A stretch of 64,000 nucleotides of DNA from Nitrosopumilus sp. (GTDB lineage: Archaea > Thermoproteota > Nitrososphaeria > Nitrososphaerales > Nitrosopumilaceae): the NCBI RefSeq assembly GCF_025698945.1, contig NZ_JAILWM010000001.1, forward strand, positions 434,001 to 498,000, written 5' to 3'. The notes below the pieces were generated by a model. The model did not search any database. It was not told where the DNA came from and saw nothing but the letters and a program-made list of their open reading frames with translations. Position 1 is the first letter of the stretch. The number at the start of each line of letters is the position of its first letter. Shown piece by piece: positions 1-64,000 of this stretch. The position numbers and the translations under genes were made by a program.

Positions 1-455
1 CAACCATTGTTTTCACCAGTCCAATTGGAATATAGAATATCATGATATTCCCAGAATTTCCCTTGATCATTTGCACAATGTGCACCATGTGATGCATTTA
101 CAGAATCAGGGCCAATTATATTATAATCTTTGAAAATCATTCTTACTTTACCAGTTTCAACATAATTTTCTAAAACTGAATCTTCTGTGGTATGAAAGAA
201 CACATTACAAAAGTGACATTGATAATCTCCAAATTCAACTAGTGTTATCTTTGCATTTGAATCCCCTAAAATTGGAGATCCATTTGACAAGAACGTTTCC
301 ATGGTAATTTGTTGAGGTCCAATCTGTTCTAATTCGGGAGTAGGTTCCAAAACAAGTTCTGATTCATTTGTAACATTATCAAACATTAAGAATATGGTCA
401 TTAGTGAAACTGATGCAATAATAGCACCAATTGCTAATGATGGACCATGTAACAT
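1..455 (-). CDS. DsbA-like thioredoxin-fold protein, partial (3' end off window)
   Basis: The minus-strand reading frame opens at ATG 455 and runs off the left edge, giving 151 codons. It begins with a hydrophobic stretch (about residues 5-25, signal anchor), then a thioredoxin-type start with the sequence LVEFGDYQCHFC, so the redox motif is C-H-F-C. This matches the DsbA/DSBA-like oxidoreductase family, which forms or isomerises disulfides in exported proteins; several such paralogues are usual in Nitrososphaeria. The C-terminal half, including the cis-proline, lies outside the window. It is divergent from the response regulator at 670. The family call is firm; the substrate is unknown. Confidence 0.85.
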   Translation of the reverse strand, partial: MLHGPSLAIGAIIASVSLMTIFLMFDNVTNESELVLEPTPELEQIGPQQITMETFLSNGSPILGDSNAKITLVEFGDYQCHFCNVFFHTTEDSVLENYVETGKVRMIFKDYNIIGPDSVNASHGAHCANDQGKFWEYHDILYSNWTGENNG

Positions 456-669
456 ACCTCTAATTTTTTATCAATACATTTAGTCGTTTGTGATTTGGTC
501 TTATTTCATGTTAAAATTCACATTTTCAACCTTAAAATCGCCTTTTAAAGAAAACAGTTTTGTTTTTCGTGAAATCTAAAAATATAAAAAATTTAATGTT
601 ATCTATCTGATTTTAACACTCTTATTTTTATAAACAATTTTAATTTGTGATAATATAGGAAAACAAATA

Positions 670-1626
670 ATGGGAATTAAAGATGATGTTTTGATAGTTG
701 AAGATAGTCCTGCTATTGGGATGCTTTTAAAGAGTTATTTGGAAAAGTTAGGGTTCTCTCAAATTCATATTTGTAATAATGGCGCTAGCGCGATATCTAC
801 ATTTAATGATCTTATTGAACAAAAAAAATTACCTATTGTATTTCTTGATTATATGCTTCCTGATATGGATGCACGTTCCATTCTTACCCAAATTTTAACA
901 CTTCAACCAAATGCACGAGTTATTTTAGAAACCGCCACAGAGAAAGATGATGAAGGAATTAAGGAACTAATTAGGTTAGGTGTTTACCAATACATTGAAA
1001 AACCAATAAGGTTTGAAAGTCTAAAAAATATAATTGATACATTAGAAAAAGAAGAATCATTTTTTCAAAAAGAATCTGAGCAAATTACTATGTTAAAAAA
1101 TGCCGAGGAAAAAGTTTTAGAAAAAACCCACGAACAAATTGATTTTATTTTAAAATCAACACATCAAATTAGTCATAACAAAATTACAAATATTTTAGGT
1201 TATTCTACTGATGCTGTTACATCATATTTGCAAAAGTTACTTCAAGAAGGAAAAATTATTGAAATTGGGGAGAAAAAAGAAATTGCTTGCAATCAATGTG
1301 ATTCTGTAAAAACATCTCAGGTATTTTTTTGTCCCAATTGCAAAGGATCCAATTTTAGATCAGGTAAATTGATAGAACATTATGATTGTGGAAATATTAC
1401 AGAAGAACAATCATATCAAGATGATATATGCCCGAACTGTAAAAAAGAAATTAAAGCATTGGGGGTTGATTATAGGATAATGAAGAATCACTATATTTGT
1501 AATGATTGTAAGGAATTTTTTCCAGAGATTTCAACTGAATACATTTGTTTAAAATGTGAAAATAAATTCAAACTAGAAGATGGAAGGTGGAAAAACAGTA
1601 CATGTTATAAAGTTGTTAATATGTAA
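670..1626 (+). CDS. Response regulator: receiver + winged helix + zinc-ribbon (TackOD1-like) output
   Basis: This 318-residue protein has an N-terminal receiver domain (residues 5-122) with acidic pair E11/D12, phospho-acceptor D60 in VFLDYMLPD, switch T88 and conserved K111. A helical linker and a wHTH-like segment (about 150-200) follow. The C-terminal 110 residues hold four Cys pairs (CNQC, CPNC, CPNC, CNDC and a final CLKC) around DYRIMKNHYICNDC. That arrangement resembles the thaumarchaeal output domain TackOD1 (assignment from memory of the family). It probably acts as a two-component regulator, but no kinase gene is adjacent. Its stop codon overlaps the 3' end of the converging deacetylase gene by 11 bases. 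DNA binding is inferred only. Confidence 0.8.
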   Translation: MGIKDDVLIVEDSPAIGMLLKSYLEKLGFSQIHICNNGASAISTFNDLIEQKKLPIVFLDYMLPDMDARSILTQILTLQPNARVILETATEKDDEGIKELIRLGVYQYIEKPIRFESLKNIIDTLEKEESFFQKESEQITMLKNAEEKVLEKTHEQIDFILKSTHQISHNKITNILGYSTDAVTSYLQKLLQEGKIIEIGEKKEIACNQCDSVKTSQVFFCPNCKGSNFRSGKLIEHYDCGNITEEQSYQDDICPNCKKEIKALGVDYRIMKNHYICNDCKEFFPEISTEYICLKCENKFKLEDGRWKNSTCYKVVNM

Positions 1627-4306
1627 TGATTCCATTTTTTACCAAGTACTCTATTCCCTGAACAAATGTTTTATCATCAATAGAGCCATCAGCCCACCAA
1701 CCTGCATTAGATTTTATCCATACAGGTATTACTTCTTTATCTGATGTGATTTGAGATTTTTCAGATACCATAATGATTCCATTTTTTACCAAGTACTCTA
1801 TTCCCTGAACAAATGTTTTATCATCAATAGAGCCATCAGCCCACCAACCTGCATTAGATTTTATCCATACAGGTACCGATACTACCAAATTTGAATTAAT
1901 TTTTCCAATTGTAACTATGTCATAATTTTTCTCTTTTAACATCTTGAGGAGATCAACCAAATTATCAAGATTATTTTGATTAGGAGAATTCACATATGTT
2001 GAATTTATTATTGATGAAAATTCTTGTGGTTGAATTGAAACAACTGCAAACCCATAATTTGTAATTGATTGATTTACCTCTTCAAAAATCTGTTGTGTTG
2101 GTTTTATTTCAAAAAGATTTGTTGCAGAATTGTATTTTCCAGTGGATGCAGTCTGTGGAAATCTATAGATGGTTTCACCCTTTAAATTAAAAGGTGGAGC
2201 ACCTTCATTAATTAAACTTGTACTGATGTGTGTAATTTGATTTTCTTTTAAAATCTCTAATGTATTGGAATTTATTTTATTATCTGGCGGAATGAAAACA
2301 TGTGGTATTATGTTAGTTGTTGTTTGAATTAATTCAATAGATTTTTTTAGATTTTCATTCTGTTCTGTTTTATCGTAGTTTGTGTATGGAGTTAATCCTA
2401 AACCCTTGGTTGCAATTTCTAAATTTGAGTTTGGTTTTGCAGAGTTTTCTTTAATAAAATCTGTTATTTTTTTATCCATACCAAAAGCATCAGCAATAAT
2501 TCCTACAGTTAAAGGGGTTTTATTTTCAAGAAATGTACTTATGATGTTAATTTGGACATTATTTAACCAATAATCTTGTACTCCATCTAGTCTAAATGCA
2601 ACACAGTTGCATGTATCTTGTTTTTCAACTGCCTCCTTAACTATGTCGTTTTCTTTAGGTTTTACATCACTTGTTTTAATTATTTTTGAACTCAATTCTG
2701 AAAGTTCATCTAATAATAAACTCAATTCTGTTATTGCTTTTTGATTGGGTGCACCATAAACACCATTTTCATTTAAAGAAAATTCTTGTGGATGCATCAT
2801 GATTATTGCATATCCTCTCTCATGAATACTTTGAATTATTTTGTTTTTGATGATGTTGTTATCATTCATAGTCCATACTGTTCGCTCAAACAGTTTTCCA
2901 GTTTCCGTGGTTGCAGGTACAATAAATAAATCCTGATCAATTTTTGTAAGACTATTGTCTTTGATATGTGAAGTTAGATGTGTGAATCCGTTATTTTTTA
3001 AAATATTTATTGTATTTTTATCATACATATTTTCAGGAGGAATAAAAACAGAAGGATTTACTCCATAAACTTCAAATATTCTTTTATTTGTATCAAGAAT
3101 ATATTTTTCTTGAATTTCAAAACTTTTACTGGTCAGTATATCATTATTCCAACTATGGTTTGCAATTTCTATATCTCCTTCAATTAACTTTTCTTTAATT
3201 TTATCAGTGATTTTTTTATCATACCCTGTTACATTTCCTATTAAACCAATAGTTAATGGAATATTTTTTTCTGCAAACAAATCTATTATTTTTAACTGAG
3301 TTTCAGAAAGCCAGTAATCTTGAACATCATCTAATCTAAAGGAAATGCAATTACACGAAATAAATGGTGTTTCTAAAGTCTCTTTAATTTCAAGATTTTT
3401 ATAAATATTGAATTTATTTACATCTCCAATTACGTGAATTTTAGTTTGAGGCCAAAGGGTATCCTCTAGTTCATTATTGGATGTTATTTTAACAATATAT
3501 GTGCCTGATTTTAAATTGGAAAATTGTGCATCTCCTCTAAAAGTCACATCTGAAGATGTAATTTTATTTCCATGTAGATCGTTAATTGTTACTTTGTAAC
3601 TTCCGTCATTTGATGTAATTTTTTTTGAACCTGAATATAGATTTACGATTATTAATTCTTCTACGACTTCTGGAATATTGGTGATTATTTTTTGATCAAA
3701 TGCCATCCCTGCTTGAAGTTTTATAGGATAAAATGATTTGAGAAAAATCTCCCCTAGATATATATCTGCAATATAGAAATCCTGCTGTCTATTGGTGGAT
3801 TGAATCCAAAAACGTAATGTTTTTCCCTGATCATTTGTGATTCCTTTTCTCCATTCTGTGTTATCTTGAGATTTTATGATGACTGTGGCACCTTGGATGG
3901 GTTTGCCATTTTTATAAAAAACTCCTAATTCTAAACCTCCAGGTAGTGGGATATGGATATCTATTTTTTCAGATTTATCTTTAAGTTCCACATATGCTGC
4001 ATCTGCATACATTCCATTTGCATAAACTTCTATCTTGTAACGATGATTTTTTGGAACAAAAATAACATCCGGGTTTTTTTCTAAAGTTTTTTCAACATAT
4101 GGGGTATTATTAAAATCTTGATATACTATTAGATTTATTCCATTAAAATCTGCTCTGTCTCCATTAGTGTATTTGATTTCTACTTCTATGAATTCAGATT
4201 CTTCTGCATGTGCTACATCAAAACTAATTACCAGAATTATGGCAAATAGCATTACTGATAACCAAAGTTCATAAAATTTCAAATCATACCCCAATTCTTT
4301 TTGCAC
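1616..4306 (-). CDS. Secreted protein with two NodB-type polysaccharide deacetylase domains and C-terminal AGWWADG repeats
   Basis: The 896-residue product has a signal peptide (residues 12-35, ending AHA-EE) and an N-terminal beta-sandwich region with a carboxypeptidase-regulatory-like segment. Two NodB homology domains start at C318 and C566, each with a CNC..FRLD opening. Domain 1 keeps the Asp pair D326/D327 and a histidine motif (H384 in NHSWNND). Domain 2 has D574 but G575, and no matching histidine motif, so it looks catalytically degenerate. The C-terminus carries two copies of a 35-residue repeat (WIKSNAGWWADGSIDD). Its start overlaps the end of the glycosyltransferase gene by 23 bases, which implies co-transcription and a role in trimming the extracellular polysaccharide that enzyme makes. 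The substrate is inferred. Confidence 0.8.
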   Translation of the reverse strand: MQKELGYDLKFYELWLSVMLFAIILVISFDVAHAEESEFIEVEIKYTNGDRADFNGINLIVYQDFNNTPYVEKTLEKNPDVIFVPKNHRYKIEVYANGMYADAAYVELKDKSEKIDIHIPLPGGLELGVFYKNGKPIQGATVIIKSQDNTEWRKGITNDQGKTLRFWIQSTNRQQDFYIADIYLGEIFLKSFYPIKLQAGMAFDQKIITNIPEVVEELIIVNLYSGSKKITSNDGSYKVTINDLHGNKITSSDVTFRGDAQFSNLKSGTYIVKITSNNELEDTLWPQTKIHVIGDVNKFNIYKNLEIKETLETPFISCNCISFRLDDVQDYWLSETQLKIIDLFAEKNIPLTIGLIGNVTGYDKKITDKIKEKLIEGDIEIANHSWNNDILTSKSFEIQEKYILDTNKRIFEVYGVNPSVFIPPENMYDKNTINILKNNGFTHLTSHIKDNSLTKIDQDLFIVPATTETGKLFERTVWTMNDNNIIKNKIIQSIHERGYAIIMMHPQEFSLNENGVYGAPNQKAITELSLLLDELSELSSKIIKTSDVKPKENDIVKEAVEKQDTCNCVAFRLDGVQDYWLNNVQINIISTFLENKTPLTVGIIADAFGMDKKITDFIKENSAKPNSNLEIATKGLGLTPYTNYDKTEQNENLKKSIELIQTTTNIIPHVFIPPDNKINSNTLEILKENQITHISTSLINEGAPPFNLKGETIYRFPQTASTGKYNSATNLFEIKPTQQIFEEVNQSITNYGFAVVSIQPQEFSSIINSTYVNSPNQNNLDNLVDLLKMLKEKNYDIVTIGKINSNLVVSVPVWIKSNAGWWADGSIDDKTFVQGIEYLVKNGIIMVSEKSQITSDKEVIPVWIKSNAGWWADGSIDDKTFVQGIEYLVKNGIITY
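1624..1875. repeat. Perfect 105-bp direct repeat (1624-1728 and 1771-1875)
   Basis: Two identical 105-base copies, offset by 147 bases, encode the two C-terminal AGWWADG repeats of the deacetylase. The first copy begins exactly at the TAA stop of the converging response-regulator gene. Complete identity including synonymous positions indicates a recent duplication or gene conversion. Confidence 0.95.
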
Positions 4307-6113
4307 TTGTCCAAGTAGCTCTTTTCTTTTGAAGATGTTCTATAATTGCTTTTAGTAGCATTGCATCTACAATTTGTTTAAATCCAAAAACTAAAAATCC
4401 TGCATACCACAATAGCTTAGGATCCTCATCATCTATTCTAATTGCCAAGGCCGACATTAGGTAATGAACTACTGTAAATATTAGTGATATTTGTAAAACA
4501 TATAACCAATCTCCTAAGATTATGCCTAAAATTGCATTAGCTAATGCAGTATATCCAATAATTGGCGTGATTACCATCCCTAAGAATAGATAAGGTAAGG
4601 ATAATCGTTGTAAATATCCAAATCGGGGGTTTGTCAAAGCATCTGAATGTCTTTTTAATACTTGAATATTTCCTCGATACCATCTTTTTCTTTGCGCAAA
4701 AAAATCCCTAAAAGAGTTTGGTGCTTCGGTATAAGCCGTTGCTTTTGAACTGCCTTGAGTGACTAATCCTGCTTTTAATAATTTTATTGTTTGATCAAAA
4801 TCCTCTACTATTGTTTCTTTTCCATAAGCTCCAGCTTCTGTTAACAGTGATTTTTTAAATGCACCTAACGCACCAGGTACAATTGTTATTGAGCCAAAAA
4901 TATCAAATGCTCTTCTTACAATTTGAATGCCTGTAATGTATTCTAATGCTTGACATTTTGTAATCCAATTTACACGATTTCGAACTTTGATGTTTCCAGC
5001 TACTGCTGCAACATGCTCATCTATTTCGAATCCTTTGACAATTTCTTTTAATGAATTTCTTCCAATTATCGTATCTGCATCCACAATTACTATTATTTCT
5101 CCTGAAGAATATACAAGCCCATAATTTAATGCAGATGCTTTTCCTCCGTTTTCTTTATGTAGAACTTTGATTTGATCTTTAAACTCAGATGCAATTTCTA
5201 ATGTTTTATCTGTACTTCCATCATCAACAAAAATAATTTCTTTTTTAGGATATTTTGTTTCAAGTAAACCCTCAATAGTATTTTTAATCACTTTTTCTTC
5301 ATTAAATGCAGGAATGATTATTGAAATTTTTGGGTATGACTTTACATCTTCCTGAATATCTTCTCTATACTTGCTCAAAACTGCCATTGGGACAAATAAC
5401 ATTGTAGACCAAAATGAAATAGTCATTGCCCAAAGAAGGATTATTCTAACTGGCGATTCTAATAATGTGTATCCCTCATATGCAATCATTGTTGCAATTA
5501 GAAATGGAGAACCAAGTAAAAATAATAAAAAGACCGATGGTGCTTTCTTACCTTTAACATTTTTAGAGAAAATTTTTCCACTAGCACCTGTTATATGATA
5601 TATTGTAATTGCTCCACCAAGACCCATTGCAATCATGCTGATATGACCTAAAATGAAATATACTGTTGTAATTAAAAATACAAAAATTATTCCCGTAAGT
5701 AAAAATTGAATTGGATCTTTCCCACTCTTCTTTTTTCTATTTTCTATAGTTTCAGATATGGGTGTAGAATGTTTTCTTATGATGGATTTCTGAAAGCATT
5801 TAGAATGATACCATTTGTGATTATCACGAATTGATTTATCTTCTAATTTAATTTCATTATTACATGTTGTACATTTAGCAAGATTTAGATTTGGAAAAAA
5901 TTGTTTTGTTTTATCATTAGATATATTTGAAGAATCATCATCAGAAATTTTATCAATTTTAATTTCTAAAATTCTTTCAATGTATTTTTTATCTGATTTC
6001 AATAATTCTTTTTTTTGTTTGATTCTTTTTATCAGATAATGATTTCTACCATCATCACCAACAGTATTTTTTATAGCTTGATCTAGTTTTGAAATTAATA
6101 ACTTCCTGTCCAA
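4284..6113 (-). CDS. Membrane family-2 processive glycosyltransferase (poly-GlcNAc synthase-like)
   Basis: The 609-residue protein starts with a charged helical region and a zinc-binding module (CTTC near residue 80 and a WYHSKC motif near 100). Three or four membrane segments (about 135-250) follow, then a GT-A domain (SIIIPAFNEE, IIFVDDGSTD, IVDADT, VEDFD) with the processive-synthase signature QRKRW. It ends with four further membrane helices. This resembles PgaC/IcaA-type beta-1,6-GlcNAc synthases more than dolichol-phosphate transferases. The overlapping downstream gene encodes a NodB deacetylase, the same pairing as PgaC/PgaB or IcaA/IcaB. The N-terminal zinc module is unusual for bacterial enzymes. 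The sugar specificity cannot be read from the sequence. Confidence 0.8.
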   Translation of the reverse strand: MDRKLLISKLDQAIKNTVGDDGRNHYLIKRIKQKKELLKSDKKYIERILEIKIDKISDDDSSNISNDKTKQFFPNLNLAKCTTCNNEIKLEDKSIRDNHKWYHSKCFQKSIIRKHSTPISETIENRKKKSGKDPIQFLLTGIIFVFLITTVYFILGHISMIAMGLGGAITIYHITGASGKIFSKNVKGKKAPSVFLLFLLGSPFLIATMIAYEGYTLLESPVRIILLWAMTISFWSTMLFVPMAVLSKYREDIQEDVKSYPKISIIIPAFNEEKVIKNTIEGLLETKYPKKEIIFVDDGSTDKTLEIASEFKDQIKVLHKENGGKASALNYGLVYSSGEIIVIVDADTIIGRNSLKEIVKGFEIDEHVAAVAGNIKVRNRVNWITKCQALEYITGIQIVRRAFDIFGSITIVPGALGAFKKSLLTEAGAYGKETIVEDFDQTIKLLKAGLVTQGSSKATAYTEAPNSFRDFFAQRKRWYRGNIQVLKRHSDALTNPRFGYLQRLSLPYLFLGMVITPIIGYTALANAILGIILGDWLYVLQISLIFTVVHYLMSALAIRIDDEDPKLLWYAGFLVFGFKQIVDAMLLKAIIEHLQKKRATWTSAKRIGV

Positions 6114-6496
6114 TTTTTCTATTCATATTGCTGATTAAGTGATTATATGTAATTGCGTCATGAATTTTTTCCTTAATGTCTATTTTTTTGACTATTCTGA
6201 TAAAAGGTATGCAAGTCCATGTGTTTTTTTAGAAAAAGCTTCATAATTCGGCAATATTCATCAATTTTGAGGAAAATCAGAGAGAACCCGTTGTAATAAT
6301 CATTAGCACAAGAGGTTGAATTTTGAGATAGATAATGTTTTGACCTATTTCTAAGGAATAATAGACATTTTGTATGAGTTTAAAAATAAAATAAACAGAT
6401 TCAGTTATTGACAATATAAAATAATCATAATCAATTATGGATGAATTATTGATATTTTATTGATTATCATAAAATTACTGAAAACGAAGTATATGT

Positions 6497-6518
6497 GCAT
6501 AATTATAATTGATTATGC
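6497..6518. promoter_or_regulatory. Inverted repeat GCATAAT-N8-ATTATGC upstream of GAPDH
   Basis: Seven-base arms are perfectly complementary, about 85 bases before the GAPDH start and upstream of the TATA box, where an archaeal activator or repressor site could lie. It may be chance in AT-rich DNA. Confidence 0.35.
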
Positions 6519-6572
6519 AGAATGTGTTTTATGTTAATGTAAAATCGAAATTTCTTCTTTCATAAATCAATC

Positions 6573-6580
6573 TAAATAAA
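6573..6580 (+). promoter_or_regulatory. TATA-like box for GAPDH gene
   Basis: TAAATAAA is centred about 25 bases before the ATG at 6602, the spacing expected if the mRNA is leaderless, as is common in archaea. No Shine-Dalgarno sequence sits at the proper distance. Confidence 0.5.
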
Positions 6581-6601
6581 TGGGGGAATTTCACACAAAC
6601 T

Positions 6602-7648
6602 ATGAAAAGAGTTTTTGTTAATGGATTTGGTTCAATTGGAAGTAGGATTACCTCCTTTCTTAAAGATGATCCTGAAATTCAAGTTATTGGGATTGGAAAG
6701 TATTCTCCTGATGATAAAGTAGAGATTGCAATCTCTAAAGGATTAGACGTATATGTTCCAGAAAACAAATTAGAAAATTTCTCAAATTATAAAATTGCGG
6801 GTACAATTAATGAGGCACTTGATAACTGTGATTTAGTTATAGATGCAGCACCTGGGGGATATGGTTATAAAAATAAGATTAATCTTTATGAACCAAAAAA
6901 TATTCCTGCAATTTATCAGGGAGGAGAAACAATTGAAGGTAAAGAATCAGTTTCTGATTTATTATTTAATTCTAGAGTGAATTATGATAAAGCAATTGGA
7001 AAACAACATGTTATGCAAGGAAGTTGTAATGTTACAGGAATGGGAAGAGTGCTAGAGCCTTTACGTAATAAATTTGGAGATAAAATAATTCGTTATGATG
7101 TCACATTAGTTAGAAGATGGGCAGATATTGAGCAAACAGAAAAAACTATTATCGATACAATCGAGATGACTGAAAAACCACATCATGGTGATGATGTTAA
7201 AACATATTTTGGAAAAGATGCCCCCTTATTTGTAAGAGCAATCAAAGTTCCAACAAGACAAATGCATTTGCATATAATGGATATTAGATTCAAAGATATT
7301 GCCCCAAAACCATCAGAAATTCATGAATTATTTACAAATGAATTTGGAGTTGCAATTCTTTGGACTGCAAAAGGAACTAAAGATGTAAGAGATTACGCTC
7401 AAACTATGGGATTTAATTTTGTTGATACTAACATGATACACATACATGCTAACATGACAGCATCCATCGGGGACACTACTCAATTAATGTATTCTGATGA
7501 TCAAACAGGAATTGTAATTCCAGAAAACCACATGTTGATGCAGGCAATGCTTTTTGGAAGATCTTACAAAGATGCTTTTTCACATACAGAATCAATATTT
7601 CATATGAAAGAAAAAAAGCAAAAATTAGAAGAACATTTTAAAAAATAG
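6602..7648 (+). CDS. gap: Type II (archaeal) glyceraldehyde-3-phosphate dehydrogenase
   Basis: The 348-residue protein has an N-terminal Rossmann motif (VNGFGSIGSR, residues 6-15) and the catalytic Cys in SCNVTG (C142). Its length and overall sequence match archaeal type II NAD(P)-GAPDH. It interconverts glyceraldehyde-3-phosphate and 1,3-bisphosphoglycerate in gluconeogenesis, the expected carbon direction in an autotrophic ammonia oxidiser. The gene stands alone behind its own TATA box and converges on the CNNM gene with one base between stops. Confidence 0.92.
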   Translation: MKRVFVNGFGSIGSRITSFLKDDPEIQVIGIGKYSPDDKVEIAISKGLDVYVPENKLENFSNYKIAGTINEALDNCDLVIDAAPGGYGYKNKINLYEPKNIPAIYQGGETIEGKESVSDLLFNSRVNYDKAIGKQHVMQGSCNVTGMGRVLEPLRNKFGDKIIRYDVTLVRRWADIEQTEKTIIDTIEMTEKPHHGDDVKTYFGKDAPLFVRAIKVPTRQMHLHIMDIRFKDIAPKPSEIHELFTNEFGVAILWTAKGTKDVRDYAQTMGFNFVDTNMIHIHANMTASIGDTTQLMYSDDQTGIVIPENHMLMQAMLFGRSYKDAFSHTESIFHMKEKKQKLEEHFKK

Positions 7649-7660
7649 GTTATTTTTTAA
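7638..7660. terminator. Convergent-gene inverted repeat TTAAAAAATA-ggt-TATTTTTTAA
   Basis: A perfect 10-base inverted repeat with a 3-base loop spans the two facing stop codons (TAG 7646 and TAA at 7650-7652 on the other strand). Either strand ends in a T-run, so it could act as a bidirectional terminator. Confidence 0.45.
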
Positions 7661-8906
7661 TTCTTTCAATTCTAATTTCAGTAGGTATGTTCTTAGCAAC
7701 TTTTTCTACAACTATCCTTAGATTTTCAATTTCTAGTTTATCTCCTGCTTGAGGAATATCATGGAGTTTTTCGTGTAAAAGACCATTCAGAGTCCCATAA
7801 TCGTCACCCCCTGGGATATTTGATTTGAAAATTTCATTTACTTTATCTATCTCTATCTCACCATTTGTAACAATCGTATCTCTATCTATGGAATGATATG
7901 CTGATTTTATTGCCACATCAGTTTCGTCTTCAATATCTCCAATAATCTCTTCAATTAAATCTTCTAATGTGACTAATCCTTCAACCCCCCCATGTTCATC
8001 TATCACTATTGCCATGTGTGTTTTTCTTCCTTTCATCTCTTTTAGTAACGAACTGACCATTTTTTCTTGCGAGACAAACACGGGTTCTCGTGAAATCTCT
8101 CCTAAGGTTTTCATTTTATTGTCCTCTCCTTCCATTTCACGCAGGATGTCTCTAACATGAACAAATCCAACAATGTCATCTTTTGTTTCACCATAAACTG
8201 GAATTCTGGAATGAGCATTTTGATTAATTATTGGAAGTGCTTCAAACAACAGCATCTTTGCAGGCAATGTGGCCATCTTTACCCTGGGGGTCATAACAAC
8301 TCGGACTACCGTATCATCAAATTCTAATGCTTTATGTACCAAATCACGTTCATGTGATTCTAATGCTTCATCTCTATGTCCTTGATCAATGATGCCTTTA
8401 ATTTCATTTTCAGTTAATGCAGGTGGATGATAATCACTTCCAGTTAATTTGATCATTACACGAGTGATTCTTTCTAAAATCCAAACAATTGGATACAAAG
8501 CATAACTAAACATCATTAAAATTCCACTTGAGCGAAGTGCAACTTTAGTTGCATTTGCATTACAGTATGTTTTTGGAGTGACCTCTCCAAAAATTATAAT
8601 TAAAAATGTCATTATTCCAATTGCTATTCCAAGTCCGCTATCTCCAAATATTTTGATTGCAACCACTGTTGCTAATGCAGATGATCCAATGTTTACTAAG
8701 TTATTGCCAAGATTAACAGCAGACATCATCCATCCTGGATTTGATTTGAGTTTTTGGAGTGCTTTTGCACCACGTCGTTTTTCTTTAACTAATTGTTCAA
8801 CTGTAGCTTTGCTTGTACCAACTAGCGATACTTCTAAACCACTAAAAAATCCTGACAAACCTATTAATCCTGCTAATGCAGCAAGTTCGACCCATAATTC
8901 TACCAA
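7650..8906 (-). CDS. CNNM/CorC (HlyC) family membrane transporter with CBS pair
   Basis: The 418-residue protein has a DUF21 transmembrane domain (residues 1-190, four hydrophobic segments, with a GFFSGLEVSL opening typical of CNNM). Two CBS domains follow (about 205-325; the VMTPR motif opens the first and EHGGVEGLVTLEDLIEEIIG ends the second). A CorC_HlyC accessory domain closes the protein (340-418, near GDDYGTLNGLL). The family is linked to Mg2+ or Co2+ efflux controlled by nucleotide binding at the CBS pair. The gene is monocistronic and converges on GAPDH. Ion specificity is not visible in the sequence. Confidence 0.88.
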   Translation of the reverse strand: MVELWVELAALAGLIGLSGFFSGLEVSLVGTSKATVEQLVKEKRRGAKALQKLKSNPGWMMSAVNLGNNLVNIGSSALATVVAIKIFGDSGLGIAIGIMTFLIIIFGEVTPKTYCNANATKVALRSSGILMMFSYALYPIVWILERITRVMIKLTGSDYHPPALTENEIKGIIDQGHRDEALESHERDLVHKALEFDDTVVRVVMTPRVKMATLPAKMLLFEALPIINQNAHSRIPVYGETKDDIVGFVHVRDILREMEGEDNKMKTLGEISREPVFVSQEKMVSSLLKEMKGRKTHMAIVIDEHGGVEGLVTLEDLIEEIIGDIEDETDVAIKSAYHSIDRDTIVTNGEIEIDKVNEIFKSNIPGGDDYGTLNGLLHEKLHDIPQAGDKLEIENLRIVVEKVAKNIPTEIRIERIKK

Positions 8907-9052
8907 GATACTAACCTCTGAAACTCCCTTGTAGTGTATTCACTATCATTTAATTTATTTGCACCATCTTTTGGCTAAAATAATTTTGTAAAACTTGGAT
9001 TTAACTCTTGGTATGTTCTCTTCTTGAAATTATTCTTTAGATACCATTGAGG

Positions 9053-10396
9053 CTAATTTTTTGGAGGCTTTGCAAATTTATTTTTAGGATTATTATGATA
9101 ATCTACAGGAAGCATTGCATCTTTTTGCCTTCCTGTTAGAATTCCAACGACTACGTCATCTTTTTTGATAACACCTTCACTCATTAATTTTTTAACTCCT
9201 ACTACTGATGCGCCTGATGCCATTTCACAGTCAAATCCATTTAGACCAACTACTGACATTGCATCAAGCATTTCAGAATCTGAAACTGTTGTTACAACAC
9301 CATTTGTGAATTCTAATGCTCTTAATCCCTTTAAAATATTGGCAGGTCTTCCAATTTGAATTGCTGTAGCTTTAGTTTTTGGTCTTAATCCTTCATTGTC
9401 AAGATGTTCATAATATCTAGAAATTAATTCTGTATTTGGTTTCCCTTTATTCCATCTTAATTCCTCATCTTCAAATTTTCCATTATACAGATCAGATAAA
9501 GTGCTTGCACCTTCAGAATTAATTACTGCAATTCTGGGAATTTTTTTAATCCATCCCCATTCATATAATTCCATCAAGGCTTTTCCGCAACTAGATGTGT
9601 TTCCTAGGGCTCCACCAGGATATACAATCCAATCAGGAACTTCCCAATTCAAATACTCTAATGCTCTAAATGGAATAGTTTTTTGTCCTTCAATTCTAAA
9701 TGGATTTACAGAATTTACAGTATACCCATCATGGTTTTGTGCATCATCCAATGATTGTTTTAATGCATCATCAAAATTACCATCAACTTCTACAATCTGT
9801 GCACCAAATTGATATGCTTGACTTAGTTTGCCCGGAGCTATTTGTCCTGCAGGAATGTAGACATCGCATTTTATACCTTCATTAGCTGCAAACATCCCTG
9901 CGGATGCAGATGTATTTCCTGTTGATGCACAAACAATTTTCTTTGCTCCGACCATTTTTGCATGTGTAACTGCTGTTGCCATACCATTATCTTTGAAAGA
10001 ACCACTGGGATTGTACCCTTCAGGTTGTAACCACAAATTTTCTTTAGAAATTCCAATAAATTCAGCAGCTTTAGACATTTGGTATGGTTTTGATTGTCTG
10101 CCCTCTGCACCATCAAGTGAGACTAGATATTTTGAGCATTCATCAATATTTTCAGTGTCAATTTGACAAAAATTCAACAATTCCCTGAATCTCCAAACCC
10201 CACTCTCATTGAAAATACTTCCTTGTGGATTTCGTCGTTGGTAAAAGACTTCTTTTAGATTATCTGGTGGTGTATTTTTGTATATTACATCCAACAGATG
10301 TCCATTTTCACATTGAACATTAGTATTTGTAATAGGATACTCTAGAGCACATCTTGGATCAATACACTTGAGATACGCGTCTCCTTGCATTGTCAT
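9053..10396 (-). CDS. thrC: Threonine synthase
   Basis: The 447-residue protein is a fold-type II PLP enzyme that converts O-phosphohomoserine to threonine. It has an N-terminal zinc-finger-like cap (C11, C16, C29, H33) seen in archaeal and plant-type threonine synthases. The PLP lysine is K135 in NPSGSFKDNGM, the phosphate-binding loop is ASTGNTSAS, and a conserved GGALGNTSS follows. The start ATG 10396 has a second ATG two codons later. It is divergent from a small hypothetical gene at 10489. Confidence 0.9.
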   Translation of the reverse strand: MTMQGDAYLKCIDPRCALEYPITNTNVQCENGHLLDVIYKNTPPDNLKEVFYQRRNPQGSIFNESGVWRFRELLNFCQIDTENIDECSKYLVSLDGAEGRQSKPYQMSKAAEFIGISKENLWLQPEGYNPSGSFKDNGMATAVTHAKMVGAKKIVCASTGNTSASAGMFAANEGIKCDVYIPAGQIAPGKLSQAYQFGAQIVEVDGNFDDALKQSLDDAQNHDGYTVNSVNPFRIEGQKTIPFRALEYLNWEVPDWIVYPGGALGNTSSCGKALMELYEWGWIKKIPRIAVINSEGASTLSDLYNGKFEDEELRWNKGKPNTELISRYYEHLDNEGLRPKTKATAIQIGRPANILKGLRALEFTNGVVTTVSDSEMLDAMSVVGLNGFDCEMASGASVVGVKKLMSEGVIKKDDVVVGILTGRQKDAMLPVDYHNNPKNKFAKPPKN

Positions 10397-10488
10397 TACA
10401 GTTAATCAGTGATAATTTAAAGCAAATGTGTAAAATTTACACAAACCAAGCTATTTTTCCTAAACTTTAGATTAGATTAAACCAAAAA

Positions 10489-10869
10489 TTGTTTGTGGTC
10501 TCTCACCATGAATATCTAAAAAGCATTTTAACCCAAATTTTAGATTCCTACTTGTCGCTACAAGGGATTAAAGACAAACCCGGTGATATTGAACTAATCA
10601 TAAAGGAATTAATGAAAATTAATGGATTTATCAGAGTAATTCTAAATAAAATTGATACTGAAAATATTCAATCTTCTGATTTTAAGCCATTAAAATCAAA
10701 ATTAAGATATTATTTAGAAAGTTATTATTTTGAGCAGGAAATAGAGACAATGTCCACATTATATTCAAATGATGTAGGCAGGGTAAAAAATATGCGTTTA
10801 AAGATTTTAGAGGCACTAGATGATAAAAAAATGATGGAAGACATCAAGGATTTATCTGAAAAATTATGA
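10489..10869 (+). CDS. Hypothetical helical protein, 126 aa
   Basis: I do not recognise this family. The frame has normal codon use and is predicted to be mostly alpha-helical (many E/K/L heptads), with no membrane segment or Cys motif. The start is uncertain: TTG 10489 gives 126 residues and GTG 10495 gives 124. Its stop (TGA 10867-10869) overlaps the ATG of a 33-residue Cys-rich protein as ATGA, so the two are probably translationally coupled. Confidence 0.6.
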   Translation: MFVVSHHEYLKSILTQILDSYLSLQGIKDKPGDIELIIKELMKINGFIRVILNKIDTENIQSSDFKPLKSKLRYYLESYYFEQEIETMSTLYSNDVGRVKNMRLKILEALDDKKMMEDIKDLSEKL

Positions 10870-10967
10870 CTGAAGAAAAAAAATGCATTTTGTGTGGATG
10901 TAAAGATCATAAATTGTTTGGTTGCTCAAGACATATCTCAAAAAAGTGTAGTTGTTACAATGAATAA
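10866..10967 (+). CDS. Cys-rich microprotein, 33 aa
   Basis: A frame from ATG 10866 to TAA 10967 encodes a 33-residue protein with CILCGC, a GCSRH segment and CSC near the end (seven Cys, two His). It probably folds round one or two metals. It overlaps the previous stop in an ATGA junction, which supports translation. Function unknown. Confidence 0.55.
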   Translation: MTEEKKCILCGCKDHKLFGCSRHISKKCSCYNE

Positions 10968-10986
10968 AACTAATGATTTGTTAAAA

Positions 10987-11103
10987 TTACTTTTTTTTAG
11001 GTCCAGATCTTTCGTGGAAATTTAAACAACACTTGCATTCTTTCTCTAAACATTCGGACTCACTATGATGTCCACAAATACCACATTCACAGCTTCTTGA
11101 CAT
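10987..11103 (-). CDS. Cys/His-rich microprotein, 38 aa
   Basis: The minus-strand frame from ATG 11103 encodes 38 residues with CECGICGHH, a second cluster ECKCC and a basic tail PKKK. Seven Cys with His nearby suggest a compact zinc-binding knuckle, similar in style to the neighbour at 10866 although in opposite orientation. It is convergent with that gene. Function unknown. Confidence 0.55.
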   Translation of the reverse strand: MSRSCECGICGHHSESECLEKECKCCLNFHERSGPKKK

Positions 11104-11171
11104 GATATTAGTTATCTTATTTAGAATATAACATATACCCCAATTTTTTCTGAGTTTGAGGTCAAATGAGA

Positions 11172-11507
11172 TTATTTTTTAGATTTGACTTTGGATTTTT
11201 TTGCAGGTTTTTCTTTTCCTTCCAACTCTTTTTCAATTTCTTCGGCTTTATGATCAACAGCTTTGATTATTTCTTGAATAAGACCATCCAAATCACTATC
11301 TTCTGCAGGGGGCTCAACAGTACTAGCTATTTCATTAATTGTATTTGAAATCTCTGTACTGACATCATCAAAACTTTCTGGATCTTCATATGCTGCATTA
11401 TAGAGGTTTTTTAAATTGTTAATATGACCGATTACCTGCTCTGTCAAGACTATTCTGTAATCAGTTCCATTAATTTCGAATTCTTTTGAACTCATAACCA
11501 TTTTCAT
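11172..11507 (-). CDS. Hypothetical protein with Lys-rich tail, 111 aa
   Basis: The family was not recognised. The N-terminal 85 residues look like a small folded acidic/helical domain (starting SSKEFEINGTDYRIVLTEQ), and the last 20 residues are mostly lysine, which could bind nucleic acid. Alternative starts at M4 or M5 would remove a few residues. It lies in a row of minus-strand small genes (11.2-12.6 kb). Confidence 0.6.
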   Translation of the reverse strand: MKMVMSSKEFEINGTDYRIVLTEQVIGHINNLKNLYNAAYEDPESFDDVSTEISNTINEIASTVEPPAEDSDLDGLIQEIIKAVDHKAEEIEKELEGKEKPAKKSKVKSKK

Positions 11508-11565
11508 TTTCTTTTGTTTATAATGTTTTTCAGAGAAGGATTGCTGGTCTTTATGTAATTTTTAA

Positions 11566-12015
11566 TTAAAACACAATGTAATCCATTGCAGAAGCATCAC
11601 TGATTAGTCTTGTATGTTTTGAACCTACAACATATCCGTTCTTAATATCACTTGCAGGAATCCATCTATTAGTTGAAGAATAATGTCTTTTTTCAGCTAA
11701 TTCTCTTTCAATAGATTCTATGTCAAACTCTGCTTCTTCAACTTGTTGGGTAGTAAGATGTTTTATAGTTACAAGAATTTTTGTAACTTTAACACGATCT
11801 CCAAATTTCCATTTTGAAGGAGGGGTTTCATCAGAAACCTCGAGAACTTTAATCTTCATTTGTTTATTGCCAAAAGCATCATGACTAATCAACATTCTTT
11901 CATCTGTAAATTCTTCAAAACTAATTCTAGAGTTAACTTCTGCATCAGATACGGTTTCTAATAATGATTCATGATTTTTCTCAGATGATGAAACATCTGA
12001 TTCTTCTTTAGACAT
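11566..12015 (-). CDS. Hypothetical protein, 149 aa
   Basis: The first 35 residues are Ser/Glu-rich and probably disordered. The remainder looks like a compact domain with a KWKFGDRVKVTKILV core (possible OB- or SH3-like beta segment) and a C-terminal SDASAMDYIVF. I know no function. It is on the same strand as the Hjc-like nuclease gene, 46 bases away. Confidence 0.6.
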   Translation of the reverse strand: MSKEESDVSSSEKNHESLLETVSDAEVNSRISFEEFTDERMLISHDAFGNKQMKIKVLEVSDETPPSKWKFGDRVKVTKILVTIKHLTTQQVEEAEFDIESIERELAEKRHYSSTNRWIPASDIKNGYVVGSKHTRLISDASAMDYIVF

Positions 12016-12061
12016 ACCTACAGTAATTCTTCATCCTTAAAAAACAATATGAAACTAATGT

Positions 12062-12637
12062 CTAATTTGACACTAGTCTATGCTTATTTTTGAATGGCAT
12101 AGGGTATTCTTCAAGAAAAATCTCTTTTCGAGTACCGTTTGTTTTAGCAAAAATTTTTCCTTCATATGTGCAAACGCAATCAGTGATTTCTAAAGAATCA
12201 TCCCACACCTTATAAAATTCTCTTAATTCTCTGTTTTCATATTTGCCAATATCAATTCTTTTTTTTGATAGAAATTTGAAAGCTAGAATAACATTTCTTT
12301 TTTTATAAATATCAAAAGTTTTAATCCATTCCATACATCTTTGAATTTGATCTGCAGGGACAGGTAATGATGTACTTGTTCCAGATTTTGCCTCTATGGT
12401 AAAAATCATACTTTCTTCTGTATTCACTGCCAAGACATCAGGTAATGCAATACTTGGAGATCCTAGTCGGAATGCTTTCCAGTGTTTTGTAGTTTTAAAT
12501 CGTTTAACTATAGTGTCTTCCCATTGATATCCTCTTTGACGTCTGGTTTTTGCTGCTCTTTGATTGTTTGTTTGAGAACTTCGAATAATTTTCTGTTTTG
12601 ATATTGCAATTGTTCTCATTTTCTTTTCCATTACCAT
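12062..12637 (-). CDS. Hjc-like Holliday junction resolvase / PD-(D/E)xK nuclease
   Basis: The 191-residue protein has the restriction-endonuclease fold signature in Hjc order: a Glu in GYQWEDTIVKRF, a basic/Ser patch FRLGSPS, Asp in LPDVLAV, then ExK in FTIEAKSG and a Gln in PADQIQ. Archaeal Hjc cleaves four-way junctions during recombination. Here extra N-terminal and C-terminal segments make it about 60 residues longer than typical Hjc (120-140). The long basic N-terminus (RSSQTNNQRAAKTRRQRG) could bind DNA. It could instead be a related nuclease of unknown target. Confidence 0.65.
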   Translation of the reverse strand: MVMEKKMRTIAISKQKIIRSSQTNNQRAAKTRRQRGYQWEDTIVKRFKTTKHWKAFRLGSPSIALPDVLAVNTEESMIFTIEAKSGTSTSLPVPADQIQRCMEWIKTFDIYKKRNVILAFKFLSKKRIDIGKYENRELREFYKVWDDSLEITDCVCTYEGKIFAKTNGTRKEIFLEEYPMPFKNKHRLVSN

Positions 12638-12789
12638 GTGATTCTGTTTTTAGATATAGTAAAGCAGGTAATTACATAATAACTATTGAAATTCATTGAG
12701 TTTTTCGTTATATATTAATGATAATTGATTCATGCTATTGTATTAGTTATAAACAATAATTCCTATCAAAAAGAAAAATCTCTAATCCA

Positions 12790-12879
12790 CTAATTGTGGA
12801 TAGAAAAGTTACAATGACTACATGATTCATGTTCATCTTTAGAGTAAGACAAACCACAATTGGGGCAAATTACAGACAT
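12790..12879 (-). CDS. Zinc-ribbon microprotein, 29 aa
   Basis: ATG 12879 to TAG 12790 encodes 29 residues with two knuckles, CPNC and CSHC, plus His. This is a minimal zinc ribbon with almost nothing else. Similar tiny zinc ribbons recur through this window. Confidence 0.5.
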   Translation of the reverse strand: MSVICPNCGLSYSKDEHESCSHCNFSIHN

Positions 12880-12946
12880 GTTCACATTTCCATCAAGGAA
12901 CTAGACCTTAAGTATGATTGTATTATTCAAATTTTAAATAAAAAAC

Positions 12947-12963
12947 GAGGATTGTTAATCCTC
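12947..12963 (-). terminator. Hairpin GAGGATT-GTT-AATCCTC followed by T-run
   Basis: A perfect 7-base stem with a 3-base loop is followed on the minus strand by GTTTTTT. It contains the stop codon of the 24-residue acidic ORF and looks like its terminator. Confidence 0.5.
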
Positions 12964-13029
12964 ATAGTTTTCATCATCATATTCTGATTCATCATCAAAA
13001 TCATCGTCTATGTCTGTATTGTAGCTCAT
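12955..13029 (-). CDS. Very small acidic protein, 24 aa
   Basis: ATG 13029 to TAA 12955 encodes 24 residues, of which more than half are Asp or Glu (DDDFDDESEYDDENYED). The strong composition bias and the terminator hairpin at its stop favour a real gene, but its size leaves doubt. A nucleic-acid mimic or charge buffer is only speculation. Confidence 0.35.
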   Translation of the reverse strand: MSYNTDIDDDFDDESEYDDENYED

Positions 13030-13179
13030 AGCAAATCGAGATTAACAATCTTGGATTTAAACAGCATGAATGATTAATTCTTTGAAAATTATGTTGAGAG
13101 GTTATAGAATATAGATCTATAATCGTATTATTCAAAATATAGCCAATATCTAAAATACTGCAAATAGGGATTTTTAGTA

Positions 13180-13377
13180 TTGTCTGAAATAATTATAGAG
13201 CAATTACTGGAGCAGAGAGATTCATATCTTAATATGCTCAAACATCTTGATTTTCAACTAATTTTGGAACCCACTGATAATGAAATTCAAAATATTGAAA
13301 AATTACAGGAAAAAACTGTTGAACAAATAAAAAAAATTGAACAGGAACTTGCATACATTTCAAATTCAAAAATATAG
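13180..13377 (+). CDS. Short coiled-coil protein, 65 aa
   Basis: The frame starts at TTG 13180. The product is nearly all helical, with a heptad-rich second half (IQNIEKLQEKTVEQIKKIEQEL). It has no Cys motif and no membrane segment. It is followed 40 bases later by the methyltransferase-like gene on the same strand. Function unknown. Confidence 0.5.
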   Translation: MSEIIIEQLLEQRDSYLNMLKHLDFQLILEPTDNEIQNIEKLQEKTVEQIKKIEQELAYISNSKI

Positions 13378-13417
13378 GTTGCAATGAGTTTATCAAACCG
13401 ATTAATTTATTGATGAT

Positions 13418-14245
13418 ATGTTTAATGATTTGGTCAATAAATTAATTCAGATTAAAAGAGAATTTTCAAAACATTATTCTGGTAGTGCCCATATTCAGGA
13501 ATTAATTCCAACATTTTCTCCAACAGAAATTGAACAAAATCATTTGGAATTATTACATACTTTTGCAAAAAAAAATCCAATATATTTTAATTCATATGAA
13601 GAAAAAATCGCGGGGATAAACTGTACTATCTATGAAGGAGATATCAACGAATATTGGTTAAACAGTATTAAACATGGTTCTAGCTGTCAACCATTTTATC
13701 CAACATGGATAATATCTGCATATATTTTAGCATTGATTTCAAAGCGGATGGGATTCAGAGAATTAGTGGATATTGGTTCCGGAGATGGAAGAATATCTTT
13801 CTGCGCTTCTATTGTAGGTTTAGATTCACACAGTATTGAAATCGATGATGGATTAATTGCTCTTCAAAAATTAATTTCTGAAAAAATAAACCAAAATTTT
13901 AATCTACGATGTGAAGACGCATTGACATTTGATTATTCAGAATTGTCTTTGACAAAACCTCTTTTTTTTATTGGTGGTTTACCTCAAATGGGGGGAGATA
14001 TCTTGGCAACAGGAGTAATTGAAAAAATAAAATCTCTATCCCATATTTCAAAAGATCTGGGTATGGTTTTTGCAGGAACTAACTCAAAAAGACAATTATC
14101 TAATAATCAAAATCACGGTGGATGGAATGAGATAATTACTCATAACCATCTTAATTTCATTAATACAGTGTCATTGCCAACTGTATGGACATTTGATCAA
14201 GAATCAGAAACACCATACATTTTTACAAAATTTAAATTACATTGA
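13418..14245 (+). CDS. SAM-dependent methyltransferase-like protein
   Basis: The 275-residue protein has a class I methyltransferase glycine-rich motif, LVDIGSGDGRISF (about residues 114-126). An acidic strand end (SIEIDDG, about 137-143) and a motif II-like segment (CEDALTFD) follow. The N-terminal 80 residues form an extra helical domain. It could methylate a small molecule, protein or RNA; nothing nearby identifies the substrate. Its 3' end overlaps the converging DUF35 gene by 14 bases. Confidence 0.65.
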   Translation: MFNDLVNKLIQIKREFSKHYSGSAHIQELIPTFSPTEIEQNHLELLHTFAKKNPIYFNSYEEKIAGINCTIYEGDINEYWLNSIKHGSSCQPFYPTWIISAYILALISKRMGFRELVDIGSGDGRISFCASIVGLDSHSIEIDDGLIALQKLISEKINQNFNLRCEDALTFDYSELSLTKPLFFIGGLPQMGGDILATGVIEKIKSLSHISKDLGMVFAGTNSKRQLSNNQNHGGWNEIITHNHLNFINTVSLPTVWTFDQESETPYIFTKFKLH

Positions 14246-14540
14246 AAAAATAATTTCCATTACTAATTCCACAACTATCTATTTTTACTATTTGCCCAAC
14301 TTCTGGTTGATTTTTTATTTTTACCATTACCCTGATCTCTTTTTTAAATTCGACTAAACAAAAGTAATCCTCGTTATTTCCTGAAAATTCTAGGATTTTA
14401 CCTTCATTTATCATTCTGTCTAGAGTAATTGAACCAAAACAATTGTTACAAAAATCAGTAGGAGGCCAACAAATTTTCTTACAATCAGCACATCTAGGAA
14501 GATAAAATCTTCCCAATGCTAATTCTGATTCAAAAGTCAT
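14232..14540 (-). CDS. DUF35 zinc-ribbon/OB-fold protein, thiolase partner
   Basis: The 102-residue protein has a four-Cys zinc ribbon (C-x2-C-x10-C-x2-C in CADCKKICWPPTDFCNNC) followed by a short beta-rich OB domain. DUF35 proteins bind acyl-CoA and pair with thiolases; in methanogens one bridges thiolase and HMG-CoA synthase. Here it overlaps the thiolase gene by 4 bases, so the two should form a complex. Confidence 0.85.
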   Translation of the reverse strand: MTFESELALGRFYLPRCADCKKICWPPTDFCNNCFGSITLDRMINEGKILEFSGNNEDYFCLVEFKKEIRVMVKIKNQPEVGQIVKIDSCGISNGNYFFNVI

Positions 14541-15646
14541 TTTTCTAAAATTAATACTGTTGAAGATGTAGAGGCTGCAGACATATTATGTACTAACCCT
14601 ATGTTTGGATTGTCAATTTGGCGATTAATTGCAACGGATTGAAGTTGTTGTGTAATTTCTATAGTTTGAGCAATACCTGTGGCTCCAAGTGGATGTCCAG
14701 AACCAATTAACCCTCCTCGTGGATTAATTTTAAAATTATTTGTTTCATGGAGTTCTCTAACTAATTTTGCACCTTCACCTTTTTTTATAAATCCTAAAGA
14801 TTCTAAAGCCATAGGTTCACAAACAGAAAACGCATCATGGATCTCTGCAACATTAACTTCATCAATTTTACAATTTGCCATATTCAATGCTTCTTTTGCA
14901 GCAAGAGCAGTTGACTCCATACTATCAAAGGAGAGATTTTTTGTAAATCCTGCAGATGTTGTTTTTTGACCAATACCTGTAATCCATACAGGACTGTCTG
15001 TAATTTTTTTAGTTAATTCCTCATTTGTAAGAAGGATTGAAGCAGCTCCACTACATGGTCTTGAACAATCTAGCAATCTAAGATCATCTGTGAGTTTTTT
15101 TGAATTAATGACATCTTCAACTGTGTAATGTTTATTTGAAATTGCATTTGGGTTAAATTTTGCTTGTTTATGATTTTTTACTGACACTATGGCCAAATCT
15201 TCATCTGAAATTGAGAATTTGCGTTTGTAAGATTTGGAAAAAATAGATGCCCAAAAAATAGGATGTTTGAATTCTCCTCTTGAATTATCCCATTCTAAAA
15301 TATTACCAGGACTATCATATCTTTCTGCACCTGACACCAATACCATATCTGCAAGTCCTGATTTGATATAGGAGTAAGCAGAAACAATTGAATTTGTGCC
15401 TGAATTGCATAGACTTTCAATAGAATGTGCAATTTTAGGTTGAATTCCTATGCTTTCAGATAGAATTGCAGATAGGTACTGAGAATTACTATTTGTAGAC
15501 ACCAATACTGTATCAATATTATTTTTATCAATTTTTGAATTACTTGTTAGCAAATTTTTTGTAGCATTTAGAAGAAGTGATTCGACTTTTGTATCGTTTT
15601 TTGAAAATGGAGTTATACCATATGCTGAAATTCCTATCTTTCCCAT
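14537..15646 (-). CDS. Thiolase-superfamily enzyme (SCP2/archaeal type)
   Basis: I place the start at ATG 15646 (MGKIGISAYGITPF, the usual thiolase beginning). The upstream ATG at 15655 overlaps the LLM gene by 8 bases, and a frame open to 15733 is probably not used. The nucleophile Cys is in SIESLCNSGTNS and the His motif is NPRGGLIGSGHPLGATG. The second acid-base Cys typical of thiolases is not obvious in the C-terminus (GLVHNMSAAST). It condenses or cleaves acyl-CoAs. With DUF35 and an LLM monooxygenase in one operon it may serve a dedicated pathway rather than central acetoacetyl-CoA formation. The exact reaction is unknown. Confidence 0.8.
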   Translation of the reverse strand: MGKIGISAYGITPFSKNDTKVESLLLNATKNLLTSNSKIDKNNIDTVLVSTNSNSQYLSAILSESIGIQPKIAHSIESLCNSGTNSIVSAYSYIKSGLADMVLVSGAERYDSPGNILEWDNSRGEFKHPIFWASIFSKSYKRKFSISDEDLAIVSVKNHKQAKFNPNAISNKHYTVEDVINSKKLTDDLRLLDCSRPCSGAASILLTNEELTKKITDSPVWITGIGQKTTSAGFTKNLSFDSMESTALAAKEALNMANCKIDEVNVAEIHDAFSVCEPMALESLGFIKKGEGAKLVRELHETNNFKINPRGGLIGSGHPLGATGIAQTIEITQQLQSVAINRQIDNPNIGLVHNMSAASTSSTVLILEK

Positions 15647-15647
15647 A

Positions 15648-16613
15648 TTATCCATCCGAAAATATCTTCTTAAATAAATTGAAAGAATCCAACACATTCC
15701 CAACAGGGTTGAATTGTAATATGGGTAAATCAATTCCTGTGTCTCTAAAACTTGTTAGCTGTTGTTTACATTCATCAAGAGTACCACAAATACATAGTGA
15801 TTTTATCATTTTGTCCGAAACTAGTTGATGGTTTGATTTGAATCCTGATTTTTTATATTCTTCAAAAATATTTGATACCTCGCTATTGAAACCGTTATTT
15901 GCCAAAAATTCACGATAAATTTTTCCTACAGAAACATAAAATGCAATTGTTTTTTGAGCACGATCAATTGCATCTTCAGAGTTATTTGAAATACTTGTGA
16001 TAATTTGACATGAAACGTCAATTCTATTTTTATTTTGCATTTTAGAAATAGTTTCTTTCATTTCGTTCTTAGGACGTAGATAAAAAATAACCCCATTACC
16101 AATGTTCCATGTTAAATCTACCATTTTTTGATTAACAGCTGCTATGTATATGGGGATGTTATTTCTTATAGGTTTAATTAATAATGAAAAATTCTTTAAT
16201 GAAAATATTTTACCAGTGTAGTTAATTGGTTTTCCAGAGATGACTAATTTTATTATCTCGACATATTCTTTCATTCTTTGTAAAGGTGACTCAAAATTGA
16301 CGCCATGAAATGATTCCACTATTGGAAGGCTACTTGTTCCAAGTCCTAAAATAAGCCTCCCGTTTAAGAGATGATCAGTTGTTGCAGCACCCATTGCAAT
16401 TAAAGAGGGGCTTCTGGAATAGATGTTGATTATAGACGAGCCAATTTTTTGATTAATTGCTTTATTTCCAACGTTACTCAACATTGAAAAATTCTCCATC
16501 CCCCATGTCTCTGGAATCCATATGGAATCAAGTTTTGTTTGAGAACCATTTTGAGCGCAATCTAATACTTGATTAATTGTTAGAAGAGAGCCTAAACTAC
16601 ACGCTATACGCAT
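15648..16613 (-). CDS. Luciferase-like (LLM) F420/flavin-dependent oxidoreductase
   Basis: The 321-residue TIM-barrel protein shows the LLM signatures DSIWIPETWGME near the N-terminus, GRLILGLGTSS (about 88-98) and a conserved SPLQRMKEYVEIIK helix. Relatives include F420-dependent methylene-H4MPT reductase and alkane monooxygenases. Nitrososphaeria make F420, so F420 is the likely cofactor. It is the first gene of an operon with thiolase and DUF35, with junctions of almost no spacing. Confidence 0.75.
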   Translation of the reverse strand: MRIACSLGSLLTINQVLDCAQNGSQTKLDSIWIPETWGMENFSMLSNVGNKAINQKIGSSIINIYSRSPSLIAMGAATTDHLLNGRLILGLGTSSLPIVESFHGVNFESPLQRMKEYVEIIKLVISGKPINYTGKIFSLKNFSLLIKPIRNNIPIYIAAVNQKMVDLTWNIGNGVIFYLRPKNEMKETISKMQNKNRIDVSCQIITSISNNSEDAIDRAQKTIAFYVSVGKIYREFLANNGFNSEVSNIFEEYKKSGFKSNHQLVSDKMIKSLCICGTLDECKQQLTSFRDTGIDLPILQFNPVGNVLDSFNLFKKIFSDG

Positions 16614-16715
16614 AATATTGATGTAGTATGTTGGATATTCTAGTGTATCTGTTTTAGTATTAGGTGAATTTTGATTGAGGCTGAGTATTATGAGAATGTT
16701 TTTTTGAATTAATGT

Positions 16716-16862
16716 ATGAGCGAACTAATGTTTACAGAAAAACAACCTGGGGATAGTACTTTCTGGAATGATGTCATAAAATATGCAGCAATTAGCAAAG
16801 ATGAACCCTTTGTAGAAGAGGTTGCGTATATGATGGTGACTCTGCATCGTACAGGCGCATAA
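16716..16862 (+). CDS. Small conserved-looking protein, 48 aa
   Basis: ATG 16716 to TAA 16862 encodes 48 residues with balanced composition (a DSTFWNDVIKYAAISKDEPF segment, then EEVAYMMVTLHRTG). It is divergent from the LLM gene and just outside the 3' end of the nucleotidyltransferase. Codon use is like that of real genes. I know no function. Confidence 0.5.
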   Translation: MSELMFTEKQPGDSTFWNDVIKYAAISKDEPFVEEVAYMMVTLHRTGA

Positions 16863-16872
16863 TTTTTTAAAA

Positions 16873-17541
16873 TTATTTTATTATTTTATTAATTTCCTTA
16901 GAACAGTCTTCCATATCTTTAAACGAGTCAATAGAAAACCATTTTACATTTTTGAATTTTACCAAATTTAGTTTGTCTTTTTTTGCATATTCTGGAAATA
17001 ATGTTTTTTCTATATCTCCTTTGTTAGGTAAATTTTTCAAAATACTATGATCCAAATGATATATACCGGCATTCATCCAAATATCTGAAATTTCTTTTTT
17101 TTCTTTAAAATTAATAATTTTATCATCATTTGTTTCTAAAACCCCATATTTTGTTCTTAATTCAATTGCTGCAACAGAATTTTGTTTCTTAATTAATTTT
17201 TTTAAATTAATATTTGTGATTGTATCTCCATTAATTACAAGAAATGATTTTCCTTTTATCATTTTACCTGCTTTTTTAATTGCACCTCCAGTACCCAACG
17301 GAATTGTTTCATTAGAAAATTTAACTCGTAAATTAAATTTTTTTAAATTTAAATAATTCTCAATCATTTCTTTTTTGTAACCTGTACAAATGATAATTTC
17401 ATCTATGCCAAATTTTTGAAGGTATTTTATTTGCCATTCTATTATCGGAATATTGTTAATTGATACAAGTGGTTTGGGAATATAATCAGTAACTGGTTTT
17501 AACCTCTTGCCTTTTCCTCCAGCAAGAATTATAGCTTTCAT
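16873..17541 (-). CDS. Sugar-phosphate nucleotidyltransferase
   Basis: The 222-residue protein is a single NTP_transferase domain. It has the N-terminal signature LAGGKGKRLKPVTDYIPKPL with nucleotide-binding G-x-G-x-R and catalytic Lys, then INGDTI and NAGIY motifs. It lacks the left-handed beta-helix of GlmU or GCD1 proteins. It makes NDP-sugars (for example GDP-mannose, or UDP/dTDP-glucose) for glycan or lipid glycosylation. The sugar cannot be assigned. Confidence 0.8.
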   Translation of the reverse strand: MKAIILAGGKGKRLKPVTDYIPKPLVSINNIPIIEWQIKYLQKFGIDEIIICTGYKKEMIENYLNLKKFNLRVKFSNETIPLGTGGAIKKAGKMIKGKSFLVINGDTITNINLKKLIKKQNSVAAIELRTKYGVLETNDDKIINFKEKKEISDIWMNAGIYHLDHSILKNLPNKGDIEKTLFPEYAKKDKLNLVKFKNVKWFSIDSFKDMEDCSKEINKIIK

Positions 17542-17602
17542 TGAATTCTTTTAATTTTTAGACTATATCAAAATTCTTACTAGAGGGTTTATCCAACTTT
17601 TA

Positions 17603-17839
17603 TTATTTTTCAGTAGATGAAACATCATCACTGACTACATCTTCCATTTTTTTAGCGAATTCCTTATAGATTTTCTCTAGTTCAGTTAATTCTAATTCCA
17701 CACCTAATAGTTTCATAGTTTTTTTCCATGATTCGATATATTTTTCATCATCTAGACCTTTCCCTAAGGTTTCTGCAATTGAATGGACTCCTTCAGTTTT
17801 TCCTAATGAATAGATTGCAATTTCTCTTTCAGATAACAA
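17603..17839 (-). CDS. Hypothetical helical protein, 78 aa
   Basis: The frame starts at TTG 17839, one base after the stop of the 41-residue zinc protein at 17841, so the two are likely coupled. The product is acidic and helical (SEREIAIYSLGKTEGVHSIAE). Function unknown; a small conserved thaumarchaeal protein is likely. Confidence 0.55.
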   Translation of the reverse strand: MLSEREIAIYSLGKTEGVHSIAETLGKGLDDEKYIESWKKTMKLLGVELELTELEKIYKEFAKKMEDVVSDDVSSTEK

Positions 17840-17840
17840 A

Positions 17841-17966
17841 CTAATCCCTTTCTGTAAGGTAATAATGTAATTCAGTATAGCATTCTACGCAATATTCTTG
17901 AAAATTAGTGTGATCACAGTCATAGACTTTCTTTACATCATTGTTACATTTAGTGCAAACAGGCAT
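17841..17966 (-). CDS. Zinc-ribbon microprotein, 41 aa
   Basis: ATG 17966 to TAG 17841 encodes 41 residues with two Cys pairs (CTKC and CVEC) plus a CDH, the layout of one zinc ribbon. It lies directly before the 78-residue gene on the same strand, one base away. Confidence 0.55.
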   Translation of the reverse strand: MPVCTKCNNDVKKVYDCDHTNFQEYCVECYTELHYYLTERD

Positions 17967-17973
17967 GATGTTG

Positions 17974-18366
17974 TTAGTTAGATTTTGCTATTTTAATTCC
18001 GCCTAATGCTAATTGAATTATAGCTGGAATAATCAACATTGCAGTAGATGATATCGGGTCTCTATCAGATGATTCTACTCCTGGAGAGGGGTTTGCTAAA
18101 ACTACAATTCCACCAATGATGATTAAAATCCCTGAGATAATTATCATGACCCCCAATATCTTAGAGGGTTCTTTTCTAGAAATGAAAAATGCAATTATTG
18201 GTAGAATTAATGCTGGTCCTCCCAAACCCATTCCTCTTTGCATATGGTCTAATGGTAAAAATCCGTGATCACTATTTGAAGACATTGCAACAGCCACATC
18301 TGCTGCATACAAAACAAGCAATCCTATTGCGATTCCTGTAATGATTAATGAAGTAGTTAATGCCAT
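17974..18366 (-). CDS. Four-helix membrane protein, 130 aa
   Basis: Hydrophobic segments lie at about residues 5-27, 50-63, 70-91 and 107-122, separated by short polar loops. One loop contains DHGFLPLDHMQRG. No catalytic motif is visible. Probably a small integral membrane protein of unknown role; it may sit in one unit with the two small genes downstream (8 bases to the 41-aa ORF). Confidence 0.65.
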   Translation of the reverse strand: MALTTSLIITGIAIGLLVLYAADVAVAMSSNSDHGFLPLDHMQRGMGLGGPALILPIIAFFISRKEPSKILGVMIIISGILIIIGGIVVLANPSPGVESSDRDPISSTAMLIIPAIIQLALGGIKIAKSN

Positions 18367-18400
18367 AAAGGATTTTTTTCTTCACAACTAATAAACCTAA

Positions 18401-19543
18401 TCAGATTGATTGAACTACTGCCTTAGGTTTTATGATTTCTAATTTCTTCAATAAACTATCAATGGATTCATTCTCTGAAGCAACTAAATTAAAATGACCA
18501 AGTTTTCTCATAGGTTTAGATATTTTCTTTCCATACATTTTTAGAAATAGGTTATCCTCAGAAATTTCTAATGGTTTGTATTCTCCTTCAAATGATTTGT
18601 TTCCAAGTACATTATACATGATTGTGGGGTTGATGAGTCTTGTACTTCCTAACTCTAATCCTAAAATTGCACGAAGATGTTGCTCAAATTGAGAGGTCTC
18701 ACTTGATTGTAAAGTGTGATGTCCAGAATTATGTACACGTGGTGCAATTTCATTAATTAGAATCTGTTCTTCTGGAGTAACAAACATTTCAATTCCAAAT
18801 ACCCCTGCACCCTTTAGTACATTCATTGTATCATTTGCAATTTTCTCAGCTTTTTGTGTAACTTTATCTGAAACTCTTGCCGGTGCTATGGTTTCTCGTA
18901 AAATATTTTCTTCATGGATATTTTCCACTAGTGGGTATGTTTTAATTTGACCTTTTGTGTTTCTTGCAGCAATAACAGAAACTTCCATTTTAAATGGAAC
19001 AAATTTTTCAAGCATTAGATTTTGTCCGTTAAAATAATCATATGCTTTTTGAATTTCATCTTCGGTGCTTATTTTAAAATTCCCTCTTCCATCATAAGCA
19101 TCTCTTCTTGCTTTCAATAATGTAGGAAAACCAAAATTTCTTAACCCTGCTTTAATATCTTCAATATTATCTATTTTAATAAATTCTGGAACAGGAATGT
19201 TATTTTCCTGTAAGAATGATTTTTGTAAAAATTTATCTTGAATAATTCTTAACGTGTCGGGAGATGGGTTAATCTCTGCATTCTTTTCAACAGATTTTAA
19301 AACATCACTATCTCCTGACTCAATTTCATATGTGATTATATCTGATTTTTTTGATAACTCAATTATTGCATCTTTATTTTTAAAATCTGCAATTATTTGT
19401 TCAGCTCCAACTTGTGCGGCAGAGCAATTTTCATTAGGATCTAAAACTATTATTTTTGATATATGTTCAGGCATATTTTTGGCTGCTTCTGTAATCATCA
19501 TGCCTAATTGACCCCCGCCAATTATCCCCAAAATTTTACCCAT
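18401..19543 (-). CDS. purK: N5-carboxyaminoimidazole ribonucleotide synthase
   Basis: The 380-residue ATP-grasp enzyme has the N-terminal GGGQLGMM, ATP-binding KARRDAYDGRGN and metal-binding INEIAPRVHNSGHHT motifs. It carboxylates AIR with ATP and bicarbonate in purine synthesis. It is divergent from purE with a 104-base shared promoter region. Confidence 0.92.
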   Translation of the reverse strand: MGKILGIIGGGQLGMMITEAAKNMPEHISKIIVLDPNENCSAAQVGAEQIIADFKNKDAIIELSKKSDIITYEIESGDSDVLKSVEKNAEINPSPDTLRIIQDKFLQKSFLQENNIPVPEFIKIDNIEDIKAGLRNFGFPTLLKARRDAYDGRGNFKISTEDEIQKAYDYFNGQNLMLEKFVPFKMEVSVIAARNTKGQIKTYPLVENIHEENILRETIAPARVSDKVTQKAEKIANDTMNVLKGAGVFGIEMFVTPEEQILINEIAPRVHNSGHHTLQSSETSQFEQHLRAILGLELGSTRLINPTIMYNVLGNKSFEGEYKPLEISEDNLFLKMYGKKISKPMRKLGHFNLVASENESIDSLLKKLEIIKPKAVVQSI

Positions 19544-19647
19544 AATTTTTTGAATAATAACCGATTAAAAATATCTAATGATAGATAAAAAAACCATTAA
19601 TTTTTTTGCAATAGTTTTATAGACATGCCATCAAATATTTTCATATT

Positions 19648-20223
19648 ATGACAAATTCGTCAAAAGCTCTTATTGGAATTATCATGGGTTCTAGTTCTGA
19701 TAGTAGAATTATGAAAGGTGCAGCAGAGGTTTTGGATGATTTTAAAATAAAACATGAAGATCAAATTGTTTCAGCACATAGAACTCCTTCTAGATTAGAT
19801 GAATACTCAAAGCATGCTGAAAAAATGGGATTTAAAGTAATAATTGCAGGTGCCGGAGGAGCAGCACATTTGCCAGGAATGATTGCATCACATACAACAA
19901 TACCTGTAATCGGTGTTCCAATTCTTGTATACAATGATAAACACCCAAAAAAATCAGATACTTCAAAATTTTCTGCATTTGGTGGATTAGATTCATTATT
20001 GTCAATTACTGAAATGCCTTCAGGTTCCCCAGTTGTTTCTGTAGGAATTAATAAAGCAGGAAATGCCGGAATTTATGCATTAAAAATTCTTGCAAACGAA
20101 ATCCCTACTTTAAAAAATAAATTAAAAAAATACAAATCAGATCAACATGATTCAGTGATTAAAGAATCAGAACAGCTAAAAAAACATGGTTTAACCGAAT
20201 TCGTTAAAAAGAAATTCAAATAA
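19648..20223 (+). CDS. purE: N5-carboxyaminoimidazole ribonucleotide mutase
   Basis: The 191-residue class I PurE has the IIMGSSSDS loop, SAHRTPSR and GAGGAAHLPGM motifs. It moves the carboxyl group of N5-CAIR to make CAIR, acting after PurK. The C-terminal 30 residues (Lys-rich) extend past the usual 160-170 residues. It converges on the threonine dehydratase gene with one base between stops. Confidence 0.93.
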   Translation: MTNSSKALIGIIMGSSSDSRIMKGAAEVLDDFKIKHEDQIVSAHRTPSRLDEYSKHAEKMGFKVIIAGAGGAAHLPGMIASHTTIPVIGVPILVYNDKHPKKSDTSKFSAFGGLDSLLSITEMPSGSPVVSVGINKAGNAGIYALKILANEIPTLKNKLKKYKSDQHDSVIKESEQLKKHGLTEFVKKKFK

Positions 20224-20224
20224 T

Positions 20225-21433
20225 TTATGTTAATAAAGTAAATTGAATATTTTTGGTTTTTAATTTTTCAATTAACATGTTTGCCTGATCCTTGCCTTGA
20301 GTTTCTAAACTCAGAGTAACTGCAGCGGAACCAGCATTAATGTGAGAACTTAATCTATCATGCACTACTTCAACAATATTTGCGTTAGCTAAAGAAATTT
20401 CATCCACAATTTCCTTAAAAGCTCCCGGTCTATCGGGTAACAATATTGATAATTTAAGCAATCTGCCCATTGCAGCAAGACCTTTGTCAACAATTTGTCC
20501 TAAGAGATACATATCGACATTCCCGCCAGCAAGAACAGCTACTACTTTCTTTCCAGGAGAAGGTTTTTTTGAAATAAGATAAGCAAGACTTGCAGCGCCT
20601 GCAGGTTCTACTACGTATTTCATTCTCTCCATTAACAAAAACATTGCTTTAATGATCTCAGAATCATCAACTAAAACAACATCATCAACAAGTTTGTTAA
20701 TTATCGAAAATGTAAGTTTGCCTGGCATTTTTACAGAAATGCCATCGGCTATAGTTCTAGAACCTCCGCTTTCAATTAAAATTCCTTTTTTTACAGATTC
20801 GTACATTGAGGGAAAAGACTTTGATTGTACACCAACTATTTTGATGTTGGGATTTTTCTCTTTTATTGCAATTAAAGTTCCTGCAGCTAAACCACCACCA
20901 CCTATAGGAATGTATACTTCATCTACATTTGGTAAATCATCTAAGATTTCAAGTCCAATTACTCCTTGTGCAGCTATGATTTGGGGATCGTCAAATGCAT
21001 GTATCATTGTTGCCCCTGTTGTCTCTGCTATTTCTTTAGCTTTTTTAGATGACTCATCATAATTTACTCCTTCTAAAATTACTGTAGCGCCATAACCCTT
21101 GGTTGCCGCAACTTTTGCAGGAGACGCATTTTTTGGCATTACAATTGTACATGGGATTTTTTCTAAAGAAGATGCAAAAGCTACACCTTGTGCATGATTT
21201 CCAGCAGATGCTGCAACAACACCATTTTTTTTCTCAGAATTGGATAATGATTTTATTTTGTAATATGCCCCACGAATTTTAAATGATCCTGTTTTTTGTT
21301 GAAATTCTGCTTTCAGATATACTTCTGAACCTGTAATCTCACTAAATGTTGGAGAATGTATTAGAGGTGTTTTTTTTATTTCCTCACCGCGCATTGAATT
21401 TGCTTTTAGTACTTCATCATATGATGGGTTCAT
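20225..21433 (-). CDS. ilvA: Threonine dehydratase (ammonia-lyase) with ACT domain
   Basis: A fold-type II PLP enzyme: PLP Lys in QKTGSFKIRGA, phosphate loop SAGNHAQG, and glycine loop IGGGGLAAG. A C-terminal ACT domain (last 80 residues, SILLPDRPGAFKEIV) suggests allosteric control by an amino acid. It turns threonine into 2-oxobutyrate for isoleucine synthesis. I chose ATG 21433 (MNPSYDEV) because the frame extended to 21484 starts at a TTG and adds 17 residues atypical of the family. Confidence 0.88.
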   Translation of the reverse strand: MNPSYDEVLKANSMRGEEIKKTPLIHSPTFSEITGSEVYLKAEFQQKTGSFKIRGAYYKIKSLSNSEKKNGVVAASAGNHAQGVAFASSLEKIPCTIVMPKNASPAKVAATKGYGATVILEGVNYDESSKKAKEIAETTGATMIHAFDDPQIIAAQGVIGLEILDDLPNVDEVYIPIGGGGLAAGTLIAIKEKNPNIKIVGVQSKSFPSMYESVKKGILIESGGSRTIADGISVKMPGKLTFSIINKLVDDVVLVDDSEIIKAMFLLMERMKYVVEPAGAASLAYLISKKPSPGKKVVAVLAGGNVDMYLLGQIVDKGLAAMGRLLKLSILLPDRPGAFKEIVDEISLANANIVEVVHDRLSSHINAGSAAVTLSLETQGKDQANMLIEKLKTKNIQFTLLT

Positions 21434-21532
21434 TGGAAATGTGCTAGTAAAACGGTGTATTTGACTTCTTCTATAAAAAAACAATATTTTTTGTCAAATT
21501 TTATGCCTATTTTTTTAGGAATGCCTAAATAG

Positions 21533-21540
21533 TTTAAAAA
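21533..21540 (+). promoter_or_regulatory. TATA-like box before the structured element at 21559
   Basis: TTTAAAAA begins 26 bases before the 5' edge of the hairpin at 21559, the usual TATA-to-start distance in archaea. On the other strand it could serve the threonine dehydratase gene. Confidence 0.4.
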
Positions 21541-21558
21541 TCTCGTTCAAATCATATC

Positions 21559-21607
21559 GAGGGATCGGATACTCCCCTTTGAGAAAAATCTCATTTTCCG
21601 ATTCCTT
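21559..21607 (+). ncRNA. Candidate structured small RNA (two-tier hairpin)
   Basis: An 11-bp outer stem pairs 21559-21569 with 21597-21607 (nine Watson-Crick and two G-U pairs). It encloses an inner hairpin TGAGA-AAAA-TCTCA (21580-21593) and a single-stranded ATACTCCCC. The element is more GC-rich than its surroundings, and a TATA-like box sits 26 bases upstream on the plus strand. It lies between two minus-strand genes, so it could instead be a terminator or leader element on that strand. No known RNA family was recognised. Confidence 0.4.
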
Positions 21608-21615
21608 GATTTAAT

Positions 21616-22455
21616 TTATGATTTTAAAATATTTTCTAATTCATTTAGTCGGAAAATCATTCTTTTTTTAGTAGACTCTGAAATTTTTCTTGGATCAAAT
21701 AATCCTTCTCTGTTTTTATTTTTTACAAATTCAAGGTCAATTGTAAAAAGACAACCTTCTTCACCTGTAACTAATCGTGTATCATCAATTAGCACAGGAG
21801 TTGTTTGATACGTTTCAACTAATAATGAATCTAGTTCATTAAATAATAGAGTTTTTTTCTGTAATAATTCTTTAAAATCTACTCCCTGTGATTTTTCAAT
21901 TTCAGAATATACTTTTTCTCTTAGTTCATCATTTTCATAAAAAATTTCAAATAATTTTTGATGATCAAAGTCTTTGTATCCCATTTCTTTGAGTTTATCT
22001 AATACAAATTGATCACTGTTATCTGAAACTTCCTGTTCTTTAGTTTTTGTCAAATCCACAATCTCAGATAGTTCTTTTTGACAATCAATTACTCTTTGAT
22101 CAGGACGATAGTAAAGTAAGACATGGAATTGTAAAGATATGTGACCTGAAATTAAATAACTTCCTTCCATGATCTCAAATTTTGTAAAGACTCTTCTAAG
22201 GTCTTCATGGTTTGAAATCGTAACTTCTTGAATTGACCATTCTTGTAATTTTTTATTGATGTTTTGGAAAAAGTCAATAACTTTCTTTGGGTCAAAAGTT
22301 TTTTGCTCAGTAATAGTAGCATCTCCTAGCATAACCTTGGTATCAATCATTTTTGTCAGATCATTCATTTTTGAAAGAAATAATTTTTGAATAGAATTAT
22401 TTTTTTCATTTAATACTTGGATGAAATCGTTACTAGATCGTGTTCCTAGTCTCAC
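21616..22455 (-). CDS. Hypothetical protein, 279 aa
   Basis: The family was not recognised. The protein is soluble and mixed alpha/beta, with a helical N-terminus (RSSNDFIQVLNEKNNSIQ), a beta region around residues 85-120 (VTISNHEDLRRVFTKFEIMEG) and an acidic helical middle. A second beta region near 220-240 follows. It has no signal, membrane segment or metal motif. It stands alone, divergent from the zinc-ribbon/cyclase pair at 22527. Confidence 0.55.
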   Translation of the reverse strand: MRLGTRSSNDFIQVLNEKNNSIQKLFLSKMNDLTKMIDTKVMLGDATITEQKTFDPKKVIDFFQNINKKLQEWSIQEVTISNHEDLRRVFTKFEIMEGSYLISGHISLQFHVLLYYRPDQRVIDCQKELSEIVDLTKTKEQEVSDNSDQFVLDKLKEMGYKDFDHQKLFEIFYENDELREKVYSEIEKSQGVDFKELLQKKTLLFNELDSLLVETYQTTPVLIDDTRLVTGEEGCLFTIDLEFVKNKNREGLFDPRKISESTKKRMIFRLNELENILKS

Positions 22456-22526
22456 AAGAATTTACAAATAATTACTCTCCTTAAACCTTCATCAATATCT
22501 AAATACATAAAATTGTGATTTTAGGC

Positions 22527-22649
22527 ATGGTAAAATCACCTATCCAATGTAGTCATTGTGATGAAGAGATAACTGAATACTATCATGAAGTGTATAAAGG
22601 AAATAGGGGCAAATGCCCTAAATGTGGGGCAGATTTTCCCTTAGAATAG
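22527..22649 (+). CDS. Zinc-ribbon microprotein, 40 aa
   Basis: ATG 22527 to TAG 22649 encodes 40 residues with CSHC and CPKC knuckles 18-20 residues apart, a standard zinc ribbon. The cyclase gene begins within 10 bases of its stop, so the two form a likely operon. Confidence 0.6.
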   Translation: MVKSPIQCSHCDEEITEYYHEVYKGNRGKCPKCGADFPLE

Positions 22650-22658
22650 GTGAATTCC

Positions 22659-23465
22659 ATGGCGGATGATAATACAAGTAACTCAAATTCAAAAAATGAA
22701 AACTCTGATCCTAAAAATACTGTAGTAGACATGCTTCTCAGTAAAAATACAGAGAATACCTTAGATTCAGAAACAATGATTTTAGAAACACAGAAACGAG
22801 TTTGGGGAGCACTCAAAAAAGGTTATGAATACACAGGGATGATAGATGAATCAGAGAAATTTCTAAGAAAAAATGTTTTTTCAAAAATTGATATGGTAGT
22901 TCTTTACGTTGATCTGGTTGGCTCAACAACTATGACACTAGAAATGCCTGAAGAGAAAATTGCAATCATTGTAAGTTCTTTTTCTCAAGAGATGGCAGCA
23001 GTGATTAGACAACATCATGGTTATGTTCTAAAATTTGTGGGTGATGCAGTAATTGGTTATTTTATTGCAGAAAACAATGCATTGTTTGCAGCAGATAATG
23101 CAGTTAATTGTGCTAAATCAATGATCACAGTTATTCAAAAAGGAATCAATCCAATTCTTAACCAATATGATTATCCAGATTTAATGGTAAAAATTGGTGT
23201 TGATTTTGGACAAAATATAGTTGTAAGATACGGTGCAGACCAAGAGAATTCTCATGTTGATTTAATGGGTCCTGCAATGAACATCGCAGCTAAAATTCAA
23301 AACATGGCAAAACCTAATCAAATTTTAATTGGAAACGATGTTTATGAAAAAATTCATCCAAAATCACAAAAAACATTTTCACAAATAGTTTGGCAAAATA
23401 ATGAATGGAAATATCGTTCACGATTGACTGGTGAGATATACAAAGTCTATGAATACAAAGGATAA
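22659..23465 (+). CDS. Class III adenylate/guanylate cyclase-family protein
   Basis: I place the start at ATG 22659, preceded by the Shine-Dalgarno-like AGGTGA; a GTG at 22650 is the alternative. After a 45-residue disordered leader and a helical linker, a class III cyclase homology domain shows both metal aspartates (VDLVGSTT and FVGDAVIGYF, about D85 and D129 from this start). The conserved MGPAMNIAAKIQ helix follows. It probably makes a cyclic nucleotide. The effector is unknown. There is no membrane or sensor domain, so control may come from the small zinc-ribbon partner gene. Confidence 0.8.
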   Translation: MADDNTSNSNSKNENSDPKNTVVDMLLSKNTENTLDSETMILETQKRVWGALKKGYEYTGMIDESEKFLRKNVFSKIDMVVLYVDLVGSTTMTLEMPEEKIAIIVSSFSQEMAAVIRQHHGYVLKFVGDAVIGYFIAENNALFAADNAVNCAKSMITVIQKGINPILNQYDYPDLMVKIGVDFGQNIVVRYGADQENSHVDLMGPAMNIAAKIQNMAKPNQILIGNDVYEKIHPKSQKTFSQIVWQNNEWKYRSRLTGEIYKVYEYKG

Positions 23466-23491
23466 TTTTTTAGATAATTTCAATTGTAAAT

Positions 23492-23638
23492 TTACACTGT
23501 GAATCTGTCAGGGCATTCAACATGCTCATAATGATGTTCAGTAAATTTTTCTTGAACCACATAAATTACGATTTTATGAAGATCCTTTTCTCGAATTTCT
23601 TTTTTACATTTGAGACATGTTTTGTTTGTTACATTCAT
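23492..23638 (-). CDS. Small Cys/His protein, 48 aa
   Basis: ATG 23638 to TAA 23492 encodes 48 residues with CLKC near the N-terminus and a HHYEHVEC segment near the C-terminus, enough for one zinc site. It converges on the cyclase gene. Function unknown. Confidence 0.5.
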   Translation of the reverse strand: MNVTNKTCLKCKKEIREKDLHKIVIYVVQEKFTEHHYEHVECPDRFTV

Positions 23639-23778
23639 GTGTATCAGCGATCTAAAATTAGGAATCTATAAGGATCAGCGATCAGCTCAAGTTGAGTAAA
23701 AATGACTGAGAGTTTACTAAATCCTATAAGAATTGCCTAAAAGCAAGGCAGAAATATACCAAAATTAACGAATTATCT

Positions 23779-24156
23779 ATGGAAAACATAGTAATGAATC
23801 ATCTTCAAACGCTTTATGGCATTAATCCAAATATTCCACACGTTGTATTTCAATTCCCAAGATTACCACCAGGTTTGACTAGTCCATTGTTTAGAGTTCA
23901 TCAAAATCCTATGAAAGAGCAATTCTTACAGCAAGCTGCAACAATGAATCAAAAACTTCAGGGTTTTCAACACATGTATCAGCAATATGCATCAGGTTTA
24001 CTGTCAAAGAATCCTTCAATCATTCCTCCCAGTCATCCACTATACAATAGACATAACTCATTTGAAACACTTAAAGCTGAAAATGATAAATTACTAAAAG
24101 AGAATTTAGAATTAAAAAAGAAAATAGAAAAAAAATCAAATTCAAAACAAGATTGA
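23779..24156 (+). CDS. Hypothetical protein with C-terminal coiled coil, 125 aa
   Basis: The N-terminal half is rich in Pro, Gln and Met (FPRLPPGLTSPLF), and the C-terminal 35 residues form a Lys/Glu/Leu coiled coil ending in a basic tail. I know of no function. The composition suggests an oligomeric scaffold or DNA-associated protein, which is only inference. Confidence 0.55.
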   Translation: MENIVMNHLQTLYGINPNIPHVVFQFPRLPPGLTSPLFRVHQNPMKEQFLQQAATMNQKLQGFQHMYQQYASGLLSKNPSIIPPSHPLYNRHNSFETLKAENDKLLKENLELKKKIEKKSNSKQD

Positions 24157-24224
24157 TTTTTAAAAACAATTCAATTTTTGCAATTAGTAAGAATCCTTAT
24201 TAATTTCAAATATTCTTTTGGATT

Positions 24225-24611
24225 ATGGTACTAACTGCAGCTGATAAATGGAAAGATACTGTAATAAAATATCGAAAACAATGCCAAAATATTCTTAAAA
24301 TTTCTAACAATATCCGATATGTTGGAATTATCAATATTTACGGAAGAACTCTTACAGGTATGGTTAGACCAAATCTAAAACCATTGTTGAAATCAGAACA
24401 AGTCAAAAATGAATTTTTTATAATTTCAACATTAATGTCATTAAGAAAAGATACTGCTAGTTCGGTAGGAAAATTAGAACATGTGATTTTAGAACATCAA
24501 AAGGTAACTATTGTACTATTAACTAAAAATGACATTACATATTATGTTTCAATTAATAGGAAAGAAAAAGGCTTAGAAAAAATAATTAATTCAATTAAAA
24601 AAATTATCTAA
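24225..24611 (+). CDS. Small conserved-looking protein, 128 aa
   Basis: A compact alpha/beta protein with alternating strands and helices (IRYVGIINIYGRTLTGM, then KVTIVLLTKNDITYYVS and a basic C-terminal helix). The pattern recalls profilin/roadblock-like small domains common in Nitrososphaeria, though I cannot assign a family with confidence. Its stop overlaps the converging VOC gene by 4 bases. Confidence 0.55.
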   Translation: MVLTAADKWKDTVIKYRKQCQNILKISNNIRYVGIINIYGRTLTGMVRPNLKPLLKSEQVKNEFFIISTLMSLRKDTASSVGKLEHVILEHQKVTIVLLTKNDITYYVSINRKEKGLEKIINSIKKII

Positions 24612-25021
24612 GCTGGGGTAAACCCTTGATAGCCGCCAGTTTGTTGAGCTTTATCTTCAAAGATTGGCTCAAATAAGGAGATCAGGTACTCGTCAGGATC
24701 TAGAATTACAGCGTTTTTTCCAGCATCCTTTTCGACAATGTCTCGATAAATAGTAACTCCTTTTTCTCTTAATTCCTCAACTGCTGATTTTACATCGCCA
24801 ACAAGAAAACCTATAGTGATTCCATTTTCAATGGAACTGCCAATATGCTGGGCTGTTAATGATGCAGGGTGTAAACTCAACAAAGCTCCTGATGTTCCCA
24901 AATCAACCCATGATCTTCTTTGGTTCTTTATTGGAAGACCAATTATTTCATGGTAAAATGCTGTGGATTTATCAAGGTCTTTAACGGCTAATATCACATT
25001 TCCGACTTTTTTGACATTCAC
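24608..25021 (-). CDS. VOC-superfamily (glyoxalase/dioxygenase-like) protein
   Basis: The 137-residue protein has two beta-alpha-beta-beta-beta modules, opening VGNVILAVKDLDKSTAFYHEIIGLP and ending DPDEYLISLFEP. The family includes glyoxalase I, epimerases and extradiol dioxygenases. The metal ligands cannot be assigned surely: a Glu in SLFEP is present, but the usual N-terminal His is replaced. Substrate unknown. Confidence 0.75.
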   Translation of the reverse strand: MNVKKVGNVILAVKDLDKSTAFYHEIIGLPIKNQRRSWVDLGTSGALLSLHPASLTAQHIGSSIENGITIGFLVGDVKSAVEELREKGVTIYRDIVEKDAGKNAVILDPDEYLISLFEPIFEDKAQQTGGYQGFTPA

Positions 25022-25055
25022 AAATGTTATTGCAACAAGTTCTTTAAATTAATTG

Positions 25056-25274
25056 TTATTGGACTTCGACCATGGTTTCAGTCCTTTCTACCCCGCTAAT
25101 TTTTTGAATTTGGTTTGCAACTTCTTTAATCTGATATAATTCCTTAACATCAATTATTGCAACAGCATCAAATTGACCACTTGTTGGGAAAGAGTCATAC
25201 ACAGAGGTAACTTTTCGTAATCTTGCGGCAATTAATTTTTTAGGGGATTTTACTAAAATTATGGCCCTTACCAA
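25056..25274 (-). CDS. Lrp/AsnC ligand-binding (RAM) domain protein, 72 aa
   Basis: A stand-alone RAM/ACT-like domain (RAIILVKSPKKL...TSGQFDAVAIIDVKE) without a DNA-binding helix-turn-helix. Such proteins bind amino acids and can modulate full-length Lrp regulators. It overlaps the next upstream gene by 7 bases and is its paralogue. Confidence 0.8.
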   Translation of the reverse strand: MVRAIILVKSPKKLIAARLRKVTSVYDSFPTSGQFDAVAIIDVKELYQIKEVANQIQKISGVERTETMVEVQ

Positions 25275-25507
25275 CCTAGATTTACCTCCACTTCAATTAA
25301 GGTCTCAGTTGTTACAATTTCTTTAATTTTTTTAAAATCAATTACCATGTTGTTAATCTCATCAATATTTCCTTGTAAAATTACACAGATATCTGCTCTT
25401 CCAGTAACAATCATGATTTGTTTTACTATTTTGCGTTTCTTCTTTAGAATTTCAACAACTGCATCTACTTTACCAGGTTTAACTGTAATAAGACACAATG
25501 CTCGCAT
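25268..25507 (-). CDS. Lrp/AsnC ligand-binding (RAM) domain protein, 79 aa
   Basis: A second stand-alone RAM domain (RALCLITVKPGKVDAVVE...TGRADICVILQGN), also without an HTH. The tandem pair overlap by 7 bases and may form hetero-oligomers. The usual ligand is an amino acid; which one is unknown. Confidence 0.8.
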   Translation of the reverse strand: MRALCLITVKPGKVDAVVEILKKKRKIVKQIMIVTGRADICVILQGNIDEINNMVIDFKKIKEIVTTETLIEVEVNLGW

Positions 25508-25541
25508 AACTTGTATACGTCATAGATTGGGATAAAGATTC

Positions 25542-25811
25542 CTAATCAAATGCTTCTTGAGACCTTGCTTCTTCAAGATATGCCCTACGTTCCTCATTCA
25601 CTTTTTCTTGATCAATGACAATATCGTCATCAACTATGACTATTCCCATATCATCAATTGGCTCTTCTTTTGGTTTTTTACTCTTGGTCTTTGTAGTTTT
25701 TGCTTTAGTTTTTGCAGGTTTTTTAGATTTGACTTTATCAGGCTTTGTTTTGGCAATTTTTTTTGCAGGGGTTTTTTTTACCGTTTTCTTTGCAGTTTTT
25801 TTTTCAGCCAT
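25542..25811 (-). CDS. Lys/Ala-rich protein with acidic C-terminus, 89 aa
   Basis: The first 50 residues are a histone H1-like tail of KKxAK repeats. The last 40 residues form a small acidic domain (GIVIVDDDIVIDQEKV). The bipolar charge suggests it binds nucleic acid through the tail while the acidic part contacts another protein. I recognise no family. It is 34 bases downstream of the Lrp pair on the same strand. Confidence 0.6.
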   Translation of the reverse strand: MAEKKTAKKTVKKTPAKKIAKTKPDKVKSKKPAKTKAKTTKTKSKKPKEEPIDDMGIVIVDDDIVIDQEKVNEERRAYLEEARSQEAFD

Positions 25812-26081
25812 GAATGTCGAAAAACAAGAGTTTGCCTTATTTTTAAAGATTATGCAGAATTATTTTCTTGTAAAATTACTAGTCTAAATTTTTTAATTTA
25901 AGAAAGGAGTCGGCAAATAGCGATCACATCTTTATCCTCTAAACATCATTTTCTTTTCTAATAATTTAAAATCAAAAATTTGCAAAATTATGAAAATAGG
26001 TAGCCATTTAGGTCAACTATTCACTCATCATTTGATTTATCCAGTAGAAATTCTCAGATACAGCATTGGGGGTGAAATAGA

Positions 26082-26414
26082 ATAGCAACATTAGCAGAAT
26101 ATTCCACAACAAGAGATTCAATTAGTTTAGCAAAAATTGGGGATAAACCATTCACCATTACATTCATCGAAGATTCAGACTATATTCAAGGCGATGAAAC
26201 AGTAAAAGGAGTTAAGATTACCACCAAAGAAGTTTTTGAGATAGATGGTAGTTTTACCAACAAATTTCATACAACCCGAGTTGCAATAGTCAAAAAATTC
26301 AATAATGAAAAACTCCGAAACGATGTAAATAATGGCGATGCTTTAGGGCCAGTCAAATGTGTATCTGAAAAATCAAGTTCAGGAAAAAGCTTCTTTAATT
26401 TAGTAGACGTATAG
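26082..26414 (+). pseudogene. 110-codon ORF with no ATG/GTG/TTG start; ATA in start position
   Basis: The frame is open from 26076 to TAG 26412-26414. It translates to protein-like sequence (IATLAEYSTTRDSISLAKIG, then FEIDGSFTNKFHTTRVAIV and a GKSFFNLVDV end). No ATG, GTG or TTG occurs in frame. A GGGGGTGA Shine-Dalgarno-like sequence at 26068-26075 lies 6-7 bases before ATA 26082, exactly where a start should be. Either ATG mutated to ATA, silencing the gene, or ATA is used. The product has no recognised family; its beta-rich look resembles small viral or element proteins. Confidence 0.5.
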
Positions 26415-26840
26415 ATGGTTTTCCACCTTTTCTTTATTTCTAAAGAAAAGGGAATAAAATGAAAACCAATACCAGTAAACCAAATATCTACTTAACATTT
26501 TGTCATTATGAAAAATGACTCTCTTGAATTTCAAGTTATTTTAATAAAATATGGATTATTACTCAAAAATGATTTTTTGAGGATTGATGAAGGTTTGACT
26601 ATTATTCTTCTAATTTTACAAACTCTTCATCAGGATTATCTAGTTGATTCCATTTGTTTTGAATGGTTTTGAATATCTTTTTTTTATTTAGTTGAATCAT
26701 AACTCTATAATACAAAATTTGTATTTAACATCATAGTAGAAATCATACCTAAAAAGAATCATTTGATTCCAAAATTCTGATTTGAGTATCAGGAATCACG
26801 ATATCAATGGATTCTACATGTTTATTCAAATAAGGTCGAT
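26415..26840. other. 426-bp region between the ATA ORF and tRNA-Phe
   Basis: This AT-rich stretch carries one plausible tiny minus-strand gene (26602-26700). An overlapping plus-strand frame from ATG 26508 to TGA 26672 (54 codons, hydrophobic) is less protein-like. No other structure is evident. Confidence 0.5.
26602..26700 (-). CDS. Possible microprotein, 32 aa
   Basis: ATG 26700 to TAA 26602 encodes a 32-residue amphipathic peptide (KTIQNKWNQLDNPDEEFVKL) whose composition is protein-like. There is no other support. Confidence 0.3.
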   Translation of the reverse strand: MIQLNKKKIFKTIQNKWNQLDNPDEEFVKLEE

Positions 26841-26913
26841 GCCGGGGGCGGGATTTGAACGCGCGACAGCCCGGTCTTCAGCCGAGTGCTCTCCCAGGCT
26901 GAGCTACCCCGGC
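26840..26913 (-). tRNA. tRNA-Phe (GAA)
   Basis: Seven-base acceptor stem GCCGGGG/CCCCGGC, D-arm GCTC..GAGC, anticodon stem CTCGG/CCGGG with loop CTGAAGA (anticodon GAA), and T-loop TTCAAAT. The discriminator base is A and no CCA is encoded. There is no intron. The T-stem GCGCG/CCCGC has a C-C mismatch at its fourth pair (position 52-62). It is the only tRNA found in the window. Confidence 0.95.
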
Positions 26914-26958
26914 ACTTGAAAAAATTCAATTTGTTGAGGAATTAAAGTTTGTCTTTTT

Positions 26959-27495
26959 TTAGATCTTCCACAAAATATCGTCTTTGCCAATTCTATGATT
27001 AATCAAACGACCCATTACAAAAAAAAGATCGGATAACCTATTGAGATATTTAATGCAATTTGAATTAATTTCGTCTTTTTCACTTAGTTGAACTACTAGC
27101 GTCTCTGCTCTTCTCACTATAGTTCTTACATAATGGAGTTGAGATGCAGCCATTGTACCTCCGGGCAAAATAAAATTAGTTAATGTTGGTAATTCTTCTT
27201 CAAATTTATCAATATATGATTCTAATTTTTCAACCATTTTCAATGAAATTCTATTTTTTATATTATTTAGATTAGGATTTGATAAATCAGCCCCAACAAG
27301 AAACAATTCATTTTGGATTTGAGTTAAAACATTTACAATATCTTGATCTAAATTATTTGCCAGAACCATACCTAATGCAGCATTTGCCTCATCTACTGTC
27401 CCATAAGCCATTATTCGAGGATGAGATTTTGCAATTCTAAAATTTCCTTGCAAACCAGTATTCCCATCATCACCAGTTTTAGTGTATATTTTCAT
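26959..27495 (-). CDS. Cob(I)yrinic acid a,c-diamide adenosyltransferase, PduO type
   Basis: I place the start at ATG 27495 (MKIYTKTGDDG, the standard beginning); the frame extends 7 codons further. Family motifs: KIYTKTGDDGNTGLQG (ATP binding), GTVDEANAALG, and RTIVRRAETLVVQL. It adds the adenosyl group to cob(I)alamin, supplying adenosyl-B12 for methylmalonyl-CoA mutase of the hydroxypropionate/hydroxybutyrate cycle. It is divergent from the HD-domain gene. Confidence 0.9.
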   Translation of the reverse strand: MKIYTKTGDDGNTGLQGNFRIAKSHPRIMAYGTVDEANAALGMVLANNLDQDIVNVLTQIQNELFLVGADLSNPNLNNIKNRISLKMVEKLESYIDKFEEELPTLTNFILPGGTMAASQLHYVRTIVRRAETLVVQLSEKDEINSNCIKYLNRLSDLFFVMGRLINHRIGKDDILWKI

Positions 27496-27563
27496 AAATA
27501 ATAATACATGATTCAACTATTATGTTGATCGAAAATAAGTAAAAACACATTTGAGGAGAGTTT

Positions 27564-28109
27564 TTGATTAATTATAAGATGATTTTAGATTTTTTCAAAG
27601 CAGCTGCAAATCTCAAAAATGTTGCCAGACAGGGATGGATAGAAAAAGCAATCACAGAGAACCCCGAATCAGTAGCTGATCATTCATACAGCATGGCAAT
27701 TATCAGCATGATTTTTGCAGATTTAGAAAATTACAATTCTGAGAAAATTCTAAAGATGGTGTTATTACATGACTTGGCAGAATCAATCACAGGAGACATC
27801 ACACCAGAGAAAATGTCAAAACAAGAAAAAATAGACTTGGAAAACAATGCTTTTGAGAAAATAATTTCAAATTTGCCAGAGTCACTTTCTAAAGAATACC
27901 TGATGATTTGGAAAGACTATCAAGAGAACAATTCAAAGGAGGCAAACCTTGTTCATCAAATTGACAAGTTAGAGATGACACTTCAGGCCAAATTATATGA
28001 AAAACATGGAATTTCAAAAGAAAAACTAAAGTCCTTTTATGATTCTGCAAATTTTGGAATAAGTGAACCTAAACTAAAAGAAGTATTTACAAAGATAATG
28101 AATGATTAG
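27564..28109 (+). CDS. HD-domain phosphohydrolase (HDDC2/YfbR-like)
   Basis: The 181-residue protein has an HD fold: H in VADHSYSMA, HD in LLHDLAE, and a distal D in HQIDKLEM. Relatives are 5'-deoxynucleotidases that remove phosphate from dNMPs. The start is TTG 27564, supported by GAGGAG 5-6 bases upstream; an ATG lies five codons in. A 74-residue gene follows after 6 bases. Confidence 0.85.
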   Translation: MINYKMILDFFKAAANLKNVARQGWIEKAITENPESVADHSYSMAIISMIFADLENYNSEKILKMVLLHDLAESITGDITPEKMSKQEKIDLENNAFEKIISNLPESLSKEYLMIWKDYQENNSKEANLVHQIDKLEMTLQAKLYEKHGISKEKLKSFYDSANFGISEPKLKEVFTKIMND

Positions 28110-28115
28110 TAAATC

Positions 28116-28340
28116 ATGTCAGATGTAAATAAAGATGAATTAATTGATGCACAAAAGCAAGTTATTGGAATTTTATTTGAAGTAATCAAAAGATTACAAG
28201 AAAATAACGACCTTGATGAAGAATATTTCAAGATGATTGCAAGTGATAAAAAAGACACATCAAGATTAGACGAAATATTATCAGCACGAACTGAAAATGC
28301 TAAAATTGTAAGTAGGCTCTTAGCACAACTAGAAACTTAA
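28116..28340 (+). CDS. Hypothetical helical protein, 74 aa
   Basis: A single long-helix protein (DELIDAQKQVIGILFEVIKRLQ), 6 bases after the HD gene and probably co-transcribed with it. No family recognised. Its stop overlaps the converging gene at 28337 by 4 bases. Confidence 0.6.
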   Translation: MSDVNKDELIDAQKQVIGILFEVIKRLQENNDLDEEYFKMIASDKKDTSRLDEILSARTENAKIVSRLLAQLET

Positions 28341-28636
28341 TTTCCACAACCACAGTCATCATCAGATAAAATTCTCAAGTGAGCTGTTTGTTGGTATTTA
28401 TCTTGGATATAGTTTGAGAGATTTGCAATTCTTATTCGTGGTTCTTTAGATCTCCAGCTTCCCTCGTTTTCAAACCAAAATTCAATCTCATCTACATCGT
28501 ATCGCTCTCCTTTTTCAACAAGAGATTTGAAAATGGACTTTATTTCATCAATTTCAGATTCAGATAATTTTGATTTATCTTGTACTAGAGTTGTGATTTC
28601 ATTTAGTTTGATTATGACGTTATTTGTAAGAGGCAC
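28337..28636 (-). CDS. Hypothetical protein ending in CGCGN, 99 aa
   Basis: Helical N-terminus (NVIIKLNEITTLVQDKSKL), then a compact region with EIEFWFENEGSWRSKEPRIRI, and a terminal DDDCGCGN that could hold a metal. Family not recognised. It stands alone on the minus strand between two plus-strand genes. Confidence 0.6.
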   Translation of the reverse strand: MPLTNNVIIKLNEITTLVQDKSKLSESEIDEIKSIFKSLVEKGERYDVDEIEFWFENEGSWRSKEPRIRIANLSNYIQDKYQQTAHLRILSDDDCGCGN

Positions 28637-28715
28637 ATCTACAAATACATCAAATATTCTATAACTATCTTTTGTAGAGTGATTGTTTTTATAAGAATTG
28701 GATTATTTGGGAAAC

Positions 28716-29063
28716 ATGCAATATTTTCAGGCATTAAAGTTAGGACAAAAAAGGGTAGCAGAAGCACGAGAATATCTCAACAAATTAACTGACGGTAAAG
28801 CAATGCCTGCCTTGGCATTAACTGATACAAAATCTAATGTTTGGGAGCCAGTTGGGGAGGAAAATCTCTATGCCTTTGTAGATGAATCAGCTGGATTTGT
28901 TTTAACAGATAACAGCGGTTACATTCTTGCATTAGTTGATAAAAATGGTTCATCAAAGACCATAGTTCAAGGAGTAACAAAGCAACAAAAAGAAAACTTG
29001 GAGAAAGCATTTGCCAAAGATAACGTTGCAAAGTTTGAAGGAAAGGTCATACTCCCAGTATAG
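28716..29063 (+). CDS. Hypothetical protein, 115 aa
   Basis: I prefer ATG 28716 (MQYFQALKLGQKRVAEAREY); a TTG at 28698 would add 6 residues. The helical first third is followed by a beta-rich domain (ENLYAFVDESAGFVLTDNSGYILALVDKNG). No motif of known function. It is 58 bases before the ornithine cyclodeaminase gene and could share its transcript. Confidence 0.55.
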   Translation: MQYFQALKLGQKRVAEAREYLNKLTDGKAMPALALTDTKSNVWEPVGEENLYAFVDESAGFVLTDNSGYILALVDKNGSSKTIVQGVTKQQKENLEKAFAKDNVAKFEGKVILPV

Positions 29064-29120
29064 AATCCAGCCACAAAAGTAAACGTAAAACTTTAGTTAT
29101 CATAGTGTAAAAGTGATAAA

Positions 29121-30344
29121 ATGAGTAAATTTTCTGAAGAAGTAGAGGTTAGTGGTCATCTTATTGACTCATCAATTCTAACTAAAATCTTTGATAAAAT
29201 TATGGATCTTAAAGGAGAATTTCAAGTACAAGATATCAATATTGGTAAAAAGAAAAAGGATCAATCATATGCCCGATTACTAGTAAAGGGTAAAAATCAA
29301 AAACATCTTGATGAAATTTTAGAAACAATTTTTAGAGAAGGTGCCACTTCAAAAGTTCAAAAACAAATCAGATTAAAAAAAGCACCAAAAAATTTTGTAA
29401 TGCCTGATGATTTTTACAGTACTACAAACAATCACACTCAAGTCTTTCATAAAGGAAAATGGATTCAAGTCGAGAACATGATGATGGATAAGTGTATTGT
29501 AGTTAAAGGTGGTAGAGCTTTTTGTGTTCCAGTCAGAGATGTAAAAAAAGACGATATGATAATTATTGGAGATGAAGGAATAAAGATAACACCACCAGAA
29601 CGTCCAAGAGAAGGCGTAAATGTATTTGAATTCATGGGAAGTTCCAGCTCTAGTGAAAGACCAACTCAACATATTGCAAAAAAAGTAGCAGAGGATATCA
29701 TTAATACCAAAAAGAAAGGTGGAAAAATTGTAATTGTTGGAGGTCCTGCAATAGTTCACACAGGAGCTGATGATGCAGTATCAGAATTGATAAGAATGGG
29801 TTTCATTGATGGGGTTTTAGCAGGAAACGCCCTAGCTGTTCATGATATAGAATATGCAACTTTAGGAACCTCTCTTGGAATGAATGTTCATGATGCGACG
29901 TTAGCATATCATGGACACAGAAATCACATGGATGCCATTAACTCAGTATTCAAAGCAGGCTCAATTTCAAACATGGTCAAAACAAAAAAACTAACAAAAG
30001 GTATAATGTATGAATGTGTAAAAAACAATGTTCCATTTGTTCTAGCAGGATCAATTAGGGATGACGGACCATTGCCTGATGTAATTACCGATGTTGCAGA
30101 AGCTCAAAGAGAATACAAAAAAATTCTAAAAGATGCAAGTATGGTGATCATGATTTCAACTATGCTCCACTCTATTGCAACTGGAAATATGTTACCCGCA
30201 AATGTCAAAGTGATTGTAGTAGATATTAATCAACCAACAGTTACAAAACTAATGGATAGAGGAACATGGCAAGCATTAGGAATTGTATCTGATGTGGGTG
30301 CATTCCTACCAATGGTTGTTCATCAAATTAGAAAAAAGAAATAA
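29121..30344 (+). CDS. Archaeal ornithine cyclodeaminase (TIGR00300 / LOR-SDH domain family)
   Basis: The 407-residue protein has an N-terminal LOR/SDH-type domain (residues 1-100, VEVSGHLIDSSILTKIFD). The NAD-binding C-terminal part carries IVIVGGPAIVHTGADDAV and a long conserved GSIRDDGPLPDVITDV segment. The family in methanogens deaminates ornithine to proline without resembling classic Ocd. This gives a route to proline in an organism lacking ProABC (established for the family; not shown here). It converges on the KaiC-like gene with no gap. Confidence 0.8.
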   Translation: MSKFSEEVEVSGHLIDSSILTKIFDKIMDLKGEFQVQDINIGKKKKDQSYARLLVKGKNQKHLDEILETIFREGATSKVQKQIRLKKAPKNFVMPDDFYSTTNNHTQVFHKGKWIQVENMMMDKCIVVKGGRAFCVPVRDVKKDDMIIIGDEGIKITPPERPREGVNVFEFMGSSSSSERPTQHIAKKVAEDIINTKKKGGKIVIVGGPAIVHTGADDAVSELIRMGFIDGVLAGNALAVHDIEYATLGTSLGMNVHDATLAYHGHRNHMDAINSVFKAGSISNMVKTKKLTKGIMYECVKNNVPFVLAGSIRDDGPLPDVITDVAEAQREYKKILKDASMVIMISTMLHSIATGNMLPANVKVIVVDINQPTVTKLMDRGTWQALGIVSDVGAFLPMVVHQIRKKK

Positions 30345-31082
30345 TCAAGGCATCAATCGGGGATGCAGTAAATGCAATCCATTTGAATCTAAATCAATTG
30401 GATGAATTTGTTCACTGTGTTTTATACCGCGCATTTTTGTTACTTGTATTGTTCTCTCCATAGTATCTGCTTTTCTTGTATGTCTAAGATGAATGATTCC
30501 AGAGGTTACAAACCACTCTACAGGATAATCATCTCTTTCAGAATATTCTGAGAGAATCAAACTAGTAACACCAAAGTTTTCTAAAGCTTGAATCATTCCT
30601 TGCAATCCCTGTCGAACATAGAATTTATCAGAATACTGCATTGCTAAAATTGTAACAGAATCAATTACGATCCTTTTAGCTTCAACACGTTTGATACTAC
30701 TTAGCAATAATTTTGTTAAATGCTCAAATGGTAATTGTTCACCCCTATACAGAGAATCATCTTTTCCAATTAGATCATCTTGAATTTTAAATGGTCTTGC
30801 ATCGATCATAAGGATCTTGTCTTTTGAAATTAAATCATCAAAGTCCCAACCATATGATTTACAGTCGTTTTTTATCTCATCGATATTTTGAGATAGCGTG
30901 ATATAGACTCCAGGCTCACCAAAGTCTTTAGCGCCTGAGTATAGATATTGTAATCCTAGTGTTGTTTTCCCACTGCCAGGCGGTCCTGATATTGAAACAG
31001 AACGGCCTGACTTGAATCCTCCTGATATTACAGAGTCCAACCCTGGTATTCCAGTTTTTACTTTAGAATATGTAGAGTCCAT
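30345..31082 (-). CDS. KaiC-like RecA-superfamily ATPase
   Basis: The 245-residue single-domain protein opens KTGIPGLDSVISGGFKSGRS, with Walker A GPPGSGKTT (about residues 34-42) and a Walker B strand RIVIDSVTIL. It is an archaeal KaiC/RadA-type signalling ATPase rather than the archaellum component ArlH by context alone, though ArlH is in the same superfamily. It sits 77 bases downstream of a TrmB-type regulator, so a regulatory role in the pilus locus is plausible. Confidence 0.75.
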   Translation of the reverse strand: MDSTYSKVKTGIPGLDSVISGGFKSGRSVSISGPPGSGKTTLGLQYLYSGAKDFGEPGVYITLSQNIDEIKNDCKSYGWDFDDLISKDKILMIDARPFKIQDDLIGKDDSLYRGEQLPFEHLTKLLLSSIKRVEAKRIVIDSVTILAMQYSDKFYVRQGLQGMIQALENFGVTSLILSEYSERDDYPVEWFVTSGIIHLRHTRKADTMERTIQVTKMRGIKHSEQIHPIDLDSNGLHLLHPRLMP

Positions 31083-31159
31083 ATCTATAGAAAAAATTAG
31101 GTAAATTTTCTATATAAATACGGAGACTAGTTTGATTCTTACAAATAATTTTGATGTAT

Positions 31160-32011
31160 TTACAGATGAATGTTTTTTGAATTTACCCACAAAGATTCAA
31201 AGAGTAATTTCATTGCATATACTAAAGAATTGGAATTAGTCCACATTGCAAAAGGTTCCTCTGGAGAATTTGCATTTTTTGTAAAGAACAACATTTCCCC
31301 ATCATCCTTTAAAATAAAACACAGATGGTTCTCAATGTCTGCACTAAGTTTTTTGATATTTTTTCGCTCTAAATCATCAAAGATGTATGCCGTTTTTTCT
31401 GAACATGCACTTAATAATCTAAATTTTTGTTTTGACTTTACAAACGATTCTAGAAAATCACCATGGTATAATTTTAGATAATCTTTTTCAGACCCTAAAA
31501 TTAAAAATTCATCTTTGTAATTATCAGTCATTTCAGTAATTTTTGATTGTATTTGATTTGAGCCTTGCAACATTTGGAATTTTTCTTCGACATCATCACG
31601 AATTATATCAAATGTAGGAATATTTTTCCATAATTCAGATAATCCTTTCTCCATTTGTTCAAGTGACTTTACTCTTTCTTTTTCAGAATTTACTAAAATC
31701 CATATTGCTTTCTCCAAAGGTAACGCAGTAAATTGAATAGGATGTTGGAATGTTGCCGAAACAATTCCTTTGTTTTGTAATGCAGATAGTAAATGATATG
31801 TCTCGGTTCTTGGTAGTTTTAGAGCCTTACATACTTCTGGAGCAGTCTTTGCACCATATTTTCCAAGATAGATAAAGACCTTACTTTGATTTGATGTCAA
31901 ACCATATTGAGATAGTTCGGTTTGAATTTTTTCAATAGATAACTTGTACTCATACATTTGAGAGTCAGGTGTAGAGTCAAACACGGATGTTTGTGATGTT
32001 TCTTTTGTCAT
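31160..32011 (-). CDS. TrmB-family transcriptional regulator (TrmB1)
   Basis: The 283-residue protein has an N-terminal winged helix (about 30-95, LTSNQSKVFIYLGKYGAKTAPEV and LPRTETYHLLSALQ), a coiled-coil linker and a C-terminal ligand-like domain (about 145-283). It is a close paralogue of the regulator at 46974; the recognition-helix region PRTETYHLLS is identical in both. Together they flank the pilus-like gene cluster. It probably controls that locus or the adjacent KaiC-like gene. Confidence 0.8.
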   Translation of the reverse strand: MTKETSQTSVFDSTPDSQMYEYKLSIEKIQTELSQYGLTSNQSKVFIYLGKYGAKTAPEVCKALKLPRTETYHLLSALQNKGIVSATFQHPIQFTALPLEKAIWILVNSEKERVKSLEQMEKGLSELWKNIPTFDIIRDDVEEKFQMLQGSNQIQSKITEMTDNYKDEFLILGSEKDYLKLYHGDFLESFVKSKQKFRLLSACSEKTAYIFDDLERKNIKKLSADIENHLCFILKDDGEMLFFTKNANSPEEPFAMWTNSNSLVYAMKLLFESLWVNSKNIHL

Positions 32012-32140
32012 GCTTTTTCAGGATCATCTGTTAGAAAGCAGTAGATAATATTGTAATATAGCTAATTTTGTTAGATCGATCTGATCGTTTTTGTCAATTT
32101 TTCATTTAGACTAAATAAGAAATCAGGCATAAAAATCCAA

Positions 32141-32785
32141 TTACACGCCTATTTTTATTATATTTTCTACAGGTACTGCTGTGCCTGAGTAGATCGATTT
32201 ATGTAAGAATTTTTTACGAACTCCTGCAGATTTCAAAAAGGCAATTTCCAAAATATTCTCTTCGCCTCTAAATACAATACACCCCATATCGCCTTTGAGA
32301 CCTTTCTCAATTACATTGTTAAGTGTAGACAAGGTTCTTCGTAGATTTTCTAGTCTGGCTTTTAGTTCATCAATGGCTTTAAAATACAATTCAAGTTCGC
32401 CTTTCAAACCAATTCCGTTATATACTAATATTTTATCCTCGAGATTAAACCATTTATCACTAGTTTTTCTTTTTGATTTTTTTTTCTTTTCTCGATTTTT
32501 CTTCTCATCAGACTTTTTTACGTTGGTTTCATTATTTGTATCATCTACAGAATCATCTGATTTTTCATCAGATTGTTTTTTTATGATTTTTTGATCAGTT
32601 TCTCCAAGTTTTTCTTTTAATGCTAAAAACTCCGGATCATCTGAAGAAGATTCTTCATTAACTCTGATTTTTTCACCCAGTAAATTGGAATATTCTGCAA
32701 TAATGTTTTCTGTATTTTCAATTTCTTTTTCTAAATTTCTTTTCAGAGCATTGACAGAATTGAATCTCTCAACAATGTTTTTCAT
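32141..32785 (-). CDS. Coiled-coil hypothetical protein, 214 aa
   Basis: N-terminal coiled coil (NALKRNLEKEIENTENIIAE), a disordered Lys/Ser/Asp-rich middle (about 70-110, with a KKNREKKKKSKRK cluster), a second coiled coil (about 125-160) and a small beta C-terminus (MGCIVFRGEENILEIAFLKSAG). No known family. It starts 2 bases after the upstream gene, so the two form an operon next to the pilus cluster. Confidence 0.55.
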   Translation of the reverse strand: MKNIVERFNSVNALKRNLEKEIENTENIIAEYSNLLGEKIRVNEESSSDDPEFLALKEKLGETDQKIIKKQSDEKSDDSVDDTNNETNVKKSDEKKNREKKKKSKRKTSDKWFNLEDKILVYNGIGLKGELELYFKAIDELKARLENLRRTLSTLNNVIEKGLKGDMGCIVFRGEENILEIAFLKSAGVRKKFLHKSIYSGTAVPVENIIKIGV

Positions 32786-32787
32786 AT

Positions 32788-33339
32788 TTATTCCTCATCA
32801 GTATTAATGATTGTTGGAATATTTTCTTTTAATTGATTCAGTGTTGATAATTGTTTTGTTGCAGTACGCAGGAATGTAATTTTTTCTGCAAGATATGCTT
32901 TTTGGGCTTTGATTAATTCTAATAGTTGAGGAGTCACATATTCGACAATCTGTGTGATGACTTCCGGATCATAATCTGTGAATTTTTTAATTTCTGTTTT
33001 TCCATTTGATAAAGTTAAAATTAATTTTAAATCAGGAAGCATCGTGACTCTTGAATCAGTAGGCAAATTGAAAATTCCTGGATGTACAGAAGTAGAGAAA
33101 GACAAGAAACTAGTAATTACCTTTAATGCATTATGTAAATCTCCAATCACAGTGGTTTTTTGATCCTCTAACTCGTAAATCTGCAAAGACTCCTCCATCA
33201 GAGTATTTAGATGTGTGAGTGTTTTTGCATTTACATCAGTAGGATCTACTGCAACAGATGTTTCTGCTAAAACTTGAGGTTCTGTTGTTTCAGGTGCATT
33301 TACATCTGATTGCTTATCTGATGATTCTGTCGATTGCAT
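32788..33339 (-). CDS. Hypothetical protein, 183 aa
   Basis: A disordered N-terminus (first 30 residues) precedes a mixed helical/beta domain (a DLKLILTLSNGKTEIKKFTDYD strand pair) and a helical C-terminus (LIKAQKAYLAEKITFLRTAT). Not recognised. First gene of a two-gene operon with the 214-residue coiled-coil protein; divergent from the pilin pair at 33.6 kb. Confidence 0.55.
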   Translation of the reverse strand: MQSTESSDKQSDVNAPETTEPQVLAETSVAVDPTDVNAKTLTHLNTLMEESLQIYELEDQKTTVIGDLHNALKVITSFLSFSTSVHPGIFNLPTDSRVTMLPDLKLILTLSNGKTEIKKFTDYDPEVITQIVEYVTPQLLELIKAQKAYLAEKITFLRTATKQLSTLNQLKENIPTIINTDEE

Positions 33340-33598
33340 GATAAAATCTGTTTAAAAAATTAGATTAAAAGTTGTATGTACCTTAATGTTACAGATCTCA
33401 AATTCACATACATGCACAATTTTTGTGCCTAATGGATTTAATGAATCTGGGAATAACATAGGCAATAATCCATTTTGCCTTAAATTAACATTTAAAGTTC
33501 AAGCCAATTTGCAAAATTTAGTCGTCATCAGTCATCAATGTAAGTAATTTACACATACACACGGTTTGATAATAGCTAAATCAATCAGGTTTAGAGAA

Positions 33599-34051
33599 GT
33601 GGTTAAGGTTAAAAAAAGAAGAGCGTTAAGTGGCATTGTTACAGGTGCAATACTGCTATCTGCCGTTTCTGTGATGGGCATTACAATTGTCATTTGGGCA
33701 AATTCTAATTTACAAACACATCAAACAGAATTAGATCAGATATTTGCAGATAATCACAATAAAATCAATGAACGAATTATCGTGGAACACATTTGGTTTG
33801 GAAATACAGGGCCCTCAATTAATATCACCATGAGCAATACTGGAACATTGGGTCTTAATGTGACTGAAATTAAAGTTCAAAATACAGATTCCGGACAGTA
33901 TTCTATATTTTCAAAAACAGATGCAGGAATTCAAAAAGGTAAAAGTATGTCGTTTAATGAAACAATAAATTGGATTTCAGATGATCCATATGAAATTTCA
34001 ATTACTACTAACAGGGGAAATATATTCACGGCAGAGGTATTAGCACCATGA
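33599..34051 (+). CDS. Short type IV pilin-like protein (pair 1)
   Basis: An archaeal class III signal peptide: basic stretch KKKRRA, cleavage expected before LSGIVTGAILLSAVSV, then a 20-residue hydrophobic helix and a beta-rich domain of about 110 residues. I prefer GTG 33599 (MVKVKKRRALSG); the open frame begins at TTG 33566. The next gene overlaps by ATGA. A homologous short pilin heads the pair at 59.3 kb. Probably a minor pilin or stalk component processed by the peptidase at 46202. Confidence 0.75.
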   Translation: MVKVKKRRALSGIVTGAILLSAVSVMGITIVIWANSNLQTHQTELDQIFADNHNKINERIIVEHIWFGNTGPSINITMSNTGTLGLNVTEIKVQNTDSGQYSIFSKTDAGIQKGKSMSFNETINWISDDPYEISITTNRGNIFTAEVLAP

Positions 34052-35709
34052 AAAGTAGGAGAGGGTTAAGTACAGTAGTAGGAGCAGTATTTTTTGTAAT
34101 TGCTGCAACCACTGTGATCACATACATTTCCTATAGCATGAATTCCATTGATGAGTTTGCACAATCCGTAATTGTTTCAGAAGCTGAAAATATCAATAGA
34201 GGGATGGAAGAGATATCCATTTCCCAAGCAACAATAGTTGGGGGAGAATTTAATGCAACAGTAATCAATAAAGGATCATTACCAGTACAATTAACTCGTT
34301 TATGGGTAGTTAATGAAGAATCAGGGGTAAACAGCAAAGCAGATTTGGATATAAGAATTAATCCTGGAAATCAAAAATACAACATTGGTAAAGGTACAGG
34401 AATTACAGCTGATTCAACTACAAGTTATACTCTCAAAGCAGTTACCAGTAGAGGAAATATTGCAACATTTTCAGTATCTCCAGATGTTTCAACTCAAACA
34501 CAGTTAATAATACCTGCACAGGTTGCACCAGAAGAAGAATTCAGAGTAGTTTCGATTATTACAAATAACAGCACATCACCAAATAATATTGCTAATTTAG
34601 TACCCATAATTGCTAATAATGGATCTCTTACACAAATACAAGCAATTAACCCGCCAAGTGTTGCTGTATTACCTCAGGGAAATTCGGTTACTTTTACTTC
34701 TTCATGGTTAGCACCAGAGACTACTGGAGTTATAGAGTTTATGGCAAATTATACAGGGGCTCCTTCAGGAGCAGGAGTCAACTCAACCCTATCTGTTGCA
34801 ATTTCAGCTGAAGCAGAAGCTGCAACACAATCACAATGGTCACAAGCTGCAAGTCGTGTAGGGATTTTGATCAGTGGAATTCCAAATCCCGTCAGTTCTG
34901 CTAATGCCGATGAATGGGGGAAGTATGGTATGGGCATCATAAATCCTTTGGATAGAGAGGTAGAAGTATATGCTGTAGGTATCACTTTTTCAGATGCTAC
35001 GTTAACTCATAAACTTATTCAAGCAAGCATAGATGAAGGATGGGAAATTAGAGATTTGGGAGGTAGAACATCTGTAATTTTGGAAAATGGAGACACGCCT
35101 GTAACTATTCCGGAAAAAAGTGTAGGACAATTTCAGGTAGAATTTGATATAGATAAATCAGATAGTATTGAAAGTGACATTATTATTTCAGCTCTTACAA
35201 GTGAAGGAAAACTTAGTGTTCGCTATTCCATAATGACATCAAATCTGGCAGAATACCCATTGATGAATGTGTTTTATAGCACAGATACTATAGATCCTGT
35301 AGGTAGTTGGACGTATATTATAGAAGGAATTCCATCAGGGATTAATCAACAATTTAATGCAACCATTCAAAATGGTGGAGGGGCTGGTTTAAACTCTAAA
35401 GCTATGTTACTTATTTTAGTGCCAAATGGTTTTACTAACGTTCAACATGTATCTAGTGCAGGTTGGGATATTAGTAAACCAATTAAAGAAAATCCAGATG
35501 GCAGTCATATTATAGAGGTCATAACAACAGCAAATGTTGGGTCAGGATCAGTCAAAACATACAAGTTTTCTGCAGATACGCCAATTGTAACTGATGACAA
35601 ATTGTATGTGTTTCAAACAACTACAGTATACCCTACTTTCTGTTGTGAGGCTAAAAAATCGCAATTAGTATCGGCATTATCTGAAGCAGGTGTTGAAGTA
35701 ATCCCATAA
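34048..35709 (+). CDS. Long type IV pilin-like surface protein (pair 1)
   Basis: Starts MKSRRG with cleavage expected before LSTVVGAVFFVIAATTV, a hydrophobic helix (about 8-28), then roughly 520 residues of beta-sandwich modules rich in Asn, Ser, Thr and Gly. Length and modularity suggest a tip or adhesive pilin rather than the main subunit. Its first 90 residues match the LamG-containing protein at 56401-58818. Overlap with the short pilin gene by 4 bases implies coupled expression. Confidence 0.75.
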   Translation: MKSRRGLSTVVGAVFFVIAATTVITYISYSMNSIDEFAQSVIVSEAENINRGMEEISISQATIVGGEFNATVINKGSLPVQLTRLWVVNEESGVNSKADLDIRINPGNQKYNIGKGTGITADSTTSYTLKAVTSRGNIATFSVSPDVSTQTQLIIPAQVAPEEEFRVVSIITNNSTSPNNIANLVPIIANNGSLTQIQAINPPSVAVLPQGNSVTFTSSWLAPETTGVIEFMANYTGAPSGAGVNSTLSVAISAEAEAATQSQWSQAASRVGILISGIPNPVSSANADEWGKYGMGIINPLDREVEVYAVGITFSDATLTHKLIQASIDEGWEIRDLGGRTSVILENGDTPVTIPEKSVGQFQVEFDIDKSDSIESDIIISALTSEGKLSVRYSIMTSNLAEYPLMNVFYSTDTIDPVGSWTYIIEGIPSGINQQFNATIQNGGGAGLNSKAMLLILVPNGFTNVQHVSSAGWDISKPIKENPDGSHIIEVITTANVGSGSVKTYKFSADTPIVTDDKLYVFQTTTVYPTFCCEAKKSQLVSALSEAGVEVIP

Positions 35710-35826
35710 GATCGCTCTATAATTGAAATTTATGTTTAAACCAAATTTATAAAACAATTTGTCATTTTTTATTGTAATAACATAATATGACAAATGGTTA
35801 TTTATCCCTGTGTTCTATAATATATC

Positions 35827-36288
35827 ATGACAAAACTAAGTTTAACTGTAATTGCAATTATGTCATTATCAGTCATGATGATTGGTTCGTCCATGACAAG
35901 TGTAGATGCTGCAAAACAGAGTACAGGGCCAGTAGTGGATCCTGAATGTGCAGAAACAGACGGTGGTTTTTGTAATGTGGTTTATAGTAGTCTCTGTGGA
36001 ATACAAAGTATTTCTGGTAAAGTATCATTCATAAATACACTTACCACATGGGATGGTCAAAATGAGAAATACAAACTTGTTACCGAAGCTGTTGGCACAT
36101 TGTATGAAACTGGTACAGGTTTTTCAACCCCAATTGGATACATTGATGATTCAACAACAACACAAGGATTCTATGAGGGGAAAGGTGCACAAGTTGTTAA
36201 ACAAGTTTTATCCGTTGACTGTGTAAATGGAGAAAAAGACACTGTTGAGAAAATGGTGTTAGTAGACAATCCAGGCAAAAAGAAATAA
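35827..36288 (+). CDS. Small secreted protein, 153 aa
   Basis: A signal peptide (residues 1-28, ending VDAAK) is followed by a domain with four Cys (PECAETDGGFCN, SSLCGI and SVDCVNG) that could form two disulfides, and a Lys tail. It lies in the pilus cluster with its own TATA region. Function unknown; an extracellular accessory factor is a reasonable guess. Confidence 0.6.
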   Translation: MTKLSLTVIAIMSLSVMMIGSSMTSVDAAKQSTGPVVDPECAETDGGFCNVVYSSLCGIQSISGKVSFINTLTTWDGQNEKYKLVTEAVGTLYETGTGFSTPIGYIDDSTTTQGFYEGKGAQVVKQVLSVDCVNGEKDTVEKMVLVDNPGKKK

Positions 36289-36385
36289 ACGATAAATTGT
36301 TTAATCTAATAGATATTATCTATTATTTTTTATTCTTAAATTATTTTTACAATGTTAGAATTTTATTAGTTTTAAGATTCAAAAA

Positions 36386-36832
36386 TTATACGTTTGATTG
36401 AGTCATGTCTAGATTCTCAACCGGTTCACTTTCGATTTCAGTACTAGTTTCATCCATATCTTCAGTCTCAGTCATCATCTCTTCAGATAATTCATCATCA
36501 ACTGCTGCGCTCATTGCACCAATTTGATGAGGAGGACAAGAAACGTTCAGAGTCTTGGACAGTAAGAAGAATGTTGGGAATAATTCTTGATAAATTACAG
36601 TCAAAATTTTTGGAATGCCGTCATCATCATTTTCCAAAATCTCATCTCTTTCCATAGAATCACCAGAAATACGAGCAGTCCCTTCAATAGATAATCTCAC
36701 ATTTTTAGGATTAGATAATGCAGTGAATTTGTATGTAAAAACAGATATCTCATCGTCACTTTCGACCTCTTCAATATGGGCATCAACATCATATTTTTCT
36801 AATTGAGATAGTTTTGGATCATTTTTACTCAT
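36386..36832 (-). CDS. Hypothetical soluble protein, 148 aa
   Basis: I place the start at ATG 36832 (MSKNDPKLSQLEKYDVDAHI); the frame opens 11 codons earlier. A beta-rich domain ends in YQELFPTFFLLSKTLNVSCPPHQ, which vaguely resembles SecB-fold chaperones (weak), and an acidic Glu/Thr tail follows. It is the only minus-strand gene inside the pilus block. If SecB-like, it could hold pilin or adhesin precursors before export. Confidence 0.5.
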   Translation of the reverse strand: MSKNDPKLSQLEKYDVDAHIEEVESDDEISVFTYKFTALSNPKNVRLSIEGTARISGDSMERDEILENDDDGIPKILTVIYQELFPTFFLLSKTLNVSCPPHQIGAMSAAVDDELSEEMMTETEDMDETSTEIESEPVENLDMTQSNV

Positions 36833-36901
36833 AGATATAGAATTTAGATCGATCTGTGCTTTCAATGTAAATAACGATGCCTGAAATATTCATTAAACAA
36901 T

Positions 36902-36922
36902 GTGTATGTAATATTCCTACAC
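36902..36922 (+). promoter_or_regulatory. Dyad GTGTA-N11-TACAC upstream of the MoxR gene
   Basis: Five-base complementary arms enclose TGTAATATT, the same core as in the two 51-base elements at 40411 and 43465. It lies about 43 bases before the MoxR start. Confidence 0.4.
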
Positions 36923-36964
36923 ACATAACAGCATTAAGTATCCAATATAGCACAATTACTCATC

Positions 36965-37987
36965 TTGGAGCAGAAAAATGAGTTCAAAAATGGAATAAAT
37001 CGTTCTAAAATTAAATCAGAAAAACTAAATCTTTCAGTTTCTATTTCAAAACTCAAAAAAGATACCCATAAACTATCCAAAATGTATGATTTTAAAAAAT
37101 ACATGGATTCAGCAGATATGAAATTTCCTCCAGAGATGGAAGAAATGATTCCAAAAGATACCCCTCCATATCTTGATAATGGAGAGCATTATGTGGAAAG
37201 AATTGGCAGAGCATTGAAATTTTTCAAACAATGTGCATTGATTGGTCCGAGTGGAACAGGAAAAACACACATTGTTTATCTTGTTGCAGAATTAGCCGGA
37301 CTTCCAATGTGGGAAATCAATTGTGGTTTGGCAACATCAGTGTTTGATCTATTTGGTAGATATGTAGGATTGGGAAAAGAAAATTGGATTGATGGATTAA
37401 TTACAGGTTGGTGTAGAAAAGGAGGTATATTGTATCTAGACGAGGCAAACATGATGAAACAAGATGTTGCAACTAAACTCAATCCACTACTTGACCAGAG
37501 AGGCCACATGGTATTAACTGAAAAAGACAGTGAGATCATTCACAGACATAAACACGCATACATGATAATTAGCATGAACCCTGTATCCTCTGAATTTGCA
37601 GGTACAAAGCCAATCAATGCAGCCATGAGAAGAAGAATGAGTGTTTGGCTTAATTTTGATTACATGAGTGTTGGAGACAATGTAGATGACAAAGAAATCC
37701 AAATGGTAAAAGAGAAAGGAGGAATCTCTGCAATTGATGCAGAAAGTATTGTAAGGATAGGTGCAAAATTAAGACAAGAATACAAGATGGGCGACATCCC
37801 ATATGGACCATCAATTGGAGATTTGGTAAACTGGGCAAAGATATGTGCTGATGGTGCATCAGTTGCAGAAGGAGCAGATGAAACTTTGGTTCCTATGACA
37901 AGTGATGATCCAGAAATTCAAGACGAAGTAAGACACATCATTAAGAGAGTACTAGAAAGTCAAGCAGCATCAAGAAAGAAGGTGTAA
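36965..37987 (+). CDS. MoxR/CobS-type AAA+ ATPase
   Basis: The 340-residue protein (start TTG 36965; ATG at 36979 is out of frame, in-frame ATG at 37082) has Walker A GPSGTGKT (94-101), Walker B GILYLDEA (154-161) and a sensor-1 ISMNP. An Arg-rich AMRRRMS follows in the position of the Arg finger. The MoxR, CobS and GvpN families power metal insertion or protein remodelling with a VWA partner. The VWA gene follows 25 bases downstream. Their place inside a pilus cluster is unusual. Confidence 0.8.
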   Translation: MEQKNEFKNGINRSKIKSEKLNLSVSISKLKKDTHKLSKMYDFKKYMDSADMKFPPEMEEMIPKDTPPYLDNGEHYVERIGRALKFFKQCALIGPSGTGKTHIVYLVAELAGLPMWEINCGLATSVFDLFGRYVGLGKENWIDGLITGWCRKGGILYLDEANMMKQDVATKLNPLLDQRGHMVLTEKDSEIIHRHKHAYMIISMNPVSSEFAGTKPINAAMRRRMSVWLNFDYMSVGDNVDDKEIQMVKEKGGISAIDAESIVRIGAKLRQEYKMGDIPYGPSIGDLVNWAKICADGASVAEGADETLVPMTSDDPEIQDEVRHIIKRVLESQAASRKKV

Positions 37988-38012
37988 AGAACTGAAAGAA
38001 ACCATACAAGTT

Positions 38013-39563
38013 ATGGCATCACAAATATTTTTTGATATTTGTGAAAAAAAACCTATTGATGTAGATGTGTTTTTCTCAGATAAAATATATTTTCCAAAAA
38101 TAGAATATGAACCTAGGACAACGGTGTATTTTCCAATACCGCGAGAGGTTAAAGGAATGCAGATCATTCAAAATAGTATATTTTCAAACCTTGAAAAATA
38201 CCAAGATTCAATTTTTGCATTATTTTTTGCATCAGTTTGTCATCTGGCAGGACATGTAAAAGTCACTGATTTTAAAATATACAAAGAGTGGATGAGTGGA
38301 AAAAACAAACCTAGAGCATATGAAACAATAGAGTTTATAGAAGATATCAGAGTAAATGATTTCTTAAAAAATCATTTTCCAGAATATTATTCAGAGATAA
38401 TCAAGATTCAAGAAGTTTTTGATATCATTAATGAAAAATATGAATCTGAAGATTTTAGAAAACTTGCAGAAAAAACATTTGTGAGAAAATACCTTCAAAA
38501 TATGGCAAAAGAAAAAGAAGCAATCATAAAGAGAATAACAAGCTTAGAACCCAAGAATCCTGAGAAATTCCTTGAAATAGCAGATATAGTGTATAAATCC
38601 TTAAACAAAATAGAATTTCAAAAATACCCATTTACTGATCATTATTCCCATCCAGAAAAAATTTCAAAATGGTATCAAAACCAATCGATACAAACGGAAG
38701 GTAGATTTGAAGATATTGTAAAAAGATTTGAAGAAATATGGTTTGTTCAAATAAAACAAAGAGCTAAAATGAACAAAAAATATGATAAAATTGTTGAGGG
38801 ATTAGAGTTTGATAAAATAGATTTTGCACCTGAAAACATAGGAGAATATTTGAGATTAAAAAATGCAACACATATGTTTTTGAAAAAAATGTCTAATCAA
38901 ATGAAGATGGTAACAAATATTCAAGATGAAGGTGTAGCTGATGATATGGGGTTGTTGGAAATGCAAGCTGCAATTCAATCTGTTGCATCTGAAAATCCAA
39001 GCATACAAATTTTCGAGCAAGATGATGTGAGAAAAGTTGAGGAAGCATGGTCAATTATTGTAGATACTAGCAGTAGCATGAAATTGAAGTTTAATGAAAT
39101 GAAAAAATTTACAATGTGTCTTGGAGAAGCAGCTCATGCAGTAAATGCAAAAAATGGCAAATGGGGATTTTTCACATTTAACAATAATTTTACCATCATA
39201 AAAGATCACGATCAAAACTTTGATCAAAGTGCAAAAGCAAGAGTTGGGGGAATTGAAATCAATGGTCTATCATTTATTGCAGATGCAGTGAAATTGTCAA
39301 TGAGAATTTTAGAAAAAGAGATCATCGAGAGAAAATACATTTTTTTGGTCACAGATGGACAAGCATTAGGGACAATTGATGCAGATTCAAAAATGAGGAG
39401 TGCTGTAGAAGAAGCAAGAAAAAAAGGAATCAACATAGTTGCAATCGGAATTCAAGATGGAAATACAAAAATTTTCTCTAGGTGTATACCATATGAAGGG
39501 TTGAGAAAAACAATAGCAAAATTTCTTAATGCATATCAATTGCTTTCTGAAGATGGAATATGA
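38013..39563 (+). CDS. VWA-domain protein, partner of MoxR ATPase
   Basis: The 516-residue protein has a helical N-terminal region (about 1-340) and a C-terminal von Willebrand A domain with MIDAS motif DTSSS at D351. A conserved TDG (FLVTDGQALG) and a VAIGIQDG strand follow. This is the CobT/NorD-like partner that pairs with CobS/NorQ ATPases. It may clamp a client for remodelling, possibly a pilus component. No signal peptide, so it acts in the cytoplasm. Confidence 0.8.
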   Translation: MASQIFFDICEKKPIDVDVFFSDKIYFPKIEYEPRTTVYFPIPREVKGMQIIQNSIFSNLEKYQDSIFALFFASVCHLAGHVKVTDFKIYKEWMSGKNKPRAYETIEFIEDIRVNDFLKNHFPEYYSEIIKIQEVFDIINEKYESEDFRKLAEKTFVRKYLQNMAKEKEAIIKRITSLEPKNPEKFLEIADIVYKSLNKIEFQKYPFTDHYSHPEKISKWYQNQSIQTEGRFEDIVKRFEEIWFVQIKQRAKMNKKYDKIVEGLEFDKIDFAPENIGEYLRLKNATHMFLKKMSNQMKMVTNIQDEGVADDMGLLEMQAAIQSVASENPSIQIFEQDDVRKVEEAWSIIVDTSSSMKLKFNEMKKFTMCLGEAAHAVNAKNGKWGFFTFNNNFTIIKDHDQNFDQSAKARVGGIEINGLSFIADAVKLSMRILEKEIIERKYIFLVTDGQALGTIDADSKMRSAVEEARKKGINIVAIGIQDGNTKIFSRCIPYEGLRKTIAKFLNAYQLLSEDGI

Positions 39564-39712
39564 TGGTAAAAATCAAATTATTGTAAAAATTACGGATAAA
39601 TCAGCCATATTAAAAAATCTCAGGCATGAATGTATAAAAATTACTTATCTGTAATTCAAAAAAATTACATACGCGACTAGATATGATATTAATTAAAAAA
39701 GACAATAATAAA

Positions 39713-40345
39713 ATGAAAACCAAACTAAGCAAAAAACGTGCAATCAGTACAGTGCTCACAACAGTCATCATATTGGTGTCTTCTGTTGTACTTGGTTCAG
39801 GAGTTGTTTTGTATGGTACCAGTCTTTTCCAAGGAGGTACTCAATCAGAAGCAATTTCAGTTTCAGGTTCAAAAATGTGGGTTCATGATACTGCTTCAGA
39901 AGGTTTAGCTTGGGGTGCAGCAAAAATCAGAAACACGGGTGATAAAGTAATTTCCGTAGATACCATACAGGTTAGAGGAACAAACGTCCCATTTAGTCAA
40001 TGGTATCCAGACACTAGTGTTAATGCAACATTATTCCAGCAATCATTGATTCATCCCGGATGGTCAGGAACAGGTGGAATGTTGGATGCTACAGGAGCAA
40101 CACAGTGTGCAGTTGCCAGCACGGTACAAATTGATTTGACAGGTGATGACGTAGATACATCCTCAATCTGTGCTAATGCAGCAACAGGCCCAGTAGGTTT
40201 ATCACCAGGTAGTTCAGCTATCATATACTTTAAGCTGACTAATGGTACCATCACATCACTAGACTCTGGTGCAAGTACAACTCTAAACATATTTGCAGGA
40301 AAAGCAGGCGCACCACAAAGCATAACTGTACAAGGTCAATCCTAG
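39713..40345 (+). CDS. Type IV pilin, candidate main subunit
   Basis: I place the start at ATG 39713 (MKTKLSKKRA; the frame opens 10 codons earlier at ATG 39683). Cleavage is expected before ISTVLTTVIILVSSVVLG; the hydrophobic helix is followed by a compact Gly/Ser/Thr-rich domain. At about 210 residues, lying directly before the assembly ATPase with its own promoter, it is the best candidate for the major filament subunit. This follows from context, not from direct evidence. Confidence 0.75.
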   Translation: MKTKLSKKRAISTVLTTVIILVSSVVLGSGVVLYGTSLFQGGTQSEAISVSGSKMWVHDTASEGLAWGAAKIRNTGDKVISVDTIQVRGTNVPFSQWYPDTSVNATLFQQSLIHPGWSGTGGMLDATGATQCAVASTVQIDLTGDDVDTSSICANAATGPVGLSPGSSAIIYFKLTNGTITSLDSGASTTLNIFAGKAGAPQSITVQGQS

Positions 40346-40410
40346 GATAAGGGAATTTTTTAAATTATCCATAAAATTATTTTTGCATGACCATTAAACA
40401 ACATTTTCAA

Positions 40411-40461
40411 AATTGTGTGTATTGTAATATTTCACACTGTTCAATATAACCAAAAAATTAA
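40411..40461 (+). promoter_or_regulatory. Promoter element, copy 1 (with dyad GTGTG...CACAC)
   Basis: A 51-base segment before the assembly-ATPase gene that matches 43465-43515 at 46 positions. The dyad arms GTGTG and CACAC flank TATTGTAATATTT, and CAATATA (40442-40448) 33-39 bases upstream of ATG 40481 is a TATA candidate. Confidence 0.6.
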
Positions 40462-40480
40462 CTAAAACTGATTGAGTGTA

Positions 40481-42016
40481 ATGGGGAAAAAAGACAAGGA
40501 GCAAGGATTAGAGACATTTCTTAAAAGTGAATTTTTAGGAGAATTAAAAAATGAAACACCAACAGGGTCCATCCTATTAGAAAAATACCCATTAAAAGCA
40601 CCTTTTAGTTATGCAAACATCATACAAAACCAAGAAACAGGTAGTCTATCATATCAAATAGATGAGACCAAATTAAGTCAATCAGAGCAAGTAATTTACA
40701 ATCAATTATACCAATTAATTGAAGAAAATATAGACTCTCCAGAAAATATAGAAGAAAATTTTGGATTCATGTCTTTTGTAAATAAAATACTCAAAGAAAA
40801 TGAAAAACTATTCCTTGATCAACCAAAAGGCAGTATAGAGAAAGTAAAGTATTATCTAGAAAGAGACATTGATGGTTTTGGAGAAATTGACCCACTCATG
40901 CAAGATCCAAACATAGAGGATGTCAGTTGTAGTGGAATTAATTCGCCAATCTATGTATGGCATAGAAAATATGACAGCATTCCATGTAATGTATCGTACC
41001 AAGATGAAAAATTAAATTCATTTGTGTCTCGAATTGTATTTAGAGCAGGAAAGCACATTAGTTCTGCATATCCAATTTCAGATTTAGCATTACAAGGAAA
41101 TCACAGAATTTCAGTGTTATACCAAAAAGAAGTGACTCCTAAAGGAACCAGTTTCACAATAAGAAAATTCAAACAGGATCCATACTCTATTGTAGATTTG
41201 ATAACATTTGGCACCATTAGTGTTGAAATTGCAGCATACATGTGGTTGCTAATGGAATCAAAAATGTCAATAATGGTTATCGGGTCTACAGGCAGTGGTA
41301 AGACTACCATTCTTAATGCCATTACAGGATTGATTAATCCGGATTACAAAATTTTTTCAGTAGAAGATGTTTCTGAAATTAACATCAAACATGAAAACTG
41401 GTTTAGTCTAATTTCCAGAACTGGTTTTGGCAGTGAAGGAGAAGGGGAGATTGGATTATATGATTTGATCAAATCAGGTGTAAGACACAGACCAGATTAT
41501 ATCATAGTAGGAGAAATTAGAGGTTCTGAAGCATATGTTATGTTTCAGGCAATGGCTACAGGTCACGGGGGATTGTGTACCATGCATGCAGATAGTTTAG
41601 AATCTGCAAGCAAAAGACTACAACAAAAACCAATGGACATACCTGCATCATATATGGCATTGATGAATTGTGCAATAGTGATTAGAAGAGTCAAAGGCAT
41701 TGATGGAAAAGGAGTGAGAAAAGCAATTTCCATTCAAGAGATAAAAGATGCTAACACATACCATGATGCTTTCAAATGGAATCCAAAAGCAGATTATTTC
41801 AATCCAGCATTGGAAGATAGTGAAATGTTACGCAGAATTTCAGAACAGTCCGGAAGAGATATGGAAGAAATTTTTTCCGAATTGAAGCGAAGAGAGACAA
41901 TTTTAAAATGGCTTGTTCAACGAGGAGTTAGAAGATATGATAAAGTTGCAGAGACCGTTGGAAAATATTATAGAGATCCAGATGCTTTGATGAAAGAAAT
42001 AGAATTTAGTGTATGA
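40481..42016 (+). CDS. Type IV pilus/archaellum-like assembly ATPase (ArlI/TadA family)
   Basis: I place the start at ATG 40481 (MGKKDK); a TTG lies three codons earlier. The 511-residue secretion ATPase has Walker A GSTGSGKT (about 268-275), an Asp box, and the Walker B-like PDYIIVGEIRG with a downstream His box (GHGGLCTMHAD). It powers extension of a filament through the membrane platform encoded next. The ArlI and TadA subfamilies cannot be separated by eye. The 8-base gap to a ArlJ-like gene is almost a fusion. Confidence 0.88.
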   Translation: MGKKDKEQGLETFLKSEFLGELKNETPTGSILLEKYPLKAPFSYANIIQNQETGSLSYQIDETKLSQSEQVIYNQLYQLIEENIDSPENIEENFGFMSFVNKILKENEKLFLDQPKGSIEKVKYYLERDIDGFGEIDPLMQDPNIEDVSCSGINSPIYVWHRKYDSIPCNVSYQDEKLNSFVSRIVFRAGKHISSAYPISDLALQGNHRISVLYQKEVTPKGTSFTIRKFKQDPYSIVDLITFGTISVEIAAYMWLLMESKMSIMVIGSTGSGKTTILNAITGLINPDYKIFSVEDVSEINIKHENWFSLISRTGFGSEGEGEIGLYDLIKSGVRHRPDYIIVGEIRGSEAYVMFQAMATGHGGLCTMHADSLESASKRLQQKPMDIPASYMALMNCAIVIRRVKGIDGKGVRKAISIQEIKDANTYHDAFKWNPKADYFNPALEDSEMLRRISEQSGRDMEEIFSELKRRETILKWLVQRGVRRYDKVAETVGKYYRDPDALMKEIEFSV

Positions 42017-42017
42017 T

Positions 42018-43466
42018 ATGTCATTTTTAAAAAAACATGAAGATGCAGATAAAAAGAAGAAAGCTAACAAAAAAATTGAATCAGAATTACCATTTTTTAT
42101 AACTATTGTTACATTATTAGCAACAAGTGGGCTAGGTCCATATACAATTTTTACAAAAATTAAGGATTTGGATTTACTTCCAAATGTGAGAATAGAATCA
42201 ATTAAAATTCTTAAAAAAATAGACATTCTTGGAAAGGATCCTCTTGTAGTAATGGCTGAAACTAAAGAAAAGGGGATATCTAGTTTTGGAGAATTTCTAA
42301 GTGGGTGGGTATCATCCATTCAAAGTGGTGGAGATGTAGTAAGTTATCTCAAATCAAAAATGGATAGCGCATTTGAAGTTTATGAAAGTCAACAAAAAGA
42401 ATCTGCAAACAAAGTACAAACATTAGTTGAAACATACATGACAATGCAAATAGTGATCTTGGCAATATACATTATAGTTACTGCAACATCTACAGGGGGG
42501 GTAGGAACTCAACCAGGACCAGATGATATTGACCCACTTTATCTAGTAATTATGTTGCCTCCAATCATCACAACATTATTTTTAATGCTTGCAAGAAAAC
42601 TAAACAGGGCAAAAATTAATGAGCTTGATTGGAAAAAAATTCTAATTTTTGGGGTTCCCGGTCTTGGCGGAGCAATAATAATCAGTTACCTAAATTTGCT
42701 CCCAGAATATGATTTGTATATTTTTGCAATTGTATTAATCGTATCTGCATTATGGCCAGCATTAAAATTCAAAAATAAATACAAATTTGCATTAGATGCA
42801 GAAGGTGCAACATCGCAAATAATGAGAGATGTAGCTGAAGCAAGAAAAGCAGGGTTGGGTCCTGAAAAATGTGTAATACGAACAGCCAAGAGAAAAGACT
42901 TTGGATTATTTAATACTGTAGCTAATGGTGTTGCAAATAAGTTAGAGTGGGGAATGACATTAAATGATATTTTCAATTTTATCAAAAAAGAAACTAGTGA
43001 TTTTCAAATATTGATAAATTTCAAAGTATTGTTTGAAATAATTTCCGCAGGAGGAGGAAATGTAAATACTTTGATCACATTAGCTGGAGTTTCAGAAAAA
43101 ATGAGAAACATAGAGGCATCAAAACGAGAAATGTTAAAACCATATGTTATGGTAGGTTTTATGTTAATAGCAATCACAGGATTTACCACACTACTTGTAA
43201 TTGATTCATTGACAAGTTTGGGAGGACAGTTGGAAACAGATGATGCAAAAAAAAATATTTTAGAAGCAGATTCTAAATCTAGATTCAAATTATTAGGATT
43301 GTCAATTTTGATACAATCTTGGATAGCAGGATTGTTTTTAGGTAAAATCACCACAGGGAATTATACAGGAGGATTCATGTATTCTGTATTTCTAGTCACA
43401 ATATCTCTTATGGCAATTATAATAATACAGTTGAAATTATTTAACGTAGCATCTGTTTTCGGATAA
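42018..43466 (+). CDS. Membrane platform protein (ArlJ/TadC family)
   Basis: ATG 42018 (MSFLKKHE) follows the ATPase stop by one base; a GTG at 42009 overlaps it. Two T2SSF-type domains flank membrane helices (about 140-160, 170-195, 215-260 and 370-480). The cytoplasmic EKKGISSFGEFL and MRNIEASKREML segments are characteristic. It anchors the ATPase and forms the base of the filament. At 482 residues its size suits archaellar or archaeal pilus platforms. Confidence 0.85.
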   Translation: MSFLKKHEDADKKKKANKKIESELPFFITIVTLLATSGLGPYTIFTKIKDLDLLPNVRIESIKILKKIDILGKDPLVVMAETKEKGISSFGEFLSGWVSSIQSGGDVVSYLKSKMDSAFEVYESQQKESANKVQTLVETYMTMQIVILAIYIIVTATSTGGVGTQPGPDDIDPLYLVIMLPPIITTLFLMLARKLNRAKINELDWKKILIFGVPGLGGAIIISYLNLLPEYDLYIFAIVLIVSALWPALKFKNKYKFALDAEGATSQIMRDVAEARKAGLGPEKCVIRTAKRKDFGLFNTVANGVANKLEWGMTLNDIFNFIKKETSDFQILINFKVLFEIISAGGGNVNTLITLAGVSEKMRNIEASKREMLKPYVMVGFMLIAITGFTTLLVIDSLTSLGGQLETDDAKKNILEADSKSRFKLLGLSILIQSWIAGLFLGKITTGNYTGGFMYSVFLVTISLMAIIIIQLKLFNVASVFG

Positions 43467-43515
43467 TTGTATGTATTGTAATGTTTCATACTGGTCAATA
43501 TATCCAAAAAATTAA
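43465..43515 (+). promoter_or_regulatory. Promoter element, copy 2 (with dyad GTATG...CATAC)
   Basis: Matches the element at 40411-40461 at 46 of 51 positions. Its dyad arms are GTATG and CATAC: the arms differ from copy 1 but remain complementary. It starts at the 3' end of the platform gene and precedes the surface protein gene, which supports a start at GTG 43526. Confidence 0.6.
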
Positions 43516-43525
43516 GAATATTTGC

Positions 43526-46117
43526 GTGTTAAAGGTCCTATTTGTAATAATATTGATGACTGGTAGTTTATTCTTACCAGTTAACGCTCAGACCACATCT
43601 GAATTTGGATATAAATTACATCCAGAAAAAATTCTAGAGAATACAATTGGGGATTTACAAGTTTATGTAACATCCAATAAATTAATGGTACCTACTACAA
43701 TAAAAAACTTAACAGTCATTAGTTCAAACACAGACATTATACAAATAGTGGAAGTTTCTGAAGATTCGGATTCTTTTATTAAAAATATCAAAATAAAAGC
43801 GTTAAAACCAGGCATTGCAACTATTGGTTTAGCTGCACCTGGATTTGCATCTAAAGAAATTTCAATTCAAGTTTACAACAATAATAATTATCCTACAAAA
43901 ATCATGATGAAGACAACTCCAAATCAATTTTCAGTCGATGGGCCAAAATACGGATTTGTTGCAGTTGAATTATCCACAACAGGAGGATTGCCAACAGTTG
44001 CATTAGAGGATGTCACTGTAACAATTCAAACACCAAATACAGATGTTATCAAATTAAGAGATTCTGAGATTACAATTAAGCAAGGAGAATATTTTGGGAT
44101 TACTGAATTTGATATTGTTGGTTCAGGAGATGCAATAATTTTTGCAGAAACTAACGGAATGAAGAAAATTAGTGAAATAATATCGGTTTCAGAACCTAAA
44201 GGTCCATTACAAATTCAGCTTTCAGTAATTCCGGATACTTTTAGTAGTTATTATTCTGCAAAAGGTTTTGCCATATTACAATTAGTAGATAGTGAAGGAA
44301 TTCCAGTCATGGCAGAAGAAGACATCTATCTTGAATTAGATGTGGATAATCCAGATACATCCAAAAACACAAGTACAGATTTTAATGAAGTGGTATTTGA
44401 TGAAAAGAAACTAGTGATCAAAAAAGGAGAATATTCTACATTTACCCAATTTTCACCAAGACCAAATTTAGCAGATTTCACTAGTGAAAATGAACAAGTA
44501 TTCCAAATGTTTGTATCTGTAGAAAACTATCTTGCTCGTGGCGATTCATTCACTGTAATACATGATGAAATCGGAGCATTAGAAGGGGCAGGTCCATCAA
44601 TTACAGAGGTATTGCCATTTTTGACTACAGGTAAAGAAGAGATCATAGGAGTGACTTATTTTGAAACAGATATTGAGGTATCTAGAAGGGCAGGAACCTC
44701 AAATAATAGAGAAACTGTTACAATTACAGTACCTGTCACTGCACAGAAAAATTATGAGTTGAGTATTTCGTCTTCAGATTCAAATGTCGTAAATCCCATA
44801 AACCCAATTATGGAAAAGGGGAAGAATGCGGTATTAGTTACAGGCAATACAGGAACAATGGCACCTGATGAATCTATAGAATTGTACATTAGAGATAATG
44901 ACGGAATTAAAACAGTTATTACAACACCCGATGGACCTATTGAGGACGATATTTCATTAACAATTGAGTCACTTATTCCAATGATTTTAGTTGGAAAGGA
45001 ATTCCCACTGCTTGCATATTTGTATGAATCTGCAGGTGAAGAAGAATCAGTTTCAACTACCGATGAAGATGAGATAGATAGTAGGTTGGGACCAACCCAG
45101 TTTGTAAAAAATGGTATTCTGTCATTTTCTGCAAATGAATTCATAAACATCGAATCATCAAATGTAGAGAAAAATCAAGATTATGTTTTAACATATCCAA
45201 TGGTTGAAGCAGTTGGAACCAGTTCATTAAATGGAAAAATTGGTAAGTTTTCTGGTTCAATGGATGTTACAAGTTATACTACAGACCCCACAACCATCTA
45301 TTTAGGATATATTGATAATATTTTGATCACAGATGGAAACCTAGCTACAGTTCAGTTATTGGACTCTGTGGGAAATCCAGTATATGCTAAAAAAGATACA
45401 ATTTTAGAATTAGTATCAAATGATCAAACAATTTTAAAAACACCAAACCAAATAACAATCAAAAAAGGAGAATACTTTAACACATTTGAATTAGAAACTT
45501 TGAAAGAAGGAACTGTAGAGATGACAGTTTTATCAAAAGACTTACCATTATCAAAATACAGCATTAGTATTATTGACTTAACTCCAGTATTATCACTAAA
45601 TCTAGAAGGAAGTATGAACTGGAATGAAAGAATTGAAGCAAAATTATCCGTATCAATTCCTGAAATTAAGACAACTCTTTCAGGATTTCAAGTTGAGTGG
45701 ACAACAGAGGGGGGCGAAGTAAAAACAGCAGACTCAGTAACCAATAGTGAAGGTATTGCAATATTGAACATAATTGCAAATGATAAGGAAACCGTTACAG
45801 TATCTGCAAAAGTATCTGGGAATAATCTTGATTCAGCAACAGCATCAAAAACAGTCCAGATATTAAATAAGCCCTCAGTCATAGAAAATCCCGAAACTGA
45901 TACGGTTAAGGAAGAATCCTCTATAGGGGAATTAAATTTCGATACAACCCAAATAGGAATGATTATCATACCAATCATAATTGTCGCTATTTTCTTGTTT
46001 CTAAAAAAGACAGATAGATTAGGATTAATTACTGAAAAAATGTCTTTAGAAAATTTAGAGATAAGTGATAAGATTGAAGGCATTAAAGAAAGAATTTCAG
46101 ATATCAAAGATAGATAA
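43526..46117 (+). CDS. Large anchored surface protein with Ig-like modules
   Basis: I place the start at GTG 43526 (MLKVLFVIILMTG, clean signal peptide ending NAQ). The frame opens at ATG 43481, but that codon falls inside the duplicated promoter element. The mature part has several beta-sandwich modules rich in Val, Ile, Thr and Ser. A C-terminal membrane helix (IIIPIIIVAIFLFL) and a short cytoplasmic tail follow. It could be an S-layer-linked adhesin or a pore/guide for the pilus. No close family is recognised. Confidence 0.65.
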   Translation: MLKVLFVIILMTGSLFLPVNAQTTSEFGYKLHPEKILENTIGDLQVYVTSNKLMVPTTIKNLTVISSNTDIIQIVEVSEDSDSFIKNIKIKALKPGIATIGLAAPGFASKEISIQVYNNNNYPTKIMMKTTPNQFSVDGPKYGFVAVELSTTGGLPTVALEDVTVTIQTPNTDVIKLRDSEITIKQGEYFGITEFDIVGSGDAIIFAETNGMKKISEIISVSEPKGPLQIQLSVIPDTFSSYYSAKGFAILQLVDSEGIPVMAEEDIYLELDVDNPDTSKNTSTDFNEVVFDEKKLVIKKGEYSTFTQFSPRPNLADFTSENEQVFQMFVSVENYLARGDSFTVIHDEIGALEGAGPSITEVLPFLTTGKEEIIGVTYFETDIEVSRRAGTSNNRETVTITVPVTAQKNYELSISSSDSNVVNPINPIMEKGKNAVLVTGNTGTMAPDESIELYIRDNDGIKTVITTPDGPIEDDISLTIESLIPMILVGKEFPLLAYLYESAGEEESVSTTDEDEIDSRLGPTQFVKNGILSFSANEFINIESSNVEKNQDYVLTYPMVEAVGTSSLNGKIGKFSGSMDVTSYTTDPTTIYLGYIDNILITDGNLATVQLLDSVGNPVYAKKDTILELVSNDQTILKTPNQITIKKGEYFNTFELETLKEGTVEMTVLSKDLPLSKYSISIIDLTPVLSLNLEGSMNWNERIEAKLSVSIPEIKTTLSGFQVEWTTEGGEVKTADSVTNSEGIAILNIIANDKETVTVSAKVSGNNLDSATASKTVQILNKPSVIENPETDTVKEESSIGELNFDTTQIGMIIIPIIIVAIFLFLKKTDRLGLITEKMSLENLEISDKIEGIKERISDIKDR

Positions 46118-46201
46118 AATAAATTAAAAAACATGACTAAACACAGTAAAAATATTTTTTTCAATCAATTTCAAATACAAGTTTAAAGGAAAGTAAATAA
46201 C

Positions 46202-46915
46202 ATGTTTGAAACTTTATTTGATTTTCAGACAATAAGAATAATTTTAGCATTAATCATGTTGATTTTAGGTTCAATAGTAGATATTTGGAAAAGAGAAATT
46301 CATGATTATTATTGGATAGGTTTTGGAGGTGCAGGAATTGTACTTGCATTTCTAAATCCAAATATCATGACACAGTTACTAACTATAGGAATTGCATTAA
46401 TCATAGCACCATTTGTGATTGTTATTTGGAGAATAGGGTTATTTGGAGGTGCAGATGCATTTGCATTAATAGCATTAGCAGTGATAGCGCCAATGGCTAC
46501 AATAACAGATAACCAGATATCTCCTTTTACAACTTTGTCTAATGCCGCATTGTTATTTATCATACCATTTTTATTCAATTTGTTTAGAAACATAATTTTG
46601 CAATTAAGAGGAAAAAATATTTTTGAGGGATTTGATGAATCATTCTCCAAAAAAATAATAGCATCATTTATGGGATATAAGTCAAAAAATCCAAAATTTG
46701 CATTTAGTATAGAAAAGATGGAAAAAGGTAAGAAAAAATTAGATTTAGCAATTCATCATGCAGAAAATCAAGAATTCTGCACCACACCTAATACATGGAT
46801 TACTCCGGGAATACCATATCTACTACTAATTGCAGGAGGTTTTATCATCCAATTAATCCATGGAGATATCATACTAAACCAGTTTTTTGATTCAGGATTT
46901 CAGTTACCTATATGA
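46202..46915 (+). CDS. Archaeal prepilin/prearchaellin peptidase (FlaK/PibD family)
   Basis: The 237-residue membrane protein has the A24 aspartate pair: D27 in GSIVDIWKR and D85 in GLFGGADAF (GxGD-like). It cleaves class III signal peptides before the hydrophobic helix, so it should process the pilins at 33.6, 34.0, 39.7, 56.4 and 58.9 kb. The C-terminal membrane helix (TPGIPYLLLIAGGFIIQLIH) is complete. It is 84 bases downstream of the large surface protein gene. Confidence 0.85.
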   Translation: MFETLFDFQTIRIILALIMLILGSIVDIWKREIHDYYWIGFGGAGIVLAFLNPNIMTQLLTIGIALIIAPFVIVIWRIGLFGGADAFALIALAVIAPMATITDNQISPFTTLSNAALLFIIPFLFNLFRNIILQLRGKNIFEGFDESFSKKIIASFMGYKSKNPKFAFSIEKMEKGKKKLDLAIHHAENQEFCTTPNTWITPGIPYLLLIAGGFIIQLIHGDIILNQFFDSGFQLPI

Positions 46916-46917
46916 TC

Positions 46918-46968
46918 TGTAATATGAGATAACATACATTCTCTTATGTTATAAAATAATGTTACAGA
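46918..46968 (+). promoter_or_regulatory. Operator-like nested inverted repeats before TrmB2
   Basis: A perfect 8-base inverted repeat ATAACATA-N8-TATGTTAT (46929-46952), flanked by TGTAA (46918-46922) and TTACA about 40 bases later. The right arm overlaps the TATA box TTATAAAA (46949-46956), 18-25 bases before the TrmB2 ATG. This layout fits autorepression by TrmB2. Confidence 0.5.
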
Positions 46969-46973
46969 TATAG

Positions 46974-47924
46974 ATGACCATTTCAGAAGCAGTCGAAGAA
47001 GGGATGTTTCATTCAGAGAGTCCCATTCAAGAATTAATACGTATGCTAGTTAGATATGATTTAACTCCAAATCAAGCTAAAGTATACTTATTTTTAAGCA
47101 AAACTGGTATTAAAACTGCATCAGAGATATCAAAAGCATTAAAAATTCCAAGAACTGAAACATATCATCTATTATCAACACTACAACAACAAGGAATAAT
47201 TTTTTCAGTGTTTGGAAAGCCAACAAAATTTAATGCTGTAGGATTGGAAGAATCATTGGAGATACTACTTAATAATGAAAAAAACAGAATTAATGAATTA
47301 GAATTAGGCAAAGATAGTTTGATAAAACTTTGGAAAATAATACCAAATTATGCTGAAAACAAAAAGGAATCACAAGAAAATAAATTTCAATCTCTCCAAG
47401 GAAGAAACTCAATTTTAGTAAAACTTGAACAAATGATAAAAGAATCTAAAGAAAACATCTTAGTTTTAGGAACAGAAAAGGATTTCAAAAGATTTTATTT
47501 TACAGAATTTACAGAATTGTTAAATAAAACAAAATCAAATTTGAGAATTTTAACAGATTATGCAGAAAATAACACTCATATTTTTGAAGATATTCCTAGT
47601 AAAAAAATTAAAAAAATTGATGATGTGAATCGAGAAGATTTTTGTTTCATTATCAAAGATGATACAGAGGTGATTTTTTTCATCAGCAATAACAAAATTA
47701 AAGATATGCTTGCAGTTTGGACAGATTCAAAGGCATTTGTGACTACGCTGAGATCATTATTCAGTTTGATGTGGAAGAAGTCCCACCATGTTGATGAAAC
47801 TGATGAAGAGTCAATACTAGGCTCAAAAATGACATATGAACATAGATTAAGGGAGATTGAACAAGAAAAACGAATATTAAATTATCTGCAAGAAAACTTT
47901 GAATCACTAGGAAAGGAAAAGTAA
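46974..47924 (+). CDS. TrmB-family transcriptional regulator (TrmB2)
   Basis: The 316-residue protein has an N-terminal winged helix (about 25-90, LTPNQAKVYLFLSKTGIKTASEI and PRTETYHLLSTLQ), a coiled-coil linker and a C-terminal ligand/effector domain (about 145-275). It is a close paralogue of TrmB1 at 31160. It is followed without a gap by a receiver gene and then a histidine kinase, so phosphorelay and repressor may cooperate on the pilus genes. Confidence 0.85.
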   Translation: MTISEAVEEGMFHSESPIQELIRMLVRYDLTPNQAKVYLFLSKTGIKTASEISKALKIPRTETYHLLSTLQQQGIIFSVFGKPTKFNAVGLEESLEILLNNEKNRINELELGKDSLIKLWKIIPNYAENKKESQENKFQSLQGRNSILVKLEQMIKESKENILVLGTEKDFKRFYFTEFTELLNKTKSNLRILTDYAENNTHIFEDIPSKKIKKIDDVNREDFCFIIKDDTEVIFFISNNKIKDMLAVWTDSKAFVTTLRSLFSLMWKKSHHVDETDEESILGSKMTYEHRLREIEQEKRILNYLQENFESLGKEK

Positions 47925-47962
47925 TGAATACGAAGAAAATACAAAAAGAAGGATCAGGAAAA

Positions 47963-48328
47963 ATGAAAATATTGATAGTAGATGATAACGAACAGATTAC
48001 GAAAATGTTAACTACATTTCTGGAATTAAAAGAGCATCAATGTACCATTGCAAATGATGGAAGTGAAGGGTTAAAAAAAATTAAAGAGAATGATTATGAT
48101 GTAATTCTATTGGATTTGGCAATGCCTGAATTTGATGGATATTCAGTAATAAAAAATTTGGAAGAAAATAACATGTTAAAAGATCATAAAATAATTGTTT
48201 TTACAGCATCAACAATTACCCAAGATGAATTAGACAATCTTGTAAAAAGAGGGGTAGCAGCATACATTCTAAAACCAATCGATATTGATCTTTTACATTC
48301 AAAATTAATAGAAATTGCAAATGTGTAA
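47963..48328 (+). CDS. CheY-like response regulator (receiver only)
   Basis: I prefer ATG 47963 (MKILIVDDNEQ, receiver start, with GAAGGA upstream); ATG 47924, one base into the TrmB2 stop codon, would add 13 residues. Acidic pair DD, phospho-acceptor D in VILLDLAMPEFDG, T in VFTAST and K in LKPID are all present. No output domain, so it probably signals by protein contact to TrmB2 or the pilus motor. Confidence 0.88.
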   Translation: MKILIVDDNEQITKMLTTFLELKEHQCTIANDGSEGLKKIKENDYDVILLDLAMPEFDGYSVIKNLEENNMLKDHKIIVFTASTITQDELDNLVKRGVAAYILKPIDIDLLHSKLIEIANV

Positions 48329-48345
48329 AATAATGGTGCAATCAA

Positions 48346-49449
48346 GTGCTTTCAATTAAACACACTTTATTTTTAGTTTCAGGAGTTTCAAGTTTTATTA
48401 TTTTTTACATGGGATTAGTAAATTTTCTGACATCAGTTGAACAATCTACAGGGGTGATTTTACTAATTTTTTCTGTTTTTGTAGCAACAAGTACATTATT
48501 GGCAACTCTCCACATTTCTAGAAGCATTACAAACCCCATAGAAAAATTAGCACAAAAAATGACTGAATTTTCAAAGACAAACAAAATGTCAAATCAAAAT
48601 CAAATTAAAACTAATGTTAAAGAAATTTTTGAATTAAATGAGAATTTTGAAAGTATGGGAGGGAAAGTAGAAAAAATAATTGAAGTTCAAAATGAATATG
48701 TAGACATGTTAAAAGATATGGATAGAAAAAAAGTAGAGTTTTCATCAATGGTATCACATGAATTAAAGACTCCATTAGTTCCAATTCTAGGATATGTTCA
48801 AATGTTGCAAAAAGAAGAATTGTTAGGAGAATTAAATAAACAGCAAAAGGAAGCAATAAATGAAATTTATTCCTCGACAATAAAATTACAAAGACTTGTG
48901 GGCGATATTTTAACTACCCAAAAATTAGATTTAGGTAAATTAGATTTTAAAAAAGAAAATATCGAGGTTACTGCATTACTAAATTCAGTTATCAAGGAGT
49001 TCTCTCCAATTACAACTAACAAAAAAATACAACTAAAATTAGAGTTTAAAGAAAATGTCACCATATCAAGTGACAAAGACAGAATCAACCAAGTATTCTC
49101 AAATTTAATAAAAAATTCAATAGATTTTGTATCTCCAGGCACAGGAATTATAACAATTGGAGCAAAAAATTACGAGGACAGTATAGAGTTTTTTGTAAAA
49201 GATAATGGTTGTGGAATATCTCTTAAAAATCAAAAAGACATCTTCAGAAAGTTTTACCAAATTGATACATCCACTAGCAGAAAAAGAAATGGTAGTGGTT
49301 TAGGATTAGCAATATGTAAAGGAATCATCGAAGGATTAGGGGGAAAGATCTGGGTAAAAAGCATAGAAAATGTCGAGACAACATTTCATTTTAAAATTCC
49401 AAAAGAATTCATTCCAATTAAACTAAATACAAATGAAGGTAAAAATTAA
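48346..49449 (+). CDS. Membrane sensor histidine kinase
   Basis: Start GTG 48346. Two membrane helices (about 7-25 and 35-57), a HAMP-like linker (58-105), HisKA with H138 in MVSHELKTPL, and a HATPase_c domain (N-box FSNLIKNSID, G1 DNGCGIS, G2 GSGLGLAICKG). The extracytoplasmic loop is only about 8 residues, so it may sense through the membrane. It probably phosphorylates the adjacent receiver. A SHOCT-like frame follows after its stop, readable by a -1 shift at the last A-run. Confidence 0.88.
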   Translation: MLSIKHTLFLVSGVSSFIIFYMGLVNFLTSVEQSTGVILLIFSVFVATSTLLATLHISRSITNPIEKLAQKMTEFSKTNKMSNQNQIKTNVKEIFELNENFESMGGKVEKIIEVQNEYVDMLKDMDRKKVEFSSMVSHELKTPLVPILGYVQMLQKEELLGELNKQQKEAINEIYSSTIKLQRLVGDILTTQKLDLGKLDFKKENIEVTALLNSVIKEFSPITTNKKIQLKLEFKENVTISSDKDRINQVFSNLIKNSIDFVSPGTGIITIGAKNYEDSIEFFVKDNGCGISLKNQKDIFRKFYQIDTSTSRKRNGSGLGLAICKGIIEGLGGKIWVKSIENVETTFHFKIPKEFIPIKLNTNEGKN

Positions 49450-49556
49450 TTTATCCAATAACAAGATCCAATCCAAAAGACATTCTCAAACTAAGATTAG
49501 TTAAAGGAGAAATAAGTTTAGACGAATATGAAAAATTGAATTCAAAGTTAAACTAA
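49443..49556 (+). pseudogene. SHOCT-like C-terminal segment out of frame with the histidine kinase
   Basis: The frame encodes a short helical SHOCT-like stretch (NPKDILKLRLVKGEISLDEY, then EKLNSKLN) with no start codon. One extra A in the A5 run at 49441-49445 would join it in frame to the kinase C-terminus. Either the kinase lost the tail by a one-base deletion, or a -1 frameshift makes a long form. It overlaps the converging aminotransferase stop by 4 bases. Confidence 0.5.
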
Positions 49557-50911
49557 CTTGGATTTACCAGAGAATTTTTTTGATTCATTATTCCCTTCAA
49601 TGAGTTATTTTTTACATCATTAAAGAATTTTTGAATCATTTTGATTCCTAAAACAACTTTGGGAGCATTATTTTTAACAAATTCTTCTCTTTCAGATAGA
49701 GATTTTGGCTTTGCATCTAAATAATTTTGATAAACTTTTTTCCCATCATAATCCACAAATGCAATTCTGGCACTGAAATCAGTTCTTTCTAAAACAAGAC
49801 TATCTCCACCTACAATTGCAGTATGGTATGGGTGAACTATTAATGATTCAGATAATTTTTGGGACGTATTAATTTTTACGTTTTGTAAATCAGTTGCAAA
49901 TGCATTAAAATCAGCTAGTAAGTAAAAAGTAGCATCAGGTTTTATTATTTTTACACCCTCAATAGAAGACAAGGCATGATATGTATACTCACCCATTATT
50001 TGATGTAAGTTACGAGTTACTTGAAAATATTCATCAATTTCTTTACTAATTTCAAATCCTGCAACAGCAGCATGCTGTATTGGAGTTGATACAGCAGTAT
50101 ATTCTGTTGCAAGAATTTTTTTAAATTGAATTTTAAGGTCAACTGCATGTTGAGGAAAGATCACATATCCAAGTCTATATCCTCCAGCAGCATGAGATTT
50201 TGACAATCCATTAGTTACAAAAGTTCCTTCAGGATAGATTTTTCCCATGCTGACAAATTTTGGAAAATCATATGTAGTTTGAGCATAAATTTCATCAGAG
50301 ATTACTGTGATGTTTTGTTCCCTACACACATCTGCAATCTCTTCAAGTTCTAAACGATCATAAAGTAATCCCGTTGGATTATGAGGATTATTTAATATCA
50401 ATATTTTTTGTCGGTCTTGTAATCTAAGTGCAAGTTTTCTCAAATCATTAGGAGATATTTTTCTATTTGCCCTAGTGGATAACATGTGATAATTTTTTTT
50501 CAAAAATCTAATTTGTGGCAAATATCCTAACCATGCAGGAGTTGGAAGTATAACAGTGCCATGTAAAATCTCTAAAAGATTAAAAATCAGCTCCTTAGTT
50601 CCAGGTCCTACGTAGATGCGTTTAGGATCAATATCCATTCCAAAATAATGTTTGTTATATTTAGAAATGGCATCTCGAAGTTCAGGAATTCCAGGTACTG
50701 CGGCATATGCACCCTTGTCAGCATTATTGATTAATGCTTGTTGGATTACTGTTGGTACTGGAAACGGGGATTGTCCAAATGCAAATCCATAAAACCCAAA
50801 ACCACATTCAGGATGGGGACAATTGGAATGAAATTCCTGTAAAAAGGTATTTAGTTTAAGATTCTCTGGCATTTCAATGTCTTGAACCTGTTGATCAACT
50901 ACAAATTTCAA
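49553..50911 (-). CDS. Class I/II aminotransferase
   Basis: The 452-residue PLP enzyme shows the aspartate aminotransferase-family layout: substrate loop NPHNPTG, DEIYAQTTY, and PLP Lys in TNGLSKSHAAGGYRLGY. An extra N-terminal 40 residues and a C-terminal tail of about 50 residues exceed the usual 390-400. It converts an amino acid and an oxo acid; substrate unknown. Confidence 0.85.
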   Translation of the reverse strand: MKFVVDQQVQDIEMPENLKLNTFLQEFHSNCPHPECGFGFYGFAFGQSPFPVPTVIQQALINNADKGAYAAVPGIPELRDAISKYNKHYFGMDIDPKRIYVGPGTKELIFNLLEILHGTVILPTPAWLGYLPQIRFLKKNYHMLSTRANRKISPNDLRKLALRLQDRQKILILNNPHNPTGLLYDRLELEEIADVCREQNITVISDEIYAQTTYDFPKFVSMGKIYPEGTFVTNGLSKSHAAGGYRLGYVIFPQHAVDLKIQFKKILATEYTAVSTPIQHAAVAGFEISKEIDEYFQVTRNLHQIMGEYTYHALSSIEGVKIIKPDATFYLLADFNAFATDLQNVKINTSQKLSESLIVHPYHTAIVGGDSLVLERTDFSARIAFVDYDGKKVYQNYLDAKPKSLSEREEFVKNNAPKVVLGIKMIQKFFNDVKNNSLKGIMNQKNSLVNPS

Positions 50912-50971
50912 TGATGAATTTCCTTAGAAATGAATTCCGATATAAAGGTTGAAGGATTAAAAATTAATAAT

Positions 50972-52894
50972 TCAAGACAATTCGTGAATTTCGTCCAAAA
51001 TTTCAGGATTTTCAAGAGAAGACAAATCGCCTAATTCATGTCCCAATAGTTTTGATTTTAATAGCCTACGCATTATTTTTCCAGTTCTAGTTTTTGGAAG
51101 ATCAGATAATTGAAAAACAAATTTTGGTTTTGCAATTTTACCAATTTTTGTTGCAATAAATTCAGATACTTCTGATTCCAAGTTTTTTTCATTATTGTCA
51201 GATACAAAAAACACAACAATTGCATCGCCAGTAAGTTCATCAGGTATTGCGATAGATGCAGCATCCGTTATTTTTTTATGTGAAATTACAGCATGTTCAA
51301 TTTCAGAAGTACTCATTCTATGACCTGAGACATTTATCACATCATCGGTTCTTCCTCGCATGTACCATAAATTATCATTATCAATATACACATAATCGCC
51401 ATGAAACCATACATTTGGAAATCTAGACCAATAAGTTTCAAGATATCTGTCATTTGCATTTAACAATCCTCTAGTCATGCTAGGCCAAGGCGATTTGATT
51501 ACAAGAAATCCATTTTCGTTAGTTATAGAATGACCCAAATCATCAAAAACATCCAGATTCATCCCAGGTACTGGCATGCCAACAGTAGTGGGCTTTAATT
51601 TCATTCCAGGAAAAACAGATAGCATTGCACCGCCTATTTCAGTACCTCCTGACAAATTCATAATGGGGATTTTTTTATTACCAACTTTTTCAAATAACCA
51701 CCACCAAGAATCTTCATCAAGTGGTTCACCAGTAGTCGGAATATTTTTAATTTTATCTAATGAATAAAGTCTTAAGGGTTCAACATTATTTTTTTTGAAT
51801 AATCGTACAGCAGTAGGAGATATTCCAAAGATAGTCACATTATATTCTGATAGAATCTTCCAAATTCCATTTACATCAGGATAATCTAATGCACCATCAT
51901 AAATTACGGCACTTGAACCAACAAGTAACAGACCATAAACATTCCAAACTAATCCTGTAATCCAGCCAATATCGGCAGGCCAAAATAAAACATCTTCTTG
52001 ATTAGTGTCAATCAGATATGATGATTGATGACCAGCAAATACTGAAAACCCCCCATGAGTATGAATTACTCCCTTTGGATTTCCTGTTGTGCCTGAAGTA
52101 TATAGTATGAATAATGGATCTTCAGAATTCATCGTATCAGTATCACATAACGTAGATTGTCTTAAAGTGAAATCTTCAAAATAAACTATGTTTTGTGAAT
52201 TTTTATAATTATCAATTCCACCATATGGTACAACAATAATTTTTTCAACAAAGGTGTCTTTTATTGCAAGCTCAACTGGTTTTTGTTGGGAAATTCTTTT
52301 TCCTTTTCTATAATACCCATCTGAAACAAAAATAGCTTTTGCTTTACAATCCTTTAATCTCACATGTAACGAATCCGAACTATATCCAGAAAAAATCACA
52401 GTTTGAATAGCACCTATTTTTGCCGATGCAAGTATTGCCAATATTGCCTCTTCAATCATTGGCAAGTATATTGCAACGACATCTCCTTTTTTAATTCCAA
52501 TGGACTTTAATGCATTTGCAAGTTTTGATACCTTAACATCCAGTTCGGAATAAGATATTTTTGATTTTGTTCCAGATTCAGAAACAAACCAATATGCAAT
52601 TTTGTTTGGATTAATTTTTGCAAATTTTTCAACTGAAGATTTGTAAATGTTAGTCTTGCCATCAGCAAACCATTTAGACCAAGCAATTCCTTCAGAATCA
52701 TCCAATATCTTAGTGTAGGGTACGTCCCAGATTATGCCAATATCTTTTTCAACTGATTGCCAATACCATTTCAAATCTTGTCTTGCTTTTTTAGACAATT
52801 CTTCAAATGATGAAATATTGTATTTTTGCATGAAACGATAGATATTTGATTCTTGGATTTGTTTTTCAGTTGGAGTAAATATAAAATCAGACAA
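50972..52894 (-). CDS. AMP-forming acyl-CoA synthetase (acetyl-/propionyl-CoA synthetase-like)
   Basis: The 640-residue ANL enzyme has the N-terminal extension of acetyl-CoA synthetases (YWQSVEKDIGIIWD), the P-loop LYTSGTTGNPKGVIHTHGG and a C-terminal catalytic Lys in LPKTRTGKIMRRLLK. It activates acetate or another short acid with ATP and CoA. The hydroxypropionate/hydroxybutyrate cycle uses ADP-forming ligases for the main steps, so this one may assimilate external acids. Substrate not visible. Confidence 0.85.
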   Translation of the reverse strand: MSDFIFTPTEKQIQESNIYRFMQKYNISSFEELSKKARQDLKWYWQSVEKDIGIIWDVPYTKILDDSEGIAWSKWFADGKTNIYKSSVEKFAKINPNKIAYWFVSESGTKSKISYSELDVKVSKLANALKSIGIKKGDVVAIYLPMIEEAILAILASAKIGAIQTVIFSGYSSDSLHVRLKDCKAKAIFVSDGYYRKGKRISQQKPVELAIKDTFVEKIIVVPYGGIDNYKNSQNIVYFEDFTLRQSTLCDTDTMNSEDPLFILYTSGTTGNPKGVIHTHGGFSVFAGHQSSYLIDTNQEDVLFWPADIGWITGLVWNVYGLLLVGSSAVIYDGALDYPDVNGIWKILSEYNVTIFGISPTAVRLFKKNNVEPLRLYSLDKIKNIPTTGEPLDEDSWWWLFEKVGNKKIPIMNLSGGTEIGGAMLSVFPGMKLKPTTVGMPVPGMNLDVFDDLGHSITNENGFLVIKSPWPSMTRGLLNANDRYLETYWSRFPNVWFHGDYVYIDNDNLWYMRGRTDDVINVSGHRMSTSEIEHAVISHKKITDAASIAIPDELTGDAIVVFFVSDNNEKNLESEVSEFIATKIGKIAKPKFVFQLSDLPKTRTGKIMRRLLKSKLLGHELGDLSSLENPEILDEIHELS

Positions 52895-52939
52895 GATCCT
52901 ATTCTAACAACCACAATTAACGTAAAAAGATTTTTTCAT

Positions 52940-53203
52940 TTAGAATATATCAATCCCCATACGTCTAGCACAAGCAATTGCTGCTTTTCCATCATTTTCT
53001 GCAATACCAGCTTTGAGAAATTTTTCATTCCAATTGGTTTTGGCATTCAGTGTGTTTTCATAATAATACTCCCTCAAAATCACAGCAATATGATTATCAA
53101 GTCTTTTTTTAGTAGATTCATCTATTTCTGCCAAAAGATTAGCAGAATCAGAATGAGCAAGAAGTTTGATAAATTCTACATCTTCAAGAGAAAAGTCAGT
53201 CAT
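52940..53203 (-). CDS. Hypothetical protein downstream of gatB, 87 aa
   Basis: I place the start at ATG 53203 (MTDFSLEDVEFIKLLAHSDS); a TTG at 53212 overlaps gatB. A helical protein with a DNHIAVILREYYYEN core. One base after the gatB stop, so a fourth member of the gatCAB transcript. It may help the amidotransferase or be unrelated. Confidence 0.65.
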   Translation of the reverse strand: MTDFSLEDVEFIKLLAHSDSANLLAEIDESTKKRLDNHIAVILREYYYENTLNAKTNWNEKFLKAGIAENDGKAAIACARRMGIDIF

Positions 53204-53204
53204 A

Positions 53205-54602
53205 TTATACAATTTGTTTTTTTAATAAATTCAGGGTCAAAGTAGGATCTGCCTTACCCTTTGTCTTTTGCATCACTTTACCAACTAAATAATTAATTGT
53301 TTGAGGATTAGATTTTGCTTGTTCTACTGCTTGAGATTCCTCAGATATTACTTGTTGTATAATACTAAACAATTGTGATTCGTCAGATACATTTCCAAGA
53401 TCTAAGTCAGATATTACTTGAGATAGATCATGCCCAGTTTTTACAATTTCATATAACGCAGTTTTTGCAGAATTTCTAGAAATTTTTCCAGACTGAATTG
53501 CATCTGCCAAATCATTCAAATGTTTTGGTAGAATCTTTGAGTCTTCACGTTTTTCTCTGGTGTCAACTAATCCCATAAGATCAGTTGTAATGAGGTTAGC
53601 AATTTCTTTTGCATTGGAATCATTATGAGATTTTTCAAATAGATCAGAATAAAATTTATCAGATGAGAGAACATCTGCTACTTGAACGGATATACCATAC
53701 TTTGATACATAGCGTGCTTTTTTTGAGCTAATACTTTCTGGCATTTCAGATTTTAATTCGTTTAAAACATCAGGATCTATTGTAACCCAAGGAATATCCC
53801 CTTCTAGAAAATATCTGTAATCTAGTTCTTCTTCTTTTGAACGTGATGAGACAGTAATCTTTCTCTTATCATCCCAATGACGCGTTTCTTGAACTATAGG
53901 AATATTTCTAGAGTATAGGCTTTCCTGTCTTGTAATTTCAAAATGAACTGCTTTTTCTAGATCATGGAATGAACCAATATTTTTAATTTCAACTTTTTTA
54001 CCACCTGCAATAGATACATTAGCATCAGCCCTCATTGCACCTTCTAAGCTTGGATCAGATACTCCTAAATTTTCCAATAGATCCGATAGAATATTTAGAA
54101 AATCCCTTACTTGTTTTGGATTTTCAAAATCAGGTTCGGTGACAATTTCAACTAATGGTGTCCCAGCACGATTATAGTCAACAAGAGTTATTTGATTTTT
54201 TGATGAATTGCCTTCATATATCAGTCTACCAGGATCTTCTTCTAACTGTATTCTTGTAATTCTAATTTTTTTATTTCCTACCATAATTGAACCAGTTCCA
54301 CCAATACTTGTATCACCATAGATGTTTAGTTGTGTGATTTGGAAATTTTTTGGTAAATCTGGATAGAAGTAATTTTTTCTAAAAAATGCAATCTTTTCAG
54401 GTATAGAGCAGTTTAATGCCATTGCAATTAAAGTGGCTTTTTTAACTGCTTCTTGATTTAACCTAGGTAAACTACCAGGTAATCCCATACAGATGGGACA
54501 TATGTTTTCATTGATTTGGAATTCTCTATAGTTTGCTTTACATGTACAAAATAATTTACTTTGTAAATTTGTCAATTGACAGTGAATCTCTAAACCAATC
54601 AA
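53205..54602 (-). CDS. gatB: Aspartyl/glutamyl-tRNA amidotransferase subunit B
   Basis: The 465-residue GatB begins IGLEIHCQL with a zinc site CTC..ICPICMG, followed by the kinase-like core (QLEEDPGRLIYEG, VDYNRAGTPLVEIV). A YqeY-like tail domain (about 330-465) ends the protein. It activates the side chain of Asp- or Glu-tRNA with ATP and receives ammonia from GatA. Its ATG overlaps the gatA stop. Confidence 0.95.
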   Translation of the reverse strand: MIGLEIHCQLTNLQSKLFCTCKANYREFQINENICPICMGLPGSLPRLNQEAVKKATLIAMALNCSIPEKIAFFRKNYFYPDLPKNFQITQLNIYGDTSIGGTGSIMVGNKKIRITRIQLEEDPGRLIYEGNSSKNQITLVDYNRAGTPLVEIVTEPDFENPKQVRDFLNILSDLLENLGVSDPSLEGAMRADANVSIAGGKKVEIKNIGSFHDLEKAVHFEITRQESLYSRNIPIVQETRHWDDKRKITVSSRSKEEELDYRYFLEGDIPWVTIDPDVLNELKSEMPESISSKKARYVSKYGISVQVADVLSSDKFYSDLFEKSHNDSNAKEIANLITTDLMGLVDTREKREDSKILPKHLNDLADAIQSGKISRNSAKTALYEIVKTGHDLSQVISDLDLGNVSDESQLFSIIQQVISEESQAVEQAKSNPQTINYLVGKVMQKTKGKADPTLTLNLLKKQIV

Positions 54603-56044
54603 AGAGATACCTCCGGTAAAGTAACAGTACTCTCCAAAGCATAAGCTGCTTGTAGCAACATTTTATCATTATTAGAATCTGCCATTAATTGAATTCCTAT
54701 TGGCAGTCCATTTGAGAAAGTAAATGGAATGGATATCGCAGGTTTCCCAGTTAGATTTGCGGCAACAGTATTAATGTCAACTAGAAACAATGAAACTGGA
54801 TCATTAATTTTTTCACCTATCTTAAATGGGAGAATAGGCACAGTGGGAGATATCAATAAATCAAATTTCTTAAATGCATCATTAATCTCTCGTGTTAGTT
54901 TACTTTTTACCTTTAGTGCTTTAAGAAAATATTTTCCAGCTTGTCCGGATGATGGAACGAATCCACCAACAATCATACGTCTGATTACTTCAGGACCAAA
55001 ATGTCTTCGGGCTTTAGAGATGTAAGAATTAAACTCATAGCCCTCTACAGGAAAATCATACCCATATCTTAAGTTATCATATCTTGCAAGATTGCTTCCA
55101 GCCTCAGTTGCAGTAATTGTATAATATGCAGCTACAGAATATTGCACCATGTCTAATGATATCTCTTCACAGGTAGCACCAAGACTCTCAAGTTTTTTTA
55201 TGGCTTCTTTAGTTGCAGATAGAACTTCAGAATCTATCCCTTCGCTAATCATCTCTTTAATAATTCCAATTTTCTTTCCCTCTATTCCAGAATCAATTTC
55301 AGATAGATAGTCTTGATTGAAATTATCAATTGTAGTGTTATCATTTGGGTCAACTCCAGAAATCATGTTTAGAATAAATGCAGTGTCTTTAACTGTCCTT
55401 GTAAGAGGCCCTATTTGCTCTATACTGTTTGCATAAGAAATTAAACCAAATCTGCTAATCAACCCATAAGTTGGTTTGTATCCTACAGTAGAACAAAAAC
55501 TTGCAGGATTTCTAACAGAACCTCCAGTATCAGAGCCAAGTGATGCAACACATTCAAAAGACGCTACAGAAACTGCACTTCCGCCAGAAGAACCACCAGG
55601 AACATAATCCTCATTCCATGGATTTTTACTTGGGCCAAATGCACTGAATTCAGTTGTCAATCCCATTGCAAATTCATCCATATTTACTTTGCCTACAAAT
55701 ATTGCATCCTGTTGTTTTAATTTTGTAATTACTGTAGCATCATATGGTGCAACAAAATTTTCAAGCATTTTTGATGCACATGTGGTTTTAGAATCTTTAA
55801 TGCATAAATTATCTTTAATAGAAATTGGCATACCAAAACAATCTCCAATTTTGTCACCAGACTTGATTTTCTTATCAATTTCTCTGGCTTGATCAATGGA
55901 TTGCTCATTTATGGATAAGAATGCATGTAGTTTGTCATCCACATTTTGAATTTGTTCTAGTGTTTTTGCAATAAAGTCCTCCACAGAAATATTTCCAGTT
56001 TTTACTTCTTGAACGAAGTCAAGAGCAGATATTTTTAGATTCAT
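54599..56044 (-). CDS. gatA: Aspartyl/glutamyl-tRNA amidotransferase subunit A
   Basis: The 481-residue amidase-signature enzyme has catalytic Lys K78 (SIKDNL), cis-Ser S152 in GGSSGGS and nucleophile S176 in SDTGGSVRNP. It releases ammonia from glutamine and passes it to GatB. Overlaps gatC and gatB by 4 bases each. Confidence 0.95.
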   Translation of the reverse strand: MNLKISALDFVQEVKTGNISVEDFIAKTLEQIQNVDDKLHAFLSINEQSIDQAREIDKKIKSGDKIGDCFGMPISIKDNLCIKDSKTTCASKMLENFVAPYDATVITKLKQQDAIFVGKVNMDEFAMGLTTEFSAFGPSKNPWNEDYVPGGSSGGSAVSVASFECVASLGSDTGGSVRNPASFCSTVGYKPTYGLISRFGLISYANSIEQIGPLTRTVKDTAFILNMISGVDPNDNTTIDNFNQDYLSEIDSGIEGKKIGIIKEMISEGIDSEVLSATKEAIKKLESLGATCEEISLDMVQYSVAAYYTITATEAGSNLARYDNLRYGYDFPVEGYEFNSYISKARRHFGPEVIRRMIVGGFVPSSGQAGKYFLKALKVKSKLTREINDAFKKFDLLISPTVPILPFKIGEKINDPVSLFLVDINTVAANLTGKPAISIPFTFSNGLPIGIQLMADSNNDKMLLQAAYALESTVTLPEVSL

Positions 56045-56310
56045 GAAGACATCTTAGGTGCACGAACGTATGTCCCTTTGTAGTGGTTCAATTTCTCAAT
56101 TAATTTATCATTAAATGGGATATACTTATCTTGTCTTAAATTCAAAATTGAAATTTCAGGCATCGAAATTTCTTCAGACTCCACACCTGCCGAATCTAAA
56201 ATGTCAAAATATCCAATCATTGTTTTTACCTTTTCAACATATTCTTTATGATCATCAATTTCTATTCTCATTAACTTGGAAATACGTTCAATTTCTTCTT
56301 CAGTTACCAT
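56041..56310 (-). CDS. gatC: Aspartyl/glutamyl-tRNA amidotransferase subunit C
   Basis: An 89-residue GatC with the family opening ERISKLMRIEIDD and a C-terminal LNHYKGTYVRAPKM clamp. It stabilises GatA-GatB. First gene of the gatCAB operon. In archaea GatCAB mainly makes Asn-tRNA from Asp-tRNA, while GatDE makes Gln-tRNA; GatDE is not in this window. Confidence 0.93.
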   Translation of the reverse strand: MVTEEEIERISKLMRIEIDDHKEYVEKVKTMIGYFDILDSAGVESEEISMPEISILNLRQDKYIPFNDKLIEKLNHYKGTYVRAPKMSS

Positions 56311-56400
56311 GTTATTTCAGATCAATTAAACATCGATATATTACTATATCATGAAAAAATCAATCTTTTTTAGAAAAACTCAAATGGAAAGTAATGATTA

Positions 56401-58818
56401 TCAAGTTACAGTTACAAGACCAAAACTGATTGTTCTGGTTATTGATTTTCCATTAATGTCATATCCGGTTATGTGTAGGTTCATATCATAAGTTCCAGCA
56501 GGGATAAGTCCTGTAGAACCTGTTGTTGCGGGAGGGTTTTTTGCTGTTGAAAATTCAAGATTAAGTATATCATTAAATGGAAATGCAATACTATCTTGAG
56601 TAGATGTAATAACACCACCATTAGTTGTGCTATTTCCAGATAAAATCACTGCAGCATAAGTGTTAGAAGAGACAACATCTTCAAAAGTCAATCGGGTTCC
56701 CTCATATGTAAGCCAGATCGAAGAAGGCCCCACATTATACACAGTTATTCCAATATTTGAAGAGGCGGTAAATGTAAGATAAGATGCAAAAATGTCCGAT
56801 GTTGATGGATATTGTAAGAAAGAATTAGCAGGATTTCCAGTTAAAGAAGTATCATCAATGCGCATGTTAAGATCAAGACCAGTAACATCATTCATTCCAA
56901 AAACTAATCTTTCAGAGCTAGTAAAATTTACAGAATTTGCAATAAATGCTGTATAGTTGAAACTAGACAAAAAATCATTATTTTCCATCCCATCTAGAAA
57001 TTTAAGTGGATATGCAACATCAGTAACAATATTAGATTTGAACACTCCATTCTCATCAGTTTTATTCATGGAAACAGTAACAAGGTGTGCAGAATCTCCA
57101 TAATTACTAGCATATAGATCAGCTATCTCAGATGAGGAAAGTGCATAATTATTCCAGTGAAATATATCGTCAATTACACCATTAAATCCATTATTAGGTG
57201 TATCATCTTCTGCTCCAACAAAAATATTTGATACGCTAACCGAACTACTACCAGAGCCAGTAGTTGTTATCCCTACAGAAGTACCATTTATGTATAATAA
57301 ACAAGAATGATCAGTTGCCCTTACAACTGTTATGAATTGCCAATTTCCATTATCATAATCACCGCCAGACGTTTCACATAATGTTGGAGTTTGACCAGAT
57401 TGAGTCAAATATGTAAAATAAACATTATCGTCAGATTGTAAACCTATTTCGTAATATTCGTTGGCACTGTATGCTCTATAAAGAATTTGTGAGCCAGCCA
57501 CATCATCTCCTTTAAACCACAAAGCAGTGGTGTCAGGTGATGAATCAACACGATTTTCATTTTCAGAATTTAATTCAATGTAATCATTACCATTAAAACT
57601 AAATGCTCCCGAATTATGAGGACCACTAGATGCACCATATGTAGGCATATTAGAGCCAGAGCCCAAAATATGGTTTGCAGTATTTCCAGTTGAATCTATA
57701 GGAGAGATATTTCCTTCAAAATGCAGAACCATATTATCAGAATTGTTATCACTTAAACTATCAGGGAAGGGAGAACTATAGTAAGTAAGACTTGCATTCC
57801 AATTTCCTGCTGGAATTGATACTGCAATCCCATCATTGGTAAAAAATTTTGGATTGTCAGTTTCTACAGAGATAGTCATTCCTCCATTATCAACATCACC
57901 AGAAAACATTTGGTATTCACCACTAGGGGTATTGTTTGTTTCACTATGAAAAACTAATTGATCTTTGTTAGGAGAATTCACACCAGAATTCAAAGCCAAA
58001 GTAGTGGAAGACTGTTGTGCTAAAAGAACATCATTTACCGTAACTTGAGCAGATGCAGTGTTTTGAGGAAAACCATTTTGTAATGCAGTAGTAAATATCA
58101 CAGTGTTTCCAACATCACCAGATATCTTATATGTCCAAGTAAAATATTCAGTGTTACCTTTTGCTAGAGATGATATTTGTAAAGGAGTTACATTTGAAAT
58201 TAATTCATAAGATGCGGTTCCTGTAGTTTGTATAGTTTGCATTTCAGGAGCAAGATTAAGCAAGATGTTGTTATTTGTCATATTATTTGTGACAGTCATT
58301 AGTAAAGTAGTCAGAAATCCATCAGATACAGTTTGAGGCAAAGCAATTAATCTTATATCCAGAGGTTGTTGGCCAGGAGCATTAACAGAAAATTCTTTAC
58401 TGTTTCCTCTTTCTGTTACAAATTTCAGATCATAAGCTTGTGTATCTAATGCAAAAAGACCAACATCCTGACCCACATTTGTTAAAATTTCACCAGGAGT
58501 TACAATTTTATTAACAGTAAAATTTTGCAAAGGCCACGTATTATCAGTTACATTTTTTACCCAAAGTCTTGCAATATTGATTGGTAAATCTCCAGTATTT
58601 TGTAAAGTAATGTTAAATTTTCCATTAACAATTTGTACTGTAGATAGATCAAATGATTCCTTTATTTTATTTTGTGTCTCCATACTTTTTATAACAATTT
58701 GATCATTTAAAGACTCAATCAGATTTACACCATACGTAAAATATCCAATGGTAGAACTTAACACCACAACTAAAAAGATCATCCCAATTACACTGCTAAG
58801 GCCTCTTCTTTTGATCAT
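56401..58818 (-). CDS. Long type IV pilin-like protein with LamG-type domain (pair 2)
   Basis: Starts MIKRRG with cleavage expected before LSSVIGMIFLVVVLSSTIG, a hydrophobic helix, then a beta module homologous to the long pilin of pair 1. A Concanavalin/LamG-like domain occupies about residues 370-575 (NSGAFSFNGNDYIELNSEN, then GNWQFITVVR and GFNGVIDDIFHWNNYALSSS). More beta modules follow. LamG domains bind glycans, so this could be a carbohydrate-binding tip adhesin. It is in the genome region of aspS, 11 kb from the pilus cluster, and its short partner is 36 bases upstream. Confidence 0.78.
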   Translation of the reverse strand: MIKRRGLSSVIGMIFLVVVLSSTIGYFTYGVNLIESLNDQIVIKSMETQNKIKESFDLSTVQIVNGKFNITLQNTGDLPINIARLWVKNVTDNTWPLQNFTVNKIVTPGEILTNVGQDVGLFALDTQAYDLKFVTERGNSKEFSVNAPGQQPLDIRLIALPQTVSDGFLTTLLMTVTNNMTNNNILLNLAPEMQTIQTTGTASYELISNVTPLQISSLAKGNTEYFTWTYKISGDVGNTVIFTTALQNGFPQNTASAQVTVNDVLLAQQSSTTLALNSGVNSPNKDQLVFHSETNNTPSGEYQMFSGDVDNGGMTISVETDNPKFFTNDGIAVSIPAGNWNASLTYYSSPFPDSLSDNNSDNMVLHFEGNISPIDSTGNTANHILGSGSNMPTYGASSGPHNSGAFSFNGNDYIELNSENENRVDSSPDTTALWFKGDDVAGSQILYRAYSANEYYEIGLQSDDNVYFTYLTQSGQTPTLCETSGGDYDNGNWQFITVVRATDHSCLLYINGTSVGITTTGSGSSSVSVSNIFVGAEDDTPNNGFNGVIDDIFHWNNYALSSSEIADLYASNYGDSAHLVTVSMNKTDENGVFKSNIVTDVAYPLKFLDGMENNDFLSSFNYTAFIANSVNFTSSERLVFGMNDVTGLDLNMRIDDTSLTGNPANSFLQYPSTSDIFASYLTFTASSNIGITVYNVGPSSIWLTYEGTRLTFEDVVSSNTYAAVILSGNSTTNGGVITSTQDSIAFPFNDILNLEFSTAKNPPATTGSTGLIPAGTYDMNLHITGYDINGKSITRTISFGLVTVT

Positions 58819-58853
58819 TACACATACAACAAAATTTTAATCTGGTAAAAAGA

Positions 58854-59303
58854 TTATGTGCTAATAGTTGTTTGAATTATGTTATCCCTAGTAGTTTTTA
58901 CAATAACATCTAGTATATCATATGATGAAAAAGCAGGATCATCAATTACAACAGATATGCTTTTATCAGATTTTATTTGTCCTTTTGAAATCTTAGTAGT
59001 TTTAGTAAATTCCGAATCTTTATCATTTATCTTAATCTCAGAAACATCCAAAGTAACATCCCCAACATTCGTTAAAACAACAACTATCGAATCGCAGGGG
59101 TCAGAATCACAGTAAACATATTCAAAAACCATAAACTCGTTAATCCTGTTAACATAATCATTGACAGTGCTTGTCATTTCTAATTGTTGGGAATTGAGAG
59201 ATGTTTGACTCCATACAACCCCCGTACTACCCATAATACACACTGCAGTCATCATGATTGCAGATGTAACGACAGTGGCCAAACCTCGTCTTCTTCGAGC
59301 CAT
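58854..59303 (-). CDS. Short type IV pilin-like protein (pair 2)
   Basis: I place the start at ATG 59303 (MARRRRG); the frame opens 4 codons earlier. Cleavage is expected before LATVVTSAIMMTAVCIMGS, then a beta-rich domain of about 110 residues with a Cys pair (YCDSDPCDS). It is homologous to the short pilin at 33599, and its order with a long pilin is the same. A perfect palindrome sits directly before its start. Confidence 0.75.
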   Translation of the reverse strand: MARRRRGLATVVTSAIMMTAVCIMGSTGVVWSQTSLNSQQLEMTSTVNDYVNRINEFMVFEYVYCDSDPCDSIVVVLTNVGDVTLDVSEIKINDKDSEFTKTTKISKGQIKSDKSISVVIDDPAFSSYDILDVIVKTTRDNIIQTTIST

Positions 59304-59319
59304 GTGTATATTCATACAC
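59304..59319 (-). promoter_or_regulatory. Perfect dyad GTGTAT-GAAT-ATACAC before pilin pair 2
   Basis: A 16-base sequence with fully complementary 6-base arms ends one base from ATG 59303. Its half-site GTGTAT resembles those in front of the MoxR and ATPase genes. If bound by a regulator it would block the start region. Confidence 0.5.
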
Positions 59320-59514
59320 TATTCCCACAATTGGGAAATATATCAAAGAGTTTGTATTACAAATTACAAACAAGCCATATTTTAAAATCAGGTAAAAAAA
59401 CCAAATGCTGAGCCTAAAATATACAATCAAAATATTCAAAGAAATTTGAGAAGGAATAACATGTATTATTCAAAACAAACAACAGGTTATTTATGCCTCA
59501 AATGAATATTATTC

Positions 59515-59607
59515 ATGTCTAAAGAAATGAACAATCAAGATATGTACTACTTGGAACAGATGACAAACAAAGTATTATTAAAAATAAAACAAATTTCAGC
59601 AGATTAG
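59515..59607 (+). CDS. Possible microprotein, 30 aa
   Basis: ATG 59515 to TAG 59607 encodes a 30-residue helical peptide (NNQDMYYLEQMTNKVLLKIK). Protein-like composition but no other support. Confidence 0.35.
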   Translation: MSKEMNNQDMYYLEQMTNKVLLKIKQISAD

Positions 59608-59608
59608 G

Positions 59609-60919
59609 TTACGGAGTTAATCTATCAACATCCCTTGGATAAAATGTCACATCTCTAATATTTTCAGTACCTGTGAGTGCCATAATCAATCTCTCAAGTC
59701 CAATTCCACAACCTGCGTGTGGAGGAACTCCATAATCGAATGCTCCTAGATGATATTCAAATGCATCAGTGTTCATTCCCTTATTTCGCATTCTCTCTGC
59801 TAGTTCATCTCTTTTTTCAATTCTAGTACTACCAGATGACAATTCAAGATCACCAAACATCAAGTCAAAAGATTCAGAAATTTTTGGATTAGATTTATTT
59901 TCTTTAACATAGAATGGTTTTGGACCTAATGGCCAATCTTTGATAAAATAAAATCCTTCCAACCCAATCTTTTTGAGATTAGAGGGATACAAATCATCAC
60001 CCCACTCAGTTTTTGCGCCAGCCTTTTGCATTTTATCAACCAAATCATCATAGGAATAGCGTGGTATTGTTTCTGGAATACTTGGAATGATAAATTCAGT
60101 ATCAGGATGATCTTTTGAATAATCTACAACTGTCTTTACAGAAATTTTTATGATTTGTTCAATTCTATTCATAATATCGTTGTAATCAACAAATGCTTCT
60201 TCCAGATCTATGGAAATTGCTTCAGCTAAATGGCGATTGGTTCTTGATGGTTCTGCTCTAAAAATAGGTGCAATCTCAAAAACTTTTTCAAAACTCATTG
60301 TAAGTTGTTCTTTGTACAATTGAGGGCTTTGTGCTAAGAAAGCTTCTTTGTTATAATAAAATATTGGAAATAATGCAGCCCCTCCTTCAGTAGCAGTGGC
60401 AATCATTTTTGGAGTATTAATCTCTACAAATTTTTCAGAATTAAAATAATCTCGTATGGATTGTAAAACAAAACTTCTGGTTTTGAATATATGTTGAAGA
60501 GTATCACGTCTTAGATCAATGGGTCTTACTTCAAGTCGAGTATCAATATTTTTTACAGTTTTTGCAGTAGGCTCAAAAGGAGGAACTTTTTCAACCTCAG
60601 AGAAAACTCTCAATTCAGTAGGTATTATTTCAAATCCACTAGGTGCTTTTTCTGAGGATTTTACTTTTCCTGTAATTGCAATAGAGGAATGAGATTTTAG
60701 AGAAGAGATTTTTTCACGAATATCATCTGGGCAATCTCCTTTTTTTGCAACAACGTAGAAATCGCCGTTTTTATCACGAACTGTGGCAAAACTGATATTT
60801 CCATGTCCCCTAATTGTCAAAACCCATCCCATCAATGTTACTACATTTCCATCCATAGAAGGGGAAATTTCATCAGAATAATGAGATCGTCGTAAATTTC
60901 CTAATTCAGTTTCAATCAT
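59609..60919 (-). CDS. aspS: Aspartyl-tRNA synthetase, archaeal type
   Basis: The 436-residue class IIb enzyme has an N-terminal OB anticodon-binding domain (residues 15-105), motif 2 (FRAEPSRTNRHLAE) and motif 3 (GCGIGLERLIMALTG). Archaeal-type AspRS is often non-discriminating, charging both tRNA-Asp and tRNA-Asn, the latter then amidated by GatCAB, whose genes lie 3.3 kb away. Confidence 0.95.
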   Translation of the reverse strand: MIETELGNLRRSHYSDEISPSMDGNVVTLMGWVLTIRGHGNISFATVRDKNGDFYVVAKKGDCPDDIREKISSLKSHSSIAITGKVKSSEKAPSGFEIIPTELRVFSEVEKVPPFEPTAKTVKNIDTRLEVRPIDLRRDTLQHIFKTRSFVLQSIRDYFNSEKFVEINTPKMIATATEGGAALFPIFYYNKEAFLAQSPQLYKEQLTMSFEKVFEIAPIFRAEPSRTNRHLAEAISIDLEEAFVDYNDIMNRIEQIIKISVKTVVDYSKDHPDTEFIIPSIPETIPRYSYDDLVDKMQKAGAKTEWGDDLYPSNLKKIGLEGFYFIKDWPLGPKPFYVKENKSNPKISESFDLMFGDLELSSGSTRIEKRDELAERMRNKGMNTDAFEYHLGAFDYGVPPHAGCGIGLERLIMALTGTENIRDVTFYPRDVDRLTP

Positions 60920-61031
60920 AATTTACTTTACTCCATATTTCATGGTGTAATTAATTTTTATACAAAATAATGCATTAACACCCTAATTTTCATAATGCTT
61001 ATAGCCAGTAAAAAGTTCACTTCAAAACAAC

Positions 61032-61220
61032 ATGGACATTCTAATTGGATTAGTGATTGCAATGTTTATCATTACTGCTGTATATGTTGGATTTCATGCT
61101 GCTGATAAACCAGCAGAGGTAGGAGGACATCATATTTCAACAGAATTGGAAACCTTAGATTATCAAACAGAAGTTATCAAGATTCTTAAAATAAATGATT
61201 TGAAAAAATCAATTATTTAG
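61032..61220 (+). CDS. Small membrane-anchored protein, 62 aa
   Basis: A single N-terminal membrane helix (residues 3-22, LIGLVIAMFIITAVYVGFHA) and a short soluble tail with paired His. Function unknown. It lies between aspS and a 72-residue gene. Confidence 0.55.
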   Translation: MDILIGLVIAMFIITAVYVGFHAADKPAEVGGHHISTELETLDYQTEVIKILKINDLKKSII

Positions 61221-61268
61221 AAGAACATAGCCGAATTTATATTAAATTGATAGAAAAACCATAAAATC

Positions 61269-61487
61269 ATGACATTATCAGACAAGGAGAAAATCATTGC
61301 AATTATCTCAAATGGGATAGCTGTTTTTTCATTACTACAAGAAAGAGGCGAATTGCCAAAAAACACTACAATGTATGATTTTATTTTAAAAGTAATACCT
61401 GAAAATATCAAGTCAGAATTAAATATAGAGTTAATTGACGAAGTTTTTCAATATGTCTCATCGGCACATAGTTCACAGAACATTTAG
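61269..61487 (+). CDS. Hypothetical helical protein, 72 aa
   Basis: Mostly helical, soluble (DKEKIIAIISNGIAVFSLLQ, then an ELNIELIDEVFQYV helix). No family recognised. 34 bases before purP, same strand. Confidence 0.55.
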   Translation: MTLSDKEKIIAIISNGIAVFSLLQERGELPKNTTMYDFILKVIPENIKSELNIELIDEVFQYVSSAHSSQNI

Positions 61488-61521
61488 TTCATAAAGTACA
61501 GCTTTCTATGAATATTATAAG

Positions 61522-62547
61522 ATGTCATCAGTTGCAACATTAGGATCTCATTGTTCACTGCAAGTTCTAAAAGGAGCAAAAGATGAAGGTCTAAAAACAA
61601 TTCTTGTATGTGAGAAAAAACGCGAGAAACTCTACAAGAGATTTCCATTTATTGATCAATTAATCTTGGTGGATTCATTCAAAGAAGTACTAGATCAAAA
61701 GTGTCAATCAATACTTGAACAAAATGACTCGGTTCTAATTCCACATGGAACGCTAATTGCACAGATGAGTTCTGAAGAAATTGAATCAATAAAAACACCA
61801 GTTTTTGGAAATAAATGGATTCTCAGATGGGAATCAGACAGAGGGATGAAAGAGAAATTAATGAGAGAAGCTAAACTTCCAGTTCCAAAACCAGTTAATG
61901 ATCCTAAAGACATTAAAAAATTAGTCATTGTAAAACGCCAGGGGGCTGCAGGAGGAAAAGGATACTTTATGGCGGCAAATCAAGAAGATTACAATACTAA
62001 AAGAAATCAATTAATTTCTGACGGAGTTATTTCAAAAGACGAAACACTGTACATTCAGGAATATGCAGCAGGAGTTTTAGCATATTTACAATTTTTTTAT
62101 TCTCCGCTCAAAGAAGAGTTAGAGTTCTTTGGAGTTGATCAAAGACATGAATCAGACATTGAGGGTTTGGCTAGAATTCCTTCTGAACAACAACTCAAAT
62201 CAAACAAAGTTCCATCATTTAATGTAATTGGAAATAGCCCTCTTGTGTTAAGAGAATCACTTTTAGACCAAGTTTATACAATGGGGGAAAATTTTGTTGA
62301 GGCTTCTAAGAGGATGGTATCACCAGGAATGAACGGTCCATTTTGTATTGAAGGAGTATATGATGAAAATGCAAAGTTCACATCATTTGAATTCTCTGCA
62401 AGAATTGTTGCAGGAACAAACATCTACATGGATGGCTCTCCATACTACTCACTACTATTCAATGAATCTATGAGTATGGGCAAAAGAATTGCACGTGAAA
62501 TAAAGACAGCAGCTGAATCTAATCAACTTGATAAAATCACAACATAA
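61522..62547 (+). CDS. purP: FAICAR synthetase (formate-dependent), PurP
   Basis: The 341-residue ATP-grasp enzyme of archaeal purine synthesis opens with VATLGSHCSLQVLKGAKDEG, and has VKRQGAAGGKGYF and FEFSARIVAGTNIYM motifs. It joins formate to AICAR with ATP, replacing the folate-dependent bacterial PurH step. It fits with PurK/PurE here. It converges on the hydantoinase-family gene with a palindromic TTTTAAATTTAAAA between the stops. Confidence 0.93.
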   Translation: MSSVATLGSHCSLQVLKGAKDEGLKTILVCEKKREKLYKRFPFIDQLILVDSFKEVLDQKCQSILEQNDSVLIPHGTLIAQMSSEEIESIKTPVFGNKWILRWESDRGMKEKLMREAKLPVPKPVNDPKDIKKLVIVKRQGAAGGKGYFMAANQEDYNTKRNQLISDGVISKDETLYIQEYAAGVLAYLQFFYSPLKEELEFFGVDQRHESDIEGLARIPSEQQLKSNKVPSFNVIGNSPLVLRESLLDQVYTMGENFVEASKRMVSPGMNGPFCIEGVYDENAKFTSFEFSARIVAGTNIYMDGSPYYSLLFNESMSMGKRIAREIKTAAESNQLDKITT

Positions 62548-62563
62548 TTTTAAATTTAAAAAA

Positions 62564-64000
62564 TCAAAGTTCAACTAAGACAGCGGCTTTTTCAGATTTT
62601 TCCAGTTCACGTCTTATTCCATCAATGATTTTTGAAGATGATGTAAGACTAGAATAATCTACTAGTTTTAGATCATCAAGTAGGAAAACCTTAGGAGCAA
62701 TTTCTGAGTGTCTAGATTCTAAGAAATCATCCAATTCTTCCAAGAGAGATATTTTTCCACCTTGGAATATTTTTCCATTTTTCAAAGACAGTTTCATTTT
62801 TCCATATCTATCCAAAATTAGGATATGATGTCGATTCTTTTTACTAAACAATTTTTTGACTTCAATATGGCCAGTAAACACAAAATAATGATCTGTCTCA
62901 AAGCTTAAATCAATTAAATCATCAGAAATTTCTATAATTTCACTTGCACGTTTTTTAGCATCATTTAATGTGAAGATACTCTTTGATGTCTCAACACTAT
63001 CTAATTCTACATTTCCTACTGCTGTTACACGAAGCAATGCTTTCTCAGAGATATATTCACTATCAATTACAATGGATTCAGGAACAGCTCCTTTATTGAT
63101 TAACATTGTATGGATCTTTTTTTGCACTTGTGTAATTTTTTCAGGTGTGGCATCATCCATAGTTTGCTCAATTTCTTCTTGAAGCATTGATGATGCAACT
63201 CCAATGGATGATATAACATCTGCATGCTCAGCCTTTTGATATGCCAACCCCAGTTGTTTTGCAACAAATGGAACTAAAACTGAAGCACCACCTCCACCAC
63301 CAATTAATTTGATGGAGTTATTTAGATGAAATTCCTTTATGACATTAGTAATGGTTTTAGTAATTTCAAAAGACGCAGTTTGGATAATGGATTGAGCTGT
63401 TTCATGATAATGCATATTCAAATAGTCACCTAAAATTTTAAGAGCAATTTTTGCAGACTCTTGATTAGCATAAGAGTAATCATCTTTTTCAATCATCCCT
63501 AATGCATTAGCAGCACATGTGTTAGTAATTGCATAAGTTCCAGCATCACATTTTATTGCCACATATTCTTCATCATTTTCTTTAGGTCTGACTAGGATAA
63601 TCTTTCCAGTTTTAAGATCTTCTGGCTCAGCAAAACAAGAATATTTCAAACCAGCTATGTGTGCACTTCTTGGACCAACTTTAGAAACTCTATTTTGAGA
63701 AAGAGACACCATACTTCCTCCTGCAACACCTAGGATTCGCACATCCATTGAACGAATGCAAGTAGGATGATCATGGATTGTGACATATCGAATTTCTGGT
63801 TTTCCATTTTTAATGATACAGATGTTTGTACTTGTTCCTCCCACCTCTACAAAAATTCCATTTGTAACTTTAAGATAAAGTAATGCGCCTGCAACACTTG
63901 CAGCAGGTCCAGACAATACAGTCAAAATAGGTTTTGTTCTAAAAGTATCCATATTGGAAACTCCTCCATCGCCTTTCATTATCATTAATGGTGCAGTAAC
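62564..64000 (-). CDS. Hydantoinase/oxoprolinase-family protein, partial (5' end off window)
   Basis: The frame is open to the right edge; the internal ATG 63985 is not the start. Visible motifs from the ASKHA-type HyuA core: MIMKGDGGVS, SGPAASVAGALL, VEVGGTSTNICI and the C-terminal IKLIGGGGGASVLVPFVA. The family hydrolyses 5-oxoproline or hydantoins with ATP; archaeal members are often of unknown substrate. The C-terminal 170 residues are an extra domain of alternating strands. Confidence 0.75.
   Translation of the reverse strand, partial: VTAPLMIMKGDGGVSNMDTFRTKPILTVLSGPAASVAGALLYLKVTNGIFVEVGGTSTNICIIKNGKPEIRYVTIHDHPTCIRSMDVRILGVAGGSMVSLSQNRVSKVGPRSAHIAGLKYSCFAEPEDLKTGKIILVRPKENDEEYVAIKCDAGTYAITNTCAANALGMIEKDDYSYANQESAKIALKILGDYLNMHYHETAQSIIQTASFEITKTITNVIKEFHLNNSIKLIGGGGGASVLVPFVAKQLGLAYQKAEHADVISSIGVASSMLQEEIEQTMDDATPEKITQVQKKIHTMLINKGAVPESIVIDSEYISEKALLRVTAVGNVELDSVETSKSIFTLNDAKKRASEIIEISDDLIDLSFETDHYFVFTGHIEVKKLFSKKNRHHILILDRYGKMKLSLKNGKIFQGGKISLLEELDDFLESRHSEIAPKVFLLDDLKLVDYSSLTSSSKIIDGIRRELEKSEKAAVLVEL

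Follow-up and report, generated by a model that had tools for sequence, protein, structure and literature searches.

A MoxR–VWA gene pair with a predicted SecB-fold neighbor accompanies one clade of archaeal type IV pilus ATPases

The window, by which we mean the whole stretch of 64,000 nucleotides of Nitrosopumilus sp. DNA analyzed here, holds a type IV pilus (T4P) locus in which the genes of a MoxR AAA+ ATPase and a VWA protein adjoin. The features of the locus are listed by window position and strand; MoxR, the VWA protein, P36, p32141, and p32788 form what we call the module.

30345..31082, − strand: KaiC-like ATPase, a frequent neighbor of the module
31160..32011, − strand: TrmB-type regulator, a frequent neighbor of the module
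32141..32785, − strand: p32141, charged and probably coiled-coil, function unassigned; module member
32788..33339, − strand: p32788, function unassigned; module member, in two copies in some Bathyarchaeia
33566..34051, + strand: pilin-like protein with a class III-type N-terminus, conserved in the loci
34048..35709, + strand: large pilin-like protein with a class III-type N-terminus, conserved but variable in length
36386..36865, − strand: P36, predicted SecB-fold protein of 159 aa with a disordered acidic C-terminal tail, divergent to MoxR
36965..37987, + strand: MoxR AAA+ ATPase of the CbbQ/NorQ/GvpN group, TTG start, 340 aa
38013..39563, + strand: NorD-like VWA protein, 516 aa, with a C-terminal VWA domain (Pfam VWA)
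39683..40345, + strand: pilin-like protein with a class III-type N-terminus, directly 3' of the VWA gene
40472..42016, + strand: T4P assembly ATPase (T2SSE), member of the clade found together with the module
42009..43466, + strand: TadC/T2SSF pilus platform protein
43481..46117, + strand: large secreted or membrane-anchored Ig-like protein of the pilus cluster (Big_1 match below the cut-off)
46202..46915, + strand: prepilin peptidase (A24)

The MoxR and VWA ORFs lie on the + strand 25 bases apart, as the initial annotation described them, and the pair does sit between pilin genes, with two further genes (35827 and 36386) on its upstream side. The three pilin-like proteins were recognized from their sequences, and the position of the gene at 39683 is kept in most Nitrosopumilaceae loci, the gene being duplicated in some. 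The ORF at 35827-36288 encodes a small protein with a signal-peptide-like N-terminus and had no match in the other loci examined. Genes for CheY and a histidine kinase also lie beside the locus. We considered an archaellum and rejected it in favor of a pilus locus, as the matches fell far below the curated NCBIfam cut-offs: the ATPase at 40472 scored 370 bits against the FlaI/ArlI model (cut-off 550), the protein at 30345 scored 24 bits against the ArlH model (cut-off 215), and that at 33566 scored 16 bits against the ArlF model (cut-off 110).

MoxR gave Pfam matches to AAA_5 (2e-19) and CbbQ_C (2e-12), both above the cut-offs, and among proteins of solved structure midasin, CbbQ, and NorQ are closest to it by sequence; the VWA protein matched PF00092 (4e-10). 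The Walker motifs and the VWA MIDAS had been annotated as intact, and conservation among relatives agrees with this. MoxR has the Walker A motif GPSGTGKT at residues 94-101 and the Walker B motif LYLDE at 156-160, and its catalytic residues K100, T101, D159, E160, N205, and R222-R224 (Walker A/B, sensor 1, and arginine finger) are invariant among 20 sequences. In the VWA protein, D351, S353, S355, and D448 of the MIDAS are invariant among 61 sequences, in which position 420 is S or T. Of the NorQ helix-2-insert motif GRXLL/IXXXXT, MoxR keeps G131 and R132, the remainder reading YVGLGKEN; since the motif is only partly kept, we did not file the protein as NorQ itself. The loci L098-L105 encode a longer MoxR of ~430 aa, the extra length being a C-terminal extension in one aligned relative (L052), and in genome G079 (L047:7018-8029) two overlapping ORFs make up the gene, owing to a frameshift in either the genome or the assembly.

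The genome of the window provides its own controls. It contains a second T4P ATPase (C1:555188; 41% identity), and the 20-kb region around it (locus L064, C1:546000-565999) gave no match to this MoxR or VWA; TadC matches in this second locus are split over two ORFs. It also contains a second MoxR gene (L063:9656-10450, on C2), 28% identical and located away from pili. In genome G046, which has no T4P ATPase match, a relative of this second MoxR adjoins a gene for a 520-aa VWA protein (L065:7553-9910). A paralogous pair without pili therefore exists, but it belongs to a different subfamily. The 520-aa VWA gene (seen also at L066) is present in many Nitrosopumilaceae, including genomes without a T4P ATPase match.

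To quantify the linkage within the class, we searched the same sample of 150 genomes for the VWA protein (E < 1e-28) and for the T4P ATPase, taking as clade ATPases those with at least 50% identity to the one in the window. The VWA protein was found in 38 of the 150 genomes, 34 of which had a clade ATPase; the other four (G018, G119, G142, and G144) had only more distant T4P ATPases. Seen from the side of the ATPase, 34 of 35 genomes with a clade ATPase had the VWA protein, and the sole one among the 112 VWA-less genomes to have a clade ATPase, G091, has it as a fragment. None of the 46 genomes without any T4P ATPase match contained the VWA protein. The initial annotation had named a wide occurrence of the pair without pilus genes as one outcome that would speak against a pilus role, and this was not what we saw. 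When the VWA and ATPase genes share a contig, they are ~1-17 kb apart; in the other cases the assembly is in many pieces and the two genes are on different contigs. The order MoxR–VWA–pilin–ATPase–TadC–Ig protein is kept in most Nitrosopumilaceae loci; in G021, the two halves of the MoxR–VWA/ATPase order are ~17 kb apart.

Across the phylum, the module follows one T4P ATPase clade, and the sister clade occurs with or without it. Among 299 phylum genomes, many of them fragmented, 45 contained the module MoxR, one as a fragment (G357). Both the clade ATPase and the module were present in 43 genomes, the ATPase only in 2 (G250 and G390, where no module was detected), the module only in 2 (G307 and G354), and neither in 252. 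Fisher's test gave 5e-47 for this co-occurrence, a value that is inflated by the relatedness of the genomes and thus not a true probability. Per genome, the counts rest on scores for the five best first-look candidates, and a few genomes may therefore have a clade ATPase that was overlooked. In G354 (L206:12684), a single-contig assembly with MoxR and VWA present, the module-linked T4P ATPase is shortened to ~221 aa, and the protein is full-length in G225, from the same genus. A maximum-likelihood tree of 72 ATPases put nearly all of those linked to the module, and of the unlinked ones from genomes containing it, in one clade of 37 rows (support 100/99), in which G250 and G390 were the only module-minus genomes; the deeper linked ATPases of L059 and L062 fell outside it. 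The sister clade of 30 contained 19 ATPases from module-containing genomes and 11 from module-minus genomes. Within family f13, the clade ATPase was present in 15 of 16 genomes with the module versus none of the 7 module-minus genomes with a different T4P ATPase.

The relatives found by profile search include Bathyarchaeia, in which the MoxR identity is 57-61%. In these, a T4P ATPase is often absent within 10 kb of the module. T4P ATPases were found in 20 of 21 Bathyarchaeia genomes tested, mostly at 46-55% identity, and in the fragmented assembly of G164 (L133) the module was present and no T4P ATPase was found. The clade ATPase lies ~7-23 kb from MoxR in ten Bathyarchaeia genomes and elsewhere in the genome in several, for example in G360.

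Three small proteins recur with the pair. In the 33 loci with full context, the genes found within 7 kb of MoxR included VWA in 33, p32788 in 32, p32141 in 28, and P36 in 24. The initial annotation had brought up P36 only as a possible pull-down partner, yet it is a conserved member of the module. P36 adjoins the pair in all Nitrosopumilaceae loci and in many others, and in L098-L105 its gene lies between those of VWA and MoxR in the same direction as VWA. A P36 profile matched 40 genomes of the class sample, comprising 37 of the 38 with the VWA protein plus G063, G069, and G148. The match in G063 is a contig-edge fragment. In G069 and G148, P36, p32141, and p32788 lie inside a T4P locus where MoxR–VWA was not found, so that the trio can go with a T4P locus by itself, and MoxR–VWA is combined with it in other loci. 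Additional P36-like genes of the SecB-fold family occur near the module in L061 (17711-19528), L128 (6808-8643), L113, and L146, those of L061 and L128 beside KaiC-like genes.

The linkage of the pair to pili has been in print since 2016. Makarova, Koonin, and Albers reported that thaumarchaeal T4P loci of subclade 4A have two genes "strongly linked" to them, one for a vWA protein (arCOG02900) and one for a GvpN-like ATPase (arCOG00441), and proposed a regulatory role by analogy with ArnB (PMC4858521). Our MoxR–VWA pair, matched to theirs by description alone, very probably represents the same genes. A MoxR–VWA pair dedicated to pili is well supported by linkage and co-occurrence, but the linkage itself, the main point of the initial annotation, was already known; the role in building or disassembling a filament that the annotation raised is a candidate function. 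A later survey distinguishes four T4P types in ammonia-oxidizing archaea, and its main text is silent on MoxR (PMC7554672); a literature search combining MoxR, type IV pilus assembly, and von Willebrand returned nothing. For SecB together with MoxR and vWA, the search returned only a paper on conflict systems, where SecB appears in another setting (PMC7159879). What appears to be new is the larger module and its SecB-like member, not the link between the pair and the pilus.

Searches of Pfam, PDB sequences, and the SecB profile (PF02556) gave no match for P36, and only its predicted fold was informative. An AlphaFold2 model built from 55 sequences (pLDDT 80) consists of four strands, a short helix, and a long helix, followed by the disordered acidic tail. 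The 23 best PDB matches of the model were all SecB, the SecB-like chaperone Rv1957, or two streptococcal proteins that we take to be SecB-fold proteins, with a best E value of 2.8e-4, TM scores of ~0.4-0.5, and probabilities of 0.99-1.00. Thioesterases were the next family and clearly weaker. As PF02556 gave no match, we filed P36 as a SecB-fold protein rather than as SecB, and a chaperone function is putative, suggested by the modeled fold. Archaea have no SecA (PMC4361572), and an archaeal SecB homolog, MJ0357, has been reported, as cited in the same article.

The predicted structure of the VWA protein (AlphaFold2, pLDDT 87.5) points to NorD. Its five best PDB matches were the VWA domains of NorD in NorQD complexes, followed by MIDAS domains of midasin; ArnB came at rank 43. 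By sequence, too, the VWA profile finds NorD and CobT. The modeled N-terminal domain is helical with conserved H77, H81, and D111, and a helical, finger-like stretch with invariant G313 and Q322 precedes the VWA domain at ~287-343. NorQD complexes have a finger ahead of the VWA core that inserts into the pore of NorQ; the C-terminus binds to the post-sensor-1 loop, and the MIDAS presumably binds the target (PMC13036017, PMC9976466). A NorQD-like layout is plausible for MoxR–VWA, though only part of the NorQ insert motif is retained.

Taking sequence, predicted structure, and genomic context together, we lean toward viewing MoxR–VWA as a remodeling motor of the NorQD/CbbQO type that is dedicated to one kind of archaeal T4P, a reading that we consider moderately probable. 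MoxR would form an AAA+ hexamer on which the VWA protein docks via a finger and its VWA domain; the VWA protein would bind an acidic site on the target through the Mg-MIDAS and transmit the ATP-driven twisting. The likeliest target would be a cytosol-exposed part of the pilus machine (the assembly ATPase, the TadC platform, or prepilins), alternatively a complex of such a part with P36, p32141, and p32788, and P36 may hold or deliver unfolded or hydrophobic clients. Hexamer formation, docking, the target, the direction of the activity (assembly, disassembly, or regulation), and the role of P36 are all what we infer from the evidence above. A more tentative proposal, one that could well prove wrong, is that P36 and the NorQD-type AAA+/VWA pair form a joint chaperone-remodeling machine whose client is the T4P machine rather than a metalloenzyme, giving an archaeal SecB-like protein a dedicated pathway.

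MoxR–VWA could instead be a regulatory switch for pilus expression or activity, with a possible coupling to KaiC, TrmB, and chemotaxis signaling. This is what the 2016 authors proposed (PMC4858521), and the genes for KaiC, TrmB, CheY, and a histidine kinase beside the locus are consistent with it, as are the CheR-, CheC-, CheD-, and CheB-like genes, recognized by eye, that lie just upstream of MoxR–VWA in the Bathyarchaeia loci L106, L141, and L142. The chemotaxis-type genes and the KaiC and TrmB neighbors keep a regulatory role alive, but NorD and midasin are the solved structures closest to the VWA protein by fold, ArnB following only at rank 43, the catalytic residues are invariant, and a SecB-fold partner suggests handling of proteins. 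On balance, we regard a switch as rather unlikely. Still less likely is that the pair loads metal into an enzyme or a pilus-linked metalloprotein and lies near pilus genes for other reasons. The closest characterized relatives act on metalloenzymes (PMC13036017); NorQD, CobST, and CoxDE insert metals. We keep this possibility because SufS/IscU-type genes, again recognized by eye, lie directly upstream of MoxR in L108, L116, L119 (6552-9521), L121, L122, and L130, but this neighborhood, the only hint of a link to metals, is confined to one lineage of Bathyarchaeia. What the module is coupled to is a clade of T4P ATPases, and no metalloenzyme gene recurs among the conserved neighbors in 19 Bathyarchaeia loci. 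A metalloenzyme partner elsewhere, which the initial annotation had named as a second outcome against a pilus role, was not seen. A conflict or defense system of the MoxR–vWA ternary type parked in the pilus locus would share the MoxR–vWA core and a third protein (PMC7159879) but is highly improbable, as there is no large VMAP or iSTAND component, the third gene encodes a 159-aa SecB-fold protein, the VWA protein ends after its VWA domain with no effector domain, the composition is conserved, and PADLOC gives only weak BrxF matches to the AAA+ core.

Our preferred reading, a remodeling motor dedicated to the pilus, would matter in several ways. Little is known of how the cytosol aids or controls archaeal T4P other than through the assembly ATPase and the platform protein, and a dedicated AAA+/VWA motor with a SecB-like partner, if true, would give a concrete and testable answer. 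It would also widen the MoxR–VWA family by a new class of clients and suggest what SecB-like proteins may do in archaea, where SecA is absent.

The pair can be compared with NorQ/NorD and CbbQ/CbbO. As in these, an AAA+ protein with CbbQ_C adjoins a VWA protein, here nearest NorD by predicted structure, and the MIDAS and catalytic residues are intact; the helical stretch of our VWA protein stands where NorD has its finger. In contrast to these systems, no nitric oxide reductase or Rubisco gene is near and pilus genes are found instead, and the helix-2 insert reads GR[YF][VI]GLGKEN where NorQ has GRXLL/IXXXXT (motif from PMC13036017). SecB and Rv1957 share with P36 the predicted fold of four strands followed by helices, whereas P36 is missed by the SecB profile, carries an acidic disordered tail, and belongs to a pilus module. 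The MoxR–vWA ternary conflict systems (PMC7159879) likewise have a MoxR–vWA core with a third conserved gene, but the module has no VMAP/iSTAND protein or effector domains and is found in a pilus context. ArnA/ArnB of Sulfolobus resembles the module in having a VWA protein tied to a T4P-like filament; our VWA protein is structurally nearer to NorD than to ArnB, and ArnAB is located outside T4P loci according to PMC4858521. The pair reported in 2016 is of the same kind, in the same kind of locus and the same lineage, and the accessible part of that article mentions neither a SecB-like member nor Bathyarchaeia for it; the module described here includes a predicted SecB-fold protein and reaches into Bathyarchaeia.
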